From assembly GCF_007846085.1 (NCBI RefSeq), contig NZ_VOEJ01000001.1:682001-746000 (forward strand): DNA of 64,000 nucleotides, read 5' to 3'. Position 1 is the first letter of the stretch. Each line of letters begins with the position of its first letter. This document shows positions 1-64,000 of the stretch, piece by piece. A program made the translations under genes and the position numbers. The DNA comes from Mucilaginibacter pallidiroseus. Its GTDB lineage: Bacteria; Bacteroidota; Bacteroidia; Sphingobacteriales; Sphingobacteriaceae. The notes below the pieces were generated by a model. That model did no database searches and was not told the DNA's origin. It was given only the letters and a program-made list of their open reading frames with translations.

Positions 1-431
1 GATATTAAATCCATTAAGGTAATACCATCATTTGGGTTAAAATAATAAATGGTAAACATCTCAAAATAAGGCGGGGCTGGCATTATTATCATAGCCATAC
101 CCAGCGTTATCATCAAGGTGCCAATGATGCCTACTAATGATTTCCTCAATCGCTCCTGGAAAATATATTTTTTGGATATTTTGCTGTCAAGCGGAGTTTG
201 GTTAAGCAAAAACTCAAAATTGTTAAGCATATCCATCCTATCCTGCCCGGTATCAATATCCTTAAATGCCTGCAAGCTTACCGAGGGCGATTCATCAATT
301 GCCTGGTTGATTTTCCGTTGAATAGCTTTTGCGCGGTCGCGGTTAATAACACCCTGCTTTAATAGCGTTACCAGCTCATCTGCCTTTTGCTCTAACAGCG
401 CGGCCTCATCTGCATGTTCTTTATAATCCAA
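1..431 (-). CDS. Hypothetical membrane protein, C-terminus outside window
   Basis: This is an open frame of 143 codons running off the left edge on the minus strand. The next in-frame stop upstream lies at 447-449, so the start must be near 431, where a TTG codon precedes DYKEHADEAA; no ATG is available there. The N-terminal 80 residues are charged and probably helical (HADEAALLEQKADELV). A hydrophobic segment follows at about residues 103-122 (SLVGIIGTLMITLGMAMIIM) and should span the membrane. I do not recognise a family. It is divergent from the glycosyltransferase pair starting at 508. The start codon is uncertain and the 3' end is missing. Confidence 0.6.
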   Translation of the reverse strand, partial: MDYKEHADEAALLEQKADELVTLLKQGVINRDRAKAIQRKINQAIDESPSVSLQAFKDIDTGQDRMDMLNNFEFLLNQTPLDSKISKKYIFQERLRKSLVGIIGTLMITLGMAMIIMPAPPYFEMFTIYYFNPNDGITLMDLI

Positions 432-457
432 TTGGGTAAACGTTATTTAAATTGAGT

Positions 458-465
458 TACTTTTG
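458..465 (+). promoter_or_regulatory. Possible Bacteroidota -7 promoter element for the glycosyltransferase pair
   Basis: TACTTTTG matches TAnnTTTG and lies 43 bp before the start at 508. The only upstream TTG (432-434) gives a spacer a little longer than usual, so the match is partial. Confidence 0.35.
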
Positions 466-507
466 TTATTATTATACCGTTAAACAACATATCTTAAAAA
501 ATAAGGA

Positions 508-1431
508 ATGAATAAGGTTTCGATAGTTACCATCAATTACAATCAAGACAAGATAACCGAAGAACTTTTAGTATCCATAGCCGAAACCAATACTTACGCT
601 AACATTGAAACAATTGTTGTTGACAATGGCAGTACGCACAACCCGGTGCCCGAGTGGACTACCAAATTTCCCGATGTTAAGTTTATACGGTCAGAAAGCA
701 ACCTGGGTTTCTCTGGTGGTAATAATTTGGGCATTGCCGATGCAACGGGCGACTACTATTTCCTGGTAAATAATGATACCGAGTTTACACCCGGGCTGGT
801 TCAGAAGCTCGTGGATATACTTGATACGCACCCCCATGTTGGCATTATATCGCCCAAGTTGATGTACCATTTTAATAAAAACATTATACAGTACGTAGGC
901 TTCACCCAAGTTGATTATTATACCTGCCGCAACCGCGCTGTGGGCAAAAATGAAACCGACAAGGGGCAGTATGATAACTTGCTTGGCCAAACTGGCTATT
1001 GCCATGGCGGCGCCATGATGGTAAAGCGCGAAACCTGCGCAAAGGCAGGCTTAATGGCCGATAACTTTTTTATTTATTACGAAGAGGTTGATTGGGGCGA
1101 GCGTATAAACAAATCGGGCTACCAGGCTTGGGTGCGCGGCGATGCTGTTATTTACCACAAAGAATCGATGACGGTTGGTAAAAAAAGTGCTTTTAAGGAG
1201 TACTTCATGAATCGTAACCGCATATTATTCATCAGGCATAATGCGCCTGCGTTTAAGGCGCTGGTGTTTTACTTTTATTTTATGCTGATGGTGGTGCCCC
1301 GTAATATTGTAAACTATATTAAAGAAGGAAAAACCGAATTTATAAGCATCCTTTTCCGGGCCATATGGTGGAACGTTACCCATAGCAAGCACAGCACCGA
1401 ACTTGGTTTTACCCCTAATAAAGTTAAATGA
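508..1431 (+). CDS. Glycosyltransferase family 2 (rhamnosyltransferase-like)
   Basis: A 307-residue protein expected to transfer a sugar from a nucleotide donor to a cell-surface glycan at the inner membrane. The GT-A fold shows at the N-terminus (VSIVTINYNQ, then VVDNGST near residue 40) and the metal-binding NNDTEF follows near residue 90. The FFIYYEEVDWGERI block near residue 190 is typical of WbbL-like family 2 enzymes. A hydrophobic stretch at about 250-270 could anchor it to the membrane. Its stop overlaps the next glycosyltransferase start (ATGA), so the two are translationally coupled. The sugar and acceptor cannot be told from the sequence. Confidence 0.88.
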   Translation: MNKVSIVTINYNQDKITEELLVSIAETNTYANIETIVVDNGSTHNPVPEWTTKFPDVKFIRSESNLGFSGGNNLGIADATGDYYFLVNNDTEFTPGLVQKLVDILDTHPHVGIISPKLMYHFNKNIIQYVGFTQVDYYTCRNRAVGKNETDKGQYDNLLGQTGYCHGGAMMVKRETCAKAGLMADNFFIYYEEVDWGERINKSGYQAWVRGDAVIYHKESMTVGKKSAFKEYFMNRNRILFIRHNAPAFKALVFYFYFMLMVVPRNIVNYIKEGKTEFISILFRAIWWNVTHSKHSTELGFTPNKVK

Positions 1432-2603
1432 TAGTTGCCTTTTGGATAAGCCTTTTTATTGCTTTTTACACATACGCCGGTTACGGCATTTTGCTATATT
1501 TTATAATAAAGATAAAGCGAGCAGTTAAGGGTAAGCCTGCGTTGCCACCGATTATTGACGACCAACTGCCAACGTGTACCCTTGTTGTGGCTGCCTATAA
1601 CGAGGAGGCTTATATGCACCAAAAGATCGCCAATTGCCTGCAGTTGGACTACCCGCAAGGTAAGCTGGATTTCATATTTGTTACCGATGGTTCTACCGAC
1701 GGTACCCCCTCTGTTATTGCGCAACACCCCGAAATTAAGCTATTACACAAACCGGAGCGAGCCGGTAAAATCGCCGCGGTACACCGCGCTATGGAGAATG
1801 TAGATACTGAAGTTGTTGTATTTACAGATGCTAACACTTTCTTGAATAAGGAGGCTATTACCCGCATTTGCAGGCATTATGCCGATAAGACTGTGGGCGC
1901 AGTTGCCGGCGAAAAACGTGTACAGGTTGACGAAAATGCCGATGCGAGTGCGGCAGGCGAAGGCTTTTACTGGAAATACGAATCGACACTAAAGAAATGG
2001 GATTCGGAACTTTACTCGGTTGTTGGTGCCGCCGGAGAATTATTTAGCGTAAGGCGTAATCTGTACCAGGATGTGCCTGCCAATACCGTTCTTGATGACT
2101 TTATGATTTCCATGCTGATAGCTGATAAAGGTTACAGAATTATTTACGAGCCCGACGCTTATGCGCTTGAAACAGCATCAGAAAACGTGACTGAAGAGCT
2201 GAAACGTAAAATACGGATAGCGGCCGGCGGTATCCAATCAATAATATGGCTAAAGAGCTTGCTGCTGCCGTTCAAATATCCTATTCTCTCCTTCCAGTAC
2301 ATTAGTCACCGTGTATTACGATGGACGGTTACGCCCTTTTTTATGATACTGGCCTTTGTGTTGAATATTTTAATTATTGCGCAAAGCTTTAGCTGGCTAT
2401 ACATGCTGTTGCTTGTTGGGCAAGTTATGTTTTACGCATCGGCATTTTTAGGATTAATTTTAGAGAAACGGCAGCTCCGTGTTAAAGTACTTTTTATCCC
2501 CTACTACTTCTGCGTAATGAATTACGCTGTACTGGCCGGTATAATCCGCTACTTCACCAAAAAACAAAGTGCAGTCTGGGAAAAAGCACAACGTAGGGCT
2601 TGA
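1428..2603 (+). CDS. Membrane-bound processive-type family 2 glycosyltransferase
   Basis: A 391-residue protein with one N-terminal membrane segment (about 2-24), a cytoplasmic GT2 domain and two to three C-terminal membrane segments (about 300-380). Motifs are VVAAYNEEAY, VTDGSTDGT, FTDANTF (the DxD-like metal site), VAGEKRV, DDFMISM (catalytic-base region) and RKIRIAAGGIQSI in the place of the QxxRW motif. The layout is that of polysaccharide or poly-N-acetylglucosamine-type synthases. It overlaps the preceding transferase by four bases, so the pair probably acts on one surface or exopolysaccharide. The product sugar is unknown. Confidence 0.86.
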   Translation: MIVAFWISLFIAFYTYAGYGILLYFIIKIKRAVKGKPALPPIIDDQLPTCTLVVAAYNEEAYMHQKIANCLQLDYPQGKLDFIFVTDGSTDGTPSVIAQHPEIKLLHKPERAGKIAAVHRAMENVDTEVVVFTDANTFLNKEAITRICRHYADKTVGAVAGEKRVQVDENADASAAGEGFYWKYESTLKKWDSELYSVVGAAGELFSVRRNLYQDVPANTVLDDFMISMLIADKGYRIIYEPDAYALETASENVTEELKRKIRIAAGGIQSIIWLKSLLLPFKYPILSFQYISHRVLRWTVTPFFMILAFVLNILIIAQSFSWLYMLLLVGQVMFYASAFLGLILEKRQLRVKVLFIPYYFCVMNYAVLAGIIRYFTKKQSAVWEKAQRRA

Positions 2604-2664
2604 TATAGTTGTTGGTCTTAGTAGTTGGGTAAATATTTAAACTTACGGCCATCTAAAAACGATC

Positions 2665-4833
2665 CTACCTCAGTATCGTCTCCGTAATTTTCGCGATATC
2701 TACCGTTATTTTATTGATGAAGCCGAGCTGTTCTTTCATTAGCATTTCATCAGGTGTCGGTTGCGCTTCGGTAAATGGCGGCTTTACAGGTTCCGTTTTT
2801 GGCGGTTCAATTTGCGGGCCGTCTGTACTTACAATCACATCGTCAATTTTGGCAACAGTATCTTTTAATACCGCGATACTGCGCTTTACTAGTTTCTGCG
2901 TATCGGCATGTGGTTGTTGCGGCATATTGCGCACGAGTGCAGATGCCATGTTAGCCGTGTAAGATGATAAGATGTGGTTAAGCACCACAAATTTGTGTAT
3001 GTCCTTGATGTGATATTGCTTGCTTTTGGGCTCGGATGTCATTCGCTCGAACGTAGCCGATAGGTTGGCCGAGTTTACAAAAACGTCTTTTCTGGCAAGC
3101 TTATATTCAGTAACACTTACCAGCCTGCCTGCTACGCTTTCAGCGATTTTTTGCAGGTAATTTATATTTGCGGTTAGCACCGCCTTCATGTTTTGTTGCA
3201 CCTGCTCAAACTCCCAGGTAGGGAAAATCACGTAGCTGGCTACAAATGCAATGGTTGAGCCGATGATGGTATCAATGATACGCTCCTGTGCCACATTTAA
3301 TAAGCCTACCCCAAGGAACTTGAACAAAATAAGTACGTAAGGGGTCATGAATATTACCGACACAACGTAGTTTAGCCGTAAAAAACTATATGTGCCTAAC
3401 ATAAATACGATCAGGAAAACAAACTGAACATCTTTATTAGGTATAAAGGTTAAGATGAATATACCTATAAGCCCCCCGCCTATTGTTCCAATTAAACGTT
3501 GATAATTACGCTGTTTGGACAAGCTAAAACCAGGTTTAAGAATTACGATGATGGTAAGCAGTACCCAATAACTGTGTCCGCCAAGCGCAAAGTTTTTAGC
3601 GGTTATAAATCCAATAAGGCAAACAAGCGCCACGCGCAAAGCATGTTTAAACGTGGCCGACTTTAATGTGAAGTTATCCCAAAAAATGTGCGGTGCATAG
3701 TCCTGGTGGCTTACAAATTTGGAGTATTCAACTTCGGGACTATCTGTATCTAAGAGCCCGTCGGACGCTTTTGAATGGTAGTATTTGTAAAGGTTGTTGA
3801 TGCTTTTACCCAATTCGCGGAGGTTAATCAGGATTTTTTTTAGCACGATGTTGCTTGCAACAGTTTGGTCATTACCTATCGCGTCAATCTTGGTTTTAAG
3901 TTTTTCAAGGCCTGGTTCAATATTGCTTAACTTTTCAGGGCGGGCGTTAGCCAACACGGCGTATCCAATATTATCAAGATCTTCGGCAAGCAGGTCAAGA
4001 AAATCTGCTATATCTGTAATGATCCCCGTCCCTACAAAGCGTTTGCGAATTTCCGAATAGTCGTAATGCGTAGCCATTATTTGCTCAAACATATCAACCA
4101 GGTCAATAAACGTGAGCACCAAAATCCTGCTGGCCCAAGTCGACTCCTTTACCACCAACCTGCTTTTAAATAATAGCTCGCGTACGGCATCCTGGTGGTT
4201 GCTTACCTGTATCTGCTGTAAAACCAACTTGCGGTAGTTTTCATCCAGATCTACATTTGGACGGTAAAAATCTGCCTTGATGCGTAAAAACCTGGCAATG
4301 TCTGTAACGTTCTCGGCAAGCGTTTGCTGGGCAGCGCGATAGGGCCTTATCCCAAAAAAAACAAGGCTAAAAAGCATATACCATACGCCGCCGGCAAAAA
4401 TGGTTAAAGAGTAGGGTATTATTTCGTTTCCCGGCTCATCTTTACCAAGCATAAATATCATTATCAATAACGACGCTGTGCCTACCGCTGCTGCCCTGTT
4501 TCCATAAACCACGAACATCGAAAACAGGAACGAAAATACAGTGATCTCCAACCCTAACGCATACACATTCATCCTGGCATAGCCCGTAATAATTGCTACC
4601 AGCAATACGCATATCGAGCCAATGGCCATACTGTTACGCTTGTGTGTTGCCGGCCCCGGACTATCAATTGTACAAATACATAATGCACCCAATGATAGTG
4701 TTAGGCCAAGGTCGAAATGGCCCAATTGCATCATACCCAAAGCAGGTATCAGTATTCCGGCAGAAATACGCAACCCGTCAGAAAAGTATTGACTAAAAAA
4801 GAAGCTTTTTATTTCGCGCTGCCGGTTACTCAT
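2665..4833 (-). CDS. FUSC family inner-membrane protein (YccS/YhfK-like)
   Basis: A 722-residue protein with the FUSC architecture: an N-terminal block of about six membrane helices (residues ~20-170), a long cytoplasmic helical region, a second membrane block (about 395-530; HSYWVLLTIIVILKPGFSLS is the characteristic segment) and a cytoplasmic C-terminus with a Pro/Thr-rich linker near residue 670. YccS/YhfK and aromatic-acid efflux pumps (AaeB) share this fold. The substrate is unknown; efflux or envelope homeostasis is inferred from the family. It stands alone, convergent with the glycosyltransferases and divergent from ppc. Confidence 0.85.
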   Translation of the reverse strand: MSNRQREIKSFFFSQYFSDGLRISAGILIPALGMMQLGHFDLGLTLSLGALCICTIDSPGPATHKRNSMAIGSICVLLVAIITGYARMNVYALGLEITVFSFLFSMFVVYGNRAAAVGTASLLIMIFMLGKDEPGNEIIPYSLTIFAGGVWYMLFSLVFFGIRPYRAAQQTLAENVTDIARFLRIKADFYRPNVDLDENYRKLVLQQIQVSNHQDAVRELLFKSRLVVKESTWASRILVLTFIDLVDMFEQIMATHYDYSEIRKRFVGTGIITDIADFLDLLAEDLDNIGYAVLANARPEKLSNIEPGLEKLKTKIDAIGNDQTVASNIVLKKILINLRELGKSINNLYKYYHSKASDGLLDTDSPEVEYSKFVSHQDYAPHIFWDNFTLKSATFKHALRVALVCLIGFITAKNFALGGHSYWVLLTIIVILKPGFSLSKQRNYQRLIGTIGGGLIGIFILTFIPNKDVQFVFLIVFMLGTYSFLRLNYVVSVIFMTPYVLILFKFLGVGLLNVAQERIIDTIIGSTIAFVASYVIFPTWEFEQVQQNMKAVLTANINYLQKIAESVAGRLVSVTEYKLARKDVFVNSANLSATFERMTSEPKSKQYHIKDIHKFVVLNHILSSYTANMASALVRNMPQQPHADTQKLVKRSIAVLKDTVAKIDDVIVSTDGPQIEPPKTEPVKPPFTEAQPTPDEMLMKEQLGFINKITVDIAKITETILR

Positions 4834-5033
4834 TTACGTTGGTATTCCTTATAAAATAATGTTCAAATCTACGCAATTTAATGCGGAGGCTTACCCGTAA
4901 CAATTTTGGCATTGAAATGTATTAAGTATTATAAATTTTTAGTTTTTAGGACGATTTTAATTTTAGATACTTAAATTCACGCCGGTGTTGCCATTGATTG
5001 CAACATTTGTTCACTTTCAAAAACCGCTTTATT

Positions 5034-7607
5034 ATGCCATCTACTCAAAGGGCCATCCAGCGCGAAACCATTTTTAACAACGAGGTTGTAAAACGTTTCG
5101 AGTTGTATAACAGTTTGTTCCAAACGTTGCCTTTTTACCAGGTTAAAAATACAGGTATCCTGTTGCCGTTTTTTAGCTCACACTGCGAAGAAGAAGTACA
5201 AAAAGGCGCCTCGCCGGATGCCATTATCCAATCATTTTTTAGTAAATACGTACCTGATATTGATAACCGCGAGCAAATAAACCGTCTGTTCAGATTTATC
5301 CAATACATTGAGCGTCAAGTAGTTTTGTTTGACGCCATTGAAGATTCATCTTTTGGCAAGTTTGAACGGGCCGATGATACTGGCACACTGCAAAACATGG
5401 TGCAGCAAGCATCTATTGATGATGAAACGCGCCAAAACATAAGCAAGCAGCTAAAAGACTTCTCGCTAAGGCTTGTGCTCACCGCCCACCCTACGCAATT
5501 TTACCCTGGTGCGGTTTTAGGTATCATGACAGACTTGATTGACGCACTAAAAACCAACGATATCAATAGCATCGACGGTTTATTACAGCAATTGGGCAAA
5601 ACGCCTTTCTTTAATAAAAAGTCGCCAACCCCGGTTGATGAGGCGGTTAGCCTGGTATGGTTCCTTGAAAATGTTTTCTACCATGCATTGTCGGGCATAC
5701 AGGATAAACTGGAAACTGAATTTGACCTTGACGGCAGCCACCAATTGCTTGAACTTGGCTTTTGGCCCGGAGGCGACAGGGACGGAAACCCGAACGTAAA
5801 TACCGAAACTACCCGCCAGGTATCATCCCTGCTGAGGCAATATATATTCAGATGCTACTATCGCGACTTTAGGGAAGTAAAGCGCCGTATCACATTCAGG
5901 GGTTTCGACGAAACCATAAGCAATCTGGAACAGTTGCTTTATAACAATGCCTTTAACAAGCAAACGGATGCTAGGGACTTGCAGCCGGAAATTTTGGCCA
6001 CGCTGCAAGCCATGCGCGACCAGCTGAAAACTGAGCACGACGGGCTGTTTATCAAAGTAGTTGAAAACCTGATACAAAAGGTTCAACTGTTTGGTTCATA
6101 CTTTGCAACGTTAGATATACGGCAGGATAGCCGTGTACTGCGCGATGTATTTAAATATTGCACCGCCAAAATATATACTGGTGTACCTAAAGAATACCAG
6201 GAAATGAATGAGGAACAGAAGCTGAAAAGCCTGCCCTTCAATCAAGCCGACTTTAAGTGCCCGGAAACAGCCGACGACATGACCCGTGATACGCTGGACA
6301 CGATACGGCTGATGAAACAAATACAACACAGCAACGGCCAAAAAGGTTGCCAGCGTTTTATCATAAGTAACTGCCAAAAAGCCTCAGACATATTACAGCT
6401 TATCGACCTCTTTTTATGGAGCGGCTGGGAAAAAAACAAGCTTACGGTTGATTTTATGCCGTTGTTTGAAACCGTTAATGACCTTAAGGCCGCGGCCGAG
6501 GTTATGGAGACGTTATACAACCACCCCTTTTATAAATCGCACCTTGTGCAGCGCGGCAACAAACAAACAATCATGCTTGGCTTCTCGGATAGCACAAAGG
6601 ATGGTGGCTATCTAATGGCCAACTGGTCCATATACAAAGCCAAAGTTGAGCTTACTGCCATGGCGCGCAAATATGGCATTGCCCTGGCGTTTTTCGATGG
6701 CAGAGGTGGCCCACCGGCACGTGGCGGCGGCAAAACACATCGTTTTTATGCTTCAATGGGTAAGGAAATAGCGAATGAACATATCCAGCTGACTATACAG
6801 GGGCAAACCGTAAGTTCGCAATATGGATCAGTAGAGACTGCGCGCTTTAACACCGGGCAATTGATAAACGCCGGTGTTATATCTGCCCTGCATCCAAATC
6901 ATAAGGATTTACTTGACGAAAAACATAAGGCTCTGATTGCAGAAATGGCGGAAGCAAGCCATGAGTTGTTCCTGGCTTTACGGGAAGACCCATTGTTTGT
7001 GGAGTATCTGGAAAAATTTAGTCCGCTTAAGTTGCTGTCGCAGATCAATATCAGCAGCCGCCCAACAAAGCGTAACGCCGATGCCAAGTTAAGGCTGGAA
7101 GATTTAAGAGCAATTAGCTTCGTAACATCATGGAGCCAACTAAAGCAAAGCATCCCCGGTTTCTACGGCGTAGGTACAGCACTTAAGAAAATGAAAGATG
7201 CAGGCAACTGGCAAGAAGTAAAGGAACTTTACCATGCATCTGGATTCTTTAAAACCATGTTGGACAATTGCATGATGTCTATGTCCAAATCGGATTTCAG
7301 GATTACGGCGTACATGGAGAAGGACAAGAAATTTGGGAAATTTTGGAAAGGGCTTAAAGCTGAATTTGAACTTACCAGAAGCCTGTTGCTTGAACTTACC
7401 GACAGCAAAGTGTTAATGGAAGAATACCCTATTGAAAGCCGCTCTATCGCGATACGTGAAAAGATAATATTACCATTGGTTGTAATACAGCACTATGCCT
7501 TAAACCAACTTGACACCGTAAAAGATAGCGAACTGGAGGGTATCTATAAAAAATTGGTTATACGTACGGTTTATGGCATCATCAACGCCGGCCGTAATCT
7601 TGTATAA
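5034..7607 (+). CDS. ppc: Phosphoenolpyruvate carboxylase
   Basis: Carboxylates phosphoenolpyruvate with bicarbonate to oxaloacetate, replenishing the TCA cycle in the cytosol. The 857-residue chain carries the family signatures: LTAHPTQ with the catalytic His near 152, PGGDRDGNPNV near 250, GFSDSTKDGGYL near 515, and the mobile loop GRGGPPARGGG near 556. I chose the ATG at 5034 rather than the in-frame TTG at 4998 because the sequence before it does not look conserved. The C-terminus ends INAGRNLV, resembling the usual Asn-containing end. Single-gene unit with a strong terminator at 7628. Confidence 0.95.
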   Translation: MPSTQRAIQRETIFNNEVVKRFELYNSLFQTLPFYQVKNTGILLPFFSSHCEEEVQKGASPDAIIQSFFSKYVPDIDNREQINRLFRFIQYIERQVVLFDAIEDSSFGKFERADDTGTLQNMVQQASIDDETRQNISKQLKDFSLRLVLTAHPTQFYPGAVLGIMTDLIDALKTNDINSIDGLLQQLGKTPFFNKKSPTPVDEAVSLVWFLENVFYHALSGIQDKLETEFDLDGSHQLLELGFWPGGDRDGNPNVNTETTRQVSSLLRQYIFRCYYRDFREVKRRITFRGFDETISNLEQLLYNNAFNKQTDARDLQPEILATLQAMRDQLKTEHDGLFIKVVENLIQKVQLFGSYFATLDIRQDSRVLRDVFKYCTAKIYTGVPKEYQEMNEEQKLKSLPFNQADFKCPETADDMTRDTLDTIRLMKQIQHSNGQKGCQRFIISNCQKASDILQLIDLFLWSGWEKNKLTVDFMPLFETVNDLKAAAEVMETLYNHPFYKSHLVQRGNKQTIMLGFSDSTKDGGYLMANWSIYKAKVELTAMARKYGIALAFFDGRGGPPARGGGKTHRFYASMGKEIANEHIQLTIQGQTVSSQYGSVETARFNTGQLINAGVISALHPNHKDLLDEKHKALIAEMAEASHELFLALREDPLFVEYLEKFSPLKLLSQINISSRPTKRNADAKLRLEDLRAISFVTSWSQLKQSIPGFYGVGTALKKMKDAGNWQEVKELYHASGFFKTMLDNCMMSMSKSDFRITAYMEKDKKFGKFWKGLKAEFELTRSLLLELTDSKVLMEEYPIESRSIAIREKIILPLVVIQHYALNQLDTVKDSELEGIYKKLVIRTVYGIINAGRNLV

Positions 7608-7627
7608 TGTAAATTTGTTCTCAACTC

Positions 7628-7665
7628 AAAAGCCCCGTTAGCTCTGAATGCTGATGGGGCTTTTT
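7628..7665 (+). terminator. Rho-independent terminator after ppc
   Basis: AAAAGCCCC pairs with GGGGCTTTT (9 bp, 19-nt loop) and is followed by a T run, 20 bp beyond the ppc stop. Confidence 0.85.
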
Positions 7666-7736
7666 CGCAACATGTATTTGGCTTTTTAATTTTTCAACAA
7701 GCGGCTTAACGTTTTCCTTGGCAAATACGCTTTTTG

Positions 7737-7744
7737 TATATTTG
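7737..7744 (+). promoter_or_regulatory. -7 promoter element (TAnnTTTG) of the CHC2 gene
   Basis: TATATTTG sits 18 bp before the ATG at 7763 and lies inside the longer open frame that would begin at TTG 7718. This argues that translation starts at 7763. Confidence 0.5.
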
Positions 7745-7762
7745 AAGAGCTATTTTATCCTA

Positions 7763-8062
7763 ATGAATTTCGACGAAAATGATGTTGCGAAGTATGCGCA
7801 ATTGGACTTGGTTAATATAATTTCACGTTACGTTTTGCTGCAACCCAGCAGGAAAGCCTTAAAGGGCAAATGCCCATTTCACAAAGACGATACTACCTCC
7901 CTAATGGTATCGCCAGAAAAAAACACCTTTAAATGCTTTGGCTGCGGCGCAGAGGGTGGCGCCGTTGAGTTTTTGATGGGCATTGACGGCAAGTCGCGGA
8001 ACGAGGTAATATCTCAACTGGCACAACAAACTTTTGGTGTTACAAAAAAGGTAGTGGCTTAA
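7763..8062 (+). CDS. CHC2 zinc-finger (DnaG-type primase N-terminal domain) protein
   Basis: A 99-residue protein made only of the zinc-binding domain found at the N-terminus of DnaG primase. The metal ligands are visible in GKCPFHKDDT and FKCFGCGAEGG (C-x2-H ... C-x2-C). The leading VAKYAQLDLVNIISRYV matches the helix before the DnaG finger. No TOPRIM or polymerase domain follows, so it cannot be a primase by itself. Stand-alone CHC2 proteins of this size are common in Sphingobacteriaceae; nucleic-acid binding is the safe inference. The start is supported by the promoter element just upstream. Confidence 0.82.
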   Translation: MNFDENDVAKYAQLDLVNIISRYVLLQPSRKALKGKCPFHKDDTTSLMVSPEKNTFKCFGCGAEGGAVEFLMGIDGKSRNEVISQLAQQTFGVTKKVVA

Positions 8063-8177
8063 CACGTTACGGCATTTATCGTACCCTTTCAGTCGCGTTG
8101 CTAAACTTGGCGGTTATGATTGTGAAAACTGAATGAATTTTTCGTTGTTGTGTTTATTTATACTTAACACAACCCCA

Positions 8178-8714
8178 ATGAAGACCGTTGTTTATATACT
8201 TATTGCCGCGACAATGCTGAGCAGCTTTACAGCTTGTAACCGGTCGCGGAAGTCAAAAAATTACAATAATGTTGCGGCGGCCGATTCTACATCAGCATTT
8301 CTTAAATCGGCTGTAGCATTTGGTAATGCTGAGGTTAAGTACGGTAGCATAGCGCTTCAAAATTCAAAAAACAGCAGCGTTAGGGCGCTTGCAAAAATGA
8401 TAATTGCAGACCAAACCGACCTGCTATCGAATCTACATAAACTTGCTTCAAAAAAAGGTGTAAATGTCAATGGCACTACAAGCGAAAATGAAGCGTACCA
8501 TTTGAAAAGCTTATCTGCAAAAACAGCTTCGGCTTTTGATAAGGAGTATGTGCAGTTAGCTGTTACCGACCATGAGAGAGCTGTAAAGTTATTTAATACT
8601 GCTCAAAATGATCCCGACGCAGAGGTGAGCGACTTTGCGGCCAAATACATTACACAATTGCAGGAGCATTTAAAAAACGCAAATGCCATTTGCCAAAGCG
8701 AGGGTTTAAAATAG
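8178..8714 (+). CDS. DUF4142 family lipoprotein (ferritin-like helical bundle)
   Basis: A 178-residue protein starting with a lipoprotein signal (MKTVVYILIAATMLSSFTAC), with the lipobox Cys near residue 20, so it should be lipid-anchored. The mature part has the DUF4142 pattern: an N-terminal AFGNAEVKYGSIALQNS helix, then KMIIADQTDL and FDKEYVQLAVTDHERAVKLF, and a C-terminal helix AAKYITQLQEHLKNA. DUF4142 is predicted to form a four-helix ferritin-like bundle; its role is not established. The start at 8178 was chosen because the signal peptide begins there. Its last 9 bases overlap the convergent DUF763 gene. Confidence 0.82.
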   Translation: MKTVVYILIAATMLSSFTACNRSRKSKNYNNVAAADSTSAFLKSAVAFGNAEVKYGSIALQNSKNSSVRALAKMIIADQTDLLSNLHKLASKKGVNVNGTTSENEAYHLKSLSAKTASAFDKEYVQLAVTDHERAVKLFNTAQNDPDAEVSDFAAKYITQLQEHLKNANAICQSEGLK

Positions 8715-9908
8715 TTTCAGTTGCTGATCTACAGGCGGCTTGGCGTAACCCATAACCGTGCGTCCGCCATATTTCCACGATTCGCTTCTCTCCTTTTCAA
8801 TAACCTTGTCAAAATTGGCGTTGGGCGTAAACCCATTTTCTGCTTCCATTGATATTTTGTGGAGGCGCTTGATCGCTTCATTCGTATCATTATTACCTAA
8901 CCTGGCTTTGTACATTGCTTTTTGCAAGGTGTTAATCGTATCGTCATACACCTTCAATGGTACCGGGAACGGATGACCATCCTTTCCACCATGCGCAAAT
9001 GAAAACCTGGCCGGATCATTAAACCTGGATGGCGTGCCATGTATAACTTCGCTTACAAGCGCTAGTGATTGCAGCGTACGCGGCCCCAAGCCCTGCAACA
9101 GCAGCAACTCCTCAAAATCCTTAGGCTCTTTTTCGTGCGCAAGCCATAAAACTGCTCCTAACCTTTTCAGGTCAATATCCTTAGCCTTTAAATCGTGGTG
9201 TGATGGCATTACTAACCGGTTAATCTCTTTCATCATACGGTCGGGCTGCTCGGCAGCAATCCGCATTACCGCATTACGGCTTCCGGCCGCTTGCCTGTCG
9301 GTCATGTTCAAAATTAAACCACTATTCTTACCGTAAACAAAAGTATGCGGCTCATCTACAAAAGAGGTTAACTGCTCCGAGTGCCAATGATATCGCCTTG
9401 CGGTGCTGCTGCTATCACTCATCCCCTGCTGCACCACAGCCCATTTACCCGTGTCACTAAGTATAAAATTATGCGTATAAAGTTGAAAGCCATCCTGAAT
9501 GGCGGTGTTGTCTACCTTTGCACTTAACTTACTGCACCTAACAAGGTAATTGGCATCCAAACCCGTGGTATTACCTACAGCCAGCAGTTCATCGGGCGTG
9601 CGTTTAGATGCTTTGCCTTTTCCACCGCAAATGTATATGCCTAACTCCCGGCATCTTACATTTACGGTGCGTTTTAAAGCGCCCATCACTGATGTGGTGA
9701 TTCCCGACGAATGCCAGTCCATACCCATCACAGCGCCAAGGCTTTGGAACCAAAATGGATTGCTGAGGCGGCGTAGCACTTCGTCTTTGCCGTAATCAAG
9801 CACAATATTTTCAATTACAGCAATGCCCAATTTACCCATCCGCTCGGCAAGCCATAACGGAACATGGCCATGGTGTAAAGGCATATCTGCACTACCCGAT
9901 CTTTTCAT
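8706..9908 (-). CDS. DUF763 domain protein
   Basis: A 400-residue protein that begins with the family hallmark MKRSGSADMPLHHGHVPLWL and continues with LGAVMGMDWHSSGITTSVMGALKR, followed near residue 270 by a helix-hairpin-helix-like stretch (LLLQGLGPRTLQSLALVSEV). DUF763 proteins occur widely in bacteria and archaea without a proven function; the HhH-like part suggests DNA contact. Full length for the family. The 3' end overlaps the DUF4142 gene by 9 bp in a convergent arrangement. Confidence 0.85.
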   Translation of the reverse strand: MKRSGSADMPLHHGHVPLWLAERMGKLGIAVIENIVLDYGKDEVLRRLSNPFWFQSLGAVMGMDWHSSGITTSVMGALKRTVNVRCRELGIYICGGKGKASKRTPDELLAVGNTTGLDANYLVRCSKLSAKVDNTAIQDGFQLYTHNFILSDTGKWAVVQQGMSDSSSTARRYHWHSEQLTSFVDEPHTFVYGKNSGLILNMTDRQAAGSRNAVMRIAAEQPDRMMKEINRLVMPSHHDLKAKDIDLKRLGAVLWLAHEKEPKDFEELLLLQGLGPRTLQSLALVSEVIHGTPSRFNDPARFSFAHGGKDGHPFPVPLKVYDDTINTLQKAMYKARLGNNDTNEAIKRLHKISMEAENGFTPNANFDKVIEKERSESWKYGGRTVMGYAKPPVDQQLKLF

Positions 9909-9950
9909 GCTAACAAATTTAGCAATAAAAATTTGAGTTAGCGAAGAGAC

Positions 9951-10409
9951 TTACACCGCTCCAAAAGCATATTTAACATCGGTCCAAAACTCATCAAGCG
10001 CTATAATGCGTGGTTTAAAAAATGATATCAGTTGCGGCCAGTTTTCCTGCTGATAAACGCTTACAGACGGAAGGCTTGTGTAAACACGACTTATTGTTTT
10101 ACCAAACTCATCGTGACAGTGTAGTTGCCAATTCCATTCTTCACCGAGTGTAGCGTGCAGTAGCGTTTTATAAGATTGCAGCTGATCAAAAAATAATTCC
10201 TGCAGCTCAGTATCGGGGTGTGACAGATCAATACTGATTTGGGCAATTTTATTGTCGGCCTGCATGCGAAAGCTAATATGCTTTACCCCGGTTTTGTAAT
10301 TGATCCAATTGGTTCTGAGGCCCTCGGCAGATAAAACCGGACTCATATATTGCCCAAATGCCGTCCAGAATGATTGCCTTATTTGTGATGCCTGATCTTT
10401 TGAGTACAT
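9951..10409 (-). CDS. DUF4268 domain protein
   Basis: A 152-residue soluble protein with the DUF4268 pattern: an opening IRQSFWTAFGQYM helix, the NWINYKTGVKHISFRM strand pair and a central LFFDQLQSYKTLLHATLGE helix, ending LDEFWTDVKYAFGAV. Members are small, often found alone or at the C-terminus of nuclease-like proteins; the fold is thought to relate to restriction-type endonucleases, but I see no clear PD-(D/E)xK motif here. It reads in the same direction as DUF763, 42 bp upstream of it, and may be co-transcribed. Confidence 0.78.
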   Translation of the reverse strand: MYSKDQASQIRQSFWTAFGQYMSPVLSAEGLRTNWINYKTGVKHISFRMQADNKIAQISIDLSHPDTELQELFFDQLQSYKTLLHATLGEEWNWQLHCHDEFGKTISRVYTSLPSVSVYQQENWPQLISFFKPRIIALDEFWTDVKYAFGAV

Positions 10410-10522
10410 TGAATTTAACCGGATTGGACCTTACGCAGCTGCGAAATTAAAAAACAATTAGGTTTAACCACATCGCACCACTAAAACTTTGGACTATAGC
10501 TGATGTTTAGATCATAGTACGT

Positions 10523-11404
10523 ATGAAAAACTTAATCTTTATTTTCTTTTCTATAATAAGCTATTCGGCTTTTAGCCAGCAGACCTTGTTTGATACAACA
10601 TTACGCCCGCAACTGATATCAAGGCAATTTAAATTCACCGAAGGGCCTGCTGCAGACAAGACTGGAAACGTTTATTTTACTGATCAGCCGAATAATAAGA
10701 TATGGAAGTATGGTTTAAACGGTAAGCTTTCGGTATTTATGGACAGCGCCGGGCGTGGTAATGGTACCTACTTTGACAGGAAAGGCAACTTACTCGTTTG
10801 TGCCGATGAGCACAATCAACTGTGGCAGGTTAATAAAAATAAAAAGGTAACCGTGCTGATAAAAGACTTTAAAGGGCACCTGCTCAACGGGCCTAATGAT
10901 CTTTGGGTGCACCCAAACGGTAACATATACTTTACCGACCCTTATTATCAACGCGATTACTGGACACGCACCAAGCCGGACATGCCAACTCAAAACGTTT
11001 TCTACTTACCTGCAGGGGCTAAAGAACCAATTGCGCTTGATGAAAGCATGGTGCGACCCAATGGGATTGTAGGAACGCCGAATGGCAAAATCCTTTACGT
11101 GGCAGATATAGGCGATAATAAAATTTACCGTTTCGAAATCCAAAAAGACGGTAAGCTTAGTAACAGAAAAATATTTATAAACCAAGGCGCAGATGGCATA
11201 ACGCTCGACGAAAAAGGAAATTTGTACCTGGCTGGCAAAGGTGTAACAATCTATAATGCTGACGGTGTCAAAATCGCTCATATCGATGTGCCGGAACCAT
11301 GGACAGCCAACCTATGCTTTGGCGGGCGAAAAAAAGATATTTTATTCATTACCGCTTCAACGGCAATTTACACCATGCAAATGAAGGTTAAAGGCGTCGA
11401 GTAG
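10523..11404 (+). CDS. Secreted SMP-30/gluconolactonase family protein
   Basis: A 293-residue six-bladed beta-propeller expected to hydrolyse a sugar lactone in the periplasm. A signal peptide (residues 1-18, ending SAFSQQ) leads the chain. Repeated propeller blades are visible: EGPAADKTGNVYFTD, GPNDLWVHPNGNIYFTDP, RPNGIVGTPNGKILYVAD and GADGITLDEKGNLYLAG. The conserved metal ligands of the family fit the Glu of the first repeat, the Asn of NGPND and the Asp of the last repeat. It ends 3 bp before the convergent phoH stop. The substrate is inferred only from the family. Confidence 0.88.
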   Translation: MKNLIFIFFSIISYSAFSQQTLFDTTLRPQLISRQFKFTEGPAADKTGNVYFTDQPNNKIWKYGLNGKLSVFMDSAGRGNGTYFDRKGNLLVCADEHNQLWQVNKNKKVTVLIKDFKGHLLNGPNDLWVHPNGNIYFTDPYYQRDYWTRTKPDMPTQNVFYLPAGAKEPIALDESMVRPNGIVGTPNGKILYVADIGDNKIYRFEIQKDGKLSNRKIFINQGADGITLDEKGNLYLAGKGVTIYNADGVKIAHIDVPEPWTANLCFGGRKKDILFITASTAIYTMQMKVKGVE

Positions 11405-11407
11405 TAT

Positions 11408-12754
11408 CTATAATAACTCGGTAGCCAGGTTAGCCAATTCGCTCCGCTCCCCTTTTTGCAAGGTGATATGAGCGTATAGCGGGTGCCCTTTAGCCTTATC
11501 TATGAGGTATGAGAGTCCATTACTTTCAGCATCCAGGTAGGGCGTATCAATCTGGTAAATGTCGCCTGTAAAAACAAATTTGCTGTTTTCCCCGGCGCGA
11601 GATATAATGGTCTTTACCTCATGCGGCGTAAGGTTTTGGGCTTCGTCGACTATAAAGAAGATTTTGCTTAGCGTGCGGCCCCTTATAAACGCCAGTGGCG
11701 TTATTGATATCTTGTCGTTACTCACCAACTCATCTATCTTCGCCTGCATTTTAGCATCCTCGGCAAATTGATCTTTTATAAATTTTAGATTATCCCAAAT
11801 GGGTGCCATGTAAGGGTCTATCTTTGATTTCACGTCACCAGGCAAAAAGCCTATGTCTTTGTTGCTTAACGGCACTATAGGGCGCGTAACAAACACCTGC
11901 CTGTAAAACTTGCGCTGCTCAAGCGCACTGGCCAGTGCCAGTAAAGTTTTACCTGTACCGGCATTGCCTTGTATAGTTACCAGTTTAATATCGGGATGAA
12001 GCAGCGCATGTATGGCAAAAGCCTGTTCCTGGTTACGGGGCGAAATGTTCAACACAGGTTGCTCAATCACTTTTTCTACCTCGCCTGTTTGGGAATTATA
12101 AAAACCAGCGGTGCTGCCGTTTTTACTGTTTAAAACATAAAAATGATTGCCGCTATCAGTCGCAATGTCTAAGCTCCCGGCAGGCAGGCTTTCCGTTTTA
12201 TTGAACTTACTTAATAGCTTTTCGGTAACCTTATTCAAAACAGTTTTGCCGCTGTATAACTCATCAAGATTTTTAACCTTGCCTGTTTCATAGTCTTCGG
12301 CGTTTAGGTTAAGTGATTTAGCTTTCAGGCGCAGACAGATGTCTTTTGATACAAGGATCACCTTACGGTCTGGATGCTCAAACTGAACGCCAAGGGCCGC
12401 GTTCAGGATCCGGTGGTCTGTTTTGTCAGATCCAAAAACCAGCTCGGCGTCTGCGCTGCTGTTTTTGACATCCATAATAACTTTGAAGTTTCCTTTGCTT
12501 TTGCCATTCAGTGGTGTCCACTGGTTGATGAGCCTGTTGCGCGACATATCGTCCATCAGCCTTATAAAGCTGCGCGCCTCAAAGTTGCGGGTATCGTTGC
12601 CGCTTTTCATGTTGTCAAGCTCTTCTAATACCTGTATGGGTATAGCAACATCATGCTCCTGGAAATTTTCAAAGGCGTTATGATCATACAGGATAACAGA
12701 AGTATCCAGTACAAATATCTTCTTTTTACGGTCGGTAGTTTCCTTGCTCATCAT
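11408..12754 (-). CDS. PhoH family protein with N-terminal PIN domain (PhoH2-like)
   Basis: A 448-residue fusion of a PIN ribonuclease domain (about 15-140; FVLDTSVILYD at the start, with further acidic residues following) and a PhoH ATPase domain. The ATPase part has Walker A GNAGTGKTLLALASA near residue 265 and Walker B FIVDEAQNLTPHE near 370. PIN-PhoH proteins act as sequence-specific RNA helicase/ribonucleases in other bacteria. The start at 12754 (ATG-ATG) is preferred over the TTG at 12769. Length is normal for the family. Confidence 0.9.
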   Translation of the reverse strand: MMSKETTDRKKKIFVLDTSVILYDHNAFENFQEHDVAIPIQVLEELDNMKSGNDTRNFEARSFIRLMDDMSRNRLINQWTPLNGKSKGNFKVIMDVKNSSADAELVFGSDKTDHRILNAALGVQFEHPDRKVILVSKDICLRLKAKSLNLNAEDYETGKVKNLDELYSGKTVLNKVTEKLLSKFNKTESLPAGSLDIATDSGNHFYVLNSKNGSTAGFYNSQTGEVEKVIEQPVLNISPRNQEQAFAIHALLHPDIKLVTIQGNAGTGKTLLALASALEQRKFYRQVFVTRPIVPLSNKDIGFLPGDVKSKIDPYMAPIWDNLKFIKDQFAEDAKMQAKIDELVSNDKISITPLAFIRGRTLSKIFFIVDEAQNLTPHEVKTIISRAGENSKFVFTGDIYQIDTPYLDAESNGLSYLIDKAKGHPLYAHITLQKGERSELANLATELL

Positions 12755-13665
12755 TGCTAAAATAGGCAATAATGTTTAAACCTTGTTTGGCCAAAAGTAT
12801 ATAAAGTGAGATTGAGCGCAGTCTAAAAAAAGTCTTTAAAAAGGAAAACGGAAGCTTCCTCTTTCGAATCAACTTCCGTTTCCTGTACTTCATAACAGCC
12901 ATAGCCGTCATGAAGCTAACAAGTTTTGTGTAATTTAACCGACCTGATTACCTCTTTGTTAATTGCACCACTGCATGCTAACACAACCCGATGAAGAATT
13001 GTAAGACATATCAATTGTTTACGATGTATAACCGCCCGCTTCCTTGCAAAATCTAAACCCTTCAAACCAAACTTTTCTGCTTCAGCCAACCTATTCCTCG
13101 CGGATATGATTGACTTTAGTAGCTGTTGGTAAGCGTTTGTTAGACCTCCTTGGGGATAACAACAATGTTTTACCCGTGCAACGCTGATTTATCCGTTTTC
13201 GACAAAGAATATGGATAGCTCATTGATGCTAACGCAGATTACCTCAAGATCATTATTGTTACTGCTTTTCTTCGTAAAGTATTGCAGCATAAATAATACC
13301 TCATCTACTCTCAAAAGTTTGTTGCTATCGCAACTCCCATTTTTTTAAGTACTTAGGAACTTCCCTTGATCTTTAGCGCGCCCGGAGGTTTGCCCGATTC
13401 AATTTCAAATTTCCTGTAAGGCTGTCAAAGTACGTCGTTCTTGCTATTTACAATATCGGGACAAAATGATATACGTGTCAAGTATTTTTTTACATTTATT
13501 TTTAACACGTTATTAACATCTGATAACCGTTTATAAACATAGTATTAGCGCTTAATCAGCTGTGTTAAAACTGAAATTGCAAGTTTATCAACATTTCACT
13601 TTATCAACACATCAGGCTACGCGCTAATGAAATAAGCTTTTATTAATTGCGTAAATTATTAAAAA
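12755..13665. other. Long intergenic region with decayed coding fragments
   Basis: About 900 bp without a convincing gene. A bulged inverted repeat (12841-12854 with 12873-12884) sits upstream of phoH. On the minus strand, an uninterrupted 51-codon frame at 13189-13344 has protein-like composition (LLRVDEVLFMLQYFTKK ... ELSIFFVENG) but lacks an ATG at its head and follows an in-frame stop. Just upstream of it, in another frame, is PYRKFEIESGKPPGALKIKG. I read this as the remains of a small gene broken by frameshifts, family unknown. The right third is AT-rich and holds the 9-mer cluster listed separately. Confidence 0.4.
13510..13609. other. Cluster of DnaA-box-like 9-mers
   Basis: Four 9-mers of the form TTATnAACA lie on the plus strand at 13510, 13531, 13585 and 13601, and a related TTTAACACA lies on the minus strand at 13561-13569, all in AT-rich DNA. 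They differ from the DnaA consensus TTATnCACA at one or more positions. Confidence 0.3.
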
Positions 13666-14427
13666 TTAAATTTTTTCTGTTAGATGTTTCCAGTAACGTT
13701 TGGGTATATGGCGCACATGTAACTTAGTGTTTTTACGCGACTGGATATTTACACTTTTAAAGTAGTTTTTCCAGAGATGCTGGTAAAGGCCTTCATCTTC
13801 ACTTAGCACACCGTCAATGTCGCTGGCTTTATTGGTCTCAGCAAAATCAATGTTAATATACTCTACATCATGTAAATTATAATACATACCGTATTTACGC
13901 CTGATATCATAAATGATCCATTTCTGATCAGCATAACGATTTCTAAAATGTTTCATTAACAACGGTAACACATTAAAATCAGGCTCAATCACCGAATAGT
14001 ACGTGCCATCCTGCAATTTCTGAAAACGTATAAAGGCCTCCATCCTATGCTTTTCTCTCCTAACCATCCGCACAATTTCCGAAACACGCATCACATACCT
14101 GTTACCGTAATCCTCCTCAACGTTTTCGCTGCTATCAAAAACATACCGGATAAAGCCTATATAGTTATTTTCTTCCCTATCCATTCCCGACAGGTGCGCC
14201 GCATACAAACGTTGCACCCCCATCCCAGATAATTTCTTTTTTAAGCCACCCAAAACCCTGGTCGCCCTTGCCTCGTCGCTAACTACATCCATTACTGCGT
14301 CAAACATTGTTTCGGTATAATGCTCTTTACGCAGCAAATTCACCTTCCCTAACTTATGCTCATATATTTCAAACACAGCTGTTAACAAACCCTCAAAGGT
14401 GCCATCATATAATAATGTGGTAACCAT
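13666..14427 (-). CDS. Putative DNA metabolism/repair protein, TIGR03915 family
   Basis: A 253-residue protein beginning MVTTLLYDGTFEGLLTAVFE, the opening typical of the family that is always paired with a radical-SAM repair protein. It continues with the family's conserved YIGFIRYVF and RYVMRVSEIVRMVRREKHRM segments and the WIIYDIRRKYGMYYN block near residue 170. It starts one base after the radical-SAM gene stop (14429), so the two form an operon. The longer frame to 14532 overlaps that gene and lacks support. The biochemical activity is unknown; some members are linked to uracil-glycosylase-like proteins. Confidence 0.85.
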   Translation of the reverse strand: MVTTLLYDGTFEGLLTAVFEIYEHKLGKVNLLRKEHYTETMFDAVMDVVSDEARATRVLGGLKKKLSGMGVQRLYAAHLSGMDREENNYIGFIRYVFDSSENVEEDYGNRYVMRVSEIVRMVRREKHRMEAFIRFQKLQDGTYYSVIEPDFNVLPLLMKHFRNRYADQKWIIYDIRRKYGMYYNLHDVEYINIDFAETNKASDIDGVLSEDEGLYQHLWKNYFKSVNIQSRKNTKLHVRHIPKRYWKHLTEKI

Positions 14428-14428
14428 A

Positions 14429-15685
14429 TCAAAATAAATTGAGTTGGGTTTGTGTGTTCTTGAGATATTTGCTGTGCGATGTAGCCAATATAAATTGCTT
14501 GATATTATTACCGGTAAGGTCACGGCGTTCAAATTCGCTGCTATTACAGATAATGAAATATTTTGCGCGGTTCAGGCTCACACCTAATTGTTTAATTTGA
14601 TCCCAGTTTAATTTACCAAACCGGCGGGCACTTACTATTTTATGAGCCGATTGCACACCTATACCGGGTACTCGTAAAATCATTCGTAAATCGGCTTTAT
14701 TTATATCTATTGGAAACTCATGCATATTTCGGATGGCCCATCCCAGCTTCGGGTCGATATCAAGATCAAGATGTGGCTGTCCATCATTTACAATTTCATT
14801 AACATGAAAGCCGTAATTCCGCATCAACCAATCTGCCTGGTAAAGCCGATTTTCACGAACCATGGGCACACTTGTATTTAAAGCCGGCAAGCGGCTGTCG
14901 GCCAATACAGGTACATAGCCCGAATAATATACACGGCGCAGGTTAAAGTTTTTATAAAAGTAATTGGCCGAGTGGAGTATTTGATTATCATTCTCGGGCG
15001 TGGCGCCAATAATTACCTGTGTGCTTTGGCCTGCGGGCGCAAACATGGGTGCCTTTTTAAAAATCTTCTTTTCTTCGGTGCGCTGAATGATTGCCTTTTT
15101 AAGATAACCCATTGGCTTAATCATCTCCTGATGACTTTTGTCGGGCGCCAATAATTTAAGGCCTGCCTCGGTTGGCATTTCAAGATTTACGCTCAATCTA
15201 TCAGCATACAATCCTGCCTCATTCATCAATTCGTCACTCGCGCCCGGAATTGATTTTAAATGAATATAACCGTTAAATTTATGTTCGGTACGTAGCTTTT
15301 TAGCAATGAGTACCAATCGCTCCATGGTATAATCAGCATCCTTAAAAATGCCCGAGCTTAAAAATAATCCCTCGATATAATTACGACGATAAAAGTTAAT
15401 AGTCAGATCAACTACTTCCTGAACTGTAAAGGCAGCACGTTTAATATCATTGCTTTTGCGCGATACGCAATAAGCACAATCAAAAATACAATGGTTGGTA
15501 AGCAATATTTTTAATAAAGATACACAGCGTCCATCCTCGGTATACGAATGGCAGATACCGTTACTCGCGTTGCCTAAACCCTTATTATCATTTTTACGCT
15601 TACTTCCGCTTGATGAGCAAGACACATCATACTTGGCTGCATCGGCTAAAATATTGAGCTTTTCGGTTATCCTTTCCTCATTCAT
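14429..15685 (-). CDS. Putative DNA modification/repair radical SAM protein (TIGR03916 family)
   Basis: A 418-residue radical S-adenosylmethionine enzyme. The cluster-binding motif is CIFDCAYC (CxxxCxxC) near residue 70. The C-terminal third contains a helix-hairpin-helix segment (LRMILRVPGIGVQSAHKIV near 335) that probably contacts DNA. Its partner TIGR03915 gene follows one base downstream. The pair is inferred to act in DNA modification or repair; the reaction is unproven. Full length compared with relatives. Confidence 0.9.
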   Translation of the reverse strand: MNEERITEKLNILADAAKYDVSCSSSGSKRKNDNKGLGNASNGICHSYTEDGRCVSLLKILLTNHCIFDCAYCVSRKSNDIKRAAFTVQEVVDLTINFYRRNYIEGLFLSSGIFKDADYTMERLVLIAKKLRTEHKFNGYIHLKSIPGASDELMNEAGLYADRLSVNLEMPTEAGLKLLAPDKSHQEMIKPMGYLKKAIIQRTEEKKIFKKAPMFAPAGQSTQVIIGATPENDNQILHSANYFYKNFNLRRVYYSGYVPVLADSRLPALNTSVPMVRENRLYQADWLMRNYGFHVNEIVNDGQPHLDLDIDPKLGWAIRNMHEFPIDINKADLRMILRVPGIGVQSAHKIVSARRFGKLNWDQIKQLGVSLNRAKYFIICNSSEFERRDLTGNNIKQFILATSHSKYLKNTQTQLNLF

Positions 15686-15770
15686 ATCAATTCAAAATTA
15701 CTAAAAATATTAGTAATTATTAAATTTGAAGAAAATAATTTAAGCGTTTTAGAAAGGATTTGGCAAGTAA

Positions 15771-16694
15771 TTACTCCATGAAATTTTGGTGATGTTGCTC
15801 CGTCTCTGGCTGAATTATTACAAACCTTACCAGTTTGTACTCTACCTTTACGGTGGCTCTTATTCGATCAATAGCATCGTTCAATTCAACAGTGTTCAAC
15901 TCGTTTTTAAAACTGATAATCAGCATTAGTAAAATCTCTTCAGGCGATTGATAGGTGGATAAAATGTGCATTGTTTTTTTCACCGCCGCATCCTGTTCAA
16001 CCAGTCTGCAAATGTTTTTACGGGTTTCGGCAGATATCCCCTCGCCCATTAATAAACTCCTGCTTTCGCGCGCTAAAATAGCCGATACCAGTACCAACAC
16101 TAGGCCAACCAAAATGGATGCAACGCCATCAAGGTAAGGCAGATCATATTTATGATTTAGCGCAGTACAAATCAATACTATGAATAAGCCTGCCACAGCC
16201 GCAGCGTCCTCAAATAAAACCAGGAATGTTGATGGATCTTTACTTTTAACAATGGCCTCCCACCATGCGGTTTCGCCGCGGGCCTGGTTAAATTGTTTGG
16301 TAGCAATAACAAGAGAAGTGCCTTCAAATAATATAGAAAGGCCCAGCACAATATAATTTATAGTAGGCCGCTCCAGAGATTCCGGATGTTGTATATGATT
16401 TATGCCTTCATAAATGGAAATGCCGCCACCCAGACCAAATATCAATATTGAAACAATGAACGACCAAAAGTAAAGCTCCTTTCCATAGCCAAAAGGGTGT
16501 GATGCGTCTGCAGGTTTTTTGCTTCGGCTTATGCCGAGCAGCAAAAGTAATTCGTTCACAGTATCCACCACCGAGTGTACACCCTCGGCCAGCATTGCCC
16601 CGCTGTTTGTGATACCCCCGGCAATAAATTTGGTGATAGCAATAAGCAAGTTTGCTATGAGGGCACTGTAAATAGAGGTTTTGGTAGATGCCAT
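15771..16694 (-). CDS. Cation diffusion facilitator (CDF) transporter
   Basis: A 307-residue inner-membrane metal/proton antiporter. Five to six membrane helices are visible between about residues 10 and 215. The HxxxD metal site of helix 2 appears in AEGVHSVVDTVNEL, the conserved HPFGYGKE loop follows, and the helix 5 acidic site is in EDAAAVAGLFIV. The C-terminal cytoplasmic ferredoxin-like domain spans about 215-300. The metal cannot be decided from the motifs (zinc, manganese or iron are possible). Short tail ETEQHHQNF is mildly His-rich. Confidence 0.9.
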   Translation of the reverse strand: MASTKTSIYSALIANLLIAITKFIAGGITNSGAMLAEGVHSVVDTVNELLLLLGISRSKKPADASHPFGYGKELYFWSFIVSILIFGLGGGISIYEGINHIQHPESLERPTINYIVLGLSILFEGTSLVIATKQFNQARGETAWWEAIVKSKDPSTFLVLFEDAAAVAGLFIVLICTALNHKYDLPYLDGVASILVGLVLVLVSAILARESRSLLMGEGISAETRKNICRLVEQDAAVKKTMHILSTYQSPEEILLMLIISFKNELNTVELNDAIDRIRATVKVEYKLVRFVIIQPETEQHHQNFME

Positions 16695-16784
16695 AGTTAT
16701 ACACTGTTAAATAAAATAATAAAAAGAATGTTTTAGCTTTAAGCCGACGATACTTTGTTATTGGCTTAAAACACACATATTAAC

Positions 16785-17057
16785 ATGGAAGACCAAATGT
16801 TATGCAAACACATGCTGGCTATTACGCAGGTAAAACTTGGCGATGAACACGTTTGCGAAGAATGCATTAAAACCGGCGATGAGTGGGTTCACCTGCGTAC
16901 TTGCCAAACGTGCGGTGTAACGTTATGTTGCGATCAATCACCAAACCAACATATGACAAAGCACTACAACGCCACGCAACATCCCGTTATAGCATCTGAT
17001 CAGCCGGGCGAGCGCTGGTTGTGGTGCTACCCTGATGAACTGTTTGTTGAATACTAG
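16785..17057 (+). CDS. UBP-type zinc finger protein
   Basis: A 90-residue protein formed by a single ZnF-UBP domain. The ligands lie in CKHM, HVCEECIKTG, RTCQTCGVTLCC and QHMTKHYNATQHP, matching the Cys/His spacing of the fold. In eukaryotes this finger binds free ubiquitin C-termini; bacteria with the stand-alone domain have no ubiquitin, so the ligand is unknown. Divergent from the CDF transporter gene. Confidence 0.85.
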   Translation: MEDQMLCKHMLAITQVKLGDEHVCEECIKTGDEWVHLRTCQTCGVTLCCDQSPNQHMTKHYNATQHPVIASDQPGERWLWCYPDELFVEY

Positions 17058-17174
17058 CTGAGCTGTAATTTTAGGATATATTTTAAACTAAAAAAACATT
17101 TTCGTTTTTGTTTAGTTGAACAATAGTCTATACAAAATTTGTGTAGTTACACTATTTTCCGCTACTCCAAAAAT

Positions 17175-18887
17175 TTGAAAACTTTACAACGCATAGCCAT
17201 AATTGGCGGTGGGCCAAGTGGCCTATTCATGTATAAAAGATTAGTCGATTCCGGCCATTCCGAAGTTACCATTGACATCTTCGAAAAAAATCAGCAACTG
17301 GGTGCCGGTATGCCCTACAGCACCGACGGTGCCAATGATGAGCATATCACAAACGTGTCTGACAACGAGATACCGGAGTTGGTAAACACCATTTCCGAAT
17401 GGATTAGTTCGGTATCGAAAGACACACTTGATAAGTATAAGATTGACCCGAAAAATTTCAACGAATACAAGGTGCTGCCGCGCTTGCTTTTTGGCCAATA
17501 CTTAGGCGCCCAATTTGCTTTGTTGCAAAAAGCTGCCAAAACAGCCGGTATACAAACAACGGTACATTATGGTACTACTATAGTTGATATAACCGATGAT
17601 GCAAATAAAGCCACTGTTACCTTACAAAGCGAAAATGGCGAAAAATTTGAATTTGACACGGTTATTGTTTGTAGCGGGCACCGCTGGCCCAAAAAACATG
17701 AGGGCAAGGTAAAGGGCTATTTTGATTCGCCATACCCGCCGGCAAAACTGAAATTTAAGGCCAACCACCCGGTGGCTTTAAGGGGCTCGTCGCTTACTGC
17801 AATTGATGCCATACGTACAATGGCGCGAGAAAACGGATCCTTTTCGGTAAACGATAACGGCGACTTAACTTATCAACTTGCAGCAGATAGCCCCAATTTC
17901 AAAATGGTTATGCATTCGCGCAACGGTTTGCTGCCTGCTGTACGTTTCCATCTAGAGGATTCGCATTTGTCGAAAGATTCGGTACTTAGTGAAGAAGTCA
18001 TTGCTTGTAATCGCGCCGAAAATGATGGATTTCTTTCTCTTGATTTTGTTTTTGAAAGAAACTTTAAAGATAGCTTTAAAGAAAAACGCCCCGAATTTTA
18101 CGAGCGTATTAAAGATATGAGCATTGAGGACTTTGTAACTGCCGTTATGAAGGTGAGAGAAGGTACCGAGCCATTTAAATTGATAGAAGCAGAATATGAA
18201 GAAGCCGAAATATCTATAGAAAAACACCAATCTGTTTACTGGAAAGAAATGCTGGCCGTGCTTAGTTTCGACATGAACTACCCGGCGAAGTATTTTTCCG
18301 CCGAAGATACTTTGCGCCTTCATAAAACGCTTATGCCGCTGATATCCGTAGTGATTGCCTTTGCTCCCCAACCCTCGGTAGACGATATGATGGCACTGCA
18401 TAAGGCCGGTGTTTTGGATATAATTACAGTCGGTGATGATAGCAATACAAAAGCTGTGGAAACAGGCGGCGCCATTTACGATTACACAGACGAGAAAGGC
18501 AATAAGTACTCACAGCACTACGAAACGTTTGTAGATTGTGTTGGCCAGCCACATCTTTCATACGATGATTTGCCTTACCCCGGCTTGCTGGCAAATAATA
18601 CCGTAAGCCCCGCCAAAATCAAATTCAGGGATGCTGCCGAAGGATTAAATGCATTGAAAAGCGGAAAAAACAAAGTGAGTACCGACGGCCAGGGAAATTA
18701 TTACCTGTCAGTACCGGGCATTACGATAAATGACGATTTCCAGGTGGTAGATAAATATGGCGCTTTTAATGACCGCGTTTACATGATGAGCGTACCTTAC
18801 ATAGGTGGCTATAACCCCGACTACTCGGGGCTCGATTTTTGCGAAGCAGCATCAGAACGCGTTAGTAAACGCATTTTACAGTCATAA
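17175..18887 (+). CDS. FAD/NAD(P)-binding protein (HI0933/FAD_NAD_binding_9 type)
   Basis: A 570-residue predicted flavoprotein oxidoreductase. The dinucleotide-binding motif IAIIGGGPSGLF lies right at the N-terminus and a second glycine-containing strand (VIVCSGHRWPKK) lies near residue 165; the end (YIGGYNPDYSGLDFCEAA) contains the last FAD contact region. I place the start at TTG 17175 (then KTLQRI), because the frame upstream to 17139 adds only a non-conserved stretch; no ATG is available. It is followed 5 bp later by the DUF1543 gene, so the two are probably co-transcribed. The substrate is unknown. Confidence 0.75.
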   Translation: MKTLQRIAIIGGGPSGLFMYKRLVDSGHSEVTIDIFEKNQQLGAGMPYSTDGANDEHITNVSDNEIPELVNTISEWISSVSKDTLDKYKIDPKNFNEYKVLPRLLFGQYLGAQFALLQKAAKTAGIQTTVHYGTTIVDITDDANKATVTLQSENGEKFEFDTVIVCSGHRWPKKHEGKVKGYFDSPYPPAKLKFKANHPVALRGSSLTAIDAIRTMARENGSFSVNDNGDLTYQLAADSPNFKMVMHSRNGLLPAVRFHLEDSHLSKDSVLSEEVIACNRAENDGFLSLDFVFERNFKDSFKEKRPEFYERIKDMSIEDFVTAVMKVREGTEPFKLIEAEYEEAEISIEKHQSVYWKEMLAVLSFDMNYPAKYFSAEDTLRLHKTLMPLISVVIAFAPQPSVDDMMALHKAGVLDIITVGDDSNTKAVETGGAIYDYTDEKGNKYSQHYETFVDCVGQPHLSYDDLPYPGLLANNTVSPAKIKFRDAAEGLNALKSGKNKVSTDGQGNYYLSVPGITINDDFQVVDKYGAFNDRVYMMSVPYIGGYNPDYSGLDFCEAASERVSKRILQS

Positions 18888-18892
18888 ACCAT

Positions 18893-19483
18893 ATGGATAG
18901 CATAACCCAAGCCGAGAAGCCTAAGTTATTTATGATACTTTTAGGGTCCAAATCGCCTAAACGCAATGTGGAACAGCATGATTATTTTTTTGGAATAGCC
19001 ACATCGTTAAAAGAACTTGTGCCCGAAATAAAAGCCTTTTGGCCAGAAGCGGGCGCAAGCATCCATATTGATGGCTGGCGCGAAGTACACGCTGTTGATG
19101 GCCACCGAGTAGAAATTATAGCCAAGACTGGTGTTAACGAACCACCCGGCAAAAAGCTTTTTTTTGTTAACCTTGGCGGCTATACCGAAAACCGGCTTGA
19201 GGAGCAACATTATGTTATCCTTTCTGTTCAGGATGACCGTACACAAGCCGTGCAAAATGCTAAACAGACAGTATTTTTCAAGTCGGCTACAGTCAAAGGC
19301 ATGAAGGGTGCCAACTCTCATATTGATGAGAAATACGGCATTGATGTGGATGATATTTACAGGATAGAAGATATTTTAAGCCCGGCACAAAAAGCCATGT
19401 ATCATATAGCATTAACACCTCAAACCAATTTGCCGGAAGACAAAATAACACTCGGCTACTTCAAGTTGGATAAACTTCCGTAA
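18893..19483 (+). CDS. DUF1543 domain protein
   Basis: A 196-residue cytosolic protein with two copies of the DUF1543 motif pattern: KLFMILLGSKSPKRNVEQHDYFFG near the start and KLFFVNLGGYTENRLEEQHYV near residue 85. The duplication suggests two similar domains in one chain. Function is unknown. It follows the flavoprotein gene by 5 bp and probably shares its mRNA. Confidence 0.85.
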   Translation: MDSITQAEKPKLFMILLGSKSPKRNVEQHDYFFGIATSLKELVPEIKAFWPEAGASIHIDGWREVHAVDGHRVEIIAKTGVNEPPGKKLFFVNLGGYTENRLEEQHYVILSVQDDRTQAVQNAKQTVFFKSATVKGMKGANSHIDEKYGIDVDDIYRIEDILSPAQKAMYHIALTPQTNLPEDKITLGYFKLDKLP

Positions 19484-19524
19484 CGCTTTCTAATATATCT
19501 CGACTGTATTAGTTCTCAACAACC

Positions 19525-19556
19525 TTTGTGTTGCGGGTATCGTTTACCTAATTTCG
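19525..19556 (+). promoter_or_regulatory. Predicted promoter of topB
   Basis: TTTG (19525-19528), a 20-bp spacer and TAATTTCG (19549-19556) match the Bacteroidota consensus with one mismatch. The transcript would begin just before the ATG at 19568, excluding the longer frame from 19526. Confidence 0.5.
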
Positions 19557-19567
19557 CTGCCGTACTT

Positions 19568-21382
19568 ATGAAAGTAATTCTTGCAGAAAAGCCATCAGTA
19601 GGCCGCGAAATAGCCAAAGTATTTGGTGCAACAACAAAAAGAGAAGGCTACATTGAAGGCAAAGGATACACATTCACCTGGGCCTTTGGCCACTTGCTGC
19701 AATTAGCCGCCCCGCAAGAATATGGTTACTACGGCTGGAATGTTCAAAACCTGCCTATGTTGCCGCCTAAATTTAAACTTTCCTTACGCAAGGTCAAAAC
19801 TAAAGACGGTTTGGTTGATGATCCCGGCGCAAAAAAGCAGCTGGATATCATTAAAACACTGTTTGATGAAGCTACCGAAATCATCGTAGCAACGGATGCC
19901 GGTCGCGAAGGCGAACTGATTTTCAGGTACATTTATTATTACCTTAAATGCAAAAAGCCGTTTAAGCGCCTTTGGATTTCGTCGCAAACAGATGCCGCCA
20001 TTAAAGATGGATTCAGAAATTTGAAACCCGGCACCGATTACGATACACTTTTCAACTCGGCGCACTGCCGCTCACAGTCCGACTGGCTGGTGGGTATGAA
20101 CGCCACGCAGGCGCTCAGCTTATCATCGGGCACACGGTCGGTTTTATCGTTAGGCAGGGTTCAAACACCTACCCTTGCCATGATTTGTGCCCGATACCTG
20201 GAGAACAAAAACTTTGTCCCCGAAACCTTTTACCAGGTGGCAATACAGCCCGATAAGGACGGACAACTATTTAGGGCCATTTCTGATAAAAGTTTCAAGA
20301 CCCGTGAAGAAGCGCAAGCCGTTTTGGAAAAGGTTGAGCCAACAGGCTTGGTTTTAAGCGTGGACGCGAAACCACGTAAAGAACCGCCCCCGCTTTTGCA
20401 TGACTTAAGCAGTTTACAGCAGGAAGCAAATAAACGCAAAGGTTTCACAGCCGACCAGGCGTTGAGTTTGCTGCAAAACTTGTATGAGAGCAAATTAGTT
20501 ACCTACCCACGTACAGGCAGCCGCTACATTGGCGACGATGTGTTTGCCGAAGTGCCAAACCTCATTGCCAAGTTCAACAACCACGAAACTTTTGGCAAAC
20601 AAGCAAATTTGCTTACAGGCGTTAAGCTTAACAAGCGTAGTGTTAATGCAAAAAAAGTGACCGACCACCATGCAATTTTGCCTACCGGCGAGATGCCTAA
20701 CCACTTAACGCCCGATTTACAGGCCATATATGATATGGTTGCGGGTCGCATGCTGGAGGCGTTTAATCAGGATTGTATCAAGGAGATCACAAAAATTGTG
20801 ATACAATCGGGTGCAAAATATGTGGCAAGTGGTACCGTGATAAAAACCGCAGGATGGCGTGCTGTTTTTAACGATAAAGATGAAGAAAAAAAGGATGAAG
20901 AAAACCCAACTTTACCCAAAGTGCAACAAGGTGAAAACCTGCCGATAGTAAACAAAGCCTTGCTCGAAAAACAAACAAAGCCAAAGCCATTGTATAATGA
21001 AGCAAGTTTATTAAAAGCATTGGAGACCGCCGGCAAAGAAATTGACGATGAAGAGCTGCGCCAGGCTATGAAAGATAGCGGACTTGGCACGCCGGCAACC
21101 CGTGCAGCTATGATAGAAACACTGCTTAAGCGTAACTACATTGTTCGTGAGAAAAAAAATCTTGTACCTACTGTTACCGGCCTCGCTGTTTACGATGTGG
21201 TGAAAAACCAACAAATAGCCCAAGCCGAACTTACCGGTAACTGGGAAAAAAGGCTTGAAGAAATAAGATCAGGCGCTTCTGTAAGTGAATTTCAGGACGA
21301 AATAAAAGCCTACACAAGCACTATTACAAAAGATTTGCTGCAAGCCGGCAAGGCAATAGTTATCCCAAAGCTTAATAGATAA
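19568..21382 (+). CDS. topB: DNA topoisomerase III (type IA)
   Basis: A 604-residue type IA topoisomerase that relaxes or decatenates DNA by single-strand passage. The TOPRIM domain starts KVILAEKPSVGREIAK and holds ATDAGREGELIF near residue 108. The active-site Tyr is in LVTYPRTGSRYI near residue 312. The GLGTPATRAAMIETL block near 510 is conserved. No C-terminal zinc fingers are present, as in many topoisomerase III enzymes. The stop is one base from the convergent response regulator gene. Start supported by the promoter just upstream. Confidence 0.93.
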   Translation: MKVILAEKPSVGREIAKVFGATTKREGYIEGKGYTFTWAFGHLLQLAAPQEYGYYGWNVQNLPMLPPKFKLSLRKVKTKDGLVDDPGAKKQLDIIKTLFDEATEIIVATDAGREGELIFRYIYYYLKCKKPFKRLWISSQTDAAIKDGFRNLKPGTDYDTLFNSAHCRSQSDWLVGMNATQALSLSSGTRSVLSLGRVQTPTLAMICARYLENKNFVPETFYQVAIQPDKDGQLFRAISDKSFKTREEAQAVLEKVEPTGLVLSVDAKPRKEPPPLLHDLSSLQQEANKRKGFTADQALSLLQNLYESKLVTYPRTGSRYIGDDVFAEVPNLIAKFNNHETFGKQANLLTGVKLNKRSVNAKKVTDHHAILPTGEMPNHLTPDLQAIYDMVAGRMLEAFNQDCIKEITKIVIQSGAKYVASGTVIKTAGWRAVFNDKDEEKKDEENPTLPKVQQGENLPIVNKALLEKQTKPKPLYNEASLLKALETAGKEIDDEELRQAMKDSGLGTPATRAAMIETLLKRNYIVREKKNLVPTVTGLAVYDVVKNQQIAQAELTGNWEKRLEEIRSGASVSEFQDEIKAYTSTITKDLLQAGKAIVIPKLNR

Positions 21383-21383
21383 C

Positions 21384-21752
21384 CTAATTTATCATGTTGG
21401 CTTGGTTGCGTACCTTTTGCGTAAAGTTGTGCATGTCGAAAGGCTTGTGTATGTGATCATCTGCACCGCAAGCTGCTGTAATTTGCTCAAGGTCGCTATT
21501 AGCCGATACCAATATCACAGGTATATGTTTAAGGCCTTCTTCGGCTTTAATATAACGGCACATCGATTGTCCGTTTTCACCTTTCAAATTTAAATCGAGC
21601 ATAACCATATCCACTTCGCCGGCCAGTAACTTTTTACGCGCACGTTCCGTATCGGCAAGGCTAATTACATTAAAGCCTTCCATCTCAAGCAAAATGCTTA
21701 TCATCTCTGCAATAATCGGCTCATCCTCAATTACAAGTACTCTTCTTTTCAT
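21384..21752 (-). CDS. Single-domain response regulator (CheY-like)
   Basis: A 122-residue receiver domain without an output domain. The acidic pocket is EDEP near residue 10, the phosphoacceptor Asp is in MVMLDLNLKG near residue 52, the switch Ser is in VILVSAN, and the conserved Lys is in HIHKPFD. It presumably relays phosphate within a phosphorelay or a protein-protein switch. No histidine kinase lies next to it in this window. Confidence 0.9.
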   Translation of the reverse strand: MKRRVLVIEDEPIIAEMISILLEMEGFNVISLADTERARKKLLAGEVDMVMLDLNLKGENGQSMCRYIKAEEGLKHIPVILVSANSDLEQITAACGADDHIHKPFDMHNFTQKVRNQANMIN

Positions 21753-21933
21753 GTAATCAACTAAAACAAATTTGAAGCCAATTGCGATAATAAGTCAACT
21801 TAACTACCTTAAATTTTCTCAACAGGTTTAAAACAATAAAAATACTGCGTTTTCATACATCCAATTGCGGGCAAAGCGGCAAAAAAAGCTATTTTGCAAG
21901 CCTTTAAGTACATTTTACTGCACACAAGTTATC

Positions 21934-22545
21934 ATGAAAAAACAGTTACTAACTCTAACCATGCTCCTAACTGCAAGCATTGGTTTTGCGCAAACCACCA
22001 ACGGAATGAAATGGTACAATCAACCCAAAAAGTGGAGCGGCGACGCTAAGGAATTAACCATGACGGTTGATCCTAAAACCGATTACTGGCGCATAACCCA
22101 TTATGATTTTATTCGCGACTCGGGGCCGTTTTATTACCAGGAACTTGCCGGTAACTTTGAAGCGTCTGTAAAAGTAACAGGTAACTACGAAGAGCTATTT
22201 CACCAGGCAGGCTTAATGGTACGGATAGATAACGAGAACTGGATTAAAACAGGTATTGAGTACGTAGATGGCGTGCAGAACGTAAGCGCAGTTGTTACCC
22301 GCGGCGTGTCCGACTGGTCTGTTGTGCCACGTAATGACAGCCCGAAATCTATATGGTTAAAGCTGCTTCGCAAGGGCGACTATGTGCAGATCCAGTATTC
22401 ATTTGACAACAAAGACTTTAAAATGCTGCGCCTGGCTTACTTCCCTCCAAAAGTAAACGCACAAATAGGAATGGTAGCTGCGGCACCTGGGAAAAAAAGC
22501 TTTTCTGTTGTTTTTCAAGACTTTACCGTAACGCCAATTAAGTAG
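21934..22545 (+). CDS. Secreted DUF1349 domain protein (concanavalin-like fold)
   Basis: A 203-residue protein with a cleavable signal peptide (MKKQLLTLTMLLTASIGFAQ). The mature part matches DUF1349: MKWYNQPKKWSG at the start, DYWRITHYDFIRDSGPFYY, AGLMVRIDNENWIKTGIEY near residue 105, and SVVTRGVSDWSVV-like strands. The fold is a beta sandwich of the concanavalin A-like group, so carbohydrate contact is possible but not shown. The start at 21934 is set by the signal peptide. Confidence 0.82.
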   Translation: MKKQLLTLTMLLTASIGFAQTTNGMKWYNQPKKWSGDAKELTMTVDPKTDYWRITHYDFIRDSGPFYYQELAGNFEASVKVTGNYEELFHQAGLMVRIDNENWIKTGIEYVDGVQNVSAVVTRGVSDWSVVPRNDSPKSIWLKLLRKGDYVQIQYSFDNKDFKMLRLAYFPPKVNAQIGMVAAAPGKKSFSVVFQDFTVTPIK

Positions 22546-22613
22546 ATTAAGTAGATATTTCACCCTTAAAAAGGCAGACTGTAGTATAAATATCGCATTA
22601 AGAGTATTTTAAT

Positions 22614-22621
22614 TACTTTTG
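22614..22621 (+). promoter_or_regulatory. -7 promoter element of the Hc1-like histone gene
   Basis: TACTTTTG matches TAnnTTTG 20 bp before the ATG at 22642; no clear TTTG lies at the expected upstream distance. Confidence 0.45.
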
Positions 22622-22641
22622 CCACACAAAGAATCAATAAA

Positions 22642-22815
22642 ATGGAAAAATTCACATCATTAAAAGAGCTTATTGCCTCTGCAGAAGCAGACGCTACAGC
22701 ATTCTACGAAAAAGGAAACAAAGCAGCAGGTACACGTTTACGTAACGCTATGCAACAACTAAAAGTTGCTGCTACAGATATCCGTAAAGAAGTAACCGAT
22801 ATCAAAAACAAGTAA
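22642..22815 (+). CDS. Hc1-like histone H1 family DNA-binding protein
   Basis: A 57-residue, lysine-rich, helical protein (MEKFTSLKELIASAEADA at its start). It resembles the small histone H1-like Hc1 proteins that are nearly universal in Sphingobacteriaceae and Flavobacteriia and are thought to bind DNA non-specifically. It has its own promoter element and a strong terminator directly after it, so it is an independent short transcript, probably highly expressed. It is below the usual length cut-off for gene calling. Confidence 0.85.
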   Translation: MEKFTSLKELIASAEADATAFYEKGNKAAGTRLRNAMQQLKVAATDIRKEVTDIKNK

Positions 22816-22842
22816 TCTCGAGAAAGAAATACTGTATTTGGG

Positions 22843-22875
22843 AAACCCCGGTCATATTAAAATGGCCGGGGTTTT
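22843..22875 (+). terminator. Rho-independent terminator after the histone gene
   Basis: AAACCCCGGTCAT pairs with ATGGCCGGGGTTT (13 bp with one G-T pair), followed by T's. It may also serve the convergent MscS gene. Confidence 0.85.
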
Positions 22876-22879
22876 ATAT

Positions 22880-23998
22880 TTAATTACCATCAATATTAGC
22901 TGCGTCGGTAGGTTCGTTTAGTGTGTCTTTTGCAAGGGTAACCAACTCTCTTCGTTTCGACAGGCTATCAGGATAATTCGAATTCAGATATTTAATGAGG
23001 TTTTCGCGGACATAGCAACGCAAATCAAAAGCCTGCGATGAGTTACGAGCGCTTACCAAAGCACGCAGCTCAACGGTACTTTCCTTTGTATCGGTAACTT
23101 GCAGTATACCCACACGCTTATCCCATAACGGAGACAAATTTAATAACCGGGTAAGTTCATCCCGCAAAGCATCTGTAGGTACGTTATAATCTACATACAA
23201 AAACACAGTACCTAAAATTTGTGATGTAGTGCGCGTCCAATTCTGGAAAGGCTTTTCGATAAAGTAATTAATGGGCAATATGAGCCTGCGCTGATCCCAG
23301 ATATTTAGCACCACATAGGTAAGTGTAATTTCCTCCACCTTGCCCCACTCCCCTTCAACCACCAGCACATCGTCAATCCTTATGGGTTGTGTAAAAGCGA
23401 TCTGGAAACCGGCTAACAAATTACCAAGCGATTTTTGTGCAGCAAAACCTATTATAACACCACCTATCCCAACACCGGTAAGCAACCCTGCCCCTAGCTT
23501 GCGCACGCTATCAAAACTCAATAAAATCAGCGATAGCGTTATGATAAATATAAACACTGCGGCAACCTTACGTACAAACTGCAGCTGTGTTCTTATTTTA
23601 CGCTCCTTTAAATTATCCTCTTTGTTGAGATCGTATTTGTGATAAATAAGATCCTCAAGCACGCGCATGGCACGCATGAGCAGCCTGGCAAATGATATCA
23701 GCAGGAATATACCCAACCATCGCTTTATATCATCAAGATATCGAGATTGAACTGCTACAAAGGGCAGTAACACATTGGTAAGCAGGAGCGGCACAAAATG
23801 GTTGAGCGAACTGCTTAAGTGTGTTACTATTGAGCGCAAAAACGAATACTCGTCCTCCTTTTTATTTTTATAGTAATTGAGCAGCAGCCCGGCAATATAG
23901 CGTATTACAACGCCGATTATGAGGATGAAAGCTATAATAATAAGGTTCCATGCCCAAGGCGGTAATTGTTTTGACCATGCGCCCAACAGCTCTTCCAT
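22880..23998 (-). CDS. MscS-type mechanosensitive ion channel
   Basis: A 372-residue inner-membrane channel that releases solutes upon osmotic downshock. Four hydrophobic segments lie between about residues 15 and 200. The pore helix is clear: GVGIGGVIIGFAAQKSLGNL, rich in Gly/Ala as in MscS TM3. The beta domain follows (DDVLVVEGEWGKVEEITL). It begins 5 bp after the GH15 gene stop, so both are probably on one transcript. Confidence 0.9.
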   Translation of the reverse strand: MEELLGAWSKQLPPWAWNLIIIAFILIIGVVIRYIAGLLLNYYKNKKEDEYSFLRSIVTHLSSSLNHFVPLLLTNVLLPFVAVQSRYLDDIKRWLGIFLLISFARLLMRAMRVLEDLIYHKYDLNKEDNLKERKIRTQLQFVRKVAAVFIFIITLSLILLSFDSVRKLGAGLLTGVGIGGVIIGFAAQKSLGNLLAGFQIAFTQPIRIDDVLVVEGEWGKVEEITLTYVVLNIWDQRRLILPINYFIEKPFQNWTRTTSQILGTVFLYVDYNVPTDALRDELTRLLNLSPLWDKRVGILQVTDTKESTVELRALVSARNSSQAFDLRCYVRENLIKYLNSNYPDSLSKRRELVTLAKDTLNEPTDAANIDGN

Positions 23999-24003
23999 GT
24001 TCT

Positions 24004-25791
24004 TTATAAAAATATGGGTTTATCAAGTTTCATGGCAATGCGGTAGGCAGCGTTCATAAGCCCAACATGGCTATATGCCTGCGGAAAGTTACCCCACTGG
24101 CTGCCTGTTTCTTCATCCACATCCTCGCTAAACAGTAACAGGTGGTTGCAGTATTTCATCAGCTTTTCAAACTCTTTGATAGCGTCATCCAAACGGCCAA
24201 CGCAAGCTAAGGCTTCCACGTACCAAAATGCGCATATCAAAAACGTTGTTTTGGGTTTGCCAAAATCATCATTATGAAGATACCTGTAAAATAATCCGCC
24301 CTCAGTCTTCAGTTCCTTTTCCAATGCTATGAGGTGATCTTTTGCCTTTTGTGATTCGGGATCCAGGTAGTTCATCATTATAAGCTGCAAAGTACTTGCA
24401 TCTAAATGCGGGCTGCCTGCTGCATGCGTATAGACCTTACGTTCATGATCATAACACTGTTCGATGTGCGCTGCGGCGCGTTCACGCAACGATCTTGCCT
24501 TTTGTACCAGCTGATCATTATTGATGCTTAAAGCTATCTTTTCTGCAGCATTACATCCCGCCCACTGGAAAAGGTTACTGTAGCAATGTATGTGTGCGAT
24601 ATTCCTGAACTCCCAAATGCCTGCATCCTTTTCGTCAATAGTGCGTTCAATTTTGTCAAGGATGGTTGCTATCCATTTATCAGAATCCTTTCGCTCTCTG
24701 AATATAAAGCGATGATCGGTATAAAGGGGAAGTAATGATATAAGTACCTGGCCGTAAATATCATTTTGTATATGCTCTGACGCCTGGTTACCTATACGTA
24801 CCGGTTTGTTGCCCATGTAACCATCCAAATGATCCATGATGGTTTCCGTGAGATCCTTTTTACCGGTTATGCCATAAAGCGGCTGATACCTGAAATCGCT
24901 ATCGTGAGAGAATGATATATCCGTTACATAATTAAAATACCGCTCCATTTCCTCAAAATGCCCAATATGGTTTAATGAAGTAAGTACATAAAAAGTATCG
25001 CGCAACCAGCAATACCGGTAATCCCAGTTGCGGCCGCTGCCCATAAATTCGGGAAGGCTGCTTGTACTGGCTGCTATGATGGCACCTGTATCTTCATACT
25101 GGTGTATTTTAAGTGCAAGCGCAGCCCTGATAACGTATGGTTGGTAAAATGTAGCTATTGATGAGTGTTTTATCCATAAACGCCAATACTCCTTAGTTTC
25201 GCGCAGGTATTCTTCACATAAACCAGCCAATGAGCGGTCAATCTCGGTACCGTAGGTTAAAACCAGATATTTTGTTTCGTTAAGTGCAAAGTACTGGTCT
25301 TCCAGCAAGTAAGTTGTAGGGATGTTTGATGTAAGCATCATCTTTTCATCACAACCGTGAAACTCTATAGAGCGGCTACCCTGTATTCGTTCCCACTTGC
25401 TGCGGCCATAATCGCAAACCGGATCACACTTAACCCTTATACGCGGGTTGCCCTCAAGCACATCAATTTTACGGATGAGCATCAAAGGGCGGTAATAGGT
25501 CCGGTTTTTACTGAACCTCGGAGCAAAATCTGTTATGCAGTATTTTCCCTCGGCGCAGGTAATCTCCGTACGCATTATATTGGTATTCTCGAGATAATAT
25601 TGGTTTGATACAAACTCTCCGCCAGGCTTTATAGAAAACTCGCCGCCTTTGTTTTTATCCAGCAAGCCACCAAAAATAAACTGGCTATCGAAACGTGGCC
25701 AGCACATCCATTCAACATTTGTGTTCTTATCAATATGTGCCAAAAATGCACAGTTGCCTATTATACCTGTTTGATAGATGTGTTTCTCCAT
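24004..25791 (-). CDS. Glycoside hydrolase family 15 (glucoamylase/trehalase-like)
   Basis: A 595-residue cytosolic enzyme (no signal peptide) of the GH15 type that hydrolyses alpha-glucosidic bonds, including trehalose in several bacterial members. An N-terminal beta domain opens with YQTGIIGNCAFLAHID and VEWMCWPRFDSQFIFGGLLD. The (alpha/alpha)6 catalytic domain contains MGSGRNWDYRYCWLRDTFY and, near the C-terminus, EETGSQWGNFPQAYSHVGL; the conserved acidic residues in these blocks fit the catalytic pair. The ATG at 25791 is preferred to the longer frame. It lies 5 bp before the MscS channel gene. Confidence 0.9.
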   Translation of the reverse strand: MEKHIYQTGIIGNCAFLAHIDKNTNVEWMCWPRFDSQFIFGGLLDKNKGGEFSIKPGGEFVSNQYYLENTNIMRTEITCAEGKYCITDFAPRFSKNRTYYRPLMLIRKIDVLEGNPRIRVKCDPVCDYGRSKWERIQGSRSIEFHGCDEKMMLTSNIPTTYLLEDQYFALNETKYLVLTYGTEIDRSLAGLCEEYLRETKEYWRLWIKHSSIATFYQPYVIRAALALKIHQYEDTGAIIAASTSSLPEFMGSGRNWDYRYCWLRDTFYVLTSLNHIGHFEEMERYFNYVTDISFSHDSDFRYQPLYGITGKKDLTETIMDHLDGYMGNKPVRIGNQASEHIQNDIYGQVLISLLPLYTDHRFIFRERKDSDKWIATILDKIERTIDEKDAGIWEFRNIAHIHCYSNLFQWAGCNAAEKIALSINNDQLVQKARSLRERAAAHIEQCYDHERKVYTHAAGSPHLDASTLQLIMMNYLDPESQKAKDHLIALEKELKTEGGLFYRYLHNDDFGKPKTTFLICAFWYVEALACVGRLDDAIKEFEKLMKYCNHLLLFSEDVDEETGSQWGNFPQAYSHVGLMNAAYRIAMKLDKPIFL

Positions 25792-25946
25792 GTGTAAAAC
25801 GTAAATTACCCTACCAACAACAATTGATTGCAATTGTTACCGAAAACTGTAATTAATTGGTTTGCCACATATCATAACTTCGTCTAAGCACATGTGGTGC
25901 TTCCCTTACCTGTTAGCCGCAATATTTTGGAAGCTTATAATCACAT

Positions 25947-25975
25947 AAAAAAAGCACCAGCGTTACCGCTGGTGC
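25947..25975 (-). terminator. Rho-independent terminator after the cyclase gene
   Basis: On the minus strand GCACCAGCG pairs with CGCTGGTGC (9 bp, 4-nt loop) and is followed by seven T's, 29 bp beyond the cyclase stop. Confidence 0.85.
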
Positions 25976-26003
25976 CCTTGTATAAATTAGGAAACCTGAA
26001 CCA

Positions 26004-26717
26004 TCAACCTGCTATTGCAAGCAGGTAGCTAAGTTCGTCGTTTAGTAGTTTGCTGTTATGATAGGCACTGCCGGCAAGCCTGATGCTTTGTTTATTGTTT
26101 ACGCCGTGCACATTAACACTACGCGACTCAAAATGTTGATCGTTCCGCTGTGCACCATCCAGCATGCCATAGGCATGTTCGGACACAATAAAATCATTGT
26201 CAAGTACACGTGTTTCGGCCTGTAGCCTGGCGGCGATATTTACAGGCAAACCCATTACAGAAAGATAGGCACCCTGTTCATTCTGCATCTCTTCAATTAT
26301 AACGTTACCTGCATGTAAGCCAATGCCAATTTCAATTGGTTTGTTGAAACGTGCAACAGCAAAATTTGTATTGAAATATGCCAAGGCATCAAACAACATC
26401 TTAGATGCATTAAAAGCTTCAACCACTGCTGTCTGCACGCTGGTTTTCAAACCGAACACAGCATACAAACTATCGCCTGCCCTATCTATAACCCGCCCAC
26501 CAAATGAATTGATGACGTTGCTGAAAAAGCCAAACAACTTTTTTACCATATGCACAACCTCGCGAGCAGGTTGAGCCTGTAGAAGACCGGTGTAGTCCCG
26601 CAAGTCGAGAAACAGGATAGCAAGGTCTTTTTCAATTATGTTGCCCTCGGCAGGGTTGTTATATTGGCATAACAGCTCGTGCTGCATGGTTCGATATGTG
26701 GTAATGGTTGTTTTCAT
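26004..26717 (-). CDS. Class III adenylate/guanylate cyclase domain protein
   Basis: A 237-residue protein with one cyclase homology domain and a short N-terminus. The two metal-binding Asp sites are visible in LAILFLDLRDYTGL near residue 45 and DRAGDSLYAVFG near residue 90; GNVIIEEM and VNIAARLQAET follow as in the family. The C-terminal 50 residues are unassigned. It should make cAMP or cGMP if the transition-state residues are intact; I could not confirm the substrate-specifying Lys/Asp. Start at ATG 26717. Confidence 0.8.
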   Translation of the reverse strand: MKTTITTYRTMQHELLCQYNNPAEGNIIEKDLAILFLDLRDYTGLLQAQPAREVVHMVKKLFGFFSNVINSFGGRVIDRAGDSLYAVFGLKTSVQTAVVEAFNASKMLFDALAYFNTNFAVARFNKPIEIGIGLHAGNVIIEEMQNEQGAYLSVMGLPVNIAARLQAETRVLDNDFIVSEHAYGMLDGAQRNDQHFESRSVNVHGVNNKQSIRLAGSAYHNSKLLNDELSYLLAIAG

Positions 26718-26822
26718 GAGGGCCGTTGTTGTGTTTACTTGTAAGACGACCAACAAAAAGAAACATTTTAAAAAATCGAAAAATTATTTTTTTAGCAACC
26801 ACTTACCAGGCTACTTATTTGT

Positions 26823-28325
26823 TTATTTACTTACCATCGTAAAGTTTGTAAAAGCTGCATCAAGCTTCTCATCGCCTTTAAAATGCAGGCCCACACGCGG
26901 GCTTCTGTCCCACTGCGGTAAAAAGCTAATGTCAGCTACAGTTTGCAAAGGCGTCCAATCAGTTTTGCCTTGTTTAAATAGCAACAAACACTTTTTCCCG
27001 TCAACAACTGATAATTTGAGTTTTACAGGAACCGATTTGTTGACAGGTTTAAAGGCGAGCGTATCAAACGTATTACCCTTAACCTGCCAAGCGATAATTT
27101 TATTGCCACTAATGCCTACACCCAAAGCGGCATTTGCATCCCCGTAAAACGCCAGCCCTTTTAATGCTTCGTTATAATTGTTTATTATAGTGCTTGCCTC
27201 GAAGTTGTTTGATACCGGCCTTACCGTTAACACAATCCCCGCTTTGTTGCCTGGCTTAACAGTTCCGCTCAAGTGAAGCAACCCCGCCCCTTGTTTAACA
27301 ACTGGCGAAGCATTTCTGAAATCCCATTGCCAATATTTTGCTATTGCGTTGCCATTGAAATTGTCGACTAAACTTCGCTCGGCATTGCCAAGCATCTCCG
27401 TTTGAGCTTTAAAAACAGGCCAGCCATTTTCTTGCGGCCAGGTAAGCGCTGATAATAACCCCTGCCGACCGGCGAGTACGTTGCTATTTTTGTTGTAAGC
27501 ATGATGCAGGTAAGCCAGTTTACCGTCACCTGTTTGTACAAAGGTGCCATGGCCCATACATTTCCAATCGTTATTTTCGGCAAGTATGGGGTTATTAGCA
27601 TAAATCTCATATGGCCCGGTAAATGACTTGGCCCGCGCTACCCGTACATTGTAGCCGCATTTTATACCGCAACAATCGCCGGCCGAGTAAAACAGGTAGT
27701 AATAATCGTCGTGCTTTATAATGCTTTGCCCTTCCATCCCTATCCGTTGATCATCTTTAAGGAGAGAAAACGTCTCACCTTCCAAGCTCAAACCATCCGC
27801 AGAAAGTTTGCTACCTAATAGTTCGATCGGGCGGTTATCAAGGCCGTACGCCTTGAAGGTGATGTATAATTGGCCGCCATCATTAAATACAAAAGCATCT
27901 ATAGCTTCTTTACCAAATTCGATAATAACACCATGATCTTTAAATCCCTTGTCAGGATAATTTGAGGTTGCTACGCCAATGTAAGATGTATTATCGCTTT
28001 TGCGACGGGCAGTATAATATATATAGTATGTGTCATTGATTTTATAATACTCGGGCGCCCAAAAAGAGCCGGATGTCCATGCAGGTGCTTTATCAAATAC
28101 ATATCCAGCTTGTTGCCAGTTTTTTAAATCACTCGAAACATAAACAGGGAAATGCGGCGCCCACTCTGACGATGTGCCCACAGCGTAGTATGTGTCCTTT
28201 ACTTTAATGATGGATGGGTCGGCAAAGTCACCCGGGATAACTGCTTTGCCTTGCGCAAATAACATAGCGGGCATTGATGCCAGCGATAGAACGAAAAGCA
28301 ACAGGAAGAATTTAATAAGGTTCAT
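26823..28325 (-). CDS. Secreted glycoside hydrolase family 43 enzyme
   Basis: A 500-residue secreted enzyme, probably an arabinanase, xylosidase or related. A signal peptide ends near AMLFAQ. The five-bladed propeller starts with VIPGDFADPSIIKVKDTYYAVGTSS, whose Asp is the general base; the pKa-modulating Asp fits DAFVFND and the catalytic acid Glu fits GMEGQSI near residue 200. The C-terminal 180 residues form a separate beta-sandwich (VDNFNGNAIAKYWQWDFRN onward), as in GH43 proteins with an accessory carbohydrate-binding module. The exact substrate is not readable. Confidence 0.9.
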   Translation of the reverse strand: MNLIKFFLLLFVLSLASMPAMLFAQGKAVIPGDFADPSIIKVKDTYYAVGTSSEWAPHFPVYVSSDLKNWQQAGYVFDKAPAWTSGSFWAPEYYKINDTYYIYYTARRKSDNTSYIGVATSNYPDKGFKDHGVIIEFGKEAIDAFVFNDGGQLYITFKAYGLDNRPIELLGSKLSADGLSLEGETFSLLKDDQRIGMEGQSIIKHDDYYYLFYSAGDCCGIKCGYNVRVARAKSFTGPYEIYANNPILAENNDWKCMGHGTFVQTGDGKLAYLHHAYNKNSNVLAGRQGLLSALTWPQENGWPVFKAQTEMLGNAERSLVDNFNGNAIAKYWQWDFRNASPVVKQGAGLLHLSGTVKPGNKAGIVLTVRPVSNNFEASTIINNYNEALKGLAFYGDANAALGVGISGNKIIAWQVKGNTFDTLAFKPVNKSVPVKLKLSVVDGKKCLLLFKQGKTDWTPLQTVADISFLPQWDRSPRVGLHFKGDEKLDAAFTNFTMVSK

Positions 28326-28376
28326 AGATTGCTGATTTAAGGAAAGTTTGTTTATAGCTAAGCGTCGTTTTTTAAT

Positions 28377-28736
28377 TTACGACTGCAAACTTTTATGTTT
28401 TTCGCCCCACTTTTCGAGTTGTTTAATAATGGGTTGCAGCTCGTAGCCAATTTGAGTAAGTTCATATTCAACCCTTGGCGGCACTTCGGCATAAATTGTT
28501 CTTTTAATAATTTTATCTTCCTCAAGTTTGCGTAGTCGCAAGGTCAGCATGCGCTCCGTAATGTTTGGTAACCGGCTTTTGAGTTCACTAAACCGCAGCT
28601 TACCAGTCAATAACCAGGAGCATATAACTAATGACCATTGCCCGCCAATAATGTGGGCCGCATAAACCTCGGGGCACTCCTCGGCAAGCGCTTGCCTATT
28701 GGAAAAATTGGTTGATGCTTCTTTAATTTTAGTCAT
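28377..28736 (-). CDS. HxlR family winged-helix transcriptional regulator
   Basis: A 119-residue repressor-type protein. The HxlR core is obvious: AHIIGGQWSLVICSWLLTGKLRFSEL, LPNITERMLTLRLRKLEEDKII and VPPRVEYELTQIGYELQPII, preceded by the Cys (EECPEVYAAH) often used in redox sensing. It is divergent from the NAD(P)H oxidoreductase gene at 28823, a common pairing in which the regulator controls the enzyme in response to aldehydes, quinones or oxidants. Confidence 0.92.
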   Translation of the reverse strand: MTKIKEASTNFSNRQALAEECPEVYAAHIIGGQWSLVICSWLLTGKLRFSELKSRLPNITERMLTLRLRKLEEDKIIKRTIYAEVPPRVEYELTQIGYELQPIIKQLEKWGEKHKSLQS

Positions 28737-28822
28737 TACTTACATTTTTGATAGTACCTAACAATGGGCTGCCAATATACAAATTGCATGGGTTGGGCAT
28801 TAGCTTTGCCATCAAAATTGAT

Positions 28823-29353
28823 ATGAAAACATTAATAATTGTAACGCACCCCAATTTAGAAACCTCAGTTATAAACAAACGTTGGGTGGAAGAACTGCAG
28901 AAATATCCCGATCAATACTATATACACAATCTGCATGGCACATATCCTGATGGCAAAATTGACGTGCAAAGAGAACAGGCACTGATTGAGCAATATGAAA
29001 AGATAGTTTTTCAGTTTCCATTTTACTGGTTTAGCTGCCCGGGCTTGTTAAAAACATGGTTTGACGATATTTTAACGCACGGCTGGGCCTACGGCAGCCA
29101 AAGTGGTTACAAAATGGGCGGTAAAATAATTACACTCGCAATAACGGCAGGTGTTGATGAAGAAGAATATACTGTAGATGGTAGGTACAGGTATACGGTA
29201 AACGAACTAATACGTCCTTTCAAGTTATCCTTTGAGTATATAAAAGCCGACTACCGTCCATTTTTTGCGTATTACGGACTTGACTATAAAATTGCTAAGG
29301 ATGGCGTTGAAGAAAGCGTGCAGCCATACCTGGATTTTTTAAGGGCGTTATGA
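28823..29353 (+). CDS. NAD(P)H-dependent oxidoreductase, flavodoxin-like (KefF/MdaB type)
   Basis: A 176-residue FMN or FAD quinone reductase-type protein. The flavodoxin-like fold is seen in KTLIIVTHPNLETSVINKRW, the conserved QFPFYWFSCPGLLKTWFDDIL near residue 70 and the HGWAYG loop. The start at 28823 gives the standard N-terminus. Transcribed away from the HxlR gene. Its stop overlaps the end of the convergent DUF808 gene by touching at 29353/29354. Confidence 0.9.
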   Translation: MKTLIIVTHPNLETSVINKRWVEELQKYPDQYYIHNLHGTYPDGKIDVQREQALIEQYEKIVFQFPFYWFSCPGLLKTWFDDILTHGWAYGSQSGYKMGGKIITLAITAGVDEEEYTVDGRYRYTVNELIRPFKLSFEYIKADYRPFFAYYGLDYKIAKDGVEESVQPYLDFLRAL

Positions 29354-30223
29354 TTATGCTTTAACCTTAGCCGGCTTGAACACACTTTTCGCGCCTGTTA
29401 TCACAGCAAAGGCTATAAGGCCTGCAGCAATTCCCAACAACAGCTCTTTAATTATCGAAGGCAAATTTGGAAGTACGTGGTGCAGAAATTCGACGTTATG
29501 TGCAAAGATACCGCCCGAAACAAGAATTAGTGCAATGGTGCCTACAACCCCTAAAATTTTAATTATAACAGGCAATGCCTTTACAAGCAGATGGCCCAGG
29601 CTTGATAAAAAGCCTTTATCATTATTGCTTTTTATGAGTTTATAACCGGCATCATCCATACGCACTATTAGCGCTACTATACCATACACGCCTATGGTAG
29701 CCAGTAGCGCCACTACCGAAACAGTAATGATTTGTATGGTTAAGTTTTCTTGCGTAACGGAGCCAAGGGCTATAATTACAATCTCTACCGATAGTATAAA
29801 ATCTGTTGTGATGGCCGATTTAATTTTAGCCTTTTCGGCATCTGCCTGACTGGTTTTTTCTTCAATTACCTCGCGGCCTTTTTTGGAACGATGAAACAGA
29901 AATTCAATTATCTTTTCCACTCCTTCATAAGCTAAATAAAAGCCTCCTATAATAAGCACTATATTTATGGCGGCAGGAAAAAACGAATTAAGCAACAAGG
30001 CAATAGGCACAATAATCAGTTTATTAATTAAAGAGCCTTTTGTGATTCCCCACAGTACCGGCAGCTCCCGCGAGGCCAGGAAACCTGTGGCCTTTTCTGC
30101 ATTTACGGCAAGATCGTCGCCAAGTATACCTGCTGTTTTACGGGTTGCAACCTTTGCCGCTACCGAAACATCGTCCATCAAAGCGCCTATATCATCCAAA
30201 ATTGCAAAAAAACCTGAAGCCAT
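29354..30223 (-). CDS. DUF808 family inner-membrane protein
   Basis: A 289-residue protein starting MASGFFAILDDIGALMDDV, the family hallmark, followed by DDLAVNAEKATGF and RELPVLWGITKGSLINK. At least five hydrophobic segments lie between about residues 70 and 285. The family (E. coli YedI type) has no proven function. Confidence 0.88.
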   Translation of the reverse strand: MASGFFAILDDIGALMDDVSVAAKVATRKTAGILGDDLAVNAEKATGFLASRELPVLWGITKGSLINKLIIVPIALLLNSFFPAAINIVLIIGGFYLAYEGVEKIIEFLFHRSKKGREVIEEKTSQADAEKAKIKSAITTDFILSVEIVIIALGSVTQENLTIQIITVSVVALLATIGVYGIVALIVRMDDAGYKLIKSNNDKGFLSSLGHLLVKALPVIIKILGVVGTIALILVSGGIFAHNVEFLHHVLPNLPSIIKELLLGIAAGLIAFAVITGAKSVFKPAKVKA

Positions 30224-30370
30224 AAGAGGGTAAAATAATACAGTCGCAACATATAAATTTGCTTTCAGTTTGGCATCAACTAAATTTAATACAATAACAA
30301 AGTTTTAAGGAACATCTTTGCATTGCAATCCTGTTCCTTAATATAACCTACAATATTAAAATACTTATAT

Positions 30371-30703
30371 ATGGCAGCCATCGATACAGCCCAACGAAAT
30401 CAGTCGGGACCGTTGGGAAAACGGATATTACAAGGAGCAGGTGTCGGCCTAATTATAGTGTCGACATTCTTACTACAAACAGGTGAGCCCGACCCAACCT
30501 GGAATAAATATTGGGTACTGAGGCCACTATTAGTAATGACATTTGCTGGCGCCATGAGCGGCGTTTTTTACTACCTGATGGGAAACATGCGCAGCAAAGG
30601 TGGCTGGCATACGGTTTTAGCCAATGTATTAAGCTTTGTAGTGTTTGCAATTGGCATGTGGATGGGTATGGTGCTGGGTTTTGCCGGGACGTATTGGCAC
30701 TAA
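30371..30703 (+). CDS. Small hypothetical membrane protein
   Basis: A 110-residue protein with three hydrophobic segments (about 20-36, 55-75 and 85-108) and glycine-rich turns (LQGAGVGLIIVSTFLL, FAGAMSGVFYYLMG). I do not recognise a family. It is the last chromosomal gene before the integrated element. A palindromic terminator follows at 30748. Confidence 0.7.
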   Translation: MAAIDTAQRNQSGPLGKRILQGAGVGLIIVSTFLLQTGEPDPTWNKYWVLRPLLVMTFAGAMSGVFYYLMGNMRSKGGWHTVLANVLSFVVFAIGMWMGMVLGFAGTYWH

Positions 30704-30747
30704 GTTTTTACCGAAAAAACTTACTTTACTAGTATAGAAAGAAAACG

Positions 30748-30780
30748 AAAGCCCTTAAATCTTAAGATTTAAGGGCTTTT
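30748..30780. terminator. Palindromic terminator left of attL
   Basis: A perfect 32-nt palindrome (AAAGCCCTTAAATCTT and its complement) followed by TT on both strands. It can end the 30371 gene and, before the element inserted, would also have ended the tRNA-Pro transcript arriving from the right. Confidence 0.8.
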
Positions 30781-30791
30781 GAATGGTATCA

Positions 30792-30806
30792 GTCGGGATG
30801 GCAGGA
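30792..30806 (+). repeat. attL of the integrated element
   Basis: GTCGGGATGGCAGGA, identical to the tRNA-Pro 3' end at 52931. Both copies are preceded by TGGTATC (with one extra A here), so the similarity extends a few bases beyond the core. Confidence 0.85.
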
Positions 30807-30865
30807 CGATAACCTATGCTTGTAAATTCCTTATATTTAACGCGTTAATAGAAACAAATCAAAGC

Positions 30866-30881
30866 AGGTGTTCACTTAGGT
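30866..30881 (+). repeat. Left sub-terminal repeat (candidate recombinase arm site)
   Basis: AGGTGTTCACTTAGGT matches 15 of 16 bases with 52809-52824 near the other end, in the same orientation. Arm-type binding of integrase or excisionase is inferred. Confidence 0.5.
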
Positions 30882-31047
30882 AACTACCTCTTTTCATAAT
30901 TAAAGATACACATTTAGTGATATAAAACAAAAGCATTCGCTCGTTTTTGAGCCTTTGTCCATTAGGTAGTCCTGAACGTGGCAGATAGCTCAGAAACTAA
31001 AATACTTTTTTAACGATTATTTGTCGAAGTTTGTACAAAGGATTATC

Positions 31048-31956
31048 ATGAAACCGCTAATAAAATATCGGGGCGGCAAGTCCAAGGAATTGCCACACCT
31101 CGTCAAACATATACCGGACTTTTCCGGACGTTATATTGAGCCGTTTTTCGGCGGAGGGGCATTGTATTTTTACCTCGAACCCCAAAAAGCGATAATCAAT
31201 GACATTAATAGTAGACTGATGGCATTTTACTCGATGGTCAAATCGGACTTTAAGACGTTGTCTGCCGAATTAGAATCAATCGAGCGGATTTACACAGATA
31301 ATCGAAAACGGTATGAGCAATTAAAAGCTAAAAGCCCGGATAACCGTGTAAATGATGAGAATGAGGCTTTCTACTATGAGCTGAGGGATATGTATAACGA
31401 GCTAATAGATAAAAAATATTCCGATGCAGCATTGTATTTCTACATTAACAAAACAGCCTATTCTGGAATGATCCGTCATAATGCCAAAGGTGAATTTAAC
31501 GTACCATATGGACGCTATGCAAACTTTAATACATCTTTAATTACCGAAGCTCATCAAAAATTACTCGGAACTACAGAAATTTTTAATAGCGATTACAAGA
31601 AGATATTTCAACTCGCTAAGAAAGATGATTTTATGTTCTTGGACCCGCCATATGATTGCATTTTTTCAGATTACGGAAACATAGAGCATAAAGACGGCTT
31701 TACAGAAAAAAACCATATTGAATTGGCCTCAGCTTACCGTAAGCTAAAATGTAAAGCACTGATGGTAATTGGCCGTACACCATTAACCGAAAAACTGTAT
31801 GGCGACTTAATCATCGATGAATATGAGAAAGCTTATGCAGTCAACATTCGTAATCGCTTTAAGGCTTCAGCTTCCCACATCCTGTTGGCCAATTACAAAA
31901 GCAGCAGCGAAATGCGTTATTTAAATCCTAAACCTCAAATCGAATTGGCTTCTTAA
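31048..31956 (+). CDS. DNA adenine methyltransferase, Dam/D12 class
   Basis: A 302-residue N6-adenine methyltransferase. The N-terminal SAM site is PLIKYRGGKSKELPHLV with EPFFGGGALYFYL, and the catalytic motif is LDPPYD near residue 205; this order defines the alpha/Dam class that usually methylates GATC. The ATG at 31048 is used because family members begin right there; a TTG at 31021 would add nine residues. The AlwI-type endonuclease gene starts one base after the stop, so the two form a restriction-modification operon. GATC specificity is inferred from the class and the partner. Confidence 0.9.
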   Translation: MKPLIKYRGGKSKELPHLVKHIPDFSGRYIEPFFGGGALYFYLEPQKAIINDINSRLMAFYSMVKSDFKTLSAELESIERIYTDNRKRYEQLKAKSPDNRVNDENEAFYYELRDMYNELIDKKYSDAALYFYINKTAYSGMIRHNAKGEFNVPYGRYANFNTSLITEAHQKLLGTTEIFNSDYKKIFQLAKKDDFMFLDPPYDCIFSDYGNIEHKDGFTEKNHIELASAYRKLKCKALMVIGRTPLTEKLYGDLIIDEYEKAYAVNIRNRFKASASHILLANYKSSSEMRYLNPKPQIELAS

Positions 31957-31957
31957 T

Positions 31958-33643
31958 ATGGCTAGGATCGATAGTAAAGTAATCTTTCTAACCACTTCCC
32001 CCAGGACGCCATCTAAAATGATTCCCGAGATACAGCTTTTGAGCGAGCATTTCTCCGGAGTTCCCTGGAATACTGACAATCAAAGGGCGTTCATGGATTT
32101 GCTGAAAGAAGAAAACTTCTTCAGCGGGGAAGGTGCTAATGACCCTGCTTTCAGCGCACGTGACCGGATAAATCGTGGTCCTAAATCCTTGGGTTTTGTA
32201 ATCTTATCGCCAGTAATCACCTTAACTCCTGCGGGACAGGAGCTCATAAATGCGGCCCGAAAAGAAGAAATATTTCTCAGACAGTTATTGAAATTTCAAG
32301 TACCATCTCCCTTCCACCGGCCAACAGTTAATTCTGCTGAGTTCTGGGTTAAACCATACCTAGAAATATTCCGTTTAATCCGTCATTTTGGTTCGCTGAA
32401 ATTTGATGAGCTGGTTATTTTTGGTTTGCAGTTGGTTGACTATAGGCAGTTTGAACAAATTGTTTCGAAAATTGACGCTTTTAGGGTAGCCAAGGCACAG
32501 AATGAAGGTAACTATCGCCGCTTCAAAGCTGGATACCTCGATGCGGAACTCCGCTTAATATACGAGAACGATATCCTTGCTGGCAATACGAGGACACGAG
32601 AAACTCATGATGCTTCTGTAGCTAAATTCTTAAAAACTAAAGCAAGTAATATGCGTGATTACGCAGATGCCTGCGTTCGTTATCTTAGAGCAACTGGTTT
32701 GGTCAATATATCACATTTGGGAAAATCAGTATCCATCGTTCCTGAAAAGATTCCGGAAGTTGATTATTTTTTAGCGAATACGGACCGTGACCCGATCTTT
32801 ACCGACAATGAAGCCAGTTATACCACTTATTTAGGTAATCCGCAATTACCCGTGCTCTTAACAGATAACAGGGAATTACTGTTGCGAAGACTGGCTGCAG
32901 AGTTCCCTGAACTATTGATCCCGTCAGGAGTTAACCTACCGGAACTAAAAGAGCTTTTGTCCAATGCCCGAGAATCACGAAAGGAACAGTTAATTAGCGA
33001 ACAAGTATCGGCCATAAAAGATTACCGGCTTTTTGATGATATTAATACTACTTTTTCACAAATATTGGATAATGATTTATACGATACGCCTTTAATGCTT
33101 GAATGGAATACTTGGCGAGCGATGACTATGCTTGATGGAGGCAATATCAAAGCAAATTTAAAGTTTGACGACTTCGGGCAGCCCATGTCAACCGCACAAG
33201 GCAACATGGCTGATATCCAATGTGATTACGAAGATTTCGGTTTAACCGTCGAAGTAACAATGCAAAGCGGACAGCGCCAGTATGAGACTGAAGGTGAATC
33301 AGTAACTCGGCACTTAGCTAAATATAAACGGGAAACTAACAAGCCTGCATATTGCCTTTTCATTGCTCCTACAATCAATGAATCGGTGATTGCACATTTT
33401 TATGGGCTTCACCGATTAAATATTGCATATTATGGCGGAACTTCGACCATTGTACCTTTACCATTGCGGGTGTTTCTGAAAATGGTTGAGGATTCACATA
33501 ATGCAGATTACGTGCCCGAACCCCGACATATTCTACGATTTTTTGAATATTCAAATGAGCTGGCGTCTGCAACGAACAGTGAGGTAGAATGGTACAATGG
33601 CGTTATGGAAGCAGCGTTGAATTGGCTTTTTCAAGAGAGATAG
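31958..33643 (+). CDS. AlwI family type II restriction endonuclease
   Basis: A 561-residue endonuclease expected to cut unmethylated DNA outside an asymmetric site; AlwI itself recognises GGATC. The family start is visible (SKVIFLTTSPRTPSKMIPEI). A likely PD-(D/E)xK-like core lies near residue 415-440 (DIQCDYEDFGLTVEVTMQSG followed by HLAKYKRE), the block that is strongly conserved among AlwI/MlyI/PleI-type enzymes. It sits directly behind a Dam-class methylase; GATC methylation would modify both strands of a GGATC site, so one methylase suffices for protection. The exact recognition site is an inference. Confidence 0.85.
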   Translation: MARIDSKVIFLTTSPRTPSKMIPEIQLLSEHFSGVPWNTDNQRAFMDLLKEENFFSGEGANDPAFSARDRINRGPKSLGFVILSPVITLTPAGQELINAARKEEIFLRQLLKFQVPSPFHRPTVNSAEFWVKPYLEIFRLIRHFGSLKFDELVIFGLQLVDYRQFEQIVSKIDAFRVAKAQNEGNYRRFKAGYLDAELRLIYENDILAGNTRTRETHDASVAKFLKTKASNMRDYADACVRYLRATGLVNISHLGKSVSIVPEKIPEVDYFLANTDRDPIFTDNEASYTTYLGNPQLPVLLTDNRELLLRRLAAEFPELLIPSGVNLPELKELLSNARESRKEQLISEQVSAIKDYRLFDDINTTFSQILDNDLYDTPLMLEWNTWRAMTMLDGGNIKANLKFDDFGQPMSTAQGNMADIQCDYEDFGLTVEVTMQSGQRQYETEGESVTRHLAKYKRETNKPAYCLFIAPTINESVIAHFYGLHRLNIAYYGGTSTIVPLPLRVFLKMVEDSHNADYVPEPRHILRFFEYSNELASATNSEVEWYNGVMEAALNWLFQER

Positions 33644-33972
33644 AACTGATTTCAAATGCGCTGGTAATAACTTCTGAATATGCTGGGCCGTAAAAATTTC
33701 CGTACTACCTAGCATTAAGCAAAGTTTTCAGATAGTCAGGTTAGCCGAGATATGGATATGCTTCAAATCAAAAATGACATCCAGAAACTCCATTCGCCTC
33801 AAGAAAGTGAGCCGCTCATAACGTAGATGAGTTCAGACTTGATGTTCCCAGTTGGAACATCAAGTTTGACTGCAAGCACTGCCTTGAGCTATCCCGATTA
33901 TTAAAATGAAGTCCGACTTGCCTTCATTTATAACTTGATGTCCCAAGAAAGAACGTAATTAAAAAAGTGAAT
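33644..33972. other. Intergenic region with strong hairpins after the restriction gene
   Basis: No gene of useful length. Contains a 12-bp perfect inverted repeat with a 5-nt loop (33837-33865; ACTTGATGTTCC and complement), a related direct copy ACTTGATGTCCCA at 33933-33945, and an 8-bp inverted repeat AAATGAAG/CTTCATTT (33904-33929). These could end the transcripts converging here or be protein-binding sites. A 24-codon frame at 33753-33827 looks coding-like but is too short to call. Confidence 0.5.
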
Positions 33973-34104
33973 TCATTTGCCCTTCTTATGTTCGTGCGGT
34001 TTTAATGACGGTGTATTTCCCGGCGTTTGCTTGTTATCCCTTTGCCGTTGATCTGGTTTTCCAGTGGATTTAGCAATTCTTTTTGGTCCTGGCTTGATTC
34101 CCAT
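33973..34104 (-). CDS. Small basic hypothetical protein
   Basis: A 43-codon frame starting MGIKPGPKRIAKSTGKPDQR and ending HEHKKGK. It is rich in Lys, Arg, Pro and Gly, and its upstream bases are A/T-rich as usual for Bacteroidota starts. It lies 54 bp downstream of the TIR-STING gene on the same strand and could be the last gene of the CBASS operon. No family is recognised, and a chance frame cannot be excluded. Confidence 0.4.
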   Translation of the reverse strand: MGIKPGPKRIAKSTGKPDQRQRDNKQTPGNTPSLKPHEHKKGK

Positions 34105-34158
34105 ACTTTTTTATATAAATGAATTAACTATTTGTTTTAAGAGTTCTGAACTGTCTTT

Positions 34159-35097
34159 TTAAAATTCGTCTATTATTTCAACTACGGCTTTTGCGTAGGG
34201 GCTTTTGTTAATCTGAATTTGCAATACGCGCCTGAAATTATTTAACTCCCGCTGCTCAATTATTTCCTGCATCGCTGTTCTTCCGGTGAAACCTTTCTGA
34301 AGTACCATTTCTATGGCATCATCAATACCCGTAAGTGTGCTTGGCATATCGTAAATAACACCGTGCGGCGCATTATTAACGTCTAAATGGAACCAAGCAG
34401 GTTGGCTTCTATATTTCGTTTTAATCTTGTTCTCGCCAAATCCATGTCTTTTATAAAAAAGAGAGGCTTTTTGCCGGATATAGCCGCTTAAATCATTTGG
34501 TATAACAACTTTCAATTTAAAATCGGTAAATATGGCGCCTTCATATTCTAAATTTTCAGCATCATGGATGCTTTCAACCATACCCTCAATAAAGTTCTTA
34601 TAATAGCCAATTGCCAACGCAGTAGTTGGATAAAGGCTCAAATGGCCTAAGCGATAATGTTCATTAATTTTATGGATGAACTCGTTACAGGCGTTGTGAA
34701 TAGATGTATCATCAGTCGCAATAAAACGGGGCATATAAATACCGCTAAAATCTGTTGGAAGTTTGATACCCTTTTCAACTAGTAAAAAGGACTTGTCTTT
34801 ACCTAGTGCACCAAGATAAAGCGCCATCTCCAGGATAACATTGTCCCGCGGCTCGATCACAATTTTATCGTCAACTGTAAGTGTCAGATCATCAGCAGTT
34901 GCAACGAATACTCCGAAATCAAAAAATTTGACCATGCGAAGCAAGTTATCGAAAGTGCTGGTGTTAACCTCCCATACACCGTCGTCTTTCCAAAGATGAC
35001 AATCGCCAACAATAGAAAGGCAATTTTTTACCTTTTCGGCGATACTGTAACCGCCAGTGGAAGAACCTATAAATATTTGGGGTTTTAAATCATTCAT
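34159..35097 (-). CDS. TIR-STING effector of CBASS (Cap12-like)
   Basis: A 312-residue two-domain cell-suicide effector. Residues 1-145 form a TIR-like NAD-cleaving domain: QIFIGSSTGGYSIAEKVKN at the start, LWKDDGVW, and RDNVILEMALYLG where Glu90 fits the catalytic Glu. Residues ~153-312 match the STING ligand-binding fold: TTALAIGYYKNFIEGM (the dimer helix), FKLKVVIPNDL, YDMPSTLTGI and KGFTGRTAMQEIIEQRELNN. In Sphingobacterium faecium such a protein is activated by cyclic di-GMP from a CdnE and destroys NAD+. It starts 2 bp after a CdnE-like gene. No membrane segment. Ligand specificity is inferred from the family. Confidence 0.88.
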   Translation of the reverse strand: MNDLKPQIFIGSSTGGYSIAEKVKNCLSIVGDCHLWKDDGVWEVNTSTFDNLLRMVKFFDFGVFVATADDLTLTVDDKIVIEPRDNVILEMALYLGALGKDKSFLLVEKGIKLPTDFSGIYMPRFIATDDTSIHNACNEFIHKINEHYRLGHLSLYPTTALAIGYYKNFIEGMVESIHDAENLEYEGAIFTDFKLKVVIPNDLSGYIRQKASLFYKRHGFGENKIKTKYRSQPAWFHLDVNNAPHGVIYDMPSTLTGIDDAIEMVLQKGFTGRTAMQEIIEQRELNNFRRVLQIQINKSPYAKAVVEIIDEF

Positions 35098-35099
35098 AA

Positions 35100-36125
35100 T
35101 TAATAGCTTAAAAGTGTCCGTTGAAGTGTGTGGCTTTTATATAAGTCTTTTGATGCATCTTCTATGAGAGTATCAAGATCACCTTTGAGTAAAATCAGTT
35201 CGGGAACAGTGTTGTCGTCATAAAGTGGTTTTTCAACTCCGTTAGGACTTGATATCGATTTTCGATAGGTTGGGTTATCAATAAGTTTTCCCATTTGCTC
35301 GGAAACAACCCTGGCAATCCTAATCTCATCTCCAATAGTGTAGGTCAGAGGGGTATTATCGATAGCGTATACTATCGAATTTAACTGAAAGCTTTTAAGT
35401 ACCTTCAATTCAACGTCCGAGTTAGCCCGGAGATTTTTTAATAATCTAACTCCCTTTCTTAGGCCATCATTAGTAGTATCTCCCTTTACATTTACGTTAT
35501 GGATCGTAGCAAAAGGGAAATCCCGATGTTTGGTTTTCTTTTTAAAACTATACAGGTACACGCCGCGATAGAATTCATCTCTTAATTCCTGATATTTATC
35601 TGAATTGTACCAGTAAGCAAATACAATATCTACTTTGCGGTTTAGATGCTTGTTTTCAATGGAGATGCATTTGTCGCCGCTATCGTCAACGGTATCATAC
35701 TGAAATTTCATGATAGCGGTAGCCTGCTTTCTTAGCTCCTCAATATCTGCATCGGGATCTGATTCCGTATATACATTACGGGTCGAGGTTTGAGGGTAAA
35801 AATATTTATCAATAATCGTAAGCAAATCAAAATCACTATGTACCCTTATGTTCGTGTTGGTTCTAACCGAACCTTGTGTTCTATAAGCCCTGTCAAAATG
35901 TACTTTAAGCCCTCTCTCAAGATGGCTTTGAACATTTTCAGCGGCTTGAATAGTTTTGGCGTTATATTTCGTACCTATAGGTTTCATCGATTCAAATAGG
36001 TACTTAATGTCTTGTGGGATGTCTGAAGCACTGAATGATTTCGTTAACGCGGATTCGTTCAACCCCGGATCAAATCGCCTACTTTGAAGATTGGATAGTC
36101 GTCTGTTATAATCTAGTACTGCCAT
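35100..36125 (-). CDS. CD-NTase, CdnE-like (cyclic dinucleotide synthase)
   Basis: A 341-residue nucleotidyltransferase that makes a cyclic dinucleotide signal in CBASS. The Pol-beta core is QGSVRTNTNIRVHSDFDLL with Gly85-Ser86 and Asp98-x-Asp100, and the third acidic residue is probably Asp166 in RKVDIVFAYW. DGLRKGVRLLKNL matches the helix after the active site of CdnE proteins. CdnE enzymes encoded next to STING make cyclic di-GMP, so that product is inferred. The TIR-STING gene follows 2 bp later and the E2-like gene ends 18 bp before it. The C-terminus (TLQRTLLSY) has no glycine-rich tail. Confidence 0.88.
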   Translation of the reverse strand: MAVLDYNRRLSNLQSRRFDPGLNESALTKSFSASDIPQDIKYLFESMKPIGTKYNAKTIQAAENVQSHLERGLKVHFDRAYRTQGSVRTNTNIRVHSDFDLLTIIDKYFYPQTSTRNVYTESDPDADIEELRKQATAIMKFQYDTVDDSGDKCISIENKHLNRKVDIVFAYWYNSDKYQELRDEFYRGVYLYSFKKKTKHRDFPFATIHNVNVKGDTTNDGLRKGVRLLKNLRANSDVELKVLKSFQLNSIVYAIDNTPLTYTIGDEIRIARVVSEQMGKLIDNPTYRKSISSPNGVEKPLYDDNTVPELILLKGDLDTLIEDASKDLYKSHTLQRTLLSY

Positions 36126-36143
36126 AACTGTATTATTAATAAT

Positions 36144-36572
36144 TTAAATTCTTCTATGTTCAACGTAAGGATGCTCCCATTTACCTGTGATTAAATAGAG
36201 TTCATAAAACAGGAACCATTTATGCGTCCATGGTATGATCGTATTAAACAAACGCGAATTGTCGTTCCAGCTATGATCCCTCGGATAATAAAGGCATAGA
36301 CGGTTATCATCAGCATACATGTGTATTTCTTCATGATAGCAAATTTGTGGCTCCGTTACGTAAACCTTCGGGGTTTTAGCAGGATCATACACAATCTTAT
36401 AATTATAAGTGATCGAGTAATTTGTCGGCTTGCAATAACCGTGAACAAAAAGAACCCCATTTATAATTTTTGACGTTAAAAAATCATAATGCTTTTTTAA
36501 TAACGCGGCCTCAACGCGCAGTAAATGCGTTCCTTGAAGTCGGCGCTGTGGTATTAAAATATTAGCTGCCAT
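36144..36572 (-). CDS. Stand-alone E2-like ubiquitin-conjugating protein of type II-short CBASS
   Basis: A 142-residue protein resembling the bacterial E2 (UBC-fold) proteins of type II-short CBASS. The conserved end is visible: HMYADDNRLCLYYPRDHSW, then NTIIPWTHKWFLFYELYLITGKW and a terminal EHRR. Cys93 in LCLYYP is the likely active-site cysteine. No E1 or JAB-peptidase gene is nearby, as expected for the short type, in which the E2 acts on the synthase. Its start overlaps the upstream CD-NTase gene by 11 bp, tying it to that synthase. Assignment is from motif memory rather than a profile search. Confidence 0.75.
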   Translation of the reverse strand: MAANILIPQRRLQGTHLLRVEAALLKKHYDFLTSKIINGVLFVHGYCKPTNYSITYNYKIVYDPAKTPKVYVTEPQICYHEEIHMYADDNRLCLYYPRDHSWNDNSRLFNTIIPWTHKWFLFYELYLITGKWEHPYVEHRRI

Positions 36573-37560
36573 AATTCCGGTTATATTGTCCTGCTACGCC
36601 GCTGGTATTGCTAAATTGCCCCGAACTAGTTAAACGAGAGGTCACACTAGCAGCGGCATAAAGGGCTTTCATTTTAGCATCCGTGTCCTCGTCCACACCA
36701 TCAGGAAAACGCTGTCCAAGGTATTTTTGCCAAATGCGAGACGCCTTCAACTGGTTAGGTTTATCAAGTGCTTTCTTGGCATCATCAATAAATTTATCCA
36801 ATTCAGCTCTGAATTTGGCTTTTTGATCTTCAGTAAGCTTTGCAGTCAGATCGTCATATGGCTCCACCGGCGATATACAAGAAACCCGGTAGTAATTTGC
36901 GGAACGAATGGCCTTCAACAAATTGTACAGGCATTCGTCGTCCCTATCCTCAATTCTTACATAATTATTGGTTGCCCAGACGGTGAGTGCGATACCACTT
37001 GGCATTTTAGAGGAGCATTTCGAAGCCCATCCTTTTAAGTATTTTACCATTCGGACGAGTTGGCCATCAGCGTCCTTTCGCTTTTCAAACCAGGTAATTA
37101 TGTGCCATGGATCGTCTTTTATCCAACCATTATCCTTCACTGCCATGTACGCATAATCTTCGTCGGTTACCTCGTAATAAACCGGGAAATCAATATTGTA
37201 GGCGCAGCGATAAAAAACGCGTATACACTTTTTTCTGTGCTCTGCTCCATCGGCGGTATGATCATTTACTGCCTCATAGACATACCGTTGTACAGTAGTT
37301 GCGCTGACATCAGGTTTACGAGGAAGATAAACACCACGGTCCGCATCGTAGGTGCCATTTTCCTTAATGATAATGGTACGCATATTTTTGGATGCTGAAC
37401 CCTGTGTATAAAACGTAGGCGTCATCCCTAGCCTTTCTTCTAATTTGGTAATAATCTTCTTTTCAAGCGTCGTCCTCGAGTTAATCATCTGCTGCATCTG
37501 CTCGTTCGATGGCGTGATGCTTTTGCCGTAATCGCAAAAGAGTCTGTTACAATTTGCCAT
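36562..37560 (-). CDS. Second CD-NTase (DncV/CdnB-like clade)
   Basis: A 332-residue nucleotidyltransferase, first gene of the operon. The core is FYTQGSASKNMRT (Gly54-Ser55) followed by TYDADRGVYL with Asp72-x-Asp74; Asp124 in YNIDFPVYYEV is the probable third metal ligand. LVRMVKYLKGWASK matches the helix typical of DncV-like synthases, and KYLGQRFPDGV near the end is also characteristic. The last 30 residues are Ser/Gly/Asn-rich and unstructured (ending YNRNYGS), a fitting substrate tail for the overlapping E2 gene. The clade and product are unknown. It is clearly different from the CdnE-like gene two positions downstream. Confidence 0.82.
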   Translation of the reverse strand: MANCNRLFCDYGKSITPSNEQMQQMINSRTTLEKKIITKLEERLGMTPTFYTQGSASKNMRTIIIKENGTYDADRGVYLPRKPDVSATTVQRYVYEAVNDHTADGAEHRKKCIRVFYRCAYNIDFPVYYEVTDEDYAYMAVKDNGWIKDDPWHIITWFEKRKDADGQLVRMVKYLKGWASKCSSKMPSGIALTVWATNNYVRIEDRDDECLYNLLKAIRSANYYRVSCISPVEPYDDLTAKLTEDQKAKFRAELDKFIDDAKKALDKPNQLKASRIWQKYLGQRFPDGVDEDTDAKMKALYAAASVTSRLTSSGQFSNTSGVAGQYNRNYGS

Positions 37561-37669
37561 AGTCTATATTAATTTAGAGTATTAAATGATACAATAATAA
37601 AGGCGCAGAATACAACCTATTTGTGTTTTGCTTTTTTTTGTATTTTTATAAATATTTAATATCTGAACC
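37561..37669. promoter_or_regulatory. Divergent promoter region between the CBASS operon and its WYL regulator
   Basis: A 109-bp AT-rich gap. GTATTAAATGATAC (37579-37592) is a short imperfect palindrome and ATTTA/TAAAT arms surround it; a WYL dimer could bind here. I could not assign clean -33/-7 elements. Confidence 0.4.
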
Positions 37670-38674
37670 TTGCCAGCCAATAAAGACCTCATGGCCCGTA
37701 TTCGGGTGATTAACGACTGTCTTTGCCACCGTACCAAGAAATACTGGTCAAAGCAGGATCTTGTGGATGCTATTTTAGAAGAAACTGATATTGATATTTC
37801 CACGAGCAGCATTAGTGGTGATATCGAAAAAATGAAGAACAGTCGTCAGCTCAGCTACTTTGCTCCGATTAAACACTCGAAATCACCGTTTGGCTATTAT
37901 TATACGGACCCCGACTATTCGATTGATAAACTGCCGCTTAATGCTGAAGACCTTAAAGCACTTAGATTAGCTGCATCGACACTTAATCAATATCGAAATA
38001 TTCCACTGCTCAACGCCTTTACCAATACTATAAACAAAATAGTCAAGTTCTCGAAACGGTCAGACCAGGGCGCTGTTTTAAATTTTATCGACTTCGAGCG
38101 GACCCCTTTTGCAAAGGGCGTGGAGTATATAGATACGATCATCGAAGCTATACAGGAAAAAAGATGTTTGCAAATCACCTACCAAAAATTCGGTCATTCG
38201 CCGGAGGTATATGACTTTCATCCTTATCTGTTAAAAGAATACCGGAACCGTTGGTATATTATTGGCAAGAATGAACAGAAAAGAGCTACAAGAACGTATG
38301 GGCTCGACAGAATCACTGCATTGGAAAAGTCAGATTGCCCTTTTCTAGATGAAGGATTAGTTGATAAAAGCTACCTCACGAATTGTATTGGCGTTGGAAC
38401 CGGAAACGGCCTGGTTGAAAGAGTAGTGTTAAAGTTTGTCGAGTCCGAAGGCCATTATTTACGAAGTCAGAAAATGCATCATTCACAGAATATTCTGAAG
38501 GACGATAAAGAGGGATTGATTATTACATTAAATGTTATCATCAACTTTGAATTGGTGGGCATTATTTTGAATTACGGCGCTCACGTCACTGTGTTGGAAC
38601 CGAAAAGCCTCGCTGAAAAGATTGTCGAAATCGCAAGCAACATTATTAACAATTATTCTGTAAACGCTAAATAG
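37670..38674 (+). CDS. WYL domain transcriptional regulator (CapW-like)
   Basis: A 334-residue regulator with an N-terminal winged helix (about 1-75; DLVDAILEETDIDISTSSIS is the recognition part), a central WYL domain (about 145-215, around KRCLQITYQKFGHSPEVYDF and RNRWYIIGKNEQ) and a C-terminal WCX-like domain. The start is probably TTG at 37670, because PANKDLMARIRVINDCL is the usual family beginning and an in-frame stop lies just before; ATG 37691 is the alternative. Divergent from the CBASS operon, as CapW is in several CBASS loci, where it represses until infection. Autorepression of the shared gap is likely. Confidence 0.82.
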   Translation: MPANKDLMARIRVINDCLCHRTKKYWSKQDLVDAILEETDIDISTSSISGDIEKMKNSRQLSYFAPIKHSKSPFGYYYTDPDYSIDKLPLNAEDLKALRLAASTLNQYRNIPLLNAFTNTINKIVKFSKRSDQGAVLNFIDFERTPFAKGVEYIDTIIEAIQEKRCLQITYQKFGHSPEVYDFHPYLLKEYRNRWYIIGKNEQKRATRTYGLDRITALEKSDCPFLDEGLVDKSYLTNCIGVGTGNGLVERVVLKFVESEGHYLRSQKMHHSQNILKDDKEGLIITLNVIINFELVGIILNYGAHVTVLEPKSLAEKIVEIASNIINNYSVNAK

Positions 38675-38718
38675 GTAGCGTTACAACAATTTACATTTTA
38701 TGTATTACTAAATCAGCT

Positions 38719-41700
38719 ATGAGAAAATCTGCCGGCTCTATCATTTTTTCCCCAAGTGACTTGATCACTTTCGTTGCTTCATCGTTTGCTTCGTGGATGG
38801 ACCGTTATTATTTGGAGAATAGGGATCTGGTAACGCCCGACGAGGAAAGTGAGGAAACCAAGCTTATTGCTGAAACCGGTGACATACATGAACAAGCGAT
38901 GCTGGCGGAGATGGAGGCTAAGGGAATACCTATTGCTAAAATTGAACGTAGCGATTTTGAAATAGCTGTTACTAACACTACAGCAGCCATAAAAAGTCGG
39001 GTGCCAATAGTTTTCCAGGCGGCGTTACAAAAAGATCAATTTGCTGGCTATGCGGATTTTTTAATTTTAAATGAAAGTGACGCCTACGAATTATGGGACA
39101 CGAAATTGGCGCGTTCGCCAAAACCTTATTATGCCGTACAATTGTGCTGCTATGCTGAAATGTATGCGGCTACAACAGGAGAGTCGATGCCGGAAAAGTT
39201 CGGTATTATTTTAGGGACTGGGCAAAGGGTCGTATTCCGCACCGAGGACTTTTATCATTACTACAAACGGGTAAAGAACAATTTCCTCGAGATGCAGGAA
39301 ACCTTTACCGATAACCTGAAAGATTGCCCGGAGCCTTTGGCATCAGCTGATCATGGCCGTTGGCAATCGCATGCAGATCGCTATTTCGCCAACAATGACC
39401 ACTTAGTTCAGGTAGCCGGGATTACAACGGGACAAATCAAAAAATTGGCAAAAGCAGGTATCGCTACGATGAGCCAGTTAGCTGAATTTACTGGTAGCGG
39501 TATTCATAAGTTAGCCAACGACACCTTAATTAAAATAGTTGCCCAAGCACGTTTGCAATGCGGTACAAAGGCGGACCGGCAAAAAGACTCAACGGCTGAT
39601 GCTCGTTACGAGTTGATCGCAAAGCCGGCAGAAGCCCTTGCTGCGTTTGGCTTGGAGTTACTTCCGCCTGCACACCCTGCCGATATTTTTTTTGATATGG
39701 AGGGATATCCGTTGACCATGGGCGGCCTCGAGTATCTTTTTGGCGCTACAACCAATGATTTTGAGTTTTTTGATTGGTGGGCGCATGACCGTGAAAGTGA
39801 AAAAGCTGCCTTTCAAGGCTTCATCGATTGGGTTTTTAAGAGATGGATCGAAAACCCTGGTATGCATATCTATCACTATGCAGCCTATGAGGAGAGTGCG
39901 TTAAGACGATTGAGCATACGGCATGATACCCGTCAGGAAGAAGTAGATGAATTATTACGTAATGACGTATTAGTTGACTTGTACAAGGTTGTTCGCCAGG
40001 GCATCCGAATCGGCGAAGCCAGCTATTCAATAAAGTCAATCGAATTATTATATAGGCCAAAGCGCACCACCGAAGTTGCAACAGCTGCCGGTTCGATCGT
40101 GCAGTATGCCCGGTGGATAGAAAGCGGGCAACCGAGGCAATGGCAGGAAAGCGATATTTTAAAAGCGATACGTGATTATAATGAAGATGACTGCCGGTCC
40201 ACAGTAGAATTGTTCCGGTGGTTGACCAAATTAGCAGCAGACAACGGTATAAACTATTTACCCAAAAAGAAGAAAGAGCGAGATGAAGAACCTACCGCAG
40301 CGTCACAGGAATTAGCCGAACGACTGCAAATCGCAGACCAGCTTCGAAACAAAAATGAGCCCATTGCTACAACATTAGGAGACCTGATTGATTTCCATCG
40401 TCGGGAACAAAAGCCAGTTTGGTGGCGAATGTTCGACCGAGCTGAGGCTGAAGCCGAAGAATTGAGTGATGATCCGGCATGCATTTACGGAGTTCAAGCG
40501 ATCGGTGCGCCCAAATCCGATAAACAGTCCCAAATTCAGGATTACACCTTTGAGGGTTTGCAGGAATGCAAAATGGAAGAAGGCAAACAGGTGATGTTTT
40601 GTAATGACCTTGATGCCAAATTCACGCTAATTGCAATTGACTCCAATTCCGGTCGCCTAAGTCTTAAAATTGGTAATAAAGCATTAAATGAAAAAATGAA
40701 TGGGCGGTTCCCATCCGCCGGTTCAATTATCCTTAGCGAATATGTACCTGCAAAGGAAATACAGGCAGCGCTCGCCAGTATTGGCCGGGATTATTTAGCA
40801 GGAATTATTCCGGGGTCAATTTCGGCTTTATTAACAAGAGCGACACCTGTGGCAGAACTGCAAAAAGCTGGAGAAGATACTGTTTCCGCAGCAACCCGGG
40901 TAAGCCAAGAGATGAGTGCGGGTTGCTTAGTCATACAGGGGCCGCCGGGGACAGGTAAAACTTTTACGGGTTCAAATATGATCGCCAGCCTGCTTGAAGC
41001 GGGTAAAAATGTTGGTGTAGCCTCGAATAGTCATAAGGCGGTAATCAACTTATTAATTGAATGTGGTAAAATCATACGGGCAAAGGGGCACTCCTTGGCG
41101 GGCCTGAAAGCCAGCGGAGAAAGTGAAGGCGAACTTTTCAGCGACAACCCACTTATGCGTTATGTGGGCTCAAACAAGGATGCGGCAAACCAATATCGTG
41201 GGGGTCTTATAGCTGGTACGGCCTGGTTATTTAGCAGGCCGGAACTGCAAAATAAACTGGACTTCTTATTTATCGACGAAGCTGGGCAGGTATCGCTTGC
41301 TAATGCCGTCGCTATGGCGCGCAGCGCTTCCAACTTGGTTTTGCTGGGCGATCAGATGCAGCTGGAGCAGCCGCTTCAGGGAAGTCATCCCGGTGATTCA
41401 GGAATGTCCGTATTACAATATGCGCTGAAAGATGAAAAATTAAGTCTAACAGACGCTCCTGTATTCCATGCCGTAGTACCGGCGGATTACGGATTGTTTT
41501 TGGGTCAATCGAGGAGGATGCATCCCTCGGTTTGTCGTTTCATTTCCGAAAGCGTTTACGAAAACCGGCTTGGATCTCACGAAAATTGTGAACGGCAAAA
41601 AATTGACACAGACCCTTTGGCTGAGGTATCTTTACCGGAGTGCGGCGTTGCATTTATCAATGTTGAACATGACGGTAATATCCAACAAAGTGACGAGGAA

Positions 41701-42111
41701 GCAGTAATGGTTAGCGCTATTTTTCGATCATTAATAGGCAAGAATTACACCGCGTCCGATGGAACTACTCGACAATTGGCTTTATCAGATTTTCTCTTTA
41801 TTTCACCGTACAATTCACAGGTGCGCACCTTGAAAGCAGTATTGCCGGAAGGAGCAAGAGTAGCCAGTGTGGATAAATTCCAAGGCCAAGAAGCGCCGGT
41901 ATGCGTTTTATCTATGTGTTCCAGTTACGGCGAGTACGGCTCCCGCGGCTTATCATTTATACTGGATAAGAACAGGGTTAACGTAGCGGTATCAAGAGCG
42001 CAATGCCTTGCAGTTGTCGTCGGAGATGCACGAATTGCCCAAACAAACGCGGGATCGCTAAACGAAATGCGTCTATTGAACTTGTACTGCAAACTCGCGT
42101 TTTCAGGGTAG
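38719..42111 (+). CDS. RecB-like nuclease, RNase H-like exonuclease and SF1 helicase fusion (TM0106 type)
   Basis: A 1130-residue protein with three enzymatic parts. Residues ~100-165 have a RecB-type PD-(D/E)xK core (GYADFLI, then YELWDTKLA and QLCCYAEMY). Residues ~315-475 have an RNase H-like exonuclease fold (DIFFDMEGYPL ... IYHYAAYEESALRRL ... YNEDDCRST). From ~735 follows an SF1 helicase: Walker A IQGPPGTGKT near 742, DEAGQ Walker B near 852, and DKFQGQE plus VAVSRAQ near the end. The layout matches TM0106-type proteins often seen in defence regions. It reads 44 bp after the WYL regulator gene and may be co-transcribed. Its target is unknown. Confidence 0.85.
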   Translation: MRKSAGSIIFSPSDLITFVASSFASWMDRYYLENRDLVTPDEESEETKLIAETGDIHEQAMLAEMEAKGIPIAKIERSDFEIAVTNTTAAIKSRVPIVFQAALQKDQFAGYADFLILNESDAYELWDTKLARSPKPYYAVQLCCYAEMYAATTGESMPEKFGIILGTGQRVVFRTEDFYHYYKRVKNNFLEMQETFTDNLKDCPEPLASADHGRWQSHADRYFANNDHLVQVAGITTGQIKKLAKAGIATMSQLAEFTGSGIHKLANDTLIKIVAQARLQCGTKADRQKDSTADARYELIAKPAEALAAFGLELLPPAHPADIFFDMEGYPLTMGGLEYLFGATTNDFEFFDWWAHDRESEKAAFQGFIDWVFKRWIENPGMHIYHYAAYEESALRRLSIRHDTRQEEVDELLRNDVLVDLYKVVRQGIRIGEASYSIKSIELLYRPKRTTEVATAAGSIVQYARWIESGQPRQWQESDILKAIRDYNEDDCRSTVELFRWLTKLAADNGINYLPKKKKERDEEPTAASQELAERLQIADQLRNKNEPIATTLGDLIDFHRREQKPVWWRMFDRAEAEAEELSDDPACIYGVQAIGAPKSDKQSQIQDYTFEGLQECKMEEGKQVMFCNDLDAKFTLIAIDSNSGRLSLKIGNKALNEKMNGRFPSAGSIILSEYVPAKEIQAALASIGRDYLAGIIPGSISALLTRATPVAELQKAGEDTVSAATRVSQEMSAGCLVIQGPPGTGKTFTGSNMIASLLEAGKNVGVASNSHKAVINLLIECGKIIRAKGHSLAGLKASGESEGELFSDNPLMRYVGSNKDAANQYRGGLIAGTAWLFSRPELQNKLDFLFIDEAGQVSLANAVAMARSASNLVLLGDQMQLEQPLQGSHPGDSGMSVLQYALKDEKLSLTDAPVFHAVVPADYGLFLGQSRRMHPSVCRFISESVYENRLGSHENCERQKIDTDPLAEVSLPECGVAFINVEHDGNIQQSDEEAVMVSAIFRSLIGKNYTASDGTTRQLALSDFLFISPYNSQVRTLKAVLPEGARVASVDKFQGQEAPVCVLSMCSSYGEYGSRGLSFILDKNRVNVAVSRAQCLAVVVGDARIAQTNAGSLNEMRLLNLYCKLAFSG

Positions 42112-42594
42112 ATGGATAAGGATTTAAAACAATCTTACGAAAGAATGGCTCGAACCTATAACATCTTGATAGGTTAATTTAAATTCGAGAGTGGCTAACT
42201 TTTATCGCAAAAATAAAAGGAGTACTCCTTTGCACGCGAAATTTATATTCGTAGGCACACTCCGCCCTGACGTCATATCACTAAGCATAATGTGGGGTTA
42301 ACACATAATATCATTGTTCCGACTCGGATAAACTCGGAGTAAATTCCAATTCTCTTAACTCATTTTTGTATAAAACATCCTACCTCGTACATGAGGTGTG
42401 ATATTTATTTATATCAGGTCAGCACCTTTGTACTTAAACAAACGCAGTGTAAATATCACTCATGTGTGCACAGGTTGTCAACTATTCTTAAAGGAAGGGT
42501 ACAACTTTGTCGCGGGGGTACAACTTAAAAGTTGTACTTGTGGAGCATCTGAGAGGAATTTAGGTTTGAGTTTTATATCAGTAAATGAATAATT
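42112..42594. other. Intergenic region rich in inverted and direct repeats
   Basis: About 480 bp without a credible gene. It holds an AACCTAT/ATAGGTT inverted repeat (42153-42175) just after the helicase gene, a perfect 16-bp palindrome AAAGGAGTACTCCTTT (42216-42231), tandem ACTCGGA copies (about 42322-42338), a TGATAT/ATATCA pair near 42400, and the GTACAACTT cluster listed separately. Confidence 0.55.
42499..42537 (+). repeat. GTACAACTT repeat cluster (two direct, one inverted)
   Basis: GTACAACTT occurs at 42499 and 42518, and its complement AAGTTGTAC at 42529; the last two form a perfect 9-bp hairpin with a 2-nt loop. The cluster lies about 60 bp before the excisionase-like gene and probably is its operator or a mobilization-protein site. 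Confidence 0.6.
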
Positions 42595-42885
42595 ATGGCA
42601 GCAGAAATCATCACGAAGGAAGACTTGCAGGAGTTTGGAGAACGACTGCTGAGTCAAATGAAAGCACTGATCAGCGGCGGTTCAGGTGAGGAACCAAGAA
42701 AGTTTTTAAAGAGTTACCAGGTCAAGAACCTGCTCAAGATTTCCAGCAACACTTTACAAACGCTCAGGGATAACGGAACCATTCCGTTCACCAAGATCGG
42801 TGGTATCCTGTATTACAATTACGAGGATATCATGAAGGTTTTAAAGGGGGAAGTCAAGAGTAAACGGATCAGTTTCAGTAAATAG
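42595..42885 (+). CDS. Excisionase-like helix-turn-helix protein
   Basis: A 96-residue DNA-binding protein with a MerR/excisionase-type winged helix: FLKSYQVKNLLKISSNTLQT, then RDNGTIPFTKIGGILYYNYE, which is the usual beta wing. A charged N-terminal helix precedes it. Such proteins occur upstream of mobC in many Bacteroidota mobile elements and are thought to steer excision or mobilization. The GTACAACTT repeats lie directly upstream. Confidence 0.85.
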   Translation: MAAEIITKEDLQEFGERLLSQMKALISGGSGEEPRKFLKSYQVKNLLKISSNTLQTLRDNGTIPFTKIGGILYYNYEDIMKVLKGEVKSKRISFSK

Positions 42886-42902
42886 AAGTGTGTTCAGCGT
42901 TT

Positions 42903-42945
42903 AGGAGCAAGCCATGTTTTCGCTACGCTTAAACGGCTTGCTCCT
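42903..42945 (+). other. Candidate oriT hairpin upstream of mobC
   Basis: An 11-bp perfect inverted repeat (AGGAGCAAGCC / GGCTTGCTCCT) with a 21-nt loop, 45 bp before mobC. Inverted repeats in this position relative to mobC are typical of relaxase nick regions. Confidence 0.5.
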
Positions 42946-42989
42946 TCGGAGATAAGCTAGATTTTGCACTTCGTTTAAAATCAAAGATC

Positions 42990-43325
42990 ATGGGAAGACC
43001 GGCTTTACAGGAAGAAGATAAAAGGATCATTCAGGTCAATATACGCCTCACAAAAGAAGAGAACGAGATGATTTGCAATTATGCCCAGGCATCGGCAATG
43101 ACACCAGCCAACTGGATCAGGCAGAAAGCATTTACCGGCAGGTTTCCTGCGATCAAGCTGTCGCCCATCAATGCGGCACTTTACCGGGAGCTACATAAGA
43201 TCGGTGTTAACCTTAACCAGGCGGTGAAGCAATTGAACGCTGGTAGATTATCACCAGTTTTTGTAACCATACTGAGCGCTTTGATCAAAACCCAGAAGGA
43301 TATACTTAACTGCTTAATGAAATGA
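42990..43325 (+). CDS. mobC: Relaxosome accessory protein MobC
   Basis: A 111-residue protein that helps the relaxase open oriT DNA. The ribbon-helix-helix part is IIQVNIRLTKEENEMICNYA, followed by the MobC signature NWIRQKAF and LYRELHKIGVNLNQAVKQLN. Its stop overlaps the relaxase start (ATGA at 43322), so they are translationally coupled. Confidence 0.9.
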   Translation: MGRPALQEEDKRIIQVNIRLTKEENEMICNYAQASAMTPANWIRQKAFTGRFPAIKLSPINAALYRELHKIGVNLNQAVKQLNAGRLSPVFVTILSALIKTQKDILNCLMK

Positions 43326-44530
43326 CAGCGGACCAGGTCAAAGGAAAAGGATTCAGGGGCGCATTACGCTACAACCTGCAAAAGGTTGAGCATGGTAAGG
43401 CGAAAGTCCTGGATATGACTTTTACATCGGGCAAAGAGGATTCTATCATGGGTGAAGTGGCTTTGGTCAGAATGTTAAGGCCAAACCTTCAAAAATACTT
43501 CTATCATACCTCGCTCAACTTTCCGCCAAACGAGAACCTGGGTGATGAACAAATGAACATGATTGCAAATGAATATTTGAACAACATGGGATTTGACCAG
43601 CACCAATATGCCATCTTCCGACATTACGATGCGGATCATCCGCACCTGCATATTCTGGTCAACCGTATCGGCTATGACGGGCAAGTGGTTTCTGATAGCA
43701 GGGACTACCAGCGCAGCGAGCAGGTACTCAGAAAGCTGGAGAAGCAGTATGGCTTAACAGAGGTCATTTCCAGCAGGCAGGCGCAGGAAAGAGCAATGAC
43801 CAAGAATGAACTGGAGATGATGAAGCGAACGAATGTGCCGTCCTCTAAAATGCAGTTACAGGAGATCATTAAAGATGTGCTCAGCAGTAAGCCGGATACA
43901 GCACAGTTCATTCAGGCGCTGGAAGCGAAGGGAATCAACGTATTGTTTAACCAGGCCAGTACCGGTTTTGTGAGCGGTATATCCTATGGTTATGAAGGCA
44001 TGCATTTCAAAGGTGCTCATTTAGGTAATGCTTATAAATGGCAGGCCATAAAAAATGCTATCAATTATGAACAAGAAAGAGATCGCACAGCAATTTACAA
44101 GGCAAATGTTAGGACAAGAGACTTCCAACAATCAGCAAGAGCCGGTGAATATGCCACAAGAGGAACAGCAACCGGAATTGACGCAGATACAAAAGTTACT
44201 GCCGGAAATAGAAAAGCTATACAGCAAGGCGCTGGAAAACTACAGGATCAGATCAGAGCAAAAGATAGCAGATACCAGCAGGCGGCTGGAACTGATGGAC
44301 AGCACAGCAACCAATCTGGCGTTCCAAATCAAAAGTATCGTATACAGCGCGGAGCAGATTCACAAAGCCAACAACAAGGTGGGCAGCAGGTGGGTCGTCA
44401 GGCTTTACCTGGTAGCGATCTTGTCGGGAGTTTGCTCGGCACTGATCACCCTGCTGGTGATATATATCAAAGTGCATTGAATGAGTTCAAACGCAAACGT
44501 AAGAAGAGAAAAGGTCAAAGATTGGGTTAG
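43322..44530 (+). CDS. Relaxase/mobilization nuclease
   Basis: A 402-residue relaxase that nicks oriT and pilots the strand during transfer. The catalytic Tyr is probably in GALRYNLQK near residue 16. The three-His metal motif is HYDADHPHLHILVNRI near residue 100. The catalytic domain ends near residue 245; the rest is a Gln/Gly/Arg-rich, poorly ordered tail. That tail is also read in the +1 frame to make another protein (44067-44480), which probably explains its odd composition. MobC lies just upstream. Confidence 0.9.
   Translation: MTADQVKGKGFRGALRYNLQKVEHGKAKVLDMTFTSGKEDSIMGEVALVRMLRPNLQKYFYHTSLNFPPNENLGDEQMNMIANEYLNNMGFDQHQYAIFRHYDADHPHLHILVNRIGYDGQVVSDSRDYQRSEQVLRKLEKQYGLTEVISSRQAQERAMTKNELEMMKRTNVPSSKMQLQEIIKDVLSSKPDTAQFIQALEAKGINVLFNQASTGFVSGISYGYEGMHFKGAHLGNAYKWQAIKNAINYEQERDRTAIYKANVRTRDFQQSARAGEYATRGTATGIDADTKVTAGNRKAIQQGAGKLQDQIRAKDSRYQQAAGTDGQHSNQSGVPNQKYRIQRGADSQSQQQGGQQVGRQALPGSDLVGSLLGTDHPAGDIYQSALNEFKRKRKKRKGQRLG
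44067..44480 (+). CDS. Coiled-coil membrane protein nested out of frame in the relaxase gene
   Basis: A 137-residue frame (MNKKEIAQQFTRQMLGQ start; an earlier ATG at 44055 is possible) lying wholly inside the relaxase gene, shifted +1. It shows a normal soluble-then-membrane design: a Gln/Glu-rich N-terminus, a helical region with heptad-like spacing (LLPEIEKLYSKALENY ... ADTSRRLELMDS), and one hydrophobic segment near residues 109-134 (LYLVAILSGVCSALITLLV). The relaxase frame over the same bases is low-complexity, so this frame appears to be the one under protein-level constraint. It may be a membrane-attached mobilization protein; no family is recognised. Confidence 0.7.
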   Translation: MNKKEIAQQFTRQMLGQETSNNQQEPVNMPQEEQQPELTQIQKLLPEIEKLYSKALENYRIRSEQKIADTSRRLELMDSTATNLAFQIKSIVYSAEQIHKANNKVGSRWVVRLYLVAILSGVCSALITLLVIYIKVH

Positions 44531-44543
44531 TAATGGTTTTTGA

Positions 44544-44909
44544 TCACAAAGTCCTTCTTGGCCTTTTCTTACGTTCCTCGGTACCTGGCCTAGATACCTT
44601 TTGATAAACAGGTTGTCTTTGCGGAGCAAAAGCTTTAGGTGCATAGCTTGGTTTTGCAGCGGGTTCCTCATTGATCTTAACAGTGAGCTGCTTGCCGTTC
44701 ATATCTGTGCCATCCAGAGCTTCTACCGCAGCTTCGGCTCCTTGCCGGTCATTCATTTCAATAAAGGCATAGCCTTTACAAATGCGTGTTTTCTTATCAC
44801 GAACGATCTTGATGGTACTGATGTCACCATGCGGTGCAAATAACTTGGCCAGTTCCAATTCGTCGATCTCAAGCGGGAAGCCGCCAACAAATAATTTAAC
44901 TAATTCCAT
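44544..44909 (-). CDS. RRM-type RNA-binding protein
   Basis: A 121-residue protein with one RNA recognition motif: RNP2 KLFVGGF at residues 5-11 and RNP1 KGYAFIEM near 45, followed by a basic, Pro/Ala-rich tail ending KKRPRRTL. ATG 44909 is used, because family members start immediately before RNP2. Such small RRM proteins are frequent in Bacteroidota and act as global RNA binders in Bacteroides. Here it is carried by the mobile element, convergent with the relaxase gene. Confidence 0.88.
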   Translation of the reverse strand: MELVKLFVGGFPLEIDELELAKLFAPHGDISTIKIVRDKKTRICKGYAFIEMNDRQGAEAAVEALDGTDMNGKQLTVKINEEPAAKPSYAPKAFAPQRQPVYQKVSRPGTEERKKRPRRTL

Positions 44910-45069
44910 GAGTAGACTGCAAATGTAGAGATATAGAAAAATAGATTTCTGCATTTATAGAAATGAACATTTCTGTTAATGCAGAAACTTAGAAACAGAA
45001 ATATGCATTTTTAATAAGTAAACTATGCAAGGCTGACCGCAAATAAAAAAGCCCCTTGCGGAGCTGATA

Positions 45070-45468
45070 TTATTTTAAGTTTTTTAAAAGCTCGATTTTC
45101 TCTCGCTCACTCGCTAACAACTGCTCATAGAGCTTTTTATTCTCTTCGAAAACTTCTACTAGTTTGTCAATAGGGTTAAACGTTGGTTGGAAGTTAATGG
45201 CGTTTAGGGTTGACGTATCGTGACTGGTAAAAGTATTATTAATAATATTCAATACCGCATCTTCACTAAAGTTTTTGATTGCTTCTGGAGTAACTCCTAA
45301 AGCTGCAGCAATCTTATTTAACGCTAAGTCTTCTACCTCTTCGCTTTGTTCAATTTTAGAAATAGCTTGCTGGCTGATACCGAGCAACGCAGCCAGTGCT
45401 TCCTGCTTAATACCACGTAACTCACGAATCTTGCTGATCTTTCTTCCGATGTGTAAAGTCTCTGCCAT
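45070..45468 (-). CDS. XRE family helix-turn-helix regulator
   Basis: A 132-residue regulator with a Cro/C1-type HTH at residues 5-65 (ISKIRELRGIKQEALAALLG, ISQQAISKIEQSEEV) and a C-terminal region of charged helix ending KLYEQLLASEREKIELLKNL, probably for dimer formation. It is divergent from the HEPN gene at 45609 and may control it or the element. Confidence 0.88.
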   Translation of the reverse strand: MAETLHIGRKISKIRELRGIKQEALAALLGISQQAISKIEQSEEVEDLALNKIAAALGVTPEAIKNFSEDAVLNIINNTFTSHDTSTLNAINFQPTFNPIDKLVEVFEENKKLYEQLLASEREKIELLKNLK

Positions 45469-45608
45469 GGTGTAAATGTATCAATTATTGTAAATGTACG
45501 AAACAACCGCATTATTGTAAAGTACAAATAGCTGTGGTTCGGCACGTAGGTGTTCTGCTATTTTTTTGTGTTGCCGGTCAATAAAGGCCGGTCACAATAG
45601 CATCAGTC

Positions 45609-47084
45609 ATGGACTTAAAGCAATATGATGTACAAAACTTTTATCCTAAGTATCTTGACCAGGATGAGGTCAACGAGCCTTTAAAGGTGATCAGTGATTT
45701 CTTTTCCGCTGACTGGCTACCCGGACATTTAGAAAGCTTACTGGAATGGCGTAAGCATGTGATTGAGGAGGGTTATTACACGGATGAACACAAGAAAAGT
45801 CCAGCTGGGTTGCTGTTTACGCACCAGTTAAATGCAAGGTTAGTCGAAGCAGTTTACTTAATCAGCCGAACAAAGAGAGCATTGAAGTTGGCGAATGCCG
45901 TTCATATTAACTTTGATCTACAATTACAGCAAGAAGAACAGGATTGGCTGCATTATCCTGTTCACCTATCCTCCGCCGAACGCATTAATCCCTATTTGGC
46001 TATCGGCAATTTCTTTAAGATCTATACTGTTGGTCAATACCTTGATCTTCTTTATGAGTGGCTGGAAACTGCCCTGTCCAATCATTCAGCAGATGAGTTC
46101 TTAGACACCAGCGATGTGATCTATTTTTACGAGAACATGCAAAAGCTTTACGAAGCCGCATGGGTCATCAAGCAGCGGGAGGTCGAACCAACGTTAAAGA
46201 AGAGCGTAGATGGATCTGGTGAGTTAGCATCTACGCAGGTAAAGCGGTATCCTGTAAGATTGCCATTAATGAATTTCAATTGCAGGTTTAATGAAGCAAT
46301 TACCACCGCTGAACAGCTTGGCCTAAGCCAGTTGGTAGAGATCATACTAAAGGAGATTGAGCCTGTATTAATGATTATTCACCTTGGGACACATCCTGAT
46401 CCTGACACGTTCTATCTGCTAATTATCACTAAGGAGCAAGACAAAACATCGGAACATCAACTCTTAGATAAGATCGAGAAGAAATGCGGTCATCTGATCA
46501 ATGTTTGCGCGATCGTTCATAAGTCAGACGCTTTTCTTAGGGCGCTCAAAGAAGGGAGTCGCTTTTTTATCAATGCTTTACGGAAAGACAAAATAGCTTA
46601 CCAGTCATCTAAATTGGAGTTACCCGAACTGCGGAATCCAGATGAAATACATATAAAAAACCAGGTAGAAGCTATATGGAACCGTTGGGGTAAGCAAGGT
46701 AAAGACTTTCTGGATACGTCCCTAAGCTGCTTTAATGAAGGCAATTACAATTTAGCTGTGTTCCTGATGCATCAGGCTGTAGAAAGCACTTTAAGCGCTA
46801 TCATAAGGGTCAACTTGGGTTACCGGCTCTCCATTCATAATCTGGCCAGGCAGCTAAGGATAACGTTGATCTTCACTGATGACTTGAAAAATGTATTTGA
46901 CTTTAGTGTAATTGAGGATGTACAGCTTTTTGAGCTTTTACAAACGGCCTATTCCGCAGCAAGGTATAAAGACGACTTTTACGTTGATAAAGATATAGTG
47001 AAGGCGTTATCAGACAAAGTGTGCAAGCTGTTCATAACTGCTGAAGGAATGTATCACCAGATAAAAGAGCAAATGATAGATTAG
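45609..47084 (+). CDS. HEPN domain protein with a central nucleotidyltransferase-like region
   Basis: A 491-residue protein. The first 230 residues are helical and unassigned. Residues ~245-300 (IEPVLMIIHLGTHPDPDTFYLLIITK) resemble the strand pattern of a minimal nucleotidyltransferase but lack a plain GSxxxG/DxD. Residues ~375-490 are a HEPN domain (NLAVFLMHQAVESTLSAII, LSIHNLARQL, AYSAARYKDDFYVDKD). I see no canonical RxxxxH ribonuclease motif after the Arg, so the HEPN part may not be an RNase. HEPN proteins are common in toxin and defence loci and in Bacteroidota conjugative elements. Divergent from an XRE regulator. Confidence 0.75.
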   Translation: MDLKQYDVQNFYPKYLDQDEVNEPLKVISDFFSADWLPGHLESLLEWRKHVIEEGYYTDEHKKSPAGLLFTHQLNARLVEAVYLISRTKRALKLANAVHINFDLQLQQEEQDWLHYPVHLSSAERINPYLAIGNFFKIYTVGQYLDLLYEWLETALSNHSADEFLDTSDVIYFYENMQKLYEAAWVIKQREVEPTLKKSVDGSGELASTQVKRYPVRLPLMNFNCRFNEAITTAEQLGLSQLVEIILKEIEPVLMIIHLGTHPDPDTFYLLIITKEQDKTSEHQLLDKIEKKCGHLINVCAIVHKSDAFLRALKEGSRFFINALRKDKIAYQSSKLELPELRNPDEIHIKNQVEAIWNRWGKQGKDFLDTSLSCFNEGNYNLAVFLMHQAVESTLSAIIRVNLGYRLSIHNLARQLRITLIFTDDLKNVFDFSVIEDVQLFELLQTAYSAARYKDDFYVDKDIVKALSDKVCKLFITAEGMYHQIKEQMID

Positions 47085-47089
47085 CCCTT

Positions 47090-47338
47090 GCAGAAAGGCA
47101 GACCGTTGCATTTCACCACACGCTATCGCTCCGGGTTCCACTACACCGACAGCCTTTCTGCCGCACAGTCAATACTATGGCTCGCTATCTCTCACCATAG
47201 ACTTGCCTTTTCCCCCACAAAGTAATTGACCCCTGTACCGCCATCACAAAATTAGCGCCGCAGGAAAACTGTCAAGGGTGTATGAACGCTGCACTTAATG
47301 GCTTTCATTGGCAGCAGCGCCCTTGACAGTCTTCCTGC
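47090..47338. repeat. Intergenic cluster of long inverted repeats
   Basis: The 418-bp gap 47085-47502 contains no gene but has GCAGAAAGGC/GCCTTTCTGC (47090-47099 and 47152-47161), CTATGG/CCATAG near 47176-47200, and a 19-bp inverted repeat with one mismatch (47260-47278 and 47320-47338, loop 41 nt). It looks like a structured RNA, a transfer-related site or a remnant of a conjugative-element border. Confidence 0.6.
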
Positions 47339-47502
47339 TTACTGCTGCCGGTTGTTTAAGCGATACAATGGGATGGAGTGTTTGATATTAATTTTAAATA
47401 GTAGAATTTCTTCCAAGTCGCTCATAGAATTATCTCAGTGAATAAAATTTGCGAGTTCAAAAATTAAGGGTAGGATGCCTCCATAAATCTCTTATTCGAA
47501 CT

Positions 47503-49170
47503 TTAAGCTTTGTCGGGGTCCCAATAATGTTTAGCAAATGCCACTATGTACGATTGTCTAAGCGATATTTGCTCCTTTCCCCAAGAGCCCTTAAAGTCTT
47601 CTAATAACTGGCGTGAGATAAGAGTTGAATATGTAGAGCGATTACCAGGTAGATTATTGCTGTCACTTGCGTTACGTCCTCTAGTTGATAAAACTAGATT
47701 TCCAATATTATTTAAGTATTTATCTTTAAACTCTTGTTCATACTCAATCTCGTATGGATTTCGAGGCATCCAATGATCAAGCGTGTTCTCTAGTTTGGGA
47801 GTGCCATATAAATTCTTAAATTCGGGAAATAGCATGTAAGGTTCACGAACACCATCTCTCAACGAATTTTCGTATTTCCAAAGTAAATATCTTGTAAGCC
47901 CCGTGTAGTGATTATCACCATCTAACCTTCTGTTAAAATCAGCCTCAAAGCTCCAATACGGTTGGAAACCAAACTTTGCATGATTCCACAACTGTTTTAT
48001 TAATTCTCTGATGTCGTTGCCTTGATAACGATTCGCGATTGTTGGAAGCGAATTAGTATAATAACTTCCTGTTGTGTATTTTAATCGAAATAGTATTATC
48101 TCAATTAAGCGCAATACCTTCTCCATTTGCGGATCATTCTCATGATAATGAAAAAGCTTAAGTAATAGTGGAAAGCAACTCGCTTGATCAAGGAATAGAA
48201 TATCTCCTACAAAGCTATAGGTTTTTCTTTTGGCTTGTATAGAAATAGCAAACTCGAAAGAGCGCTTTAATTCAACAACAAAATTTTTTATCCATTTTTG
48301 AATTGCTTCTGATTTAAGCTTCGAAATCGAGTTTTTTATTCTGTCAATCGCTGTATCTCCGTAAGGTAGAAAAGCAGTTGTATGATAGCCGAGTACTTGA
48401 TCCTCAGTTGCAATCTTTATTTTTTCTATTGCACGATAGACATGCTCGAATTCTTTCTCAATGAATCCAATAGTTTCATTTGGATCTGTGTCCGTATTCT
48501 TACAACTTAGAAAAATTTGCAACATTAAGAAAGCCTTCAGTTTTTCTAAATTGGTTAAGCCTTTACCTCTGTCATTCTGGAATGTGAATATTTGTGTAGC
48601 TTCTGCTTTATCGTTAACAATATCAGTTGTAATTTTAGCATTCTCAATAAGTTCTTTCCATTTTATTACTTCATGCAGCGGTGATATACTTATCTGTTCA
48701 GAAAAGTAATCAAAAGCCTCTTTTATCCTTTGGCGTGATCTAGTATCAACTTTATCTTGCCTATTTTCTATAACTAGGTTAATAAAGAAATTGTTATCGT
48801 AAGCGACTGTATGAAATTTTTGTTGATCATCACTACTTATTAGATATTCCTGCCTTAGATTAAATGAATCACGTTGATGTTCTGAAAGCTTTGACAACAC
48901 CTGATAAATAGCACTCAAAAAGATAATTGCTGTTGTCATGCGTTGCTGACCATCAATAACCCAAAATTTATTTGGCTTTACCTCATCTCTTTCAAAAAGA
49001 AAATGACCATAATGATATTGTTCGACACTATCTGGGTGATCTTTAAGGTCAGATAAAAATTGGGCAACCTGCCTTTCCTTTTCCCATGAATATGCACGTT
49101 GATACGTTGGGACAGCGAATGTATGTTTTCGGGGGCTAAAAATATTATTAATTGTGGTACGGTATTCCAT
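47503..49170 (-). CDS. DUF262/DUF1524 protein (GmrSD-like type IV restriction family)
   Basis: A 555-residue single-chain protein of the GmrSD type, whose characterised members cut modified phage DNA. The ParB/Srx-like DUF262 domain starts FAVPTYQRAYSW and has FWVIDGQQRMTTA near residue 75. The C-terminal DUF1524 HNH-like nuclease shows LENTLDHWMPRNPYE near 455 and LNNIGNLVLSTRGRN with GNRSTYSTL near 490-510. The His of LDHWMP is the probable catalytic base. Start at ATG 49170; the longer frame would use TTG. It lies beside the AbiC-like gene on the same strand. Confidence 0.87.
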   Translation of the reverse strand: MEYRTTINNIFSPRKHTFAVPTYQRAYSWEKERQVAQFLSDLKDHPDSVEQYHYGHFLFERDEVKPNKFWVIDGQQRMTTAIIFLSAIYQVLSKLSEHQRDSFNLRQEYLISSDDQQKFHTVAYDNNFFINLVIENRQDKVDTRSRQRIKEAFDYFSEQISISPLHEVIKWKELIENAKITTDIVNDKAEATQIFTFQNDRGKGLTNLEKLKAFLMLQIFLSCKNTDTDPNETIGFIEKEFEHVYRAIEKIKIATEDQVLGYHTTAFLPYGDTAIDRIKNSISKLKSEAIQKWIKNFVVELKRSFEFAISIQAKRKTYSFVGDILFLDQASCFPLLLKLFHYHENDPQMEKVLRLIEIILFRLKYTTGSYYTNSLPTIANRYQGNDIRELIKQLWNHAKFGFQPYWSFEADFNRRLDGDNHYTGLTRYLLWKYENSLRDGVREPYMLFPEFKNLYGTPKLENTLDHWMPRNPYEIEYEQEFKDKYLNNIGNLVLSTRGRNASDSNNLPGNRSTYSTLISRQLLEDFKGSWGKEQISLRQSYIVAFAKHYWDPDKA

Positions 49171-49282
49171 TGCTATATGCAAGGTTAATTTAATATTGAT
49201 GTGATAATAATAAAAACGACTAATCCACTAAAATTGGCTACTGATCGTGTAAGCAATTAATATGTCTCTTACTAGGTGAGAT

Positions 49283-50659
49283 TTATTTAACACTCATAAA
49301 ACCTTCATAGTCAATGCTTGGATAAAAGTGTGATAATTTAAACCCTTTTATAGCCTCATCGTTAGGGATATTTTTTATAAGTGCATAGTCAGTTACCAGT
49401 TGTTGTCTTCTTTCAACCGCCATTCCTGTCTTTTTTTCCTCCAATTCCCATACACGACCTAATTGGGACAGACTATTTAAAAAGAAGATGATTTGTTCAT
49501 CTGTGGAAAGCTGTCCTCTCAAATGGCGGATATAATTTCGCTGATCAATGCCAGAAATATCGGGCTGGTCATTGATAAACGATACTGTTTGATATAGATG
49601 TCTAAAGTAATGTCCCAACCTGAATTGATGTCCGCCATAGTACTTGTCATAATCATCCGGGTAAAAAGTAGCTTTACTTTGGATATTGACATCTTTTTCA
49701 CTAGTCACTTTAACTTTCTTATTTGTAGATGTTAGATTTCGCTTTAACAAAATTTCTTCAAATCGCTGGCGTTTATTAGTTAAACTGTTGATAGCCCACC
49801 AATTCACATAAAAGTCTGATTCTACCTTGGGTTTTAGAGCCGCATACTTGAGAACATCTACTAAAAAGAGTTCTTTGTATTTATTTTTAGTTAGATTTAA
49901 GATGGTTTCCCGACCCTCGATTCCTACCCCAAAAAAGATCATTAAATATAAAATATCAGCTTTGGCTAGTATAAGAAGGTCGATATTTCGATCTACCACC
50001 GTAGAATTTTTTATCAAGCGAAGTCGGTATGTATCCTCATAAACATCAGTGATTTTTTTATCAATAAAAAAATGTTCGATTTCGTCTTGAAGCTCTTTAA
50101 ACTGTGTTTTGAAGACTTGGAAAATCTTTCTTTGAGTGACACGGTCTTTTATTGGTTCAGGCATCGGTAGGTCTCTATTAACAACCTTTTTTCTGTAATA
50201 GTAAGTGAAAGATAATTCGGCTACATTATCACGATGAAGGCCTATTAGTTCAAAGAAGCGTCCCTCAATTTTCTCATGAGCAAAAGCATCCCTTTGAACA
50301 GCATTCGATTCTCGTTGTTTAGAGAAGGACAGAAACAGATAAATGAAGCCAGCTGCGGCGGCGAAGAATCCACCTATACCATTGGTGAAATCTCCCTTTG
50401 TACCCTGTATCGCCCAATAATTTTTATCAGATTCTTCATTATCAGTGGATTTATCCTGTTTAAATGTACTGGAATCTTTAAATGGTGCCCCTTTTGTTGG
50501 CACATGTAATTGCACTTTTTGTTTCAAAGGAGATGAGCAATAAACAAAAACGATCCAAATAATTCCCCAAGCCAACATTAGAGATGCAATTGATTGAAGA
50601 AAGACCTCCCAACCTCTACTGATAAAGGTTCTAGTTTGCGAGATTTGATCAGAATTCAT
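49283..50659 (-). CDS. Putative phage abortive infection protein (putAbiC type)
   Basis: A 458-residue membrane protein. Two hydrophobic segments lie at about 19-41 and 92-110, the second followed by a cytoplasmic domain that begins with EGRFFELIGLHRDNVAEL, the recognised part of the putAbiC family (FFELL.LH..NV pattern). The rest is helical with few landmarks; RNYIRHLRGQLSTDEQIIFF near residue 385 is a conserved-looking block. The family was named from lactococcal AbiC; the killing mechanism is not known. ATG 50659 is used since the longer frame starts with TTG. Confidence 0.78.
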   Translation of the reverse strand: MNSDQISQTRTFISRGWEVFLQSIASLMLAWGIIWIVFVYCSSPLKQKVQLHVPTKGAPFKDSSTFKQDKSTDNEESDKNYWAIQGTKGDFTNGIGGFFAAAAGFIYLFLSFSKQRESNAVQRDAFAHEKIEGRFFELIGLHRDNVAELSFTYYYRKKVVNRDLPMPEPIKDRVTQRKIFQVFKTQFKELQDEIEHFFIDKKITDVYEDTYRLRLIKNSTVVDRNIDLLILAKADILYLMIFFGVGIEGRETILNLTKNKYKELFLVDVLKYAALKPKVESDFYVNWWAINSLTNKRQRFEEILLKRNLTSTNKKVKVTSEKDVNIQSKATFYPDDYDKYYGGHQFRLGHYFRHLYQTVSFINDQPDISGIDQRNYIRHLRGQLSTDEQIIFFLNSLSQLGRVWELEEKKTGMAVERRQQLVTDYALIKNIPNDEAIKGFKLSHFYPSIDYEGFMSVK

Positions 50660-50762
50660 TTTTAAAAAAGGTTTAGAAACAATTGGCAAGATAACGATTT
50701 TATCAAAATCCAATTCGCTTTCTATTCTTTGCAGCCCATTGTTGGGATTCGATTTTGTGCCA

Positions 50763-51237
50763 TTATTTGTCCAAATAGCAAAGGACTATCTCCATGTTTT
50801 TCCCATAATTAAAAAGTTCGCTCCTGATCTTTTCGATTTCCAAACGTATCTCTGTGGTATCAGTTAAAATTATCTGACATGCACAAAAATTCGCATGATA
50901 CGTATACTACCTGGATGGCGGTGGAACTATTTAACACATTTGAAAGCATGCATATACCCAGCTCTGTAAAGGCCATAAGGCATAATTAATATTTTGCCCC
51001 TGTTTCAAGGTGCCAATTTGGCTCCTTGAAATCTGATACTCTGCAGGGATAATTGGAACATATAATCCGCCACTGGGAATCGCTCAATATTCCTTCTTAC
51101 CTGGCGCTTAAGGTGCTTGGTTTCCACTTTGTATAGCTCTGCAAAATCCTGATCCAGTCTTCTTTTTGACCCAAACGAAACATATTTTACTTGGAGTAAT
51201 TTCGTCCGTTATTTTTGCTTCGTTTGCATGATGTTCA
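50763..51237 (-). pseudogene. Decayed ORF6N domain gene
   Basis: Several minus-strand frames together match an ORF6N protein. In order: EAKITDEITPSKICF, then RRLDQDFAELYKVETKHL plus KRQVRRNIERFP (the classic core), FQLSLQS, an FTELGICMLSNVLNSST piece, and a final IRLEIEKIRSELFNYGKNME. At least three frame changes and stops interrupt it, so no full product can be made. ORF6N proteins occur in phages and mobile elements. This explains most of the gap between the AbiC-like and integrase genes. Confidence 0.75.
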
Positions 51238-51310
51238 ATAAAGGTTATCACTAATTGTGAAAACAATAAGATAGTTATAATATATACTGGAAAGACCGTC
51301 GATTAAATCT

Positions 51311-51341
51311 GCTTTAAGGTCACAATTTGTGACCTTAAAGC
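51311..51341. terminator. Strong hairpin downstream of the integrase gene
   Basis: A 14-bp perfect inverted repeat (GCTTTAAGGTCACA and complement) with a 3-nt loop, 61 bp after the integrase stop. Either a terminator or a binding site; there is no long T run. Confidence 0.5.
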
Positions 51342-51401
51342 CCATCAGGAACGATTAGCTGAAATCGATCATTCCCTTTTAAAGTTTTGTTCAACAAACA
51401 T

Positions 51402-52637
51402 TTAAGCAACAGACAGTCCTTTGAGCTTTCCTTTCAACGCTGCCATATCCTCGCTCACTTTTCTTTCGATAACCTTCGCGTAGACTTGTGTCGAACGCAT
51501 CGACGTATGACCAAGAAGCTTGCTCACCGTTTCTATTGGCACTCCGTTCACAAGTGTTACAGTGGTGGCGAAGGTATGCCTTGCCATATGGAAGGTGAGG
51601 ACTTTATTTATCCCACATAGTTCAGCAAGTTCCTTGAGGTAGCTATTCATTTTTTGGTTGGATAATCTGGGAAAGATCGTTCCGTTCGCAGCTGCTCTTA
51701 CGTTTCCTTTGTACTTATTCAATAACCTTTCCGGTTCATTGAGTACCGGAACATTGACCGGTATAGTGGTTTTCTGACGACAGGTCTTGATCCATAGACC
51801 GCCGTCCTGACCTTTGACCAAGTTGCCTGGCGTAAGCTCCATCACATCAACAAAAGCAAGCCCGGTATAACAAGCAAATACGAATATGTCTCTAACGACG
51901 CTCAGCCTGGGTAGTAGCAGATGTTTTTGTTCTAGTGCAGCCAGCTCGTCAGACGTTAAAAAATCTTTCTCCACGCGATCAAATTTCAATTGATACTTTT
52001 CAAACGGATCACGGTATAACCACTCGATCCGGCAAGCTAAATTGATCATCTTTTTAAATCGCTCGAGATGTTTCATAATGCCGTTGGTCGTTAGTGGCTT
52101 CTGGTGGTCAAGTGGCTGATGGTTGCGCAGAAATACCTCAAAGTCTTGGATGAACTTGTAATTAAGCTCTGATAGAAAAAATGATCTTCTCTTTAACTTA
52201 TTGCTTACAAACTCCCGCAAATACTTTTGGGTAGTATAATAATTTTTCATGGTCGCTGGTGCAAGTATCCCTTTGGAGGTTTCATTATGATACTCGGCAA
52301 CTTCTTCCAGGGTATGTTCGTCGTCACCGCTTTTAAGAAAAGCGTTCTTAACCGCATCGGCACTGATCACACGCCGTTTGAGTTGTAACTCGCGGTAACA
52401 TTCTCCCAATACCTGCCTTACCTCTTCCAGGTAAATGTTGAGTTCCCTGCCTTCAGCGGTCGTAGTCTTACCCATACCTTTCCGAACGTCCCAGCACCTT
52501 GTCGCAACGCTCTGTTTGAGTGCCAGCATGGCTTTCTCTCCATTGACCTTGATTGCCGCATAGACCGGCGCTTTTCCCTCTTTTCCTTTTTCTGTCCTCA
52601 AATTGAAGTGGACACTGAATGTGTTGATCGTTTTCAT
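51402..52637 (-). CDS. Tyrosine site-specific recombinase (element integrase)
   Basis: A 411-residue integrase that should insert and excise the element at tRNA-Pro. The N-terminal arm-binding domain starts FSVHFNLRTEKGKEGKAPVYA, the SAM-like core-binding domain covers about 110-210, and the catalytic domain has HMARHTFATTV (HxxRH) and LLGHTSMRSTQVYAKV with the nucleophilic Tyr. The first catalytic Arg position (CYTGLAFVDVMEL) is occupied by Ala, a variation known from Bacteroidota CTnDOT-type integrases. It lies about 300 bp from the tRNA, pointing away from it, as usual. Confidence 0.93.
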   Translation of the reverse strand: MKTINTFSVHFNLRTEKGKEGKAPVYAAIKVNGEKAMLALKQSVATRCWDVRKGMGKTTTAEGRELNIYLEEVRQVLGECYRELQLKRRVISADAVKNAFLKSGDDEHTLEEVAEYHNETSKGILAPATMKNYYTTQKYLREFVSNKLKRRSFFLSELNYKFIQDFEVFLRNHQPLDHQKPLTTNGIMKHLERFKKMINLACRIEWLYRDPFEKYQLKFDRVEKDFLTSDELAALEQKHLLLPRLSVVRDIFVFACYTGLAFVDVMELTPGNLVKGQDGGLWIKTCRQKTTIPVNVPVLNEPERLLNKYKGNVRAAANGTIFPRLSNQKMNSYLKELAELCGINKVLTFHMARHTFATTVTLVNGVPIETVSKLLGHTSMRSTQVYAKVIERKVSEDMAALKGKLKGLSVA

Positions 52638-52808
52638 AACATTGATCTAATTAAACCATTTGCATTTATTAGGTATTAAATCATACCAAATGGCATCAAA
52701 AGATCAGCTCAAATCAGCGCAAAACAACGCAAGTTCGTTGCCTTGTAACGTATTGTTATACAGTGATTTAAACCACTTTTGAATACCTCAAAAGTATGAA
52801 ACGAAAAG

Positions 52809-52824
52809 AGGTGTTCAGTTAGGT
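52809..52824 (+). repeat. Right sub-terminal repeat (candidate recombinase arm site)
   Basis: AGGTGTTCAGTTAGGT, one base different from 30866-30881 and in the same orientation, 107 bp inside attR. Confidence 0.5.
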
Positions 52825-52875
52825 GACGGATAACTTGCGATGATTTGATATCATTTGCGTTGGCAGGAAAACAAA

Positions 52876-52906
52876 AAAGCCTGTAAATCAATGATTTACA
52901 GGCTTT
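52876..52906 (-). terminator. Element-borne terminator for tRNA-Pro
   Basis: On the minus strand, AAAGCCTGTAAATCA pairs with its complement (15 bp around one base) and six T's follow. It lies 26 bp beyond the tRNA 3' end, inside the element. Confidence 0.85.
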
Positions 52907-52930
52907 CCATATCGTTTGATATGTGGTATC

Positions 52931-52945
52931 GTCGGGATGGCAGGA
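52931..52945 (+). repeat. attR of the integrated element (tRNA-Pro 3' end)
   Basis: Identical to 30792-30806; it covers the discriminator base and the last 13 bases of the tRNA, so the gene stays intact. Confidence 0.85.
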
Positions 52946-53005
52946 TTCGAACCTGCGGCCTCCACATCCCAAATGTGGCGCGATACCGGGCTACGCTACA
53001 TCCCG
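52932..53005 (-). tRNA. tRNA-Pro (UGG)
   Basis: A 74-nt cloverleaf with acceptor CGGGATG/CATCCCG plus discriminator A, anticodon loop TTTGGGA (anticodon TGG) on a 5-bp stem, and T arm GGTTCGAATCC. CCA is not encoded. It serves as the integration site of the element and is identical to the copy at 55117. Confidence 0.97.
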
Positions 53006-53015
53006 ATTGGGGTTG

Positions 53016-53045
53016 CAAAAGTAGACTTTAATTTAATATTTCAAA
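53016..53045 (-). promoter_or_regulatory. Promoter of the first tRNA-Pro gene
   Basis: On the minus strand TTTG (53042-53045), an 18-bp spacer and TACTTTTG (53016-53023) sit 10 bp before the tRNA: a textbook Bacteroidota sigma promoter. Confidence 0.75.
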
Positions 53046-53064
53046 ATTTTTAATTGCAAAAAAC

Positions 53065-54222
53065 TTAATGGTTGCCAAATAGCTGCAACATATTAGCCAA
53101 TGCAGCCCGAGCATGCATACGCTCGCCATTCTCTAATGACTCTTTTGCCGCAAGAGCAGCGCGTCGGCGCATTTGCTCCTCATAGGCAGTGATGGCTTCT
53201 TGCTGAGTTTGATAAGCATCACTTGTTAAAGCATTGCATAGCTCTAAAGCATCAAGCATTGCCATATTTGCGCCCTCGCCTGCAAACGGTGGCATTACGT
53301 GGGCCGCATCGCCAAGCATGGTAAGGTTAGGGAGTGCCTGCCAAGATTGAGTTAACGGCATGCAATTTATTACACGCGGTACAAAGGGCGTTTCTGCGCC
53401 AACAAATAGTTCCTGCCAAATGTCGGCCCAACCTGCATATTCTCGCTTAAACCAATTTAATACCGACTCGTGATCGTTATAATCCAGTCCGTTTGATGCA
53501 CCCCAATCTTCCGGTACCCGCAGGCTTGCGTAAAAACCGAGGTCGCCGTTACCTTTTTGGCCAAGCAAAAGGTTTTTACCTTTACCAAAAGCCATTATTT
53601 TGCCACCCTTAATCAGCGCATTCACTCGCGGTGCGCGTAACGCCGCGTCTGGCACATTGCCTTCTAACATGGTAATTCCGGTATAAAACGGCTTAATATC
53701 TGTAATGTAAGGCCTTATTTTGGAGTTGGCACCGTCGGCAGCCACAACAACATCCGCATAGGCAGATGTACCGTTTTTAAAATGCAATTGCCAGCCCTCA
53801 CCCATTTTTTTCATCTGCATAAAGTGACTGTTCCATACAACTGTGCCTGGTTGCAATGATTCTAATAAAATCTTCCTTAGCGTTCCGCGATCTATTTCCG
53901 GCCGGAAATGTGGATGACCGAAATTTTCTTCAGGTTTGTTGTGGTCACTAAAAAAGATTTTGGCTTGTTCGTTTACAATCAGCTTCCTGTCGGCACCAGG
54001 CATAAAGTTCTGCTTAAAGGCATCCAGCAGTTTTGCCTGGCGCAGAGCCGCCATGCCCGATTGTTCATGCATATCTAACGGCGAGCCCTGTACCCGCGCG
54101 TTTTTGTCAGCGTCGCGCTCGTATAGCTTGACATTGATGTTTTGGATTTGTAAAAGTCTTGCTAAGGTTAGCCCGCCGGGGCCGCCGCCTATAATACCTA
54201 CTGTTTTATTTTGTAATAGCAT
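53065..54222 (-). CDS. FAD-dependent monooxygenase, Tet(X)-like
   Basis: A 385-residue class A flavoprotein hydroxylase. The FAD motif is GIIGGGPGGLTLARLLQ, with LYERDADKNARVQGSPLDMH and the DG motif VVVAADGANSKIRP near residue 160; the third motif MLGDAAHVMPPFAGEGANMA is near 290. These blocks and the overall layout resemble Tet(X), which hydroxylates and inactivates tetracyclines, but many relatives act on other aromatics, so resistance is only a possibility. ATG 54222 is used. An AraC-type regulator lies 26 bp upstream in the same direction, and the pair sits between two tRNA-Pro genes. Confidence 0.88.
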   Translation of the reverse strand: MLLQNKTVGIIGGGPGGLTLARLLQIQNINVKLYERDADKNARVQGSPLDMHEQSGMAALRQAKLLDAFKQNFMPGADRKLIVNEQAKIFFSDHNKPEENFGHPHFRPEIDRGTLRKILLESLQPGTVVWNSHFMQMKKMGEGWQLHFKNGTSAYADVVVAADGANSKIRPYITDIKPFYTGITMLEGNVPDAALRAPRVNALIKGGKIMAFGKGKNLLLGQKGNGDLGFYASLRVPEDWGASNGLDYNDHESVLNWFKREYAGWADIWQELFVGAETPFVPRVINCMPLTQSWQALPNLTMLGDAAHVMPPFAGEGANMAMLDALELCNALTSDAYQTQQEAITAYEEQMRRRAALAAKESLENGERMHARAALANMLQLFGNH

Positions 54223-54248
54223 ACCGTAAAAATTAATACGGCACAAAA

Positions 54249-55004
54249 CTATTCGCCCTTTAAAACGGATAATAGTAGAAATCGGTCGTTTTTGTTCTTT
54301 GATAACTCCTTGGGAACAACGCCGGCGAATCGCTTAATCTCTTTAATAAAGTAAGCCTGATCTGTAAAATTGTATTGTGGATACAATTTTCCTTGAGCTA
54401 TATGGCCCAATGATGCCCTGAAGCGTAAGATATTGCAATAAGCTTTTGGCGATAAACCAAACTGTTGATTAAAATAACGGCTCATTTGCCGGCTGCTCCA
54501 CCCTGTTTGGTCGGCAAGTGCACTTACGGTTAAATCCCCGTTTGATGTATAAATCAAGTCGAACAGTTTTGTTTTCCTGTTATCAACGCTTGTTGGGATA
54601 AGCGCTTTTACACTCTCTGTAACCCTGTTGTAAAACGCATCGAAATCATCCAGAATATCTTTGTCAAAATTCCAAAAGTCATTAATCAGATTTTTTGCGC
54701 TATTTAAAATATCGGCAACTGATGTTTTCAAGATATACTCTGCTGCTAGCGGCCTAAAACTTACTACAAAGGCGTTGGTGCCAGGCGGAATAAAGCGTTG
54801 CTCGGGCGCGGTTTCCAATCCAATAAGCGTTACCTGGAAATCTTCAATCCCGGGTTTCCAGAAAAACAGATCGATTCGGCCGTCGGGCAGTACCACAACT
54901 TCTTTCGCCTCAGCACCTTGATTGTGAAACATACCAATGCTTTCCACAAAAGCAGAAATTTCCGGCTCAGGCTTTAAAAATTTAAGAGTAAAATGGTTCT
55001 CCAT
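54249..55004 (-). CDS. AraC family transcriptional regulator
   Basis: A 251-residue regulator with an N-terminal sensor part (HFTLKFLKPEPEISAFVESI; RFIPPGTNAFVVSFRPLAAEY as in the DUF6597 group) and a C-terminal double HTH (about 150-240; TVSALADQTGWSSRQMSRYF, then GLSPKAYCNILRFRASLGHI). The second HTH has YNFTDQAYFIKEIKRFAGVVP. ATG 55004 is preferred over the GTG at 55019. It precedes the Tet(X)-like gene by 26 bp and probably activates it. Confidence 0.9.
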   Translation of the reverse strand: MENHFTLKFLKPEPEISAFVESIGMFHNQGAEAKEVVVLPDGRIDLFFWKPGIEDFQVTLIGLETAPEQRFIPPGTNAFVVSFRPLAAEYILKTSVADILNSAKNLINDFWNFDKDILDDFDAFYNRVTESVKALIPTSVDNRKTKLFDLIYTSNGDLTVSALADQTGWSSRQMSRYFNQQFGLSPKAYCNILRFRASLGHIAQGKLYPQYNFTDQAYFIKEIKRFAGVVPKELSKNKNDRFLLLSVLKGE

Positions 55005-55080
55005 ACCAGCAGCTAACACAATGTAGGTTAAAAGTACCGGTTATATTGTCGAAGTTAAACAGAAAACATTTTTAAAAAGA

Positions 55081-55105
55081 AAACCCCGACTTACGTCAGG
55101 GTTTT
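55081..55105 (-). terminator. Terminator of the second tRNA-Pro gene
   Basis: On the minus strand AAAACCCTGAC pairs with GTCGGGGTTTT around a 4-nt loop and a T-rich run follows, 11 bp after the tRNA 3' end. Confidence 0.75.
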
Positions 55106-55116
55106 AAAATCCGGTG

Positions 55117-55190
55117 TCGGGATGGCAGGATTCGAACCTGCGGCCTCCACATCCCAAATGTGGCGCGATACCGGGCTACGCTACATCCCG
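55117..55190 (-). tRNA. tRNA-Pro (UGG), second copy
   Basis: A 74-nt tRNA identical to that at 52932-53005, with anticodon TGG and no encoded CCA. It has its own promoter and terminator. Its 3' end offers a second, identical attachment site for the element's recombinase. Confidence 0.97.
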
Positions 55191-55200
55191 TTTGGGATTG

Positions 55201-55231
55201 CAAAGGTAGCTTTTTATACTGCCTTAGCAAA
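55201..55231 (-). promoter_or_regulatory. Promoter of the second tRNA-Pro gene
   Basis: TTTG (55228-55231), a 19-bp spacer and TACCTTTG (55201-55208) on the minus strand, again 10 bp before the tRNA. Confidence 0.75.
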
Positions 55232-55335
55232 TTTTTTTTGAAAGAATTTAAACAACAAATTATAACCTATTCATTAGCAGAAAATTAATATTGACTTAAA
55301 ATCTCAAAGGCTTTCACGTCCAAATGAGTCGATAT

Positions 55336-58035
55336 CTATTTGACATTATAGCGATATACCTTGTGTGCAAGCCGACCTTCTGCATCAAGCCCTTCTATAG
55401 TTACCCTGTATGTTCCAGGCTCATCGGCAGTATAAAATGAAACTTTGGCTTTTCCCTCAGCATCACTGTTTACACCAGGGTTCCAATAGATTGTAGATCT
55501 CAAATCGGGATTATTTGACTTAATACTCTTAGTTTCGTAAACTGGACTATAAAACTCTTTATCGGGAACATTGCCATCTACCACAATGCTATTTATATTA
55601 GTTGAACGTGAATAGTTTTTGACGCCACCCTTTTTGGTTGTTATTTCTATCACTCCCCAATAACCTTCATTACCATATATAGCAGTGGCCGGACCTGGTA
55701 AAAATATTTCGACGCCTTCCACCACCGACGGCTGCAAATCTAAAATCACACTTTGATCTACCGCCATGCCATTAAGCCTTACCAACATAGGCGAGCGATT
55801 AGGTCTTGTTAACGATACAACTCTTCCAACGCTGTAAACGGATCTGTCACGAACTTCAACGCCGGGTTTATTATAAAATATTTCCCACAAATTTTGGTAT
55901 TTCTCTACTTCCTCACTTTTTAAAACGATGTTGGCATTGCCAGTACCTAGTTTTGCTGACTCTGGGATTGTATACCTGTCAACTTTTTTATCTTTAACTT
56001 TTACCTCGTTCAACATGATTGTATGGCCGGGCAAACCGTCTGGCATCAAATTGAAACGCTTTTCTGTTGATTGCAGATACACCAACAAACCTTTTGTAGA
56101 AAAATCATTAATAATGGGTGTTGATGTATAATTGCGCTTAGGTGGAACATCGAAAACAATTTTGGCATTTACGTTTCCATTAGCTTTTTCAGCCTTAACA
56201 AGAAATTTAGCGGTATTCTGTATTTGAATATTTTTAAAAATAAATCTTCCGCTCGCATCTGCAACAGTATCAAGGGTAACTACGCCATTTTCTGTTGTCG
56301 CATATATCGAAACCTTACTGTTAGGCAAAGGCTTGTTTGTTAAACTTAATACCTGGCCACTAACGCTTATACCCCCTTTGGCATCATAAGGTGATGGTGA
56401 TTGTTTTCCGGAAACCGCATCTGTCCACTTGAAACGTCGCCAGCCTTGCGTAAGTAATAAATTATCTAAATGTACATACCTATCTTTATTGTCGGTGTTA
56501 AAATAATAGTTTGGGGCCTCTATGTATCCATGCAAGTCAGACGTTAATAGCAAATTTGATAGAATCGTGGTTTCAGCGTCCTCATCTATGCCAACTTTAT
56601 TTTCGTCGGTAACCGAGATTGAAAAGTTACCCTGTACAGGCGATTTATCATCATCAGTCGCAGACACGGTCAAATCAACTTTCTCGCGCTTGTTATATAT
56701 CTGTTTATCACTGCTTATTGTTAAATTTATCTGATCGTCATGATGGATATATGAAAGCCTTTCGGCGAGAGGGATTGAGGATGATGACAAAAGTGTAAAC
56801 TGAACTATACCAGTGTTGAACTTTGCATTTGATATTTTAACAGCTGATGAATTTACACCCTTTTTTAATCTCCCGGAAAACATCACAATACTATTTTGAA
56901 GTGCCACAATTGCAAGTTCATCATTTGAAGGCGTTCCCTTGCCTGCTTGTACAGCTACAGTTAGGCTATCGTCAGATATTCCGTTGACACTTAACACATA
57001 TCCTGTATTTTCTACTTTAGGTAAGGTGTATTTGTTTACTGCGCCGGCTGCATCAGTTATTACTGCAGTATACACGTCGCCAGCGGTGGGCTGTAGTGCA
57101 AATGCCCCCATACCTGCATGGCTGCTCTTAAAATCAAAAAGCTTTTTATTGCTCTGATTTATAATGAAGCCTTTTAAATCTATGCCAAAACCATCCGGCC
57201 CTAGTGCCTTAAAACCTACTTTTGATCTTACTCCTGCAACAAGTTTTCCGCTTTCCGGGAAAAATTGCACATCGGGTTTTGCTTTTTTATTATATACACT
57301 AATTATTCTTTTGGAGACGCTTCTATCATTTTGGGGGATATCTAGTTCCAAAAATACAGGCCCGCTCTCGGCAAAATTGCTTGCCATATTATGTGTAACA
57401 ATTAACTTACCATCCTGGTTAGTAACAGCCTTGCCATCCGTTAAGCTTTTATTATTTTGAATGATTTTGTAGTCGACAGCTGTACCTGCTAACTTTTTGT
57501 CAGTTAAAGGATTATATATATCGATGTTCGCCGTCATCTTTGATCCTTCGAAATCAATCTGATCCTTTAAAAACAGGCTGGTAGATGTTCGGGCATCGGC
57601 AATTAACAAATCTTTGGTAAAATAAAAGTCACTGTCAAAGTTCTGCATCAATGATGAGTAAGCAATTAATTTATAATGCCCCGAATTAATCAATGAATCT
57701 GTAAGTGTAAAACTGCCATCAGCCGTACCATTCTCTACAGGCACAACAACCGTTTTTCTTACGGAGTCACTTTCGTCAAGCAACGAAACGAATATGGTAT
57801 TGCTTAAAGGCGAGGGTTGATTGTCATCTGCTTTAACCATATATGCTTTAAACCAAACATCATCCCCTATACTGTAATATGGCTTATCTAACTGAATGTA
57901 TACTTTTTCCTGTGGATTTTTACTTGCATATTGCTCCAGTTTTCCTAACAAAGCCTCAAGCCAGTCGGTGGTGGTAAATGAAACCGCTAACAATGCAATT
58001 AGTAGAATAGACAAAAGGTATAAAGCTTTCTTCAT
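55336..58035 (-). CDS. Large secreted MG2/TonB-plug domain protein
   Basis: An 899-residue exported protein (signal peptide 1-20) of a type abundant in Bacteroidota. After KVYIQLDKPYYSIGDDVWFKA, the alpha-2-macroglobulin-like MG2 opening, come several Ig-like beta domains, a carboxypeptidase-regulatory-like segment (ISVSGQVLSLTNKPLPNSKV, near 545) and a TonB-receptor plug-like domain near 690-800 (VEGVEIFLPGPATAIYGNEG). It lacks a 22-strand barrel, so it is not a transporter by itself. It may act on the outer membrane with a partner; function is unproven. Confidence 0.83.
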   Translation of the reverse strand: MKKALYLLSILLIALLAVSFTTTDWLEALLGKLEQYASKNPQEKVYIQLDKPYYSIGDDVWFKAYMVKADDNQPSPLSNTIFVSLLDESDSVRKTVVVPVENGTADGSFTLTDSLINSGHYKLIAYSSLMQNFDSDFYFTKDLLIADARTSTSLFLKDQIDFEGSKMTANIDIYNPLTDKKLAGTAVDYKIIQNNKSLTDGKAVTNQDGKLIVTHNMASNFAESGPVFLELDIPQNDRSVSKRIISVYNKKAKPDVQFFPESGKLVAGVRSKVGFKALGPDGFGIDLKGFIINQSNKKLFDFKSSHAGMGAFALQPTAGDVYTAVITDAAGAVNKYTLPKVENTGYVLSVNGISDDSLTVAVQAGKGTPSNDELAIVALQNSIVMFSGRLKKGVNSSAVKISNAKFNTGIVQFTLLSSSSIPLAERLSYIHHDDQINLTISSDKQIYNKREKVDLTVSATDDDKSPVQGNFSISVTDENKVGIDEDAETTILSNLLLTSDLHGYIEAPNYYFNTDNKDRYVHLDNLLLTQGWRRFKWTDAVSGKQSPSPYDAKGGISVSGQVLSLTNKPLPNSKVSIYATTENGVVTLDTVADASGRFIFKNIQIQNTAKFLVKAEKANGNVNAKIVFDVPPKRNYTSTPIINDFSTKGLLVYLQSTEKRFNLMPDGLPGHTIMLNEVKVKDKKVDRYTIPESAKLGTGNANIVLKSEEVEKYQNLWEIFYNKPGVEVRDRSVYSVGRVVSLTRPNRSPMLVRLNGMAVDQSVILDLQPSVVEGVEIFLPGPATAIYGNEGYWGVIEITTKKGGVKNYSRSTNINSIVVDGNVPDKEFYSPVYETKSIKSNNPDLRSTIYWNPGVNSDAEGKAKVSFYTADEPGTYRVTIEGLDAEGRLAHKVYRYNVK

Positions 58036-58113
58036 AAGGCAGGCATTTGAAGTTCAATATAGTCAAAATTGACCTTTATGAAACTTTAGCCTGTAAAATA
58101 AATTAGCTCCTTT

Positions 58114-58536
58114 TTATGTAACGATGTACAAATTTTTAAGGTGCTTTACAGATGCAACAATCATTTTGCACAAAGCATCGGGATCAATATCTTCCAATTT
58201 TTTAATATAGATGCAAGCTACTGCCGCCCTATGCTTGCCGAGTTGCTGAAGCAACTGTTGCTTTTCTTCGAACTCTGCCGACAAGTAAATTAAAAATTCT
58301 TTTGCTCTTGGCGAAAAAGCTGCTAATGGTGCGTCGCCTTCATGGCCACTGGCGTACTTGTAATGATAGCTGCCAAATCCAATTGTATTAGGCCCCCATA
58401 ATTTAGGCTCAAAACCGGTTTCCTGTTGCATAATCTGCACTAACTTTAAACTGTCGCCACGTTTTGTACTGTCGGCAATGCTGTCTAAAAAGGCTTCAAC
58501 GCTGTTTTCAGTTTCAGTGGTTTTATTCTTAGTCAT
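58114..58536 (-). CDS. DUF1801 domain protein
   Basis: A 140-residue cytosolic protein with the DUF1801 pattern: VEAFLDSIADSTKRGDSLKL, QETGFEPKLWGPNTIGFGSYHYKYASG, then FSPRAKEFLIYL and GKHRAAVACIYIKKLEDID. The fold is YdhG-like with unknown ligand. ATG 58536 replaces the GTG of the longer frame. Divergent from the luciferase-like gene. Confidence 0.88.
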   Translation of the reverse strand: MTKNKTTETENSVEAFLDSIADSTKRGDSLKLVQIMQQETGFEPKLWGPNTIGFGSYHYKYASGHEGDAPLAAFSPRAKEFLIYLSAEFEEKQQLLQQLGKHRAAVACIYIKKLEDIDPDALCKMIVASVKHLKNLYIVT

Positions 58537-58615
58537 ATACACTCAGCTGTTTTTTGATTAAAGATATCATTTATTGAACTTGATATAGATAACTTTGGCT
58601 TATCATCATTAAACT

Positions 58616-59656
58616 ATGGAAATAGGCATCAGCACATTTGGGGAAGTGCAACCGGCAAATACGCCAGGCAACGATAAACTGGCACATATACGTGTGCAGC
58701 AATTGCTGGAAGAAGTGAAACTGGCAGATGAGGTAGGGCTTGATGTGTTTGCCTTTGGCGAGCATCATCGCCCCGATTTCGTGATTTCGTCGCCCGAAAT
58801 ATTCATGGCTGCGGCGGGGGCTATCACTAAAAATATAAAGCTTTCAAGCTCGGTTACCGTACTCAGCTCGGCCGATCCCGTACGCACCTTCCAAGCTTTT
58901 GCCACTGCCGACCTGATATCTGGCGGGCGCGCGGAAATGATTGCGGGCCGTGGATCATTTATCGAATCATACCCTTTATTTGGTTACAATTTAAATGATT
59001 ACGACCAATTATTTGAAGAAAAACTTGACTTGCTGATGCAGATCAATAAGTCTATCAACGTAAATTGGCAGGGTAACTTCCGTGCACCAATACGTAACCA
59101 GGGCGTTTACCCACGGCCTGTACAGGAGCAAATACCTGTTTGGTTGGGTGTAGGCGGCACACCGGCATCAGCCATTAGGGCCGGCCGTTTGGGTCTGCCA
59201 ATGATGATAGCCATATTGGGCAGCGCACCAAGGCATTTTATACCCTTTGTGGAACTTTACCGCGAAGCTGCAGAAAAAGCAGGCCACGATATATCAAAAC
59301 TGCAGTTGGGCATATCATCACAAACACTTGTTGCAGGTACAAATAGTGAAGCTGTAAGTGCATTTTACCCATCGTACGAGGCTTTAATGAACCGCGTGGG
59401 GCGCGACAGGGGCTGGTCGCCGATGTCGAGGGAACAGTTTGAATATTTGAGGCAAGACGGCCCGCTTGTGGTGGGCGATGCGCAGCTTGCTATCGACAAG
59501 ATAATGCAGCAATATGAGCTTTTCGGCAACACGCGTTTCCTGGCACAACTGGTTACAGGCCACACGCCACACGCAAAAATACTCAAGGCAATTGAGCTGT
59601 TAGGAACTGAAGTGGCCCCTGTAGTGCGCCGCGAAACAGCATCGAAGATATTATAA
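58616..59656 (+). CDS. LLM class flavin-dependent oxidoreductase
   Basis: A 346-residue bacterial luciferase-like monooxygenase using FMNH2. The TIM-barrel markers are EIGISTFGE, VGLDVFAFGEHHRPDF near residue 40, IKLSSSVTVLSSADPVRTFQ near 75, and MIAGRGSFIESYPLFGY near 105. It ends with the usual FLAQLVTGHTPHAKILKAIE helix. The substrate is not readable. A TAACTTTG element lies 19 bp before the ATG. Confidence 0.9.
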   Translation: MEIGISTFGEVQPANTPGNDKLAHIRVQQLLEEVKLADEVGLDVFAFGEHHRPDFVISSPEIFMAAAGAITKNIKLSSSVTVLSSADPVRTFQAFATADLISGGRAEMIAGRGSFIESYPLFGYNLNDYDQLFEEKLDLLMQINKSINVNWQGNFRAPIRNQGVYPRPVQEQIPVWLGVGGTPASAIRAGRLGLPMMIAILGSAPRHFIPFVELYREAAEKAGHDISKLQLGISSQTLVAGTNSEAVSAFYPSYEALMNRVGRDRGWSPMSREQFEYLRQDGPLVVGDAQLAIDKIMQQYELFGNTRFLAQLVTGHTPHAKILKAIELLGTEVAPVVRRETASKIL

Positions 59657-59670
59657 GCTCCTTTAAACGG

Positions 59671-62001
59671 CTAATTAGCTGATGACATAGATGGGGGTGC
59701 GTCGCCAGGTTTACTGCCCCAGTTGGTATTAGGTTGCGGGCCCATTATTAATATCAAGCTACCTCCTTTAACCAAATCCTGATGGTAAAACCAAGGCTTA
59801 TTAAGCGGTTTGTCATTTAGGGTGGCTGATTGTATATAGCGGTTTACGTCCGATGTGTTGCGAGCTTCGATGATAAAAGTTTTCCCTTTATAGTATTGTT
59901 GATTAAGGTTAATGGTTACCTTATTAAAAAGCGGACTGCCAATTTCATAAAACGGCTTGGTTGACGCGCCGCCATCGGTTTCAAACAAGCCCATAGCCGC
60001 CATAACAAACCAGGCACCCATCTGGCCTTCGTCCTCATCGCCAAGCCAACCCTTGTAAGGCGTTGCACCGTAATACTTATTCATGATCTCACGAGTCCAT
60101 TTCTGTGTAAGCCATGGCTTGCCCGAGTAATTAAAAAGCCACGAAGCCTGCATATTTGGCTGGTTGCCATGATTAATAGGCACAAGATCGTAAAGATCGC
60201 CTTCGGCATTAAAATCATACCTGGCCGATTTTATAAATCCTTCGTTAAGGCGGTTATTAAATTCATCCTTCCCCATCAGGTTAATAATACCCTGCACATC
60301 ATGCGGATTAAAAAAGCTGTATTGCCAGGCATTACCTTCCAGATAACCCGAACCGTTAAAGCTGGTGCAGCAATAAGGTGTCCAGTCCTTTACCCAACTG
60401 CCATCCCGATTCTTCATACGCACATACTTCACTTTCGGGTCCCAAATGTTACGGTAATTGCCCGCCCGTTTCATAAAAGTATTATACTCAACGGTTTTAC
60501 CAAGCGCTTTAGCCATTTGCGCTACGCACCAGTCATCGTATGCATACTCCAACGTGTTTGATACCTGTCCTTCATCATTTGGCACATAGCCAAGCTCCAG
60601 GTACGATTTATAAAACTTATTGCCTGCAATTCCTCCTTCAGGCGTCTTAACGCCGGGTGTTGTTTGCTGATGCAGCATTGCATCCAAAGCCAGGTTGGCA
60701 TCAAAATCGCGGATACCTTTTTGATATGTACTGGCGATTAATGAAATTTCATGCGATGCTTCCATTATACCGGAATATTCAATCCCGGCCGGGCCCTTGG
60801 GCAGCCACCCTCCTGCCTTGTAAATCTCTAAAAGCGACTTACTCCAGTTACTGGCGATATCGGGGTTCACTAATGTCCAAAGCTGGTTTAGATTCCAGAA
60901 GGTGTTCCATAAAGCATCCGAGCCAAGGATAGGATAACGCGGGTCTGTTTGGCGCTCCTTTTCATTAGGGTCAATCCATTTACCATTTACATCGCTCCAT
61001 GTAGTGCGTGCTACGTACGAGCGGTAAAGGTTGGTGTAAAATTTCTTTTTGTTGATTTCGCTATTGTCCTCAACTTTAATTTTGCTTAGCAGGTTGTTCC
61101 ATATTGTACGCGCATTGTTATGCACGGCCTCAAAGCTCCATTTAAAGGGATCCATTTCGGTAGTGAGATTCAGCTTTGCCTGGTCAATGCTAACCAACGA
61201 AATAGCAGTTTGCATTTGTATAACATCTCCTGCCTGGGTTTTAAAATCTGCATAGGCACCCATGCTGCCCTTACCTGCAACCTTAGTAACATTTTTGATC
61301 TGTTTATTTCCTATCCAACCACCAAACCCTTGTATGGGCCTGTCAAAGCGGATTACAAAATACACTGTGTACTCGTTCCAACCACTTTTTTGTTTGGAGT
61401 AGCCATCTATTTGGGTATCACTTACTTTGGTAAATATTGCGTCCAATATTTCAGCAGTGTCCTCAAAAGGGATATCTAAATCAAATAAAATGTGCGCATC
61501 CTCGGCTTTTGGATAAGTAAACCTGAAGAAGCCAGAGCGTGTTGTAGTTGTTATTTCTGTAGTGATATCGCCATTCATGAGCTTAACGGCATAATAACCA
61601 GGGCTTGCCTTTTCAGTCTCTTTATACACGCGCGACCGATAACCGGTTGTCCAGCCTGTGGTAGGGCCATCTGCAGGCCCGCGGCGGGTATTCAAAACGC
61701 CTACTGTTGGCATTACAGATAAACCTGCCATTGTCCACGAGTGGATATGGCTAAACCCGCCAACGTTATTGAGTGTGTATTCGTAACCTGACTTCCAAAC
61801 ACCACCCTGATTATCGGGAGCAAGTTGCACCATTCCGAAAGGCATTGTTGCACCAGGGTTGAGCATCCATCTCGATTCCGAAGTGCCCAAAAGCGGATCG
61901 GCATAGTCAACGGGTTGTTTAGTTGGTTTTTGCGCGCTTGACACAACAGCGATCGCCGATAAACTCGCGGCAAGCAAAACTGTTTTAATAAAACTCATCA
62001 T
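59671..62001 (-). CDS. Secreted glycoside hydrolase family 92 (alpha-mannosidase)
   Basis: A 776-residue exported exo-alpha-mannosidase. A signal peptide (about 1-23, ending VVSSAQ) is followed by the N-terminal beta domain starting YADPLLGTSESRWMLNPGATMPFGMVQ-like sequence. The (alpha/alpha)6 catalytic domain shows DALWNTFWNLNQLW near residue 365 and the calcium/catalytic loop GDEDEGQMGAWFVMAAMGLF near 650. Bacteroidota use GH92 enzymes on fungal or host mannans. The gene stands alone here, without a SusCD pair in view. Confidence 0.92.
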   Translation of the reverse strand: MMSFIKTVLLAASLSAIAVVSSAQKPTKQPVDYADPLLGTSESRWMLNPGATMPFGMVQLAPDNQGGVWKSGYEYTLNNVGGFSHIHSWTMAGLSVMPTVGVLNTRRGPADGPTTGWTTGYRSRVYKETEKASPGYYAVKLMNGDITTEITTTTRSGFFRFTYPKAEDAHILFDLDIPFEDTAEILDAIFTKVSDTQIDGYSKQKSGWNEYTVYFVIRFDRPIQGFGGWIGNKQIKNVTKVAGKGSMGAYADFKTQAGDVIQMQTAISLVSIDQAKLNLTTEMDPFKWSFEAVHNNARTIWNNLLSKIKVEDNSEINKKKFYTNLYRSYVARTTWSDVNGKWIDPNEKERQTDPRYPILGSDALWNTFWNLNQLWTLVNPDIASNWSKSLLEIYKAGGWLPKGPAGIEYSGIMEASHEISLIASTYQKGIRDFDANLALDAMLHQQTTPGVKTPEGGIAGNKFYKSYLELGYVPNDEGQVSNTLEYAYDDWCVAQMAKALGKTVEYNTFMKRAGNYRNIWDPKVKYVRMKNRDGSWVKDWTPYCCTSFNGSGYLEGNAWQYSFFNPHDVQGIINLMGKDEFNNRLNEGFIKSARYDFNAEGDLYDLVPINHGNQPNMQASWLFNYSGKPWLTQKWTREIMNKYYGATPYKGWLGDEDEGQMGAWFVMAAMGLFETDGGASTKPFYEIGSPLFNKVTINLNQQYYKGKTFIIEARNTSDVNRYIQSATLNDKPLNKPWFYHQDLVKGGSLILIMGPQPNTNWGSKPGDAPPSMSSAN

Positions 62002-62246
62002 AGGCTAAGCATGAATGTATTATGTAGGCGCAAATTGATATTAACAGCGTAGTAGTGCTGGCATTAGGTTTGTTATTGGCTTACAATATGTACAAACTTA
62101 TGAACATATTTATGCTTAAAGAAGAAATTTGATACATTTTGTTCTAGCCGCTAAGGCATGCTCCCTGACTTTAAAGCCCGGTTACTCCCAAAACGTAATA
62201 AAGATGGCCAACGAGAAGTTTTACGTTCACCAGTTTTATCAGAAAA

Positions 62247-62864
62247 TCATTTGTTTTTTACAAAGCCCTTGTTGTAAGCTTTATTGTATTTATAAATCCA
62301 CTTTTGAAGTTTCCAGGTTAGGAAAGACGTGCCCGTACCGACAATAATGCCGCCTAATACGTCGCCCGGATAATGCGCTCCACGATACATGCGGGAGTAT
62401 GCTGTTGCTCCAGCAAAAGCAAAAGATGGTGCGATAACGTACCATTTGGAATATGACAAACTTAGCGAGGTTGCTAAAGAAAACGTAGCAGAAGTGTGGC
62501 CCGACGGAAAAGAATAGCCACCTGCATTGCCCTGCTGAAATATCATGCCCTGGTTTGCCATAAATGGACGCTGCCTTTGTATGGTGCTTTTCACACCTTG
62601 AGTGATAAGTCCGGTGGCCAATAAAGCTACGCCTGTGTTAACGGCGTTGCGCTTCAGTAAAGGATCGTGCTCAATTATACCAACCGCCATCATGGCAAAT
62701 GGCGCGGCAACGGCTACCTGAACGGCGTTATTCGAAACAAAGCCCCATGTGCTGCTATACCCGCCATTCGGGTTTATTTTTGATAGTAACTTTGCATCAA
62801 AGTTTTGGGCAATAGTTGTAGATGCCGATAGGGTCAGCATCAAGATCAGCAACTTAAACTTCAT
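62247..62864 (-). CDS. PAP2 family phosphatase
   Basis: A 205-residue membrane phosphatase for lipid phosphates. A signal sequence or first membrane segment is followed by the three PAP2 motifs: KSTIQRQRPF (KX6RP), FPSGHTSATFS (PSGH) and SRMYRGAHYPGDVLGG (SRX5HX3D). Hydrophobic helices lie between them. ATG 62864 gives the normal N-terminus. Undecaprenyl or phosphatidic phosphate are plausible substrates. Confidence 0.92.
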   Translation of the reverse strand: MKFKLLILMLTLSASTTIAQNFDAKLLSKINPNGGYSSTWGFVSNNAVQVAVAAPFAMMAVGIIEHDPLLKRNAVNTGVALLATGLITQGVKSTIQRQRPFMANQGMIFQQGNAGGYSFPSGHTSATFSLATSLSLSYSKWYVIAPSFAFAGATAYSRMYRGAHYPGDVLGGIIVGTGTSFLTWKLQKWIYKYNKAYNKGFVKNK

Positions 62865-63034
62865 TAATAGGTATAAGTGGTTCAACAAGGTAATTCAACA
62901 GCACAATATCACAATAAGATCAAGGTTGGCAATTAAACTCTATTTAATGGGATTTATTTTATTTAACAGAAAGTAATTTAGTTAAAACGCCTTCCCTTGA
63001 GCCGAATTGATAAAAGCGCTATATTGAGCATACC

Positions 63035-63973
63035 ATGAATTATATTGATTTAGTACTGGTGGCTATTTTGGCCTATTCAGTTTGGGAAGGCTACAAGCAG
63101 GGCTTTATCCTGGCTGCACTATCCCTTATTTCGTGGACGGGTGCCCTTGCCATAGCTTTTTTAACACATGGTTGGCTTAAAATAAATGCACTTGGTGTTT
63201 GGGCATTGCCGGTAGCTTTTGTAATGGCTACTATAATTGCGAAATCATTACTGCAATATGTCACTAACCTTATACTCGACCGTGTGCCTGACAGTTTACA
63301 TGATAACAAAATTAACAAGGCAGCTGGCGTTATACCAGGATGTGTAAATGGAACCATATGGCTGACATTGTTGGGAAGCCTTTTCACCCTCATCCCGTTC
63401 ACGCACGGCGCATCTGTAGAAGTGCGCGAAAGCCGCCTTGCGGGTAAAGCGGGTATGGGCATTGCATGGTTAGAAGGGAAAATCGAGCCTGTATTCCGTG
63501 CAGCGGTAAATGCCAGCCTGCCAAAAACTAATGCAGTGATCAGCAGCGATGAACCTGTAAAATTACCTTTTAAAGTAGCAGCCCCTACGGCACGGCCCGA
63601 TCTTGAGAGGGAAATGCTTACTATCTTGAATGCCGAACGAAAGAAAAATAGATTGAGACCGCTTAGCATCGATAAAAGTATTGTACAAGTGGCACGCCTT
63701 CATTCGGCCGATATGTTCAAGCAAAGCTACTTTTCACACTACAGCCCTGATGGCGGTAATCCCTATAATCGTATGCGGAATGGAAACGTTGTATTTGCTG
63801 CAATGGGTGAAAATATTGCTATTGCGCAAACCATACAAATAGCGCATCAAGGACTTATAGATTCGCCAACTCACAGAGCGAACATTTTAAACCCAAACTT
63901 CGGTCGGGTTGGCATTGGCATAATGGACGGTGGCATTTATGGCCTAATGATCACGCAAAATTTTGCCGACTAG
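63035..63973 (+). CDS. CvpA-CAP domain fusion protein
   Basis: A 312-residue protein joining two families. Residues 1-165 match CvpA (DLVLVAILAYSVWEGYKQGF start and four membrane helices). Residues ~195-312 form a CAP/SCP domain: EMLTILNAERKKNRLRPLSI, VARLHSADMFKQSYFSHYSP, MGENIAIAQ and HRANILNPNFGRVGIGI. The topology would put the CAP domain in the periplasm. Function is unknown; similar fusions are seen in other Bacteroidota and some Firmicutes. The stop lies 27 bases before the window end. Confidence 0.88.
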   Translation: MNYIDLVLVAILAYSVWEGYKQGFILAALSLISWTGALAIAFLTHGWLKINALGVWALPVAFVMATIIAKSLLQYVTNLILDRVPDSLHDNKINKAAGVIPGCVNGTIWLTLLGSLFTLIPFTHGASVEVRESRLAGKAGMGIAWLEGKIEPVFRAAVNASLPKTNAVISSDEPVKLPFKVAAPTARPDLEREMLTILNAERKKNRLRPLSIDKSIVQVARLHSADMFKQSYFSHYSPDGGNPYNRMRNGNVVFAAMGENIAIAQTIQIAHQGLIDSPTHRANILNPNFGRVGIGIMDGGIYGLMITQNFAD

Positions 63974-64000
63974 ACAAAGAAGTTTTTAAAGGCTAAATTA

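Follow-up and report, generated by a model that had tools for sequence, protein, structure and literature searches.

A composite CBASS operon of Mucilaginibacter pallidiroseus with an E2-linked CdnB and a tail-less CdnE upstream of one TIR-STING

A 64,000-nt stretch of the Mucilaginibacter pallidiroseus genome (hereafter the window) carries an operon that, judged by sequence comparison, is a composite in which a complete CdnE-TIR-STING module is immediately preceded by a CdnB-E2 module, and we regard the locus as a variant of type II-short CBASS. The reading that we favor, and that seems to us reasonably probable, is that the E2 acts on the tail of the CdnB alone, after a cut behind Gly331, that the CdnE works independently of the E2, and that both synthases feed one TIR-STING effector; the cleavage, the conjugation, the common messenger, and the shared effector are each points that we infer.

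Results

Two synthases, an E2, and one TIR-STING in a single operon

On the minus strand, the operon reads CDN1, E2, CDN2, TIR-STING: a first CD-NTase of the CdnB/DncV-like kind (CDN1, 36562-37560, 332 residues), an E2-like enzyme (36144-36572, 142 residues), a second CD-NTase of the STING-associated CdnE type that lacks an E2 tail (CDN2, 35100-36125, 341 residues), and a TIR-STING effector (Cap12; 34159-35097, 312 residues). CDN1 and the E2 gene overlap by 11 nt (36562-36572), CDN2 follows the E2 gene on the same strand across a junction of 18 nt between the two modules (36126-36143), and only 2 nt separate CDN2 from TIR-STING. The preliminary description of this DNA had the genes, their coordinates, this overlap, and the residues that it named right throughout. 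No E1 or Cap3 gene lies near the E2, and a family-model search found no E1 or JAB genes among the operon neighbors (CdnE, TIR-STING, WYL, and others). Upstream of CDN1 lies a divergent gene for a WYL/WCX regulator on the plus strand (37670-38674; Pfam WYL at 5.2e-16 and WCX at 4.1e-12), possibly a CapW-like regulator of the operon; the 109-nt gap between the two (37559-37669) contains a palindrome at 37559-37582 that may be an operator. The operon lies in a defense neighborhood (31021-33643 and 38719-42111), with a Dam-type methylase and an AlwI-type endonuclease on one side and a RecB-like nuclease/SF1 helicase on the other.

CDN1 matches Pfam DncV-like_NTFase (9.8e-14) and scores 175.9 bits against the NCBIfam model NF041078, named "CBASS cGAMP synthase" (cut-off 150). 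Its nearest solved chain is 7ljo_A (3.2e-56), which we take to be a Bacteroides CdnB and from which we derive the label CdnB. The GS, DxD, and third Asp of a type II-short CD-NTase are all present in CDN1, and the corresponding residues, G54-S55, D72xD74, and D124, are invariant in a four-row alignment that includes the window. The E2 matches the PADLOC E2 models at 1.1e-46 and, by phmmer, the solved CBASS E2 8hsb_B at 4.4e-9; Pfam gave no family for it at an E value of 1 or lower. Its proposed catalytic residue, Cys93 (36294-36296, minus strand), already placed in an LCLYYP motif by the preliminary description, aligns over the Cys of 8hsb_B (RLCLYYP in the window, RLCLFLP in 8hsb_B) and is invariant in all nine aligned E2s, the window's being one of them. 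As in type II-short CBASS, the operon thus contains a single Cys-bearing E2 with no E1 domain and no Cap3. The AlphaFold2 models predicted from alignments of four rows were poor, with a mean pLDDT of 43.0 (E2) and 41.6 (CDN1).

The second synthase is of a different type. The nearest solved chains to CDN2 are 6wt9 (4.6e-34) and 6wt8 (1.6e-22), the latter entered as "STING-associated CdnE c-di-GMP synthase," and the protein ends in SHTLQRTLLSY, as had been noted for its last nine residues. The gene directly downstream encodes a protein with Pfam prok_STING (4e-37) and CAP12-PCTIR_TIR (2.6e-21) domains that scores 303 bits against the NCBIfam Cap12 model NF050172, below the cut-off of 450, and whose nearest solved chain is 9lmq (4.5e-71), presumably ElSTING. 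A CdnE directly upstream of a TIR-STING is the arrangement of type I CdnE-TIR-STING systems; operons of that type have no ancillary E2, and here one is encoded on the same strand, 18 nt upstream of the CdnE. Class I bacterial STINGs are described as contacting c-di-GMP through an RX(Y/F) lid and through Asp and Thr residues (Ko et al., PMC8748872). The window TIR-STING departs from this pattern: R230 and D250 are present, but the lid reads R230-S-Q232 (34402-34410, minus strand), with Gln at the third position, where near relatives have His, and Ser253 (of S253-T254) takes the place of the class I Thr (Asp +3), as in SfSTING. In plasmid records, a search with the window TIR-STING gave a single match at E values up to 1e-10, with 50% coverage.

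The operon joins two modules that otherwise occur apart

Of 400 genomes from the order that were searched with CDN1, 20 had a match at E up to 1e-30, the window's own included. The three closest loci (75, 58, and 63% identity) read CDN1, E2, TIR-STING, and a scan of genome contigs added two more of this layout, from Flavobacterium piscinae and from a Mucilaginibacter MAG. All five relatives (L023 from Mucilaginibacter segetis, L024, L025, L044 from F. piscinae, and L045) share the 11-nt CDN1-E2 overlap of the window, have the STING gene in the position of the window's junction, and lack a CdnE; their CDN1 proteins are about 57-74% and their E2s 49-70% identical to those of the window. In L025, the CDN1 orthologue is split by a frameshift (6260-7274), and the adjoining E2 and TIR-STING frames are open. 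Among more distant relatives of CDN1, 12 have a patatin-like or other neighbor together with a longer E2, and four have Cap2.

Searching for STING domains in 400 genomes, we obtained matches in 23, namely the window, three CdnB-E2 loci, 12 CdnE-TIR-STING loci, and seven loci in which the models gave no synthase (L078, L081, and L083-L087, left out of the synthase counts); a CDN2 search of 395 genomes of the phylum added three CdnE-TIR-STING loci. An E2 was found in none of the 15 CdnE-TIR-STING loci opened, three of which were searched with the short-E2 model only. The closest relatives of CDN2 are those of L071, L072, L074, and L075 (60-68% identity), with L151 at 62%.

When 18 TIR-STINGs were placed in a maximum-likelihood tree, that of the window grouped with the CdnE-linked L071, L072, and L074 (support 100/100), and the five CdnB-E2-linked STINGs, together with the synthase-less L081, formed a separate group (98/96). 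Pairwise identities agree: the window STING is 70-75% identical to those of L071, L072, and L074 but only 31-34% identical to the CdnB-E2-linked ones. As regards an effector of the CdnB-E2 module's own, the operon contains a TIR-STING, but one that groups with those of CdnE modules, and the tree and the identities point to a composite in which the CdnB-E2 module is set where its own TIR-STING would be expected. This arrangement was seen once: a search with the E2 in 149 genomes of the genus gave matches in 17, and no second composite was present among the loci opened from it. L043 (the same as L023), L116 (the same as L045), and L037 (a broken frame at a contig end) were left out of the counts. 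The TIR-STING of L081 (3277-5745), which belongs to the CdnB-E2 branch and has no synthase found beside it, has a caspase-domain protein two genes upstream (Peptidase_C14, 1e-14).

The preliminary description had proposed that the E2 modifies only the first synthase. The pairing of E2 and CDN1 is upheld by the comparison of loci (five CdnB-E2 relatives, and an E2 in 0 of 15 CdnE loci), and the assignment of the E2 to CDN1 rather than to the CdnE-like synthase is well supported at this level; the modification itself is the predicted part of that claim. That two systems are joined here, and that two synthases stand before a single effector, had gone unremarked in the description. An E2 serving the CdnE was considered and rejected, as 15 of 15 CdnE-TIR-STING loci were without an E2 found.

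A conserved C-terminal tip accompanies single-E2 cyclases

CDN1 ends SGVAGQYNRNYGS. The tail (residues 303-332; 36565-36654, minus strand) is rich in Ser, Gly, and Asn, as first described, with these residues making up 47% of the last 30 positions versus 13% elsewhere in the protein. The idea that such richness marks an E2 substrate did not hold up: the median Ser/Gly/Asn share of the last 30 residues is 0.30 (range 0.10-0.47) in 24 short-E2 cyclases and 0.25 in 12 long-E2 cyclases versus 0.23 (0.03-0.30) in 11 CdnE proteins, and we rejected it as an E2 signal because the ranges of E2-linked cyclases and CdnE overlap. What marks the putative substrate instead is a conserved tip, R328-N-Y-G331-S332 in CDN1 (36565-36579, minus strand). 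An alignment of four rows, one of them the window, shows no change in R328-N329-Y330 or in S320-G321-V322 (a further orthologue, L024, has SGT), and the tips read RNY-G-S in the window, RNY-G-G in L023, L024, and L025, RNY-G-D in L044, and RNY-A-D in L045, that is, the penultimate residue is Gly or Ala in CDN1 and all five orthologues. The 7ljo chain aligns through ...SHRNYG, up to residue 340 of 341.

In type II-long CBASS, the conjugated cyclase is reported to end in Gly or Ala, with Gly-to-Ala replacement partly tolerated and Gly-to-Ser replacement abolishing conjugation (PMC10097602). The penultimate Gly/Ala of CDN1 and its orthologues is thus one of the two residues that Cap2 accepts, and a terminal Ser would not be conjugable by the Cap2 rule, so that the tail would need to be trimmed to Gly331; we place the putative cut between Gly331 and Ser332. 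Use of the untrimmed CDN1 tail in the manner of Cap2 was rejected on the same Gly-to-Ser result.

We expressed the tip as a rule, [FYWH][GA]x(1-8)-stop, that is, Gly or Ala preceded by an aromatic residue or His and followed by one to eight residues before the stop. Among cyclases with a short E2 as neighbor, 30 of 32 match the rule (misses, L105 and L147), and among those with a long E2, 11 of 12 do so (miss, L031). It is matched by none of four cyclases beside Cap2, all of which end in Ala and have confirmed E1-E2 neighbors, and by 0/12 CdnE-TIR-STING cyclases; CDN2 and three further CdnE proteins do not match either, bringing the CdnE total to 0/16. The background rate is 52/562 among other stop-to-stop frames of at least 150 codons. 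The pattern thus separates E2-linked cyclases from the controls, many of the loci being near-copies or kin. When Ser is also allowed at the Gly/Ala place, the counts become 12/12 for long-E2 cyclases, 2/12 for CdnE, and 89/562 for the background. Three loci in which cyclase and E2 are fused and leave no free tail (L103, L104, and L144) were left out of the tail counts.

The rule was derived from the first set of loci, fixed in writing, and then tried on 15 held-out plasmid loci from five phyla, opened from among the 20 matches listed, with 51 more records beyond these. Of these loci, 14 could be scored, and 13 match (miss, L158). In L154 the cyclase is unannotated, and the upstream frame was scored and matches; L162 has no cyclase upstream and went unscored; and two hits from the same species as H13 (H14 and H15) were left out. 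It should be noted that L161, L165, and L166 are near-copies of one another, as are L156 and L160, and that the end of L168 is almost that of L122 in the first set. When viral contigs were scanned for peptide patterns of CDN1, no relative came up. Phage records contained one E2-like place, L169 (MT835483.1, 33307-41666), an unverified record without annotation that may be bacterial sequence; its upstream frame ends NTFYGKK and, lying outside the fixed test set, was not counted.

The tip reaches beyond CD-NTases and recurs beside tail-less synthases

We built a profile from six CdnB tails, using the last 30 residues of each, and searched 634 frame ends with it. Beyond the training rows, its best match (7e-8) is a Pycsar cyclase, L142, followed by the E2-linked cyclases L150, L121, and L105 (7e-4 to 0.009); the first other frame appears at E 0.22, with unrelated frames mixed in from there, and no CdnE appears up to E 10. 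The L142 protein is recognized by PADLOC as PycC (3.7e-120) and by Pfam as Guanylate_cyc, and its locus (2467-4506) consists of a PycTM effector gene, the pyrimidine-type cyclase, and then the E2. L115 has the same layout, a Pycsar system followed by a single E2; a literature search at title level recognized no E2 in Pycsar. Cyclase and E2 also occur in one frame, in L103 (565 residues), L104 (565 residues), and L144 (492 residues), and a free tail in these would need to be cut out, since cyclase and E2 are one protein. On these sequence grounds the E2 tag looks portable. A far-reaching version, which we put forward tentatively and with considerable doubt, is that single-E2 conjugation is a portable control module of antiphage signaling in which a tag of an aromatic residue, Gly, and a leaving peptide puts any CD-NTase or Pycsar cyclase under an ATP-free E2, and that operons like the present one combine the two kinds of synthase on purpose, the tagged one responding to conjugation and the untagged one serving either as an independent input or as the covalent acceptor of its partner.

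Close to a tailed cyclase and its E2, and on their strand, a further synthase without a tail is present in L121 (3986-6314, a Fibrella plasmid), L123 (2935-5267, a Runella plasmid), L143, and L146. In L121, L123, and L146 it is of the CdnB type, 284-290 residues long, ends where the tail would begin, and retains GS, DxD, and the third Asp; the one in L143 contains a SMODS domain (1.1e-25). With the window counted, at least 5/32 short-E2 loci have both a synthase with the tail and one without it on the same strand, and 27/32 have no second same-strand synthase by the models used. Two of the four tail-less synthases (L123 and L146) nevertheless fit the bare tip pattern where their core domain ends, and the pattern taken alone is therefore unspecific. 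L107 and L112 have a convergent SMODS-domain gene nearby. A literature search by titles and abstract beginnings recognized no case of two synthases in one CBASS operon.

Discussion

In the mechanism that we propose, the E2 would act on the CDN1 tail only: Cys93 would attack the bond after Gly331, with Ser332 as the leaving group in the role that the adenylate has when an E1 is at work, and a thioester between E2 and CDN1 would form without ATP or E1. The thioester-linked CdnB would then be passed to lysines and its activity raised, and CDN2, which carries no tag, would work independently of the E2. Because there is no tag on CDN2 and no E2 was found beside its kin, the two synthases should differ in control, as the preliminary description had supposed, and if both make the nucleotide read by the one TIR-STING, most likely a guanine dinucleotide, the operon would couple two differently controlled inputs to one NAD-destroying output. 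The mechanism agrees with the work of Yan et al. from 2024, in which the single E2 of S. marcescens reportedly processes the C-terminus of the cGAS, conjugates it to a cysteine, ligates it to lysine, and gives rise to poly-conjugates.

Whether the two synthases share a messenger can be approached through the receptor. The CdnB-E2-linked STINGs are nested beside the CdnE-linked L077 and L079 (100/100), with which they share an RDYD lid and a DIPxT stretch; in class I STINGs, Arg, Tyr, and Asp are described as reading c-di-GMP (PMC8748872), and the class I Thr (Asp +3) is Leu, Tyr, or Phe in both sets. Since the synthase types differ and the receptor is nearly the same, this argues, as far as sequence goes, that the CdnB branch to which the CDN1 relatives belong makes the same messenger as CdnE. 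Against a common messenger stands the lid of the window STING, R230-S-Q232, which lacks Tyr or Phe. The NCBIfam name of CDN1 and the behavior of two TIR-STINGs speak against it as well: SfSTING binds 3'3'-cGAMP (∼700 nM) without robust NADase activity (PMC9402430), and ElSTING is oligomerized by 3'3'-cGAMP and cleaves NAD only with c-di-GMP (PMC12421889). A cGAMP-making CDN1, as its score above the NF041078 cut-off would allow, might on this basis be a brake; its 3'3'-cGAMP would occupy TIR-STING inactively, the c-di-GMP of CDN2 would activate it, and the E2-controlled synthase would serve as a brake or as a decoy against phage removal of nucleotides. We consider such opposed signals quite unlikely, as CDN1 relatives are the sole synthase beside a TIR-STING with an RXY lid, a lid associated with c-di-GMP, and an antagonist alone would leave the TIR-STING of those relatives without an activator.

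Two further explanations bear on what the CdnB-E2 module does in its present place. It could be a stranded remnant that lost its own TIR-STING and has no effector, with CdnE-TIR-STING working alone: a CdnB-E2-type TIR-STING is indeed absent here, the STING present is of the CdnE lineage, and the composite turned up in a single genome when 149 from the genus were searched with the E2. Yet CDN1 and E2 are intact and overlapping and keep their catalytic positions, Cys93, and the tail tip, the junction is only 18 nt long, and CDN1 is unbroken here although its orthologue in L025 is frameshifted; we therefore think a remnant unlikely, if worth keeping in mind. Alternatively, the E2 might trim and charge the CDN1 tail and transfer it to a lysine of CDN2, a tail-less acceptor that would be switched by its partner. 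Conjugation of cyclase to cyclase has been proposed for a type II-short system, according to PMC11153139, and tailed and tail-less synthases stand together in one E2 operon in L121, L123, L143, L146, and the window; but CdnE does without an E2 in 15 of 15 loci, and most short-E2 loci (the 27 of 32 given above) have no second same-strand synthase, and to such hetero-conjugation we give little credence.

The locus can be set beside four known or related arrangements. The Serratia marcescens type II-short system of Yan et al. (2024), to which the 8hsb and 8ys- entries presumably belong, likewise has a DncV-like synthase beside a single E2 without E1 or Cap3, and the window E2 is homologous to 8hsb_B and has the same Cys motif; unlike that system, the window has a TIR-STING output, an extra tail-less CdnE, and a tip that reads RNYG-S. 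The CdnB-E2-TIR-STING operons (L023/L043, L024, L025, L044, and L045) resemble the window in the 11-nt overlap and the tail tip but have no CdnE, and their TIR-STING, directly after the E2, is 31-34% identical to the window's. With the type I CdnE-TIR-STING system (for example, ElCdnE-ElSTING, PMC12421889), the window shares the CDN2 and TIR-STING pair with its 2-nt gap, and the solved relatives 6wt8, 6wt9, and 9lmq; it differs in the CdnB and E2 that precede these in the operon and in its RSQ lid in place of RX(Y/F). In type II-long CBASS (Cap2 and Cap3), the cyclase C-terminus is the conjugated end as well (PMC10097602), but there the cyclase ends at Gly/Ala and the E1 part is needed.

If the favored reading is true, the locus would be a natural internal control, since one operon would hold two synthases before a single effector, one with the E2 tag and the other without it, so that the effect of E2 conjugation could be measured directly. 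It would also link STING to a CdnB-E2 input, provide a simple C-terminal rule that predicts the cyclase substrates of single E2s and their cut sites, and suggest how an E2 functions without an E1, and ubiquitin-like control would reach past CD-NTases through the presence of this tag on a Pycsar cyclase.

The window genome carries a second CBASS on another contig (L042, 5302-9559 in operon orientation), which consists of a patatin-like gene, a CdnB ending NAKSA, a Cap2 (E1-E2), and a JAB protein, the E1-E2 and JAB assignments being confirmed. Cross-talk between this system and a trimmed CDN1 that ends in Gly is conceivable.
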